This document shows positions 1-22,585 of a DNA stretch of 22,585 bases, one piece after another. Source of the stretch: a virus. Location of the stretch: positions 1-22,585 of IMG/VR virus record IMGVR_UViG_3300037427_000381; one strand, 5' to 3'. Positions within the stretch are counted from its first letter, which is position 1. Every line of letters begins with the position of its first letter. A program made the translations under genes and the position numbers. The notes under the pieces are model-generated. The model had not been told where the DNA came from, ran no database searches, and saw only the letters and a list, made by a program, of their open reading frames with translations.

Positions 1-971
1 TTGCCACCAGGTTTGTTGTTCTTCAACACTGTTCTCGGAACCGATTGATCCCTGCTCGGTTTCCATGTTGGTTGATAACCCAAGTCCTTGTAATCCCTCG
101 CTGTTGGTGTTGGGTACATCTTCTCTAGATATTCCATTGCATCTTGAAGTCTTGCTCCGTAAGTCATATGTGTTTTTTTCTTCTTCCTTAGAATAAAACC
201 GCCAGACTTTGTTCGCTCCACCCTCTCCGATTGAGGTGTATGTATGTTCGTTGCATTTGGTGTTGGATACATTTTCACTTCTTCTTGAACTGCTACTGTC
301 AACGGTGTCCCTCCTTGTTTGTACTTCTTCGTTCTCTCCGATGCTGAGTCTTGTGTTGGTGTTGGATACATCTTCACCACTTGATTGAGAGGTGGCTTCT
401 GTCCTCCTCCCGGATGTGGTTTCCGTGGTTTGTTGATCTCGTTCGAATCGAATGTTGTCGGTGTTGGAAACGATTGTTTCTTTGATCGAAGATGTTTCTC
501 CACTTGACCCATGTCTTGATAAATCTTCATAGTTTCTGGATCCACTTGTTCTCGTAGGTTTGATGGTTTCGTTCTGCCCTTTCTGTGACCCTCCATAATC
601 TTTTTCGTCCCTGCAGCGCTTCTCGGCGGCAAGTAATCCATTGTGTTGGGAGTGGCCCACAATCCAGACTCTATATCTTTGGTGCCAAGCACCGATGCCT
701 GAAGCTGGAATAAGGAAACATTGGACTTCGAAACCTTCACTTTCCAAGTTGTCTTGCACCTGTCTGAGTACCACGCCGTTTTGGAGGTTAATAAGTCCTT
801 GCACATTCTCCCCAATAACGAATTCGGGTTTGATTTCCCTAATGAGTCTAAGCATTTCTGGCCAGAGATAGCGGTTGTCGTTTGTTCCTTTTTGTTTTCC
901 TGCAACGCTGAAGGGTTGACAGGGAAATCCTCCAGTAATGACATCTGCTTCGTATTCTTTTCCTTTGACAT
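1..971 (-). CDS. Candidate overlapping gene inside the methyltransferase, +1 frame, runs off edge
   Basis: This is a second open frame on the same strand as the methyltransferase, shifted by +1. It starts at ATG 971-969, nine bases after GAGGAGG, and has no stop in 323 codons. The third frame does contain stops, for example a TAG soon after the start. The predicted protein shows TTTAISGQKC (31-40), a Trp/Lys-rich stretch (67-80), LFQL (87-90) and five aromatic-x-TP motifs: WATPNTMD (105-112), FPTPTTFD (168-175), YPTPTQDS (202-209), YPTPNATN (235-242) and YPTPTARD (286-293). It ends at the edge with KPGG. I recall this pattern, followed by KLNPxWVEWLMG, in phage and bacterial proteins annotated as methyltransferase-related or hypothetical; I could not verify that. 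No biochemical function is known to me. It may be a translated overlapping gene, or a shadow frame kept open by the composition of the main gene. Confidence 0.5.
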   Translation of the reverse strand, partial: MSKEKNTKQMSLLEDFPVNPSALQENKKEQTTTAISGQKCLDSLGKSNPNSLLGRMCKDLLTSKTAWYSDRCKTTWKVKVSKSNVSLFQLQASVLGTKDIESGLWATPNTMDYLPPRSAAGTKKIMEGHRKGRTKPSNLREQVDPETMKIYQDMGQVEKHLRSKKQSFPTPTTFDSNEINKPRKPHPGGGQKPPLNQVVKMYPTPTQDSASERTKKYKQGGTPLTVAVQEEVKMYPTPNATNIHTPQSERVERTKSGGFILRKKKKTHMTYGARLQDAMEYLEKMYPTPTARDYKDLGYQPTWKPSRDQSVPRTVLKNNKPGG

Positions 972-1143
972 TTTTTATATCCTCCTCGATTGGTATGTTA
1001 GGAAAGTTTTTTTGTAAAACTTTCTGACAATATTTGTCCATCTCAACAAATTTTACAGTTTCAAAAAATCCAGTAGAGTCTAAGCCTAAAGCAAATCCCC
1101 CTATGCCTGAAAATAAATCAAGAACTTTTAGTTTTCTTTCCAT
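1..1143 (-). CDS. DNA cytosine-C5 methyltransferase, C-terminus cut by window edge
   Basis: This enzyme transfers a methyl group from S-adenosylmethionine to carbon 5 of cytosine in DNA. In a phage it probably protects DNA from host restriction or marks it. The 381 visible residues contain motif I (FSGIGG, 11-16), motif IV with catalytic cysteine (GGFPCQPFS, 71-79, Cys75), motif VI (ENV, 112-114) and motif VIII (HQRYRVWIV, 154-162). Beyond residue 165 the protein becomes rich in Ser, Thr, Asn and Arg, where the target-recognition region is expected. It ends at the edge with QQTWWQ, which in relatives I recall precedes the motif IX/X segment; that part lies outside the window. The start codon overlaps the end of the DUF3310 gene by 26 bases and has no clear ribosome site, suggesting coupling. 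From residue 58 onward the DNA is also open in a second frame (1-971). The fold and activity are secure; target sequence is unknown. Confidence 0.93.
   Translation of the reverse strand, partial: MERKLKVLDLFSGIGGFALGLDSTGFFETVKFVEMDKYCQKVLQKNFPNIPIEEDIKNVKGKEYEADVITGGFPCQPFSVAGKQKGTNDNRYLWPEMLRLIREIKPEFVIGENVQGLINLQNGVVLRQVQDNLESEGFEVQCFLIPASGIGAWHQRYRVWIVGHSQHNGLLAAEKRCRDEKDYGGSQKGQNETIKPTRTSGSRNYEDLSRHGSSGETSSIKETIVSNTDNIRFERDQQTTETTSGRRTEATSQSSGEDVSNTNTRLSIGENEEVQTRRDTVDSSSSRRSENVSNTKCNEHTYTSIGEGGANKVWRFYSKEEEKNTYDLRSKTSRCNGISREDVPNTNSEGLQGLGLSTNMETEQGSIGSENSVEEQQTWWQ
102..474 (-). repeat. Four dispersed copies of a GTATCCAACACC-type motif
   Basis: Near-identical short elements lie at about 102-123, 256-275, 353-376 and 453-474. 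On the minus strand three read close to GATGTAtCCAACACCAA, and the fourth is a degenerate GTTTCCAACACCGACA. In the methyltransferase frame they encode VPNTN, VSNTK, VSNTN and VSNTD. In the +1 frame they encode YPTPT, YPTPN, YPTPT and FPTPT. Spacing is irregular (about 97-154 bases), so this is not an ordinary tandem array. It is better read as a recurring coding motif within the variable region. Confidence 0.7.
981..987 (-). promoter_or_regulatory. Strong ribosome binding site inside the methyltransferase gene
   Basis: On the minus strand this reads GAGGAGG and is followed by nine bases and an ATG at 971-969. It is the best Shine-Dalgarno match in this part of the window and stronger than anything before the methyltransferase's own start. 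In the methyltransferase frame the same bases encode Glu-Glu in an IEEDI stretch, so it could also be incidental. It decides the proposed start of the overlapping frame. Confidence 0.5.
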
Positions 1144-1393
1144 CTTTCAATTTTTTAATTTCTAATTCACAATAGTGTATTATTTTTTCTAAGTCTTGTA
1201 TACCGTTTTTGTTTAAATAACGACAAACATATTTCACAACACATCCTTGAAAGAAAGATAAATCATTTTTTGAAATAAATTCATAGGGCTGTATGGTAAA
1301 ATTTTTGTAGTGGGATCCTCCGATTTGCTTATCTTGTGGAAACGATTTATTGAATATATCTTTAGATGTCATAACCCCTTTCTGTTTTTGCAT
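1118..1393 (-). CDS. DUF3310-family protein
   Basis: A small phage protein of the DUF3310 family, sometimes labelled nucleotide kinase-like, for which I know no established activity. The family hallmark IGGSHYK is at residues 24-30. It is followed by the typical segments with IQPYEFI, GCVVKYVCRYL and a helix containing DLEKIIHYCELEI. The longest frame starts at MQKQKG and overlaps the helicase by 32 bases. An ATG seven codons in (1372) is an alternative; it follows AGAAAGGGG and would reduce the overlap to 11 bases. Neither start has an ideal ribosome site. The 3' end overlaps the methyltransferase start by 26 bases, so the helicase, this gene and the methyltransferase form one tightly overlapped string. 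Confidence 0.85.
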   Translation of the reverse strand: MQKQKGVMTSKDIFNKSFPQDKQIGGSHYKNFTIQPYEFISKNDLSFFQGCVVKYVCRYLNKNGIQDLEKIIHYCELEIKKLKDGKKTKSS

Positions 1394-2846
1394 AAATTAT
1401 ATTTAATTCTTTTTTAGCTCTAGTAACCCCTACATAAAACAATCTATGTTCATCATCGGGATTATCTAAATATTTATAGTACGCTGCATTACTCAAATCA
1501 GTTAATAAAATTACGTTATCTCTTTCATTACCTTTTACCCCATGAATAGTTGATATTTTAATCCTAGGATCTTTTGATAAATCTTCTCCATTTTTTATTA
1601 GTTTCTGTATTTTTCTAATCTCATCATCTCCCAAATCATCAAAAGCAATGTACCATTCATCATCTGTTTTTAAACCATGTTTTTCTTTTAAAGTATCTAT
1701 GTCATAAAAATTCTCTTTTGACATATGTTTCATTAACTTTAAATCAACATTCTTACTCATCTTGTTGGTTATCTTTTTATAATCATTATAATGTATAGGA
1801 GTTCCTTCCTTTAATTTATTCCAATTTTCTATTAAGGAATATATGTTTTGAACTCTAGGTGTTGAGTTTCTACGTTGAAAAAAGAAACCATTTTGATCTA
1901 AGTAGTAGGCTATTTTTTCTAAAAATAAATTTGTTCTAGCTAATATTAACCATTCTCCTTTAGATAGATCTACCTTATCTATCTCCCAATGATAATTAAC
2001 TTTTCCTAAATCTTCTTTAGGTATCCAATTCTTTTCCACTCTATTCTTAACTTTTTTAATAATATTGTTTGCTACATTAAATATATTTTTGGGAACCCTA
2101 TAAGACTGCTGCAATATAACTTTTTCTCCCTCTAAATTTATAAAACTTTCAGCATCTGCACCATTCCATTTATAGATAGCTTGATCATCATCGCCTGCAA
2201 TAATAGATCGTTTAGAGTTCTTCTCTAATTTTTTAACGATATCCCATTGTATTAAACTTAAATCTTGTGCTTCATCTATAAATATAACTTCAAACTTTGG
2301 ACTCTCTCCTTTGTCTAAAAATTTTTCTAACATATCAATATAGTCAATTAATCCTTTTTGTTTTTTGTATTGATGTAGTTCTTTGTTAATTATATCCAAT
2401 TTATCATACGTAAGATTGTAGCTGTAACCATTTTGATTATAGAGATCCAATGGAGATATTCTTTTGTTTCTAGCTAAACTAATTAAGGATATGTATGGAT
2501 CTTTAGAGTGTAGTATACCTTCATGATCATGGTCATACCTAACACCTTCAAACTCTATCTGAAGATCTCTACCTAGATCTTTGTAATCTTTTTCTTGCAT
2601 TACGTTTTCTTTTTTTAAACCTAGTATGTTAAAACAAAATGAGTGTAGAGTTCTAAAGTAGGGTAAGTCTTTCTCAGTCAAATTAAACTTATCCATAGCT
2701 CTATTTTTACCTTCTTGTGCACCGTTTCTAGAAAAAGTAAAATATCCTATCTTACTTGGTTCAACTTTTTCTAAAATCTTCTCTAGTTCATTCATTAAAT
2801 AGTATGTCTTGCCTGTACCTGGTGGTCCGTAAATTATCTTTCTCAT
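1362..2846 (-). CDS. UvrD/Rep-like superfamily 1 DNA helicase
   Basis: An ATP-dependent DNA-unwinding enzyme of the UvrD/PcrA/Rep type, presumably used in phage replication or recombination. Visible motifs in order: Walker A GPPGTGKT (7-14), motif Ia around YFTFSRN (35-41), Walker B/motif II DEAQ (191-194), motif III GDDDQAIYKW (218-227), motif IV QSYRVP (247-252), a motif V-like TIHGVKGNE (433-441) and motif VI VGVTRAKK (472-479). At 494 residues it is shorter than cellular UvrD (about 720), consistent with compact phage versions that have reduced 1B/2B subdomains. The start overlaps the primase stop as TAATGA, with AAGGAT eight bases upstream, so it is probably translated with the primase. 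Confidence 0.93.
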   Translation of the reverse strand: MRKIIYGPPGTGKTYYLMNELEKILEKVEPSKIGYFTFSRNGAQEGKNRAMDKFNLTEKDLPYFRTLHSFCFNILGLKKENVMQEKDYKDLGRDLQIEFEGVRYDHDHEGILHSKDPYISLISLARNKRISPLDLYNQNGYSYNLTYDKLDIINKELHQYKKQKGLIDYIDMLEKFLDKGESPKFEVIFIDEAQDLSLIQWDIVKKLEKNSKRSIIAGDDDQAIYKWNGADAESFINLEGEKVILQQSYRVPKNIFNVANNIIKKVKNRVEKNWIPKEDLGKVNYHWEIDKVDLSKGEWLILARTNLFLEKIAYYLDQNGFFFQRRNSTPRVQNIYSLIENWNKLKEGTPIHYNDYKKITNKMSKNVDLKLMKHMSKENFYDIDTLKEKHGLKTDDEWYIAFDDLGDDEIRKIQKLIKNGEDLSKDPRIKISTIHGVKGNERDNVILLTDLSNAAYYKYLDNPDDEHRLFYVGVTRAKKELNIIYAKTERGYDI

Positions 2847-4351
2847 TAGTAGTTATCCTTGTTAAAAGTTTTTTGTTTATATGTTTGTATTTTTTTATCA
2901 AATCTAGCTACCACAAAAACAGAAAGCTTAGTCTTACCAACTCTTTTGGTAAAACAATGTAAGTAATCTTTTAACATTTGTGATGTTCTTTGATACTGCA
3001 CCTTCCAATGTCTACGAGTAAGATATTGATGAAAAAAATTGTCAAATACAAAGTAATGATATTCATCTTTTGTATATGTCCCACCGTTTTTAAGATCTTC
3101 AAAGTCATCCTTTTTGACTCTATTTAAACAGTAGTCTTCTAAGTAATTTTTTAATATGTCCTTAGTCCCTGTTCCTTCAGCAGGCTCCGTTATCTCAGCA
3201 CCTTCTAGAAGAATATTTGTCTTTTGTTTCCATTCATTTGTCTTAAGTGTTGGTGGATTAAATCTAAGCTGCTTGACACATTCTTCTTGAAACAAGACTT
3301 GATTAGTTAGATGTTTTGCTGAGTCTAGATATAGTCTATCTCCATCTACATTCATATAATAGTAAGGCTCTTCTAAATTAACAACTTGTAGATCAGTTAA
3401 GCTAGGAAACATTATCTCTTGACCAATACCAAACTTTCTAGTTTTACATAATTTTTTATCACACAAACTACACATTGGTTGATCATTACATTTATAGCCC
3501 CAATCTTTTTTATCATGTTGTTTAGTAATTATATTTACTTCAGTGTCAGATAATGGTTGTTCCATTGCACCTTCATTAAATATTACTAGCTTAGACTTCC
3601 AATTTTCAGGCCACTTAGATTTTGCATATACACCATAATGAAATAAGGCATTATTTCTACCTCCTTCACCCACTCTGTTTTGCATCATTAGTTCTATACA
3701 TGGTGGTCCATCCGAGTAAGGTGTTTCAGGTCTTTTTACTTTTAACTCTGATAATTGTTGTTCGGTAATTTTTGTTGTTTCATACAACTCAAAAAAGTTT
3801 AGAAGATTAACGGACTCAGCATTATTATTAAAGCAATATCTTACTGTATTATCACCATTAAAATATGGTAAATTTAAAAAATTTCCTGTATCATCTTTGG
3901 ATTTTAATTCTCTTTGTTTAGGAAAAACTTCTGATCCACCATAACCTAATACAGATCTAATTTCATTTAGTTTATCTTGCATCAAACCAGCTGATACATA
4001 ATCTTCTGTAAATATAAATACATGAGCACCACCTGACTTAGATCTAAATACTAACAGTGGTAAACTAAGTTCTTTTATTTTTTTAATTAATTTTGCGTGA
4101 TCAAATCCTGCATAAGAGTCTATATCTATACAACCCCATCTACATTTGTTATCATCATTGATTGGTATAACACCTAAACTCTGTGAGCCTTGTAAATGAT
4201 TTGACCAATGCTCATCGGTTATAATTTCTCTTTTAACAAAAGATTTACCTTTTATTTTAGATCCATTACCGTTTGATTCACCAACAATAGTGACACCATG
4301 GGCTCGATTTAATCCTTCAAATATTTCTATAAACTTTCTAATATTTTCCAT
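2846..4351 (-). CDS. Archaeo-eukaryotic-type DNA primase
   Basis: A primase-polymerase that would lay down primers for phage replication. The N-terminal half carries the hallmarks of the archaeo-eukaryotic primase fold, closest in my judgement to the family also found in TOTE conflict elements. These are a metal-binding CIDIDSY (74-80, Asp76 and Asp78), a basic SKSGGAH (104-110, His110), EVFPKQ (141-146) and LPYF (161-164). A GRNNALFHYG segment (231-240) resembles primase C-terminal domains. A likely zinc-binding cluster follows, with Cys288, Cys294, Cys297 and Cys302. The C-terminal 150 residues are unassigned. The gene lies directly before the SF1 helicase and overlaps it, suggesting a primase-helicase pair made in fixed ratio. 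No good ribosome site precedes the ATG; instead a hairpin ends about 10 bases upstream. Confidence 0.85.
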   Translation of the reverse strand: MENIRKFIEIFEGLNRAHGVTIVGESNGNGSKIKGKSFVKREIITDEHWSNHLQGSQSLGVIPINDDNKCRWGCIDIDSYAGFDHAKLIKKIKELSLPLLVFRSKSGGAHVFIFTEDYVSAGLMQDKLNEIRSVLGYGGSEVFPKQRELKSKDDTGNFLNLPYFNGDNTVRYCFNNNAESVNLLNFFELYETTKITEQQLSELKVKRPETPYSDGPPCIELMMQNRVGEGGRNNALFHYGVYAKSKWPENWKSKLVIFNEGAMEQPLSDTEVNIITKQHDKKDWGYKCNDQPMCSLCDKKLCKTRKFGIGQEIMFPSLTDLQVVNLEEPYYYMNVDGDRLYLDSAKHLTNQVLFQEECVKQLRFNPPTLKTNEWKQKTNILLEGAEITEPAEGTGTKDILKNYLEDYCLNRVKKDDFEDLKNGGTYTKDEYHYFVFDNFFHQYLTRRHWKVQYQRTSQMLKDYLHCFTKRVGKTKLSVFVVARFDKKIQTYKQKTFNKDNY

Positions 4352-4361
4352 AGCTTTTTTA

Positions 4362-4395
4362 AGTGGGCGGATCCACGCTAGCTTAACCGCCCACT
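4362..4395 (-). promoter_or_regulatory. GC-rich hairpin just upstream of the primase start
   Basis: A perfect 9-bp inverted repeat (AGTGGGCGG at 4362-4370, CCGCCCACT at 4387-4395) encloses a 16-base loop that contains the palindrome GCTAGC (4377-4382). It fills most of the 54-base gap between the candidate DNA-binding protein and the primase. In the direction of transcription it is followed by TTAAAAAAGC, not by a U-run, so it is not a standard intrinsic terminator. A role in RNA stability, processing or translation of the primase is plausible. Confidence 0.6.
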
Positions 4396-4405
4396 ACCTA
4401 GGATT

Positions 4406-5161
4406 CTAGTAGTTTGAAGAGCCTTGTTTAGCAGGTTCTTCTGAGCTATGTTTTGCCTCGATCTCACCCTTACCTACACTTAAAGCAAAGTTTTTAGCCA
4501 TATCGTAGATACCTTTGTCTGTGACAGGACCAACTTTTTCTACATCCCAACCAAACCATGTTCCTTTGTCATTAGACATTTGAACAGTTTTTAGTTTATA
4601 AATGTGACTGTATGTAGGCGGAGTAAACAAACCGTTTTTACCCTGCATTTTTAATCCCATCATCATTGAGTTCCATTTTCTACTTACTTTAAGTTGAGTA
4701 GACTTCATAGAAATCAAAGCACTTTGAGGGGTATCACTTAGCTGCAACACAAAATGACTAGCAGTGTTATCAAGATAGTTACCATTTGGTAATCTATCCT
4801 TATACGATTTGTCCCTAGTGGTTTGACTAATTATATCACTATCTGCATCATGTATTGCTACAGGTGCACCAGTGCTTTGTCCTCGATCTTGCCACTCGAT
4901 GTACTGTCTTTTATAATGACATGGTACAACGTTGACCTCATCGAAGAGTTGATTAGTAACCGTGTTTATGATTTTGCCGGGTTCAGCGCCCTCGACATAT
5001 TTACCATCTCTTTTGTTAACCTCTGGAGATAGTTGTCCCAAAATTTTTAGGAAAGGTAACGCAAGATCTTCTTGCGCTATATTTTGAGCACCTTGATTTG
5101 CATCAGCTTCAAACAAGTTGACTGCTAATGCTCCTTCTTTTTTCTCTGTTACTTGGTTCAT
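4406..5161 (-). CDS. Conserved phage protein, possible DNA-binding/replication accessory
   Basis: I recognise this 251-residue protein as a type common in marine phages but know no proven function. Its central part carries conserved-looking blocks: DLALPFLKILGQLSPEV (32-48), a segment with NVVPCHYKRQYIEW, an NGNYLDNTASHFVLQL stretch and STQLKVSRKWNSMM near residue 160. There is no signal peptide or membrane segment, and both ends look disordered (Glu/Lys/Ser-rich tail). Its position directly before the primase and helicase, and its acidic tail, suggest a single-stranded-DNA-binding or recombination accessory role; that is inference only. An AAAAAGGA ribosome site lies ten bases upstream of the ATG, and the gap to the preceding gene is two bases. 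Confidence 0.8.
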   Translation of the reverse strand: MNQVTEKKEGALAVNLFEADANQGAQNIAQEDLALPFLKILGQLSPEVNKRDGKYVEGAEPGKIINTVTNQLFDEVNVVPCHYKRQYIEWQDRGQSTGAPVAIHDADSDIISQTTRDKSYKDRLPNGNYLDNTASHFVLQLSDTPQSALISMKSTQLKVSRKWNSMMMGLKMQGKNGLFTPPTYSHIYKLKTVQMSNDKGTWFGWDVEKVGPVTDKGIYDMAKNFALSVGKGEIEAKHSSEEPAKQGSSNY

Positions 5162-5163
5162 GT

Positions 5164-5715
5164 TTATTTGTTCCTTTTTATTGTTGTTTTATTCTCCGAA
5201 AATATTCCGAAGATTTCCGTTGGTATAGGTTTCCCTCCCTCAATACGCTCACGGACTAGCGCTTTCAAGGTCATGGGTTCTACCTTCATCTTTTGTGTCG
5301 GTTGGAACCCTTGACCCTTCGCAAGAGCAGCATAATCTGCTGCCTTGTTATCCTCGTTACGACCAAATGATACCAAGATCTCGTTCTTAATAATATCACC
5401 TAATCCATTGTCCCGAAGCCAGTTAAACGCCATCTCTTTATTTGCCTCTGTAATAGAAGCACGATATGTCGTCGAAACTTTTAAATGTGATCCATCATGC
5501 AGTTTTAATTCTGCAAGACCCATTTCAGACATCATAGTTGGAATGATGTCACCAGAAACTTTTTGTATTTCTGATTTTAAATTTTTAGTATTTTGTTCTT
5601 GTAGCTCTAATCTTTTATGTAAAGATTCTAACTTTTCAACTTGATCTGCAAGAGACTGAATATTTTCAGTTTTTTTCATTGCATCTTGTTGGTCTTCTTC
5701 AAAATTAATTGTCAT
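5164..5715 (-). CDS. Conserved phage protein with N-terminal coiled coil
   Basis: Function unknown. Residues about 15-60 form a Lys/Glu/Leu-rich segment with strong coiled-coil character. The rest is a compact domain with LAELKLHDGSHLKVSTTY, ITEANKEMAFNWLRDNGLGD, an NEILVSFGRNED stretch and VEPMTLKALVRERIEGG followed by a PTEIFGIF end. I associate this arrangement with a widespread marine phage family lying in early/replication regions. A strong ribosome site (GAGGAG, six bases before ATG) marks the start, which overlaps the previous gene's end by 11 bases. It may work with the downstream DNA-binding candidate, but nothing in the sequence demonstrates an activity. Confidence 0.82.
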   Translation of the reverse strand: MTINFEEDQQDAMKKTENIQSLADQVEKLESLHKRLELQEQNTKNLKSEIQKVSGDIIPTMMSEMGLAELKLHDGSHLKVSTTYRASITEANKEMAFNWLRDNGLGDIIKNEILVSFGRNEDNKAADYAALAKGQGFQPTQKMKVEPMTLKALVRERIEGGKPIPTEIFGIFSENKTTIKRNK

Positions 5716-6100
5716 CTATTTCTCCTCTTTCATATAAGTTTATTTCTATTGGATAGTATTTTCTTTCTTGCTTATCCCACTTTAACACATTGTATTTGCC
5801 GTGAGTAATATCAGATACAATAGAGCATGCAACACCAATGATTGCAGGATCTCCTGTAAGTAATAAATAATCTCTAGTTTTATATTCTTTAAGTCCTTGT
5901 CTCAACTTATAAATAAGTGGACCAGGAGAAAAAATCATTTGAGAAAATTCTGGTAACAAAAATTTAAACTGTCCATATTGAGACGCACCCATAATATTAA
6001 TTTTAGGATTGCCTGCTTGTGTTCCAGGAATGTGTTGAATAACATATACAGTAGATGTATAATTATTTTTTAAATTTTCATATTTCGTACTTTCTGACAT
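5705..6100 (-). CDS. Conserved phage protein of unknown function, first gene of left module
   Basis: A 131-residue soluble protein with no family I can name. Visible features are a YVIQHIPGTQAG segment, a hydrophobic IYKLRQGLKEY stretch, and LLLTGDPAIIGVACSIV, which could form a strand-turn-helix. An acidic tail follows. I prefer the ATG at 6100 (MSESTKY) over the one at 6118, because a TATAAT box on this strand lies at 6126-6121. A transcript starting about seven bases beyond it would exclude the 6118 codon. That leaves a very short leader with no clear ribosome site. It is the first gene of the leftward replication module and overlaps the next gene by 11 bases. Confidence 0.72.
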   Translation of the reverse strand: MSESTKYENLKNNYTSTVYVIQHIPGTQAGNPKINIMGASQYGQFKFLLPEFSQMIFSPGPLIYKLRQGLKEYKTRDYLLLTGDPAIIGVACSIVSDITHGKYNVLKWDKQERKYYPIEINLYERGEIDDN

Positions 6101-6128
6101 TGACAAAATATATAGCATCGATTATATA
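6100..6128 (+). promoter_or_regulatory. Sigma70-type promoter driving the SNF2 helicase pair
   Basis: TTGACA at 6100-6105 is a perfect -35 match. After a 17-base spacer comes TATATA at 6123-6128 (4 of 6 to TATAAT in register). It points rightward into the helicase gene at 6157, leaving an untranslated leader of roughly 20 bases. The -35 box overlaps the start codon of the divergent leftward gene. This suggests host RNA polymerase reads the pair as its own unit. Confidence 0.6.
6121..6126 (-). promoter_or_regulatory. Possible -10 box for the leftward replication module
   Basis: Read on the minus strand, this is a perfect TATAAT. No good -35 box lies 16-18 bases upstream, and there is no extended TG. 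It interleaves with the rightward promoter, so the two could not easily be occupied at once. Supported only by the box itself and by being the one gap between divergent genes. Confidence 0.4.
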
Positions 6129-6156
6129 GAAGTCAATACAGAAAGAAGAAAATAAA

Positions 6157-7587
6157 ATGAATTATAAATTTAAAACAAAGCCTTACGCTCATCAATTAAC
6201 TGCGTTAGAAAAATCATGGAATAAGGAAACCTATGCTTATTTTATGGAAATGGGTACAGGAAAAACAAAAGTGCTAATAGATAATTTAGCTATGCTTTAT
6301 GATAAAGGTAAAGTAGATGGTGCTTTAATTATTGCACCAAAGGGTGTTGTTAAAACTTGGTATGAACAAGAGCTGCCAACACACTTACCTAACCACATAG
6401 AATATAAAAATATTTTGTGGCAATCAAATATAACAAAAACTCAAAGAGAAAAATTAGAATCATTATTTGAAATAGGACAAGACTTACATATTTTAATTAT
6501 GAATGTAGAGTCTTTGTCTACAGATAAGGGTGTTAAATTTGCATCTAAATTTTTAAGTTCTCATAAAACTTTAATGGCCATAGATGAATCTACTACTATT
6601 AAAACACCTACAACAAAAAGAACTAAAAATATTATTAGCCTTGGTAAGCATGCTAAGTACAGACGTATTATGACAGGTTCACCTATTACAAAAAATCCTT
6701 TAGACTTGTTTAGTCAATGTGAGTTCCTTGATCCGTGGTTATTGAATTATGATTCGTTTTATGCTTTTCGTAATAGATATGCAGAGATGAAAACTATGTA
6801 TCTTCATGGTAGATCCATACAAATAGTAGATGCTTTTCAAAATTTAGGTGAACTATCCGATAAGGTAAAAGGATTTTCATATAGAGTTTTAAAAGAAGAC
6901 TGTCTAGATTTACCTCCTAAAAATTTTATCAAGAGACACGTAGCTCTTACTCCAGATCAAAAAAGAATTTATGAACAAATGAAAAAAGAAGCTATGGCTA
7001 TATTAAATGGTAAAGTGACAACTACCATGACTGTTCTTACACAGTTAATGCGCTTACATCAAATCACTTGTGGTCATTTTACTGCTGATGATGGTTCAAC
7101 ACAATCAGTTGAAAGTAATAGACTTGATGAACTTATGTCAATTCTTGAGGATATAGAAGGTAAAGCTATAATTTGGGCTAACTATCAATTAAGTGTTGGT
7201 GAGATTATACAAAGAATAATTAAAGAACACGGTAAAGATTCTTATGTTCATTATTATGGTTTAACATCTCAAGAAGATAGACAAGATAATATTCGTAAGT
7301 TTCAAAACGATCCTAAATGTAGATTTATTATAGGTACACCACAAACAGGTGGATATGGTATTACACTTACACAAGCTAATACTGTAATATATTTTTCTAA
7401 CGGATATGACTTAGAGAAAAGATTACAATCAGAAGATAGAGCCCATCGAATAGGTCAAAAGAAAACTGTAACTTATATTGATTTAATTGCAGAAGATACT
7501 GTTGATGAAAAAATAGTAGAAGCTTTACGTAAAAAAATTAACATTGCATCCGAGGTTATGGGTGAAGAACTAAAGGATTGGATATGA
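6157..7587 (+). CDS. SNF2-family DNA helicase/translocase
   Basis: A superfamily 2 ATPase of the SNF2 type, which translocates on double-stranded DNA; phage copies are probably used in replication, repair or remodelling of bound proteins. Motifs in order: a Q-motif-like YAHQLTALE (10-18), Walker A MGTGKT (32-37), motif II DEST (143-146, replacing DEAH), motif III TGSP (173-176), a motif V region with GGYGITLTQA near residue 400, and motif VI RAHRIGQ (428-434), which is very typical of SNF2 proteins. At 476 residues it is just the two RecA-like domains. It lies on the strand opposite to nearly all other genes, has its own promoter, and shares an ATGA overlap with the following gene. Confidence 0.93.
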   Translation: MNYKFKTKPYAHQLTALEKSWNKETYAYFMEMGTGKTKVLIDNLAMLYDKGKVDGALIIAPKGVVKTWYEQELPTHLPNHIEYKNILWQSNITKTQREKLESLFEIGQDLHILIMNVESLSTDKGVKFASKFLSSHKTLMAIDESTTIKTPTTKRTKNIISLGKHAKYRRIMTGSPITKNPLDLFSQCEFLDPWLLNYDSFYAFRNRYAEMKTMYLHGRSIQIVDAFQNLGELSDKVKGFSYRVLKEDCLDLPPKNFIKRHVALTPDQKRIYEQMKKEAMAILNGKVTTTMTVLTQLMRLHQITCGHFTADDGSTQSVESNRLDELMSILEDIEGKAIIWANYQLSVGEIIQRIIKEHGKDSYVHYYGLTSQEDRQDNIRKFQNDPKCRFIIGTPQTGGYGITLTQANTVIYFSNGYDLEKRLQSEDRAHRIGQKKTVTYIDLIAEDTVDEKIVEALRKKINIASEVMGEELKDWI

Positions 7588-7904
7588 TTACACCGTTTCA
7601 CATTGCAGCAGCCACACCAATAAAACTTTTGTTTCCAAAACACTTTAGTTTGATATGGTTTTCAATTGTAAATATACTTATAGACATTGAGGTTGTTTAC
7701 TATTTTTTAACAACTGGTTATCCTAGTCACAAATTCTTTCACACTATTTTAGGTGTATCTATTATAGGGTTTGGTTGTTTTTTTATATCTGTTTTATTTA
7801 AACAAAAAAAGTTACCAAGTTTTTTAGGATGTATTATCGGAGCATATTCTCATCATGCGATAGATTATTTTTGGTATAATTGGGGACTGTATGGAATGTA
7901 TTAA
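7584..7904 (+). CDS. Small membrane protein, distantly YdjM/DUF4184-like
   Basis: A 106-residue integral membrane protein with about three hydrophobic segments (roughly 22-42, 52-72 and 78-96). Polar residues fall at positions reminiscent of the YdjM-type membrane-bound metal-dependent hydrolase family: His6 near the start, Asp34/Glu36 in the first segment, His49 and His53, then HHAID (90-94). That assignment is tentative. I chose ATG 7584 because AAAGGA lies six bases upstream and the codon forms an ATGA overlap with the helicase stop; a TTG two codons earlier is less likely. Its stop is three bases from the stop of the convergent lysin gene. A role in membrane modification or lysis is possible but not shown. 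Confidence 0.8.
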   Translation: MITPFHIAAATPIKLLFPKHFSLIWFSIVNILIDIEVVYYFLTTGYPSHKFFHTILGVSIIGFGCFFISVLFKQKKLPSFLGCIIGAYSHHAIDYFWYNWGLYGMY

Positions 7905-7907
7905 TAG

Positions 7908-8393
7908 TTAACCTACGACTTTTCCACCCTTCCATTCCATATCTGGAAGGCCTTCGGTGTATTTTTTCCCATCGAAAGTAAGAACTTGTTTTCTGTTTGC
8001 ACCTGATTCATGATAACTTATGTGAACCCATCCCCCTGCAGGATCATCCTTATCAAAAAATTCCATAATCAATTGATCAAAGTCAACGTTATTTTGCAGC
8101 CAATAAGCTGTCTTAATGTTGGGCACGCCAAATATCTCTAGGTCGACCGCTTGGCCTTTCGCATGCTGTGATGTCTTTTTGCTGCCGATTGCTTCACATA
8201 ACGCCTCACTACGGTAGCCCGATGTAATTGTGACTGGCTTGTCAAAATGTGCACGTAGTGGCTCTAAAATTTCATAACACAGATCACCTAGACTTTTAAT
8301 CTCACCAGATCCAGGCGTGTTATCTATACCCTTACGTGTGGCTGTCATACTTTTGGTCATCTCTTTAAGAGTGAAGTGTTTGGAAAGCTGCAT
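7908..8393 (-). CDS. Peptidase M15-type endolysin (L,D/D,D-carboxypeptidase fold)
   Basis: A zinc peptidase expected to cut peptidoglycan cross-links or stem peptides at the end of infection. The 161-residue protein begins MQLSKHFTLKEM, a usual opening for phage M15 enzymes. It has TSGYRSEALCEAIGS (58-71), then SQHAKGQAVDLEIF (75-88) with zinc ligands His77 and Asp84, and GGWVHISY (120-127) with the third ligand His124. There is no signal peptide, so it would need a holin to reach the wall. I chose ATG 8393 because it forms a TAATG junction with the upstream small gene; a longer frame reaching 8453 would run through that gene. It follows the virion genes, completing a holin-endolysin lysis cassette. 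Confidence 0.92.
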   Translation of the reverse strand: MQLSKHFTLKEMTKSMTATRKGIDNTPGSGEIKSLGDLCYEILEPLRAHFDKPVTITSGYRSEALCEAIGSKKTSQHAKGQAVDLEIFGVPNIKTAYWLQNNVDFDQLIMEFFDKDDPAGGWVHISYHESGANRKQVLTFDGKKYTEGLPDMEWKGGKVVG

Positions 8394-8572
8394 TATCTTG
8401 CTACGTCTGTTAGTAAAGTTATTAGGACAGCTCCCATACCTCCAACTATCCAATATTCTAATCTTTTAATTCGTTCTTGCATTTCTTTTATTTGGTCAAA
8501 TGTTTGTTTCTGCATAATTCTACATAACTTTTCATGTGATTCTATTTTTTGTAATGCAGATTTTTTAACCAT
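8393..8572 (-). CDS. Small single-span membrane protein, candidate holin
   Basis: A 59-residue protein with a Lys/Glu-rich amphipathic N-terminal half (1-39, likely helix or coiled coil) and one membrane segment around residues 40-56 (WIVGGMGAVLITLL). It ends in a short Asp-Val-Ala-Arg tail. This layout is like XhlA-type haemolysin/holin-associated phage proteins. Both ends are TAATG junctions: its ATG overlaps the stop of the 1039-residue virion gene, with GAGGT a few bases upstream, and its stop overlaps the endolysin ATG. Position next to an endolysin lacking an export signal supports a pore-forming or accessory lysis role. No homology is certain. Confidence 0.75.
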   Translation of the reverse strand: MVKKSALQKIESHEKLCRIMQKQTFDQIKEMQERIKRLEYWIVGGMGAVLITLLTDVAR

Positions 8573-11500
8573 TATGACCTCATTGCTATTTCTTGTTCTG
8601 ACGGAGATAGTAAAGCTCTTTCCGTACTACTTAGATTTTTCATAATTCCTGTATTATTTGGTGCTTGAGCCAAGAGATTTGTATCAACAGCTTGTGGTGG
8701 AGGCACACTACCTTGAGGGATTACAGCTTGATTAAATCTATTATCTATTTCAGTATTTTGTGCCAATAGATTTTCAGCTTCATTTATATCTTTAGTATCT
8801 TGAGTTAATTGTTGTGTGTCTACAAAATCAATCATGTTAGGTGTGAATTGATCGTCTTCAAAAAATCTTTCATCAAATATATAATAACCAAATAATCTAG
8901 TAATAATTTGTTTTGCGGCTTTTGAATCTTTTTTTACAGTTTTTAATTTTAATAAATCTTCTAACCTCTTAGGATCTGTTATTATTTCTGCTAATTGTTT
9001 GTCAACATCTGATCTTACAATTTTCTTTAAAGCAGTAAATGTTCTACCAGCAACGGTAAATTGTCCTAGTCTTGCTCTAATAATATCATTTAATGCAGTT
9101 TCAGCTTTACCAATTGTTTTTTGTGCAGATTTTCTTGAAGTAATTTCAAGAGCATCTCGCATCATTTTTAAATCTGTTAAAAATTTAGGATTATCAGCAA
9201 ATGTTCTTGTTAAAACTTGATTATTATTTTTTAAATAATCTGCAAATTTATCAAACACAAAATTACCTCTATTGTCAGTTACTTTAAACAATAGATCATC
9301 TTTAGCTACAGTTTGAAAAGCATTTAATAAATCTTTGTCCTGTCTTAAAATAGTCATAACTTTATTTAAAGTTGTAGGAGATTTATTATTGTAAAGAAAA
9401 GCAAATATTTTATCAGGATCCATTGACTCTATTCTACCATTAGTGGTTGTACCTAATTGTTTCATTAACTTGTTTCTTTTTACCGCTGTTACTTCTACTT
9501 TTTTTGCAAGTTCACCAATTTTTTCAATTTGTTTATATCCATTTTTACCACCAAAAAATGTTTCCAAAGCATATTTATAATCATTTAAAAATTTCTGATG
9601 TGCTACCAAATTTATTTTTCCTGTATTTGTTGGGTCAACTATACCCTTATAAGCACCTAAAATTTGTTCTTTGTATGTTTGAATTAAATCAGGTCTTTTT
9701 TTAATTAATGTATAGACATCATCTATTCTTTGTATTTGACCATTACCTTTTTTAAAAGTTTGTTTGAAAACATCCTCATCTGCAATAACTAACCTACCGT
9801 TTTTAGTAGACATTAACTTAGAAATAACTCCTTTATAAAGATCTTTATTTTTAGCATATGATTTGTCTAATTTTAAAAATTCTCTATACCAAATATCATC
9901 TGCCCCTAAATCTTCTTTTAACTGATTTTTAACAGCACCTATTAATTTTGATAATGCTCCTTCTACAGGTGCTCCTTCTATTGGTATAAGACCTTTTGAA
10001 ATATCTCTATCAAATCTTCTTAAATCACTTAAAGTATTTTTTAATTTATTAATACTTATTGTTGTACCTTTTGGTGCATCAAAAAAAGTTTTAATGTTAG
10101 GGTATTTGTTAAATAAAGTATTTTTTTGTCTTTGATTTAATTCTTTGACTGCGGTCTTAATAATATCTGTGTTAACTTTCCTACCACCACCTGCTGCAAA
10201 TAAAGCTGTGTATTTATCTGTAAAAGATTGTTCAAAGTCATCATACAAACTATCTATTACATTTCTAATCTGTGTGCCTGCTTCTTTCGTACTTCCATCA
10301 GGTAATTTTATAACTGCATTTGTTAAATCAGTTTCAGCTTTTTCTAGAGCATTTGTTAAAATTTTTTGTTTAGGAGCTAATCTTTCAGCAATTTTTGTTC
10401 GAATCATTTTTCCTATTTCATCGGATAAAATATTGTCTTTACCTGATAAACCTTGAAAATTATATTCTTTAGCTATTAAATTCATATAAGTATCTAAAGC
10501 CTCAGCTTGTTCTTTGTTAAATGTATCGAAAATTCCTTTAACACCATATTTAGGATTTGTTTCATAAGCATTTTGCAAAGCAAGTAATTCAGGATCATCT
10601 CCTGCTTGGCCTAAAGAAAATCTTAATTTCTTTTTAGTTCCTAATTCAACTAATCTATCATTTATTTTTGTAACTAATTTATTAGCTGCCTCGGCATCAT
10701 CTATTCTACCACCAAATTCAGCAGCATTAATTTTACCAAATCTTCTTATGTCTTTAAACATTCTATATAACTTTGGAACCGTATAACCCGCTGTTGTTAA
10801 TAGCCCATTTAAAACCGCCATATCTTTACCTTCGTTTTCTAAATAATCTCTAAACCCTTTTTCAGTTTTATTAATACCATATAATTCATGACCTGCGGCT
10901 AATCTAAGTGTTTCAAGTGCTGCACTTGATGCTGCCGAAGTTATCACAGCTCCTGTAGGTCCTGTAGTTCCAGCTGCAAAAAGAGTTGCAGCAATTTCAG
11001 GAATTATAAAAGCACCATAAGTTCCAAATTTAGCTAAATCACCTTCATCTAATCCATAAGAGTTTAATAATTCATAGTTACCTGTATTGGGGTTTAAAAA
11101 TTCAAGTTCTTCTGTTTCTTCTCCCATTCTAATTGGTATATCTTCTCCAAAATATTTATTTAAGACTTCTTTAGCAGCTATTGCTTTATCAACATCGTCT
11201 CTAGCTAAAGCTTGTGCAAAACCAACTTCAGCAAGATTAACATCTGTTTCGGCATTTATACCCCTCATCTCCGCTATTTCTTTTATATTATATTCAACAT
11301 CAGGAACATTTAATGTTACTATGTTAAAATTATCATAATATTCTTCTTTATCAAAAGGTTTAGGAGAAAACACATTAACAAAATCTTTAAAACGAACTCT
11401 ACCAACAGTCTGTAATTCGTCATAGGCTTTATTAATAGTGTCATTATCATTGGAATCTAAATCATTAGTTGCAACTCTATAAGTATCTAAGTTTGCATAT

Positions 11501-11691
11501 TTACCTTCAGGATTAAAAGATTTGTAAAAAGAAAAATAATCGATGTCTGCTTTTGAAGATAGTTTTTGATATATAGATTTAGTTAACATTTCATCTGTAA
11601 TAGGTTTTCCTATTTCAGCAGATTTTTTTTCTAAAGCATCGTTATATTTTTGTCTGTATTCTTGAACATTATTAACTGAAAGTAATGACAT
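8572..11691 (-). CDS. Large virion protein, possible internal/ejection protein
   Basis: A 1039-residue protein, the largest in the window. It is mostly Lys/Asp/Asn-rich and predicted helical, with one strongly hydrophobic Ala/Gly-rich segment at about 222-266. It has a long middle region of repeated basic helices and a Gln/Asn/Pro-rich disordered C-terminus. It has no enzyme motif I can identify. In podovirus-like genomes the gene before the lysis cassette is often a long internal core or ejection protein that crosses the host envelope; the size, helicity and single hydrophobic patch fit that. The ribosome site AGGAG lies six bases before ATG. The stop forms TAATG with the holin candidate. 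Function is inferred from position and composition only. Confidence 0.72.
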   Translation of the reverse strand: MSLLSVNNVQEYRQKYNDALEKKSAEIGKPITDEMLTKSIYQKLSSKADIDYFSFYKSFNPEGKYANLDTYRVATNDLDSNDNDTINKAYDELQTVGRVRFKDFVNVFSPKPFDKEEYYDNFNIVTLNVPDVEYNIKEIAEMRGINAETDVNLAEVGFAQALARDDVDKAIAAKEVLNKYFGEDIPIRMGEETEELEFLNPNTGNYELLNSYGLDEGDLAKFGTYGAFIIPEIAATLFAAGTTGPTGAVITSAASSAALETLRLAAGHELYGINKTEKGFRDYLENEGKDMAVLNGLLTTAGYTVPKLYRMFKDIRRFGKINAAEFGGRIDDAEAANKLVTKINDRLVELGTKKKLRFSLGQAGDDPELLALQNAYETNPKYGVKGIFDTFNKEQAEALDTYMNLIAKEYNFQGLSGKDNILSDEIGKMIRTKIAERLAPKQKILTNALEKAETDLTNAVIKLPDGSTKEAGTQIRNVIDSLYDDFEQSFTDKYTALFAAGGGRKVNTDIIKTAVKELNQRQKNTLFNKYPNIKTFFDAPKGTTISINKLKNTLSDLRRFDRDISKGLIPIEGAPVEGALSKLIGAVKNQLKEDLGADDIWYREFLKLDKSYAKNKDLYKGVISKLMSTKNGRLVIADEDVFKQTFKKGNGQIQRIDDVYTLIKKRPDLIQTYKEQILGAYKGIVDPTNTGKINLVAHQKFLNDYKYALETFFGGKNGYKQIEKIGELAKKVEVTAVKRNKLMKQLGTTTNGRIESMDPDKIFAFLYNNKSPTTLNKVMTILRQDKDLLNAFQTVAKDDLLFKVTDNRGNFVFDKFADYLKNNNQVLTRTFADNPKFLTDLKMMRDALEITSRKSAQKTIGKAETALNDIIRARLGQFTVAGRTFTALKKIVRSDVDKQLAEIITDPKRLEDLLKLKTVKKDSKAAKQIITRLFGYYIFDERFFEDDQFTPNMIDFVDTQQLTQDTKDINEAENLLAQNTEIDNRFNQAVIPQGSVPPPQAVDTNLLAQAPNNTGIMKNLSSTERALLSPSEQEIAMRS

Positions 11692-11700
11692 AATGTGCTC

Positions 11701-13260
11701 CTAAAAACTTAAACTGTTTGGACTAATATCGTTATCAACCTCTAATCCTCTAAAGTATTTATTATTATTTACCAAAGCATTATATTTAACAGGTATATCT
11801 TCGTCAGCAACGTTGTAAGCCATAACGTAATTATCTAATGCTTCTGTAGTTGTAAATAGACCAACTCTTTTTAATCCTTCTAAGAAATTAAATTTATTTG
11901 AACTTTCACCTATTGATTGTAAAGCTAAATCAATATCCGTAATACTAAATCTACCACCAGGTTCTCTAGCTTTAGCTATAGCATATGCTAAATTTATAAC
12001 ATCTGCTTTTGCAGCAGTCGTTTCAGGAGAATTTAAAAATCTTGTTAATCTTGCGTTTATAGAACCGTCATTTTCTAATTGTAGTACACGATCTTCAATT
12101 CTTTTGTATCCTGTGTTAAATGTTTTAAGATCTGTTTTCTTATCTTTATTTATAAACTGATCTACAAATCCAGAAACTCCTGTAATAAATTGAACTGTAT
12201 CTCCCGCAGCTCCTGTAAATGCTCCTCCTTGAATATCTTTTTCTAGTCTTCTAATAATTTTTGCAACAGAGTTTGCTGCTAACATTTGTTGGTCAGCAAC
12301 TTTTCTATTAGCTGTATCTATCTTCATACTTTCTGCTTTTAACATCATATTTATATCACCTTCTACAGGTTTGTATAAATCAGGGTTTTCTAAGATTAAA
12401 CTTTCTTTTACAAATTTAGCGTTTTCACCAAATTCATTTGTATCTTTATTAAGCACATATGCTCTTACAGTTCTATCTTTAAGTGGTACAGGTACGTATC
12501 TTAATTCTTCCTTACCTTTATCATTAGTAAATGTAGAACCAATTATATCTGCTTGATTAACAAACACTGTGCCTTTAGTTTGATTGTCGTAAACTTTTAC
12601 TGGTTTAGTTTTATCTGCTTCAGGGATAGGTTGGTATAACATTTCACCGGGATTATCTTTTGAAAGCATGGTTTGGATATTTTTTTCAGGTTGAAATTCT
12701 ATGTTACCTGTGTCTACGTTTAAAACTTTTTTAGATGCATAAAATTTATTGTCTGTCATTTTAGCATCTTCTTCTTTTATTCTTTGATTGATGTCCATTT
12801 TAACACCAGCTAATTTTAAATCTCTTTCAAAAGATTTGTTTGCAGCTTGTTCAGAAAAGAATGCTTGAGCAGGTTTTTTAGCCGACTCAGCAGCAGTTGC
12901 AAAGATATTACCTCTTGGAGTTGCTGACGCTAAATTTAATCCAAAATTAATTAAAAATTGAGATAAGTCTGGTTTAGTTTTTCTATCTTTAAAAGCTTCT
13001 TGTAAAGCTTCACTGGGTAAAAATTTATCTTCTTTTTTACCTTGGAGCATAGTAGCAAGATCATTTAAATTAAATTGTGGGGTATCTTGTTTTATTTCTC
13101 TAGTTCCTAATTGTGGAAAAAAATCTGTCGGATATTGATTTAAGGGATTTACAGATCCTGCTTCATTGTACTGTTGTCTTGGTTTATCAAGACCTGACGT
13201 AATACCAGTTCCTGCAGAACCTCCCATTTTAAACATTGGTCTTTTTAAAGTTCTATTCAT
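11701..13260 (-). CDS. Virion-associated protein of unknown function
   Basis: A 519-residue soluble protein starting MNRTLKRPMFKMGGS; the basic PMFKMGG opening is one I associate with structural-module proteins of marine phages. A Pro/Gln-rich region (about 25-60) is followed by a hydrophobic stretch (LINFGLNLASATPRGNIFA, near 103-121) and helical segments. A later domain contains RFLNSPETTAAKADVINLAYAIA, predicted helical. No catalytic motif is visible. It lies between the Gly/Gln-repeat protein and the 1039-residue protein with gaps of 4 and 9 bases, so all are likely produced together late in infection. Likely a minor tail, internal or connector protein; the call rests on context. Confidence 0.68.
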   Translation of the reverse strand: MNRTLKRPMFKMGGSAGTGITSGLDKPRQQYNEAGSVNPLNQYPTDFFPQLGTREIKQDTPQFNLNDLATMLQGKKEDKFLPSEALQEAFKDRKTKPDLSQFLINFGLNLASATPRGNIFATAAESAKKPAQAFFSEQAANKSFERDLKLAGVKMDINQRIKEEDAKMTDNKFYASKKVLNVDTGNIEFQPEKNIQTMLSKDNPGEMLYQPIPEADKTKPVKVYDNQTKGTVFVNQADIIGSTFTNDKGKEELRYVPVPLKDRTVRAYVLNKDTNEFGENAKFVKESLILENPDLYKPVEGDINMMLKAESMKIDTANRKVADQQMLAANSVAKIIRRLEKDIQGGAFTGAAGDTVQFITGVSGFVDQFINKDKKTDLKTFNTGYKRIEDRVLQLENDGSINARLTRFLNSPETTAAKADVINLAYAIAKAREPGGRFSITDIDLALQSIGESSNKFNFLEGLKRVGLFTTTEALDNYVMAYNVADEDIPVKYNALVNNNKYFRGLEVDNDISPNSLSF

Positions 13261-13264
13261 TTAT

Positions 13265-14479
13265 TTACCCAAATAATGGTCTAGGGTTAAACGCACCATA
13301 TATACCAGCAAGTGTTGAACCAACACCTAATGCTGTTTGTAATGGTGTAGGATTAGGAATGTTTGATGTAGTAGTTCCTGTTCCTCTCATACCACCCATA
13401 ATACCTGTTGTTATATCTGCAAATCTATTTAACTCTTCTTGTGGTTGGAACGCAGCCATTCTTGTGGCTTCCCTTGTTGCATCAAGTTCAGCTTGTCTTT
13501 GAGCTTGGTTAATAGAACCTAACTGACCTAATCTAGTTATATCTGTACCTTGTAGTCCTTGAACGGCTGATCCAAGTTGTGCTTGTTGTTGTGCTAATCC
13601 AGATCTAAATGAACCTAAACCTTGTGTTGCTCCAGCAAGTCCTGCTCTTTGTCCTGCAAACCCCGCTTGTTGTCCAGCCATTCCTGCCTGTTGACCAGCT
13701 AAGCCTGCTTGTGCTTGACCAAGACCAAATCTATTTTGTATATCTTGTTGTCTAGCTCCTTGCGCTTGTTGAAAACCTTGTTGCAAAAGACCAGCTTGTA
13801 ATAATGCTCGTTCTCTTGCAGCCCCTGTGCCAAACTCAGAAAGTTGCACTCCCGCTCGACCACTGCCGAGCGCACCCAATTTTGCTTGTTGATCTCGTAA
13901 CTGTTGTTCTTGCATTGATTTATTACGATCAAATTCTGCGAGTGATGCATCAATTACTTGTGATTGATACGGTGACATAAATTGAGATACGTCTTGTTGA
14001 AAAGCTTGTGCTCCTAATGGCACACCACCTAATGTTGTTCCTGCAGTTCCTAACGCAGTCCCTGCAGTTCCTAACGCAGTCCCTGCTCCAGTTAATTCAG
14101 TACCCGCCGCTCCTAATTGTCCAAGAGCCGTGGTTCCTAATCCACTAGCAAGTTGTGCTTCTGTTTGTGCTTGATTTAAAAATGGTTGAAAGGATCCTAA
14201 ACCTGATAATGTTCTTTTTTGAGCTTCTTGTTGTAATGCATCTTGTGAAGCAACTTCTGGTGCAATGCCTGATAAATTTTGTTGTCTTGTTGTAAATGCT
14301 CTTGCAGCGTCTTGTCTTGATTTAAAACCTGCAGCAGTTTCTCCTGCTTGTTGACTAAGACCTCCAATACCAGTTGTAACAACTGGAACGTTTTGTAATC
14401 CTAAAGCTTGTTCTGATAACTTTTTACCTATGTCTTCTACAAACGGTGCGGGTCGATTTATTACGGTTTCTGTTGCCAT
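13265..14479 (-). CDS. Ala/Gly/Gln-rich repetitive virion protein
   Basis: A 404-residue low-complexity protein dominated by Ala, Gly, Gln and Leu. It contains heptad-like units: four QxAGxAG-type repeats encoded at 13632-13715, and GTALGTA units encoded at 14041-14082. No membrane segment or enzyme motif is seen. The regular small-residue spacing suggests long helices or coiled coil, as in tail, tape-measure-like or internal virion proteins. Its start makes a TAATG junction with the 679-residue gene, with AGGAG upstream. Its higher-than-average GC reflects the Ala/Gly/Gln content. Repeats of this kind readily change copy number, so length may vary between relatives. Confidence 0.68.
   Translation of the reverse strand: MATETVINRPAPFVEDIGKKLSEQALGLQNVPVVTTGIGGLSQQAGETAAGFKSRQDAARAFTTRQQNLSGIAPEVASQDALQQEAQKRTLSGLGSFQPFLNQAQTEAQLASGLGTTALGQLGAAGTELTGAGTALGTAGTALGTAGTTLGGVPLGAQAFQQDVSQFMSPYQSQVIDASLAEFDRNKSMQEQQLRDQQAKLGALGSGRAGVQLSEFGTGAARERALLQAGLLQQGFQQAQGARQQDIQNRFGLGQAQAGLAGQQAGMAGQQAGFAGQRAGLAGATQGLGSFRSGLAQQQAQLGSAVQGLQGTDITRLGQLGSINQAQRQAELDATREATRMAAFQPQEELNRFADITTGIMGGMRGTGTTTSNIPNPTPLQTALGVGSTLAGIYGAFNPRPLFG
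13632..13715 (-). repeat. Four imperfect 21-bp tandem units
   Basis: Units at 13632-13652, 13653-13673, 13674-13694 and 13695-13715 are similar but not identical and keep the reading frame. They encode successive seven-residue blocks of the form (A/Q)QAGLAG, QQAGMAG, QQAGFAG and QRAGLAG in the 404-residue virion protein. Confidence 0.8.
14041..14082 (-). repeat. Perfect 21-bp tandem duplication
   Basis: Two identical 21-base units occupy 14041-14061 and 14062-14082, each beginning CTGCAGTTCC on the plus strand, followed by a degraded third start (CTGCTCCAG). Each encodes a GTALGTA-type heptad. Perfect identity suggests recent slippage. Confidence 0.9.
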
Positions 14480-16518
14480 TATATGACTTCTCCTAGTCTT
14501 TGTGATGTTTGAAACATTTCTCTAGCGCCATCTAATCCTTGCGATTCCTCTGATATTTCACCCCCGGATTCGAGGTTTTTCATCATGTTATACATAACTT
14601 CTGCACCTTTGTCTACATCTCCCTCACCTGCATTTCTTACTGCATCTGCTGTAAATACAAACTCATTTTTGGATAATCTAGCTGGAACATCATCTGCTTT
14701 TTCCATACGTCCAATAGGCACAAATCCACCTTCTGCTCTATAGTCTTTTTCCATACCATCCATATCTAATAAAGGCATAACTTTTTTAGCTACTGGTTCT
14801 TTGCTAGGCATACCACCTTCTGCTAAATTGTAGTTATAAAAATCAAACTCACTACCCATTTGTCTTTTTGTTGTTCCTGGTACTAATTGTTGAGATGCGT
14901 AATAATTATCTATGTCAAACTCATCTTCATCTTTTTTCCCTGTTAATAATGGTAATAAAGACGTAAGAGCTATTCCACCCTTAAAGGTTGGTAGACCTGC
15001 TGAACTAACTAACCCTGCTTTACTTAATATAGATCCTAAACCACTAAACGATGTGCCACCAGCACCCACTTTTAAAAATGGATTAAAACTACCTTTACCA
15101 AAAAATTTACCAAAACTACCAGCTCCTCCTCCCATTGTTAAATATCCAAGTCCCCCTATTAATGCAGCTTTACCTATTGGTGACTTTGCAAGTTTCTTAA
15201 CACCTCTTACAGCTTTTTTTATTCCTTTTGCTATACCACCTAAAAATAATTCTTGTCTTGCAAGATCCATAATTCCTCCATCCATAGCTGGAACTCTACC
15301 ACCCTCTGCAAGGTTAGAAAAATCAAATATAGATCCTCCTATTCTAGGACTTAATCCATAAAAGTTTGATCTTGGATCTGTGTCATCTTTATCATTACTG
15401 CCTACATTACAATAAGCTGGTGGGTTAGGTCCTAAACATGGATCTGATACTGGATTTGGATCATCTCTACCAATACCTGTAGGTATTGTAGGATTACCAT
15501 AAGCATCTGTTTCACCTGACATTCTTTTATCCATATAATCACCATATATTTCTTGCATTTCTGAGGGATTAAGCATTGAAAATATTTCAGGATTTACAAC
15601 ATTATTATTATATTTATATTTCCCTGCATCTAAAACTTTATTTGTAAAAAATTCTTTATTTACTTTAGATCCTTTTGACAAAGGTCCTTGAAGTAAACCT
15701 GTTACTAAATCTAAACTTGTTATTCCAGTTGTAGGTAAATCAAATTTGTTTTGAAAATTTTCTAAATTAACTCCAGAAAACCTGTCGTTCTTCTCCATCA
15801 TTTGATCAAATATATCTTGTTGTATATCTGTCATTGGTCCTTCTACATTTGGATCAATACCAAGTGATTTTAAATCTGCTAATTCTGTTGGTGAAAGACC
15901 GTAAGGATTGTTAATACCAAATTTACCAGATAAAATATCGTTTATTCTTTGTTGTCTTGCAATCCTATCTTTTTTAAATCGGTCTTTTATTTTTTTATAA
16001 TTTAAACGAGCTTCTTTTTTTTCTTCTTTTGTTATTGCTGCTTCTGCTTCTGCAGCTCTAGCTTTAGATGCTGCTTTTATTTCTTTAGCTTCTTTTCTTA
16101 TAGCATCAGTGTCTGTATCTTTAGCTCCTGCTCCAGCAGCTACAGCTCCTGCACGAAGTTCATTTGCTCGATCTTGTGACATGGCTCCCCTTGCTCCTTC
16201 TCCTCTTTCTGCAGCACTTATATCTGCACCAGTAACACCACCCAACATATCACTGTAATCACCATTTAAACTCATAACACCACTAGGACCCTTATTAGGT
16301 TTACCATTTAATGAGTTGTGTAAATCTTTTTTAATTAATAAATCTTTTTCTGCTTTTGTAATATAGGCTAATTCTGTTGCAGGATGATCTTTAGATGATT
16401 TAGCTTTTTTAGGAACTGTCACCATTTCTGAAGGAAGATAATTTCTAACTCCACCTTGCTTTACAAAGTCGCCATCTTTTAACATCTGTCTATATTGCTG
16501 TGCTCTTGTAATTGCCAT
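14479..16518 (-). CDS. AEGG-motif virion structural protein
   Basis: A 679-residue protein. The N-terminal part includes an Ala/Lys/Glu-rich coiled-coil-like stretch (about 134-200). A Gly-rich hydrophobic basic region (about 425-525) could insert into membrane. The C-terminal part holds a well-conserved block: RAEGGFVPIGR (594-604), then VPARLSKNEFVFTADAV (611-627) and VDKGAEVMYNMMKNLE (635-650). I recall that block from many marine phage structural proteins. AEGG occurs three times, twice as LAEGG (403 and 566). The ATG has no good ribosome site and lies nine bases after the stop of a small gene. A tail or internal virion role is likely; the exact part is unknown. Confidence 0.75.
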   Translation of the reverse strand: MAITRAQQYRQMLKDGDFVKQGGVRNYLPSEMVTVPKKAKSSKDHPATELAYITKAEKDLLIKKDLHNSLNGKPNKGPSGVMSLNGDYSDMLGGVTGADISAAERGEGARGAMSQDRANELRAGAVAAGAGAKDTDTDAIRKEAKEIKAASKARAAEAEAAITKEEKKEARLNYKKIKDRFKKDRIARQQRINDILSGKFGINNPYGLSPTELADLKSLGIDPNVEGPMTDIQQDIFDQMMEKNDRFSGVNLENFQNKFDLPTTGITSLDLVTGLLQGPLSKGSKVNKEFFTNKVLDAGKYKYNNNVVNPEIFSMLNPSEMQEIYGDYMDKRMSGETDAYGNPTIPTGIGRDDPNPVSDPCLGPNPPAYCNVGSNDKDDTDPRSNFYGLSPRIGGSIFDFSNLAEGGRVPAMDGGIMDLARQELFLGGIAKGIKKAVRGVKKLAKSPIGKAALIGGLGYLTMGGGAGSFGKFFGKGSFNPFLKVGAGGTSFSGLGSILSKAGLVSSAGLPTFKGGIALTSLLPLLTGKKDEDEFDIDNYYASQQLVPGTTKRQMGSEFDFYNYNLAEGGMPSKEPVAKKVMPLLDMDGMEKDYRAEGGFVPIGRMEKADDVPARLSKNEFVFTADAVRNAGEGDVDKGAEVMYNMMKNLESGGEISEESQGLDGAREMFQTSQRLGEVI

Positions 16519-16527
16519 TGTGCTATC

Positions 16528-16707
16528 TTATTTTGTTTTACCAAAAATATCAAGGCTAGGCATGATAACTCTAACATCTTTTCTTATATCAGATTCTGGA
16601 ATTCCCTTTGATTTCCAGTCATTGTCATCTTTGTATTCTTCACCTGTCTTCATATTTGTTATTGTTGTTATAATTTCTTTTGGTTCTATTATTGGTAGAT
16701 CTTTCAT
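16528..16707 (-). CDS. Small conserved phage protein (59 residues)
   Basis: A short soluble protein, MKDLPIIEPKEIITTITNMK at the start, with a TGEEYKDDNDWKSKG middle and a VIMPSLDIFGKTK end. I recall similar proteins between structural genes of marine and cyanobacterial phages, always hypothetical. Its ATG forms a TAATG junction with the 109-residue gene's stop, with AAGGAGAT upstream at a long spacing. It ends 9 bases before the 679-residue gene. The reading frame fits the operon packing exactly, which is the main support for it being real. No function can be stated. Confidence 0.75.
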   Translation of the reverse strand: MKDLPIIEPKEIITTITNMKTGEEYKDDNDWKSKGIPESDIRKDVRVIMPSLDIFGKTK

Positions 16708-17036
16708 TATGTTGTTATCTCCTTCTTAATGTTTAGATAGCTAACTGCTACATCAAATGAATCTGTGTTACTTGATAGTACAGTTAGAGTATTACCACCT
16801 TCAACCACCAAAGGTTGAGTGAGTAATTCTGTTGTTACATTAGCAGTCAAAGCTGCTGACTTTATAGCCGTAATACTGTTGTTTGTAACTGTAACTATTG
16901 GTGTACCAGCTGATGTTACTAGTATAGATTTAACTACATATGTTTCACTTACTAAAGGATTACCAGTTCCAAAAGGATTTATAGCACTTCCAGACGTACT
17001 GTTGTCTGTTCCTACAAATTTATATTGATTAGCCAT
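16707..17036 (-). CDS. Small beta-rich protein of the structural module
   Basis: A 109-residue protein rich in Thr, Val, Ser and Asn with alternating hydrophobic residues, which suggests an all-beta (Ig- or jelly-roll-like) domain. There is no signal peptide, membrane segment or cysteine. Such proteins in the late region often decorate capsids or tails, but the sequence alone does not show which. It begins at a TAATG junction with the 54-residue gene, with no ribosome site of its own, and ends at another TAATG. It is therefore probably made only by coupled translation. Confidence 0.72.
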   Translation of the reverse strand: MANQYKFVGTDNSTSGSAINPFGTGNPLVSETYVVKSILVTSAGTPIVTVTNNSITAIKSAALTANVTTELLTQPLVVEGGNTLTVLSSNTDSFDVAVSYLNIKKEITT

Positions 17037-17200
17037 TAGTTAATAAAAAAGTTAAATGCTTCAATTTCATCTTTTAATTCTTCTTGAAACGTTGAGTTTA
17101 ATTTTTCTACAATCGCATCAAGATCTCTTACTTGAGCTTCTGCAGTTTGTACATCATATTCGTTTGATGGTCGGGTTATTACCTGTACAATTTTTGCCAT
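17036..17200 (-). CDS. Small acidic helical protein (54 residues)
   Basis: A short frame exactly filling the gap between the 727- and 109-residue genes, joined to both by TAATG overlaps. It begins MAKIVQVITRPSNEYDV and continues as an acidic Glu/Gln/Leu helix with heptad-like spacing to an FNFFIN end. No family is recognised. The perfect fit to both neighbours and phage-like codon use are the support; it may be a tail assembly or chaperone-type protein, which is a guess. Confidence 0.7.
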   Translation of the reverse strand: MAKIVQVITRPSNEYDVQTAEAQVRDLDAIVEKLNSTFQEELKDEIEAFNFFIN

Positions 17201-19383
17201 TATCTTCTACCATCTGGTTGTACATCTAATCTAAAAGTTCCCAATTTCCAACTTTGATTAGTTGTTGTGTTTGCAATTTTTAATGCAATAGCTCGTGCTC
17301 TTGCACGTGTATCTACTTTTTTAGTAGATGATGAAACTGTAAATGGACCTAAAGCAGAACCAGCTTGTGTATCATTTGGATAATCTCTTAATAAAAATGT
17401 AACTTGTGTATTACCTGTTTGAGATAAAAAGTCAGGTACAAATCTTCTTATCTTCATGAGATACTCACCATCTCCTTTAAAAGTTGAAACACCAGTTGAT
17501 TGCCCTGTTGCCGTTGCTCTAGCTTGTGTAATATCATAATCTCCTGATTCAATACTTGCAACAATAGCTGTAGTTGCACCGCCTTGAACTTGGTCTGTCC
17601 CTGTTTCATGTTCATAGTATATTGTTCTACCTTCTGTGTTGCCCACTACGTCAAAAGATGTATCCGTTCCAGCTTCATAAGACAGAGCGTGTGGACTACC
17701 AAATACCGCAGAATCTTCCCACATAGTTCTAGCTAAAGATCCAACAGTCCATACAGGTCTTTGTGGTGCTGAATCAAAATAATTATACGTAACTTGTCTG
17801 TTAACAACAGATGATCCAGTTGTCGGATAAAACCAAGTAACTTCTCCAAATAAATTATTTAAACCTGCTGATACCATCTGATTACCAGATTCTAAATTTA
17901 TATTATCGTAAACAAAATCTTCTACTAAACAAGGTAGTGATTCTAGTTTACCAGCATATCTAAAGAAACCATTTTCTGACATCCAATAAGCAGCACCGTC
18001 AACTTCAACACATGCGTTTTGTCCTGCAAGTCCGCAGTTAGTTCCAACTTGTGCAAAAGCAAAAGTAAATGGTTGACCAACAAAACGTTGTGTGAATAAC
18101 GCTGTATCAGTCCAAACGTAAATTGCATCCCTACCTCTAATAGCTCCCATAATCTGTGATCCATCGGCTAGTCTTTGTGTACCTGCCGTGTTGGTTGCCG
18201 TAGGTGTATAAGTATTTATATCTTCTTGATCTGAGAATCTTACAAACATATTATCTTGTGTTGATGTGTCTCCAATAGTTGTTTCTGTTCCAAAAAATAC
18301 TAAGTGTCTATCTGGTGTAGATACTAACATGTGTCTTGATGCAGTTGGTGCACCAGATATAATACTTGCTCTAATTGTTTCTGCGTTTGATGCAGCAGAG
18401 TTCCATTCAAAAACAGCACTATCATGAATTAAACAAATAGCTTTATCACCAAAGTTATCAAGTGACCACATCCCTGGTTCAAGGACCAAGTCTCCTGATG
18501 CAGCTTCACCCCATGCTACAAAGTTTGTTGTGCTTGTAACTGTAGCACCTCCACTATGTGCAGCTTTTGTTGTACCTCTGACTTCTCTAGTTACACCTGT
18601 AAGTTCATTACCAGTTATCCCTGTATATGAAATCTCTTCACTATCTATTTTTACAAAGTTTGTACCCGCGTCTGGAAATTGAGACACATCATTCAATATA
18701 ATTCCTGTTGTAACAGTATCATTGATACCATTAGTTAATGTAGTTGTAGGTTCTCCCGCTACTTCACCACCCCATGATCCAAGTGACCAACCAAAACCTT
18801 GAGCTTGTACAGCAGGGCCTACTGGATAGTAATGTTGTACTCTAATACCACCAGATGTTGTTGCACCAGATCCAGATTCATTAGATGTCATTGTAATAGT
18901 AATTGTTGTACTTGACGGTACAGTTGTTACCATAAATTTTTTATCATCAAAATCAGCAGCTGAATAATTAGAATTAGTTATTGTACTAAAATTATCTAAT
19001 AAAATTATATCTTGCGCTGCTATATTATGTGGAGAACTAAATGTTATTGTAACTATAGGAGATCCATTAGTTGTACTAAATGCACTTGTAAGCGTTGTTG
19101 TAGATTTGATAGGATGTATGTCATAAAATACACCACCTGAATATGCATATAAAATTCTGTTTGTACCAATGATTGCGTATTTTCTAGCTTTACTATTTAC
19201 AAAGTGATGAAGTCCCCTACCTGCTCCAGTGAGAGCATCATCTCCCAACTGTTTCCAACCACCTATTTTTTCTGGTGTACCATATCTAAAACGAACATTA
19301 TCACAATCAACCCATTGCCCTTCAGCTCCTGTGGGTGTTAGTTGTTTATTAATACCTGGTTGAAACCCTATCTTTTGTAACAT
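17200..19383 (-). CDS. Large tail/neck structural protein, possibly P22 gp10-like
   Basis: A 727-residue beta-rich protein. The opening (MLQKIGFQPGINKQLTPTGA, then GQWVDCDNVRFRYGTPEKIGGW at 22-43) is one I associate with phage neck or stabilisation proteins of the P22 gp10 type, which plug the portal and attach the tail. Residues about 213-286 look like an inserted beta module: SQFPDAG, then KIDSEEISYTG, LTGVTREVRGT and AAHSGGATV, a signature seen in several tail proteins. A Thr/Ser-rich part (94-180) may be another insertion. The ribosome site GAGG is five bases before ATG. It follows four oxygenase genes and heads the virion gene string visible here. Confidence 0.75.
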   Translation of the reverse strand: MLQKIGFQPGINKQLTPTGAEGQWVDCDNVRFRYGTPEKIGGWKQLGDDALTGAGRGLHHFVNSKARKYAIIGTNRILYAYSGGVFYDIHPIKSTTTLTSAFSTTNGSPIVTITFSSPHNIAAQDIILLDNFSTITNSNYSAADFDDKKFMVTTVPSSTTITITMTSNESGSGATTSGGIRVQHYYPVGPAVQAQGFGWSLGSWGGEVAGEPTTTLTNGINDTVTTGIILNDVSQFPDAGTNFVKIDSEEISYTGITGNELTGVTREVRGTTKAAHSGGATVTSTTNFVAWGEAASGDLVLEPGMWSLDNFGDKAICLIHDSAVFEWNSAASNAETIRASIISGAPTASRHMLVSTPDRHLVFFGTETTIGDTSTQDNMFVRFSDQEDINTYTPTATNTAGTQRLADGSQIMGAIRGRDAIYVWTDTALFTQRFVGQPFTFAFAQVGTNCGLAGQNACVEVDGAAYWMSENGFFRYAGKLESLPCLVEDFVYDNINLESGNQMVSAGLNNLFGEVTWFYPTTGSSVVNRQVTYNYFDSAPQRPVWTVGSLARTMWEDSAVFGSPHALSYEAGTDTSFDVVGNTEGRTIYYEHETGTDQVQGGATTAIVASIESGDYDITQARATATGQSTGVSTFKGDGEYLMKIRRFVPDFLSQTGNTQVTFLLRDYPNDTQAGSALGPFTVSSSTKKVDTRARARAIALKIANTTTNQSWKLGTFRLDVQPDGRR

Positions 19384-19400
19384 ATAACCTCATTATAATA

Positions 19401-20069
19401 CTATTTTACAAATGATGGTAGACCCAACATAGGTCTTCCGTCAAATCTGTTTTTATCAGCAAATGGGCCATTTACATGATTATAATGTAGAAATACTTGA
19501 CCGCAAATGTTCCCGTCAAAAGGCTCTCGCCAATGTTCAAGTTCACATCCACTATATACTAGCATATCTCCTACTTCAAGCAAGAGTTTTACACCCTTGT
19601 CGTTAGTAGGTTCATATTTTTGTACTCTATGTTGTCCTGTTTCTGGACCATATGTATATCCTGCATTTGGATTAGGGTTAATAAATATAGGCCATGGATC
19701 ACCACCTAAATTAATGGTTGTAGATATTTCACACGATGGTCTGTCTTTATGTCTATGTAATATGTCTCCTTGTTTATATAATCTTGCATAGGAATAAGTT
19801 GGAATTAAATTCAATTCTGTTTCTTTTTGCATTATTGGTAATACTTTAACAAGTAAAGTTTCCATTACAGGATCTGCATAATGTGAGTATGTATTTGGAA
19901 TTTGTTGATCTGTCCACGTTCCCAACATATCATTATCATGAGTAATGTTGTTTTCGTACATCCATTTGACTGCATCTCGTTTAAGCATAAAATAATTAAA
20001 CACAAAGTTAGCTAGCTCATAACTAAGTGCTTTTTTTATTATTTGATATTTTTTTTGATTAAAATCCAT
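19401..20069 (-). CDS. 2-oxoglutarate/Fe(II) oxygenase, HxD type
   Basis: A double-stranded beta-helix dioxygenase that would hydroxylate an unknown substrate using Fe(II), oxygen and 2-oxoglutarate. The 222-residue protein has an iron-binding HxD in HRHKDRPSCEIS (105-116; His107, Asp109). The distal histidine is in SGCELEHWREPF (173-184; His179), preceded by GDMLVY (167-172). An Asn/Gly/Pro-rich loop lies between (121-160). It overlaps the upstream oxygenase gene by 11 bases and lacks a good ribosome site. I cannot tell whether it modifies virion protein, host protein or a small molecule. Confidence 0.88.
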   Translation of the reverse strand: MDFNQKKYQIIKKALSYELANFVFNYFMLKRDAVKWMYENNITHDNDMLGTWTDQQIPNTYSHYADPVMETLLVKVLPIMQKETELNLIPTYSYARLYKQGDILHRHKDRPSCEISTTINLGGDPWPIFINPNPNAGYTYGPETGQHRVQKYEPTNDKGVKLLLEVGDMLVYSGCELEHWREPFDGNICGQVFLHYNHVNGPFADKNRFDGRPMLGLPSFVK

Positions 20070-20637
20070 CTTGTATAAAATTAAAACTTACCGATATTCT
20101 TATATCATTTGATTCATTAGGTTCAACACTATGCCATAGCCATGAAGGAAACATAATTATTCTACCAACTTTAGGTTCTATGTTTACTTCTCGCCATAAA
20201 TGTGAGGGAGGTTTACCTCCTTTTTTAGTGGGCATGTTAAGTTGAACTCCGGGTCTTGGATCATTAAAAGTTATTTTACCACAATTAGGTTGTGCTTTAA
20301 TATAATATACACCACTAAATAAACTATTAGGATGTATATGGGGTTTATTATATCCACCAGAATAATTTATGTTAGCCCACATGTTACCTAATTTTGGTTG
20401 TCTATCTAACCGTTCTTCTTCGTATATTTGATGTTGCATTTTAAATAATTCATCTACTAAAGGTTTAAACACGGGTATGTTAAACATGTTAGTTTGACTG
20501 TGCCAACCTTTAACATTTGTTTTTTTAACTCCTTTATCTTTTTTAGACCATTCAATAATTTCTTGCTCAAAAAGTTTATTATCTAGTTGAACATCTTCAG
20601 CATGTATAAGCGTTGGAAAGAATCCTTCTGTTATCAT
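20059..20637 (-). CDS. 2-oxoglutarate/Fe(II) oxygenase-like, HxH variant (TIGR02466-like)
   Basis: A 192-residue protein of the putative 2OG-oxygenase family I know as TIGR02466. The metal site reads KPHIHPNSLFSGVYYI (98-113), with His100 and His102 where classic enzymes have His-x-Asp. The distal part MFPSWLWHSVEP (162-173) supplies His169, and Arg180 in RISVSFNF is the likely 2-oxoglutarate anchor. Family members commonly have this HPNS-SGVYY pattern, so it is not a broken enzyme, though catalysis is less certain. Its ATG overlaps the previous gene's stop as ATGA, with GGAGGT 11 bases upstream. Substrate unknown. Confidence 0.85.
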   Translation of the reverse strand: MITEGFFPTLIHAEDVQLDNKLFEQEIIEWSKKDKGVKKTNVKGWHSQTNMFNIPVFKPLVDELFKMQHQIYEEERLDRQPKLGNMWANINYSGGYNKPHIHPNSLFSGVYYIKAQPNCGKITFNDPRPGVQLNMPTKKGGKPPSHLWREVNIEPKVGRIIMFPSWLWHSVEPNESNDIRISVSFNFIQDGF

Positions 20638-21224
20638 CTAAATGGTTTACCTCCAAACCAAACTACTAAAGATTGTCGAACACCACGAATTACTTTGTTA
20701 ACTCTGTGATTTAAAAATGATGCAAATATAATCGCATGACCTTGTTTAAGTTTTGCAAATTTACCTGGTGCCATTAATTCTAAATCACCGCCTTCAAATT
20801 CGGATGGATCATTTAACAAAAGAGTCATTGATATTTTTCTAACAGGTGGTTCATCTTCCATATTTATATTACAATCCATATGCCAATCATAGAAACCTCC
20901 TTCTGGATATTCTGTAAATTGTGCTTGTTCTGTAACTCTAATATCATTAAATCCAAAATGATTTTCATTTGTTCTTTGTATAAAAGCGTTTAAGTCTTGA
21001 TACATGTGAGACATTTCTTTAACAGGTATCCACGATATAGTAGTTACTCTTTTATTCGTATCACTTTTACCTTCTTTAAAAGAACCAATCTGTCCTGGTT
21101 GTGGTGGTTGTTTTCTTCCACACTCTATAATCTGTCTACATTGATCAGGTGTAAATAATGGTGTGGTTGTTTGAACTATCCAACTTTTCCATTTAGGTTC
21201 TGTTATTATTTTATTTTCGTACAT
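20634..21224 (-). CDS. Prolyl 4-hydroxylase/PKHD-type 2-oxoglutarate oxygenase
   Basis: A 196-residue dioxygenase close to the PKHD/prolyl-4-hydroxylase group. The sequence shows YDWHMDCN (112-119; His115 and Asp117 bind iron), MTLLLNDPSEFEGGDLEL (133-150), which is typical of this group, then FASFLNHRVNKVIRG (167-181; His173) and RQSLVVWFGG (183-192; Arg183 as likely 2-oxoglutarate ligand). All ligands are present, so it should be active. Members often hydroxylate proline in proteins; the phage target is unknown. A strong GAGGAG ribosome site and a TAATG junction link it to the upstream oxygenase. Confidence 0.9.
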   Translation of the reverse strand: MYENKIITEPKWKSWIVQTTTPLFTPDQCRQIIECGRKQPPQPGQIGSFKEGKSDTNKRVTTISWIPVKEMSHMYQDLNAFIQRTNENHFGFNDIRVTEQAQFTEYPEGGFYDWHMDCNINMEDEPPVRKISMTLLLNDPSEFEGGDLELMAPGKFAKLKQGHAIIFASFLNHRVNKVIRGVRQSLVVWFGGKPFR

Positions 21225-21892
21225 TAACTTACTCCTCTGTTTTTAATTGGGTCATATTGAACATCCATATTTGCAGCTAGTGTTCGTCTATATCCTGGTC
21301 CATTAAACGGATAAACACAATGTCTCATGTCATAGGGAAATATAAAAAAGTCTCCTTCTTTAATATCGGGTTGATAATCTACATTTGCAAAATGTCCATT
21401 AGTTGAACCTAGTATTTGTAGTTTACCGTTTTGTGGTTGATCAGCTGCAGAATATTCTACACCATAAGACTCGGGTAATTTTAAAATCATAACAGAAGAT
21501 AGACCTGTAAACAATGATCCTTGGTGAACGTGCACTGGATTGTATTCATTTTCAAACATTTGATTAACCCATATAGAATTAAAATGTAAATTATATTCTT
21601 TAGTTTTATTCCAATCTAAATAATGCTTAAACTTTGATTCAAACCATCCTAATACATCCCTAGGTAAATGATTATGTTTAGTCATTTTAGGACTATCTTC
21701 ACCATTAAAAAATAAACTATGTTCTTTTTCAATTTTACCAACTAATTGGTGATTAGCGGGTTTTAATTCAGGATACTTAGTTTCATAGATTTGATTTATA
21801 GTATTATATATATCAAGAGGCACTTGATATTTTAATACTGATTGACCTAAAAATATAAATTTAAAATTATTTTGGTTTTGATCCGAGGTCAT
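21224..21892 (-). CDS. 2-oxoglutarate/Fe(II) oxygenase-like, HxH variant
   Basis: A 222-residue protein related in layout to the second oxygenase: NPVHVHQGSLFTGLSSVMIL (118-137; His121 and His123), then GDFFIFPYDMRHCVYPF (180-196; His191) and RRTLAANMDV (202-211; an Arg as likely 2-oxoglutarate ligand). It also carries an HxH where an HxD is standard. N-terminal residues 1-100 are family-specific and unassigned. Its start overlaps the preceding gene by 26 bases without a clear ribosome site. It heads a set of four consecutive oxygenase genes, so a multi-step or multi-target modification is possible. Confidence 0.82.
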   Translation of the reverse strand: MTSDQNQNNFKFIFLGQSVLKYQVPLDIYNTINQIYETKYPELKPANHQLVGKIEKEHSLFFNGEDSPKMTKHNHLPRDVLGWFESKFKHYLDWNKTKEYNLHFNSIWVNQMFENEYNPVHVHQGSLFTGLSSVMILKLPESYGVEYSAADQPQNGKLQILGSTNGHFANVDYQPDIKEGDFFIFPYDMRHCVYPFNGPGYRRTLAANMDVQYDPIKNRGVS

Positions 21893-22547
21893 TGGTCAAT
21901 TGTTCTTTCTTGTTGTAAATCATTTCACCTGATTTTTTAACTCTTTCTATAGTTTGTAATTGTCCAAGTACATTAAACACTTCTGGTTGTGATGAACCTG
22001 ATGTTAATGTTTCTGCTTTGTTTTTCATAATCAAATGATAAGAATCTAATTGGTGTCTGTTAACATCTTTTGTATTAAACGATCCATCATCAAATTCTTT
22101 TTTTAATGTAGACCACAATTTAATTTCTCTCATTCTATCTCTAGCAACTAACTGCATATTAGCCAAACCATATCTAGCTTCATCTAAATCTATTTTATAT
22201 TTTTCTAATTTATATTCATCAGTTTCAGTTTCTACTTTTTTCTCTAACCATTTAACTTTAGCTTCTGATCTTCTGCACTCAAATGATAAACTCATTAAGT
22301 TTTCTAAAAATACGTTTTGTTCTCTGACACACTGCCAATACTTAGAAGCTTTTGTTGGATACTTTGCATCCTGTAACACAGACATTCTCATTTCTGTCTC
22401 TGTTCTAAATACTTGTTTCTTAGTCCAAGTGTCACGAAGCTCGGCTGTCATAGCCTTAAACTCTTTTACGTCCTCTGGATCTAATAAATTATTTAAACTT
22501 GGTGCTTCTTTTTCTATTAGTGCATGTATATTTCTTTTCTCTGTCAT
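21867..22547 (-). CDS. Conserved phage protein of unknown function, helical
   Basis: A 226-residue, highly charged protein. Residues about 75-150 are predicted to form long helices or a coiled coil (segments such as SFECRRSEAKVKWLEKKVE, then DLDEARYGLANMQLVARDRM). No signal peptide or enzyme motif is seen. I recall similar proteins near the structural genes of marine phages without an assigned role. An AAAGGA ribosome site lies seven bases before ATG, marking a probable fresh start of translation. A packaging-scaffold or assembly role would fit a helical charged protein there, but nothing proves it. Confidence 0.75.
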   Translation of the reverse strand: MTEKRNIHALIEKEAPSLNNLLDPEDVKEFKAMTAELRDTWTKKQVFRTETEMRMSVLQDAKYPTKASKYWQCVREQNVFLENLMSLSFECRRSEAKVKWLEKKVETETDEYKLEKYKIDLDEARYGLANMQLVARDRMREIKLWSTLKKEFDDGSFNTKDVNRHQLDSYHLIMKNKAETLTSGSSQPEVFNVLGQLQTIERVKKSGEMIYNKKEQLTNDLGSKPK

Positions 22548-22585
22548 AATTAATTCCTTTCGATTTTTTATATATAACGATTATT
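22548..22585 (-). promoter_or_regulatory. Leader with Shine-Dalgarno site before the 226-residue gene
   Basis: Thirty-eight bases remain to the window edge. On the minus strand they are very AT-rich (TTATATATAAAAAAT) and then give GAAAGGA seven bases before the ATG. The ribosome site is clear. A promoter is possible, but only a TATATA string is visible and no -35 box can be assigned within the window. Confidence 0.5.

Follow-up and report, generated by a model that had tools for sequence, protein, structure and literature searches.

Dual coding in a phage C5-cytosine methyltransferase gene, whose +1 frame encodes a modular protein and probably the second chain of a split enzyme

Does a single stretch of phage DNA encode two proteins in two frames of one strand and, if so, do both belong to one enzyme? 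The question is raised by the first 1143 bases of the window, that is, the entire 22,585-base virus record IMGVR_UViG_3300037427_000381. Here, a C5-cytosine DNA methyltransferase frame, termed the DCM frame, is open on the minus strand from ATG 1143 to base 1, the contig edge, for 381 stop-free codons; and a second, +1 frame is open on the same strand from ATG 971 to base 3, for 323 stop-free codons, with a GAGGAGG nine bases ahead of its start. Re-reading the sequence returned the same two intact frames as the initial annotation, together with the five aromatic-x-TP motifs (at +1 residues 105, 168, 202, 235 and 286) and the blocks TTTAISGQKC and YPTPTARD that it had picked out in the +1 protein.

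The DCM product, hereafter alpha, has motifs I, IV (PCQ), VI (ENV) and VIII (QxRxR) in order, which is how we take the motifs of the window to be numbered, and the DCM chain of a relative, L007, has HhaI and HaeIII matches. In the +1 product, hereafter beta, the SG, W, WK and L positions of the N-terminal block are kept across phages and bacteria. Since the window is the entire virus record, the contig cannot be extended past base 1, and the missing tails were supplied by relatives: L007 continues TWWQ as IESDLCGVPNGISYELDKDRANRIKTLGNAIVPQ and PGGK as LNPTFVEFLMGFPMNWT, in keeping with the two conserved tails that had been expected for these frames. The features of the locus are collected in Table 1.

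Table 1. Features of the two overlapping frames in the window.
Feature	Position	Strand	Basis or remark
DCM frame: alpha chain, C5-cytosine DNA methyltransferase	1..1143	-	PF00145, E=5.4e-53
Layout of alpha		-	Motifs I-VIII, then low-constraint linker; contig edge cuts before motif X
+1 frame: beta chain	3..971	-	phrog_1008, E=3.9e-22
3' end of beta		-	Cut before motif IX-like block
Shine-Dalgarno GAGGAGG for +1 ATG 971	981..987	-	Sequence
DCM motif I region, DLFSGIGGF	1093..1119	-	Upstream of overlap
DCM motif IV region, GGFPCQPFS (PCQ catalytic motif)	907..933	-	Within overlap
DCM motif VI region, IGENVQG	796..816	-	Within overlap
DCM motif VIII region, QRYRVWIVG	655..681	-	Within overlap
+1 conserved N-terminal block, ISGQKCLDSL ... 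TTWKVKVSKSNVSLFQLQASV	690..869	-	Conserved positions
+1 cassette A (WATPNTMDYLPPRS...)	471..659	-	Cassette classing
+1 cassette M (FPTPTTFDSNEINK...)	369..470	-	Cassette classing
+1 cassette E (YPTPTQDSASERTK...)	270..368	-	Cassette classing
+1 cassette Q (YPTPNATNIHTPQS...)	117..269	-	Cassette classing
+1 cassette K (YPTPTARDYKD...)	3..116	-	Ends NNKPGG, start of motif IX-like tail
DCM TWWQ, start of motif X tail	1..12	-	Full tail in relatives

Spread and annotation of the overlapping frames

A viral scan with the +1 protein retrieved 61 IMG/VR loci which, together with five phage records, make up 66 phage and virus loci, and the DCM and +1 frames overlap with an identical offset, namely +1, in all of them. 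A bacterial scan gave 292 relatives among 315 pattern matches, and the best 80 of the 292 were used; the titles of these 80 include Bacillota, Pseudomonadota, Bacteroidota, Actinomycetota, Spirochaetota, Acidobacteriota, Nitrospirota, Planctomycetota, Verrucomicrobiota, Elusimicrobiota and others, the phylum names being partly read from record titles, many of which are those of metagenome bins. Over IMG/VR, named phages, plasmids and bacterial contigs, the +1-like ORF overlaps a DCM ORF in 154 of 155 loci, always at +1, and the exception, L067, has just 40 DCM codons left at its contig end. Because nearly all of these loci were found by the +1 protein, the counts show that beta implies alpha, and not the converse. 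The +1 frame is open in the homologues, with one in-frame stop, in L045, near the edge of its contig. In the phylum to which L077 belongs, 4 of the 299 sampled genomes, the seed genome included, carry the dual-coded locus, which is therefore a patchy accessory gene; loci L167-L170, retrieved in the same sampling, did not enter the comparisons. One uncultured Roseovarius chromosome holds five dual-coded copies (L114, L116, L118, L119 and L120) with equal match scores and coordinates.

As the initial annotation had stated, +1-like proteins are annotated in phages, where they are catalogued as 'DNA methyltransferase' or as hypothetical. PHROG families 1008, 26627, 31772 and 27243 contain the +1 protein under one or other of these names, and GenBank holds overlapping annotations for phages Tadhana (54/55) and Lily (62/63, 'g62 internal gene'). 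These entries are annotations only, and those examined state neither a two-frame enzyme nor a motif split or cassettes. Among the fetched records, beta is unannotated in several (e.g. Xenia and Aubs) and hypothetical in others (Lily), and the +1 chain of phage record KT997847 bears the annotation 'putative cytosine-specific methyltransferase'. In this last record (L002:2291-2431 and 2400-3222), the N-terminus of alpha (gene 25) lies in another frame than the unannotated remainder of alpha, the +1 chain is gene 26, and the alpha frame appears interrupted. Mycobacteriophage Aubs gp70 (L165:1501-2259) is likewise dual-coded, its 223-codon +1 run with NPVWIEWLMGFPPNWTD being unannotated. If the two chains form one enzyme, annotation of one gene per locus loses half of it.

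Both frames are coding and under selection

The openness of the two frames was compared with chance by keeping one protein fixed and varying its codons. First, when the DCM protein was fixed and its codons followed the usage of the 16 other main genes in the window, the expectation is 18.0 +1 stops, with a minimum of 9 over 5000 draws, and none is observed, in line with the dozen or more chance stops that the initial annotation had claimed. Second, shuffling the DCM gene's own synonymous codons leads to an expectation of 7.5 +1 stops (minimum 2; stop-free in 0/5000), and the first 108 codons of the overlap (DCM 58-165) are stop-free in 164/5000 shuffles and in 0/5000 usage draws. Third, in the reverse test, with the +1 protein fixed, 31.0 DCM-frame stops are expected (12.7 by shuffling), and by both procedures the DCM frame is stop-free in 0/5000. 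In the window's 16 other genes, off-frame runs on the same strand stay free of stops for 84 codons at most. Ordinary single-chain methyltransferases can have +1 runs of up to 174 codons, as in L158, whose gene has 22 +1 stops.

Substitutions were then compared in an IMG/VR set from which sequences at least 97% identical had been removed, leaving 40 sequences and 18 disjoint pairs. Differences at DCM codon positions 1/2/3 are.058/.014/.201 upstream of the overlap,.055/.022/.081 in the overlap over motifs IV-VIII,.242/.124/.125 in the cassette part, and.065/.038/.143 in region D, the tail, which lies partly past the +1 stop. The third-position rate is lower inside the overlap in 15 of the 18 pairs, and its fall from.201 to.081 shows that DCM third-position freedom is reduced there. 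In the cassettes, the rates identify the +1 wobble sites as the free ones: these are the most variable position in 16 of 17 IMG/VR pairs, one of the 18 being omitted from this count for too few differences, and, outside IMG/VR, in 22 of 22 distinct disjoint pairs (.292/.260/.523 by +1 position). The DCM dNN/dSN ratio is.07 upstream,.18 over motifs IV-VIII and.88, that is, close to neutral, in the cassettes. The +1 dNN/dNS ratio is.32-.34 inside the overlap versus.49 in a non-overlapping upstream control, a value not far from it, so that this ratio is weak evidence alone. Over cassette A, the window and bacterial locus L113 are identical at 30 of 44 residues in the +1 frame versus 13 of 44 in the DCM frame. 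The initial annotation had regarded the DCM frame as the constrained one; this is reversed over the two thirds of the overlap distal to its start (about window 1-660), where the +1 frame is constrained and the DCM frame close to neutral.

In six loci (L007, L009, L016, L018, L025 and L027) and their near-copies, the +1 gene outruns the DCM stop. The extension is under purifying selection, with a pN/pS of.05-.16 among those loci and of.42-.56 versus the distant L054; the +1 frame is thus selected where it stands alone. The substitution patterns in the overlap, for their part, are not explained by the DCM frame. As a separate observation, this C-terminal extension (TTIDHWLRSDHCFAYP..; L007:2441-2815, also in L009, L016-L018, L025, L027 and L054) weakly matches four Staphylococcus phage records and a Bacillus phage record; the latter and three of the former are annotated as DNA methyltransferase, the fourth Staphylococcus record being unannotated.

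The +1 start is conserved as well. A Shine-Dalgarno-like site (GAGGAGG, GAAGGAG, AAGGAG or similar) is kept ahead of the first +1 start in 60 of the 66 phage and virus loci, and the start codon is ATG in 62. The site corresponds to DCM residues I-E-E-D when it reads GAGGAGG and to I-E-G-D when it reads GAAGGAG, whereas in L015 and L055-L057 the +1 start has an AAGGAG at a different place; GAG makes up 17% of the glutamate codons of the window's other genes. The loci without a site are L002, L005, L006, L045, L051 and L065; two of them, L045 and L051, start at a contig edge.

Could the +1 frame nonetheless be a shadow that is never expressed and owes its openness to codon usage, composition or a recent duplication of repeats? 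A near-repeat around ATGTATCCAACACC at cassette boundaries would fit such an origin, as would the ordinary enzymes with +1 runs above 100 codons. However, stop-free frames in none of the simulations, purifying selection on the extension outside the DCM gene, a +1 wobble base that varies more than the other positions in 38 of 39 pairs, the conservation of the Shine-Dalgarno site and the excess of +1 identity over cassette A leave a shadow with hardly any likelihood. Its simplest version, an ORF kept open by composition, was rejected on the simulations, the selection on the extension and the wobble pairs. Both frames are conserved and selected over the same DNA, and openness, start conservation and substitution tests together confirm a true overlapping (dual-coding) gene pair, as first proposed for this locus. 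In prokaryotes, the long overlapping genes described as fully established are few (PMC9927249). Here, dual coding is testable over 154 loci, and each frame bears its selective load in a different segment.

Division of motifs and cassettes between the two chains

The motifs were counted in 138 complete loci, sixteen loci cut by contig ends being excluded. By pattern, an LMG[FY]P block occurs solely in the +1 frame and motif X solely in the DCM frame in 116 of the 138. In another 17 the block is solely in the +1 frame and motif X was missed by the pattern; by eye, it lies in the DCM frame under another spelling (e.g. LKGCGNAVVP) in 15 of these, in the +1 chain in L078, and in neither frame in L110. 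Motif X also lies in the +1 chain in L075 and L132, and the DCM frame contains the LMG block in three complete loci, L065, L135 and L151. The IX-like pattern is absent from the DCM frame in 135 of the 138 complete loci, so that these are not of the single-chain form. Typically, the +1 chain of complete relatives ends G[KQ]LNPxxVExLMG[FY]PxxWT and their alpha ends in motif X (RIKTLGNAIVPQ in L007).

Is the +1 block a motif IX? An in-frame IX block, RKITPREAARLQGFPEEF for example, occurs in seven ordinary single-chain phage enzymes, and by eye six of these have a recognisable motif X after it. A profile built from these seven blocks has its best site on LMGFP in 97 of 138 +1 proteins versus 1 of 135 DCM C-terminal parts, and it exceeds the 99th percentile of shuffles in just 16 of the former and 2 of the latter, so by sequence the assignment to motif IX is weak. 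More help comes from natural bridges, namely Graduation, Kyee, L078 and L132. First, in phage Graduation gp47 a single frame holds all, with EWLMGLPRGW just before LLGNGVVPQQ; its structure model aligns with M.HhaI over 222 residues (HhaI 12-321; Z 22.2, rmsd 3.8), with a pLDDT of 78.5 that falls to a low confidence of about 54-63 around the IX helix. Second, in L078, L132 and mycobacteriophage Kyee (gp79/gp78), alpha stops after motif VIII, and the +1 ORF contains cassettes, IX-like block and motif X. The adjacent Kyee genes (L075:1501-2596), both named 'DNA methylase', look like halves of one C5 enzyme with [YFL]PTP cassettes. The +1 family profile had no match among PDB sequences, nor had any of the +1 proteins submitted a credible match in Pfam, NCBIfam or PADLOC, and the model of beta alone is poor (pLDDT 58.5, pTM 0.25), with little order in the cassettes.

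We propose, with a probability of roughly 0.8, that the locus encodes a naturally split C5-cytosine methyltransferase, whose alpha and beta chains come from the same DNA in two frames and whose cassettes set the targets. Alpha would provide AdoMet binding and catalysis through motifs I-VIII, followed by a low-constraint linker and motif X. Beta would have a separate start, a +1-frame ATG with its Shine-Dalgarno site lying 172 bases into alpha, and would consist, in this order, of the conserved N-terminal block, tandem [YFW]xTP cassettes and the terminal motif IX-like block. The two chains would assemble into one enzyme, in which beta replaces the small, DNA-recognising domain and exchangeable cassettes decide the methylated sites, and this enzyme would shield the phage genome from host restriction.

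Accepting dual coding does not by itself make beta a subunit, for the +1 product might be a separate phage protein, e.g. a regulator or an anti-defence factor, acting outside the methyltransferase. Strict overlap could by itself reflect overprinting, the +1 family is without a PDB relative and its motif IX score is weak, and some +1 members have a further C-terminal domain. Yet this domain weakly matches five phage records of which four are annotated as DNA methyltransferase and one is unannotated, variants preserve the order of the parts within a single chain or a tandem pair, alpha is without an LMGFP block where ordinary enzymes carry motif IX, and M.EcoHK31I provides a precedent, all of which make a separate protein unlikely. 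Thus, of the idea that one DNA segment gives rise to two related protein families, the dual coding stands, and the two products, rather than being unrelated proteins, most likely belong to one enzyme as its subunits.

A further alternative does away with the separate start: programmed frameshifting from the DCM frame would yield the +1 protein as part of a fused catalytic-recognition chain. The order of motifs I-VIII, cassettes and IX would suit one chain, of which Graduation gp47 is a natural single-frame version. We consider frameshifting very improbable, however, given that a start codon and Shine-Dalgarno-like site are well placed in 60 of 66 loci, with a form and place that vary with the sequence, and that a fusion would lose motif X, which 116 of 138 complete loci have in the DCM frame.

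An orphan enzyme of a phage is likely to act against restriction. Among the 14 other window proteins examined from this partial record, none was recognised as the product of a restriction gene; their matches include helicases, primase, endolysin, virion proteins and auxiliary genes. Elsewhere in the window, a phage gene (2846-4351) matches the archaeo-eukaryotic primase domain of TOTE conflict systems (PF22548, 1.2e-15); another (19401-20069) matches PHROG families named ferrochelatase (8.2e-48) and has near it a match to a 2OG-Fe(II) oxygenase family (20634-21224); and two large ORFs of 1039 and 519 aa (8572-11691 and 11701-13260) have no PHROG match at 1e-3.

From the N-terminal block to the IX-like block, the body of the +1 protein is a row of [YFW]xTP modules of about 30-60 aa. 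In 61 proteins, namely those of the window and 60 IMG/VR loci, there are 246 cassettes, 1 to 7 per protein when four contig-cut proteins are left apart, which a simple identity rule over the first 26 residues sorts into 34 classes, nine of them singletons. Their order is A-M-E-Q-K in the window, and A-F-E-B-K and A-N-E-I-K in near relatives. Apart from a single exact 150-base cassette by which they differ, L011 and L009 agree at 981 of 1020 aligned bases, and the above-mentioned near-repeat, which is common to cassette boundaries, is a possible crossover site. In 94 non-IMG/VR loci (E 0.01), 12 matches were found for window cassette A, 3 for E, 16 for K, the best of which are mostly short, 1 for Q and none for M. 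Cassette A shares 65-67% identity with its counterparts in bacterial loci L113, L137 and L139, as against 35-43% for the N-terminal blocks; for cassette Q and KT997847 the corresponding values are 82% and 54%; and the gap is smaller in L130 (58% versus 52%). The cassettes are reshuffled from phage to phage, and some of them also occur in bacteria.

Since the cassettes sit between motif VIII and the IX-like block, the place of the recognition region in C5 enzymes, they may well be target-recognition modules. They could instead be flexible repeats that keep the frame open or offer an assembly surface, within the same split, dual-coded enzyme, specificity coming from the N-terminal block of beta. 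Such a role would sit easily with the varying cassette number and with the little order that they show in the beta model; purifying selection on the cassettes in the +1 frame, their exchange as whole classes and their very location argue against it, and we find it doubtful, although it overlaps the split enzyme with target-setting cassettes and the two are not mutually exclusive. Beyond that enzyme, it is tempting to speculate, at somewhat less than even odds, on a widespread, dual-coded multispecific methyltransferase whose exchangeable +1 recognition cassettes circulate among phages and among bacteria from some dozen phyla, as named in record titles, each cassette moving as a unit that leaves both frames open. 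In such a library, the sequence of cassettes would encode which sites are methylated. Provided that the cassettes do act as recognition modules, methylation sites in phages and prophages could be predicted from their order, and they would offer a stock of interchangeable parts for setting specificity.

Comparison with known methyltransferases

The multispecific C5-methyltransferases of Bacillus subtilis phages (SPR, phi3T and rho11 type) have tandem, independent recognition domains of about 40 aa in their variable region, in the same frame as the catalytic core. Set side by side by description, the likeness would consist in tandem modules within a phage enzyme; those of the +1 chain, which are candidate recognition modules, are tandem and exchangeable. 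The difference is that the modules here are in another frame and on another chain.

Lee, Kam and Shaw are said to have reported in 1995 that the small chain of M.EcoHK31I (YGGCCR) is read in another frame inside the large one. In its description, on which our comparison is based, this enzyme consists of two polypeptides, the larger with motifs I-VIII and X as well as the predicted recognition domain, and the smaller with just motif IX (PMC3404938), and it is elsewhere called naturally split (PMC3439449). The same layout, with a IX-like block on the small chain and I-VIII and X on the large one, is found by pattern in 116 of 138 complete relatives of the window. However, the predicted recognition domain of M.EcoHK31I is in its larger chain, whereas here the constrained variable region is in the small (+1) chain; and cassette arrays, C-terminal extensions and a spread over phages and many phyla are not described in the literature searched. 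M.AquI is split in the variable region, its small chain comprising the distal variable region and motif IX (PMC3404938). It resembles our loci in both respects, but its small chain also has motif X, which window-type loci keep in the alpha frame, and only L075 (Kyee), L078 and L132, with the IX-like block and X on the small chain, look AquI-like.

Apart from M.EcoHK31I as a split enzyme, the literature searched, which included few subscription papers, contains no description of two-frame C5-methyltransferases. Paenibacillus larvae phage genomes carry the overlap; in one paper on such phages, gp62 and gp63 are tabulated as DNA-cytosine methyltransferases, and from a second the word methyltransferase is absent. 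What is new here, when compared with these systems, is the breadth of the split arrangement, together with a beta chain whose body is an array of [YFW]xTP cassettes.

Follow-up and report, generated by a model that had tools for sequence, protein, structure and literature searches.

A cassette of four oxygenase-type genes beside virion genes in a pelagiphage-related virus, with a probable oxygenase-like nature of its 'ferrochelatase' member

The window analysed here, that is, the whole stretch of DNA studied, is a virus contig of 22,585 bases from IMG/VR. It carries four adjacent genes, designated A, B, C and D, all located on the minus strand, arranged head-to-tail and chained by overlaps of 1 base (A/B), 4 bases (B/C) and 11 bases (C/D). 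They are preceded by gene U, overlapping A by 26 bases, and followed, after a gap of 17 bases, by gene T (Table 1). The open reading frames of the chained genes were found where a preliminary description of this DNA had placed them, and its division of the four into two with an HxD...H motif (B and D) and two with HxH...H (A and C) was borne out as well. Its mention of tail genes downstream has to be corrected, as T belongs to a family labelled head and packaging.

Table 1. Genes of the oxygenase cassette and its immediate neighbours, in the order of transcription (positions are those of the window)
Gene	Length, aa	Position	Strand	Family assignment	Conserved site or remark
U	226	21867-22547	-	no family match (Pfam, PHROGs)	order kept in relatives
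A	222	21224-21892	-	PF13759 (2OG-FeII_Oxy_5), phrog_81	H121xH123...H191, R202/R203
B	196	20634-21224	-	PF13640 (2OG-FeII_Oxy_3), PKHD/prolyl-hydroxylase-like	H115xD117...H173, R183
C	192	20059-20637	-	TIGR02466/PF13759 oxygenase	H100xH102...H169, R180
D	222	19401-20069	-	phrog_2954 'ferrochelatase'	H107xD109R...H179WR, invariant R96 and Q191
T	727	17200-19383	-	phrog_3287 (5e-98), virion structural protein, head and packaging	

The phage is uncultured, podovirus-like and related to the pelagiphages HTVC023P and HTVC033P. Its closest annotated relatives, as judged by gene D, are HTVC033P, HTVC023P and 023Pt_psg01, and SAR11 is therefore the probable host. Near similarity to a phage record at the DNA level is confined, within the window, to an M15 peptidase gene (7908-8453), which shares 83.6% identity with 023Pt_psg01 across 473 bases; a recent exchange of this gene is suggested by this. 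Elsewhere, positions 4406-7587 hold three genes with matches to the gp34/gp33/gp32 families of Pam3 beside an SNF2-type helicase gene on the opposite strand.

Genes A, B and C encode oxygenases of the Fe(II)/2-oxoglutarate (2OG) type. With the Pfam cut-off of 27 bits, A matches PF13759 (E 2.3e-9, 38 bits), B matches PF13640 (E 5e-14, 53.5 bits), and C matches PF13759 (E 2.3e-29, 102 bits). As to the NCBIfam models, C is a member of TIGR02466 (E 7.8e-39, 133.6 bits, above the curated cut-off of 62.5), and A, with only 22.8 bits against the same cut-off, is not. The best of the PKHD-type YbiX/PiuC equivalog models for B, NF003974, gives 62.1 bits against a cut-off of at least 143, so B is PKHD-like and no PiuC/YbiX equivalog. 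The metal site of B is canonical and is followed by the 2OG-binding Arg183. A and C carry HxH in place of HxD, as 3BVC does, together with the downstream Arg203 and Arg180, respectively, and the second His has a putative metal-binding role. A loss of metal ligands in most homologues, which the preliminary description had named as grounds for refutation, was not observed: the ligands are invariant or nearly so in all four genes.

The AlphaFold model of A (pLDDT 82.9) matches the 2OG-oxygenase fold. Prolyl hydroxylases are found among its Foldseek matches, the top one being the P4H of Pseudomonas putida (4j25); VIA-align places AlkB, 3bvc, 2rg4 and P4H at Z 13-14, AlkB and PHD2 being tied with P4H. 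The sequence relatives of C in the PDB are 3bvc/2rg4, and those of B are 3dkq, PKHD hydroxylases/PiuC, the viral vCPH and algal P4H. A double-stranded beta-helix is thus predicted for A by its model and for B and C by homology to solved structures; the earlier expectation of such a helix in all four proteins stood at the level of models for A only, the model of D (pLDDT 42) speaking neither for nor against it.

These structural matches bear on two alternative readings of the cassette. One is that host proteins, e.g. translation factors, are hydroxylated for takeover of the cell, as P. putida P4H does with EF-Tu; the top place of this enzyme and the P4H-EF-Tu complex (4iw3) are in line with it. 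However, the fold is common to many 2OG enzymes of differing substrates, AlkB and PHD2 score equally, and a late place among virion genes should be unusual for takeover genes, so we consider the action on host proteins quite unlikely. The other reading is an oxidation of phage DNA bases in the manner of phage TET enzymes, for instance of 5-methylcytosine produced by the C5-cytosine DNA methylase that is encoded at positions 1-1143 of the window (minus strand; PF00145, 5e-53), and the high rank of AlkB-type DNA repair enzymes in the structural comparison of A could speak for it. Since these matches tie with prolyl hydroxylases, the methylase lies 18 kb away, and none of A-D matches Tet_JBP (PF12851, Pfam) at E up to 1, DNA oxidation seems to us very unlikely. 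The methylase gene is almost fully overlapped by a second frame (3-971, minus strand, 323 aa) with repeated MYPTPT motifs and no Pfam family; this stretch has an unusually high GC content, and the two frames are possibly a case of dual coding.

A scan of viral contigs revealed at least 600 relatives, the best 80 of which were made into loci, a sample biased to close relatives. All 59 of these loci whose sequence extends by more than 2.2 kb beyond D on the upstream side keep the order A-B-C-D, with optional extra genes in between. In 77 of the 80 the gene after D is T, and U is the conserved first gene ahead of the cassette in this lineage. The median dN/dS values against relatives are 0.25 for A, 0.20 for B, 0.29 for C and 0.17 for D, and all four genes are therefore under purifying selection. 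In the tree, whose branches are long and many of whose forks are open, A and C fall into separate clades, A grouping with HTVC008M gp36. A recent origin of the two by tandem duplication was rejected on this basis, in agreement with the initial remark that the four genes are too divergent for a simple recent duplication; A and C are either old paralogues or separate acquisitions. Some relatives harbor small ParB_N-like open reading frames of 102-138 aa at varying points of the cassette (L015:4695-5018, L019:4915-5223, L044:1556-1972).

Gene D gave no significant match in Pfam, and its sole strong match was phrog_2954 'ferrochelatase' (8e-48) in PHROGs. Among 49 non-redundant homologues of D twelve residues are 100% conserved (R96, Y98, H107, D109, R110, W126, H179, W180, R181, Q191, F193 and Y196), which include the triad H107, D109 and H179 and make the signature HxDR...HWR invariant. 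PF00762 was absent from all 8 D-bearing phage records, control genomes being positive in 8 cases out of 14; D is, besides, short and carries the invariant HxD...H, and it is probably no ferrochelatase. The earlier proposals for such genes were of a metabolic kind: a role related to 2OG/NtcA and succinate (PMC3037559), co-location with ferrochelatase and iron regulation (PMC9599517), and PiuC-type iron uptake (PMC13184970). In this case D would be a true heme ferrochelatase, or the set as a whole would draw down 2OG or aid iron handling. The absence of PF00762 and the features of D just described stand against such a role, mere 2OG consumption should not need four diverged oxygenases, and we regard it as highly improbable.

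The D profile aligns to that of B over about 140 columns, with HxD on HxD and the distal H on H. The probability of this profile match is 85% against a maximum of 1.4% for shuffled columns (48% against 4.0% with a deeper set), and unrelated profiles used as a control gave 0.1-0.2%. A match of D to the C profile at 99.5% was rejected, as shuffled D columns equalled it and an unrelated sulfotransferase profile reached 99.3% against C. Sequence searches of the PDB with D and its relatives found nothing. The D half of the fused protein of cyanophage ACG-2014f gave a weak match, below the cut-off, to the oxygenase model PF13532 (E 0.0015), and the D homologues of S-CREM1, Sf-FP1 and 023Pt_psg01 are already annotated as oxygenases. 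D lacks the C-terminal 2OG-binding Arg/Lys, the invariant Gln191 standing at about the position of the Arg of A-C, and is therefore called here oxygenase-like and not a confirmed 2OG oxygenase. Taken together, the invariant signature, the profile match to B, the fusions described below and the lack of PF00762 make it probable that D is oxygenase-like and a partner of B-type enzymes. It may bind 2OG by another route, e.g. through the invariant Arg96, whose spacing would match that of an AlkB residue in contact with 2OG; alternatively, its part may be that of a non-canonical or regulatory partner. If D is no ferrochelatase, the claims on ferrochelatase partners in pelagiphages (PMC9599517) and the seasonal enrichment of 'ferrochelatase' (PMC11561400, phrog2954) need to be re-read, and the probable re-annotation of PHROG 2954/3531 touches the studies that count these families as ferrochelatases (PMC11561400).

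A partnership of D with B-type enzymes is suggested by gene fusions: D and a B-type domain form one polypeptide in ACG-2014f (gp210) and four IMG/VR contigs akin to it, in S-SCSM1 (gp124) and in S-SCSM2R (S-SCSM2R_301). A wider set of 145 loci was collected with four divergent D queries and supplemented with annotated records of phages and genomes. In 114 of its 118 loci with more than 1.8 kb upstream, D is either fused to a B-type gene, adjacent to one or in the same run with one; the B-type profile is broad, and this association thus concerns PF13640-type enzymes and no single orthologue. Since D and B-type domains are fused in some cyanophages, the two proteins perhaps form a heterodimer, and the fusion provides a single protein suited to expression and assay. 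In two contigs of this set, L129 and L131, profile searches point to ten consecutive oxygenase-like genes, well above the four of the window. Other PHROG names in oxygenase cassettes also seem mistaken: PF13640 is matched above its cut-off (32.9 against 27) by a member of phrog_274 'DNA endonuclease V', and members of phrog_1644, called 'minor coat protein', are DUF6445 proteins with weak 2OG-oxygenase hits (L005:6550-7035, L005:4215-4703, L005:5434-6138, L053:1093-1692).

One more recurrent component is a sulfotransferase of PF13469 (ST), located in or beside the cassettes of differing lineages (L012:663-1457, L199-L210, L183-L187) in such gene orders as U-ST-A-B-C-D, B-ST-D-B, B-D-AC-ST and others. 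Together with glycosyltransferases, it could indicate that the oxygenases act on a glycan, either of the host surface or phage-directed, on a lipid or on a small metabolite, e.g. for a receptor change or a superinfection block. Three glycosyltransferases are encoded straight after the D-B fusion gene of S-SCSM2R, and lipids, sugars and metabolites are substrates of many enzymes in the 2OG oxygenase superfamily. However, none of A-D matches a lipid- or sugar-acting oxygenase family in Pfam, the lineage of the window has virion genes as neighbours, and no glycosyltransferase turned up in the cassettes examined; on balance we hold such tailoring to be unlikely, though the likeliest of the alternatives.

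In longer relatives the gene order is as follows: tail-fibre genes, Kelch-like Gly-rich proteins, U, the cassette and T. The Gly-rich proteins belong to phrog_27227 (function not assigned) and contain repeated NGSSWT-type Kelch-like motifs (L009:3184-4152 and 4514-5464; L034:2240-4087). The open reading frame next to U on its upstream side encodes a Kelch-like protein in 31 of 33 loci, as judged by motif count in 22 and by reading the N-terminus by eye in the rest. Their repeats and position make them likely adhesins or receptor-binding proteins. The window itself stops at U, short of any adhesin gene, and the adhesin-side place of the cassette is known from the relatives. In other phages, D cassettes are found close to a gene for a tail fibre in Mosig, to one for a short tail fibre in S-SCSM1 and to head-tail genes in Sf-FP1 and HTVC008M, the cassette of HTVC008M being on the strand opposite to the structural genes. 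The location on the side of a Kelch-like adhesin suits the idea of a virion-protein substrate. In T4-like phages such a neighbourhood of virion genes is also a general insertion hot-spot, and a place beside virion genes is no proof of the substrate. A search for collagen-like GXY substrates revealed none of any length, only short Gly-rich runs.

Our tentative preference, held at somewhat less than even odds, is that the cassette hydroxylates residues of virion proteins, above all of the Kelch-like tail adhesin. In this case the oxygenases would be produced alongside the late virion proteins, B-type and D proteins would act as a pair, and the virion substrate, most plausibly the adhesin encoded upstream, would be hydroxylated; where a sulfotransferase is present, as in many relatives, it might then sulfate the resulting hydroxyl on the same substrate. 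A broader generalization, which we consider rather doubtful, is that PHROG 2954/3531 form a distinct oxygenase-like family, characterized by HxDR...HWR and by a Gln where the 2OG-binding Arg would stand, that together with a PKHD-type enzyme makes a two-enzyme module and, with the sulfotransferase, places hydroxyl or sulfate groups on adhesins. In the literature searched we found neither a demonstrated substrate for any marine phage 2OG oxygenase nor a report of hydroxylated phage virion proteins.

As for the known enzymes, the sequence relatives of B and C and the structural relatives of A, which comprise 3BVC/2RG4, the PKHD/PiuC hydroxylases, vCPH of PBCV-1 and P. putida P4H, agree with them in the metal-site pattern of the aligned residues; 3BVC and 2RG4 are deposited as uncharacterised, and A and B stay below the NCBIfam cut-offs for named subfamilies. 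Phage 2OG oxygenases structurally similar to the human prolyl hydroxylase EGLN3 have also been described (PMC12774648).

As for the known phages, accessory genes for 2OG oxygenases are frequent in those of marine origin, and a run of four is not special to this one: runs are longer in HTVC008M (five) and S-CREM1 (six), and clusters of 2OG oxygenase and 'ferrochelatase' genes in pelagiphages were published in 2022, the oxygenase always neighbouring the 'ferrochelatase' (PMC9599517). In cyanomyoviruses, multiple 2OG oxygenases are listed together with a 'Hyp. with ferrochetalase domain' (PMC3037559). The HTVC023P-type clusters and HTVC008M gp72-gp68 consist of the same families as the cassette of the window (PF13759 types enclosed by B and D types) and share with it the B...D order, the overlapping genes and the position of D at or near the end; in contrast to them, the lineage of the window has A in front and its own clade of C. 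In the cyanophages S-CREM1 (SCREM1_75-80) and Sf-FP1 a D homologue ends the oxygenase run, as in the window, but the gene content of the runs differs; unlike the cyanophage fusions, B and D of the window are separate genes with C between them. While PMC9599517 treats D as a ferrochelatase partner, D is read here as oxygenase-like. In general, the cassette is of a kind known in marine phages, and what is new is the D-B fusion and the probable oxygenase-like nature of D, to which are added the recurrent sulfotransferase and, in relatives, the location of the cassette with Kelch-like adhesin/tail-fibre genes on one side and a virion gene on the other. This adhesin-side location names a first candidate substrate in cultured phages with related cassettes.
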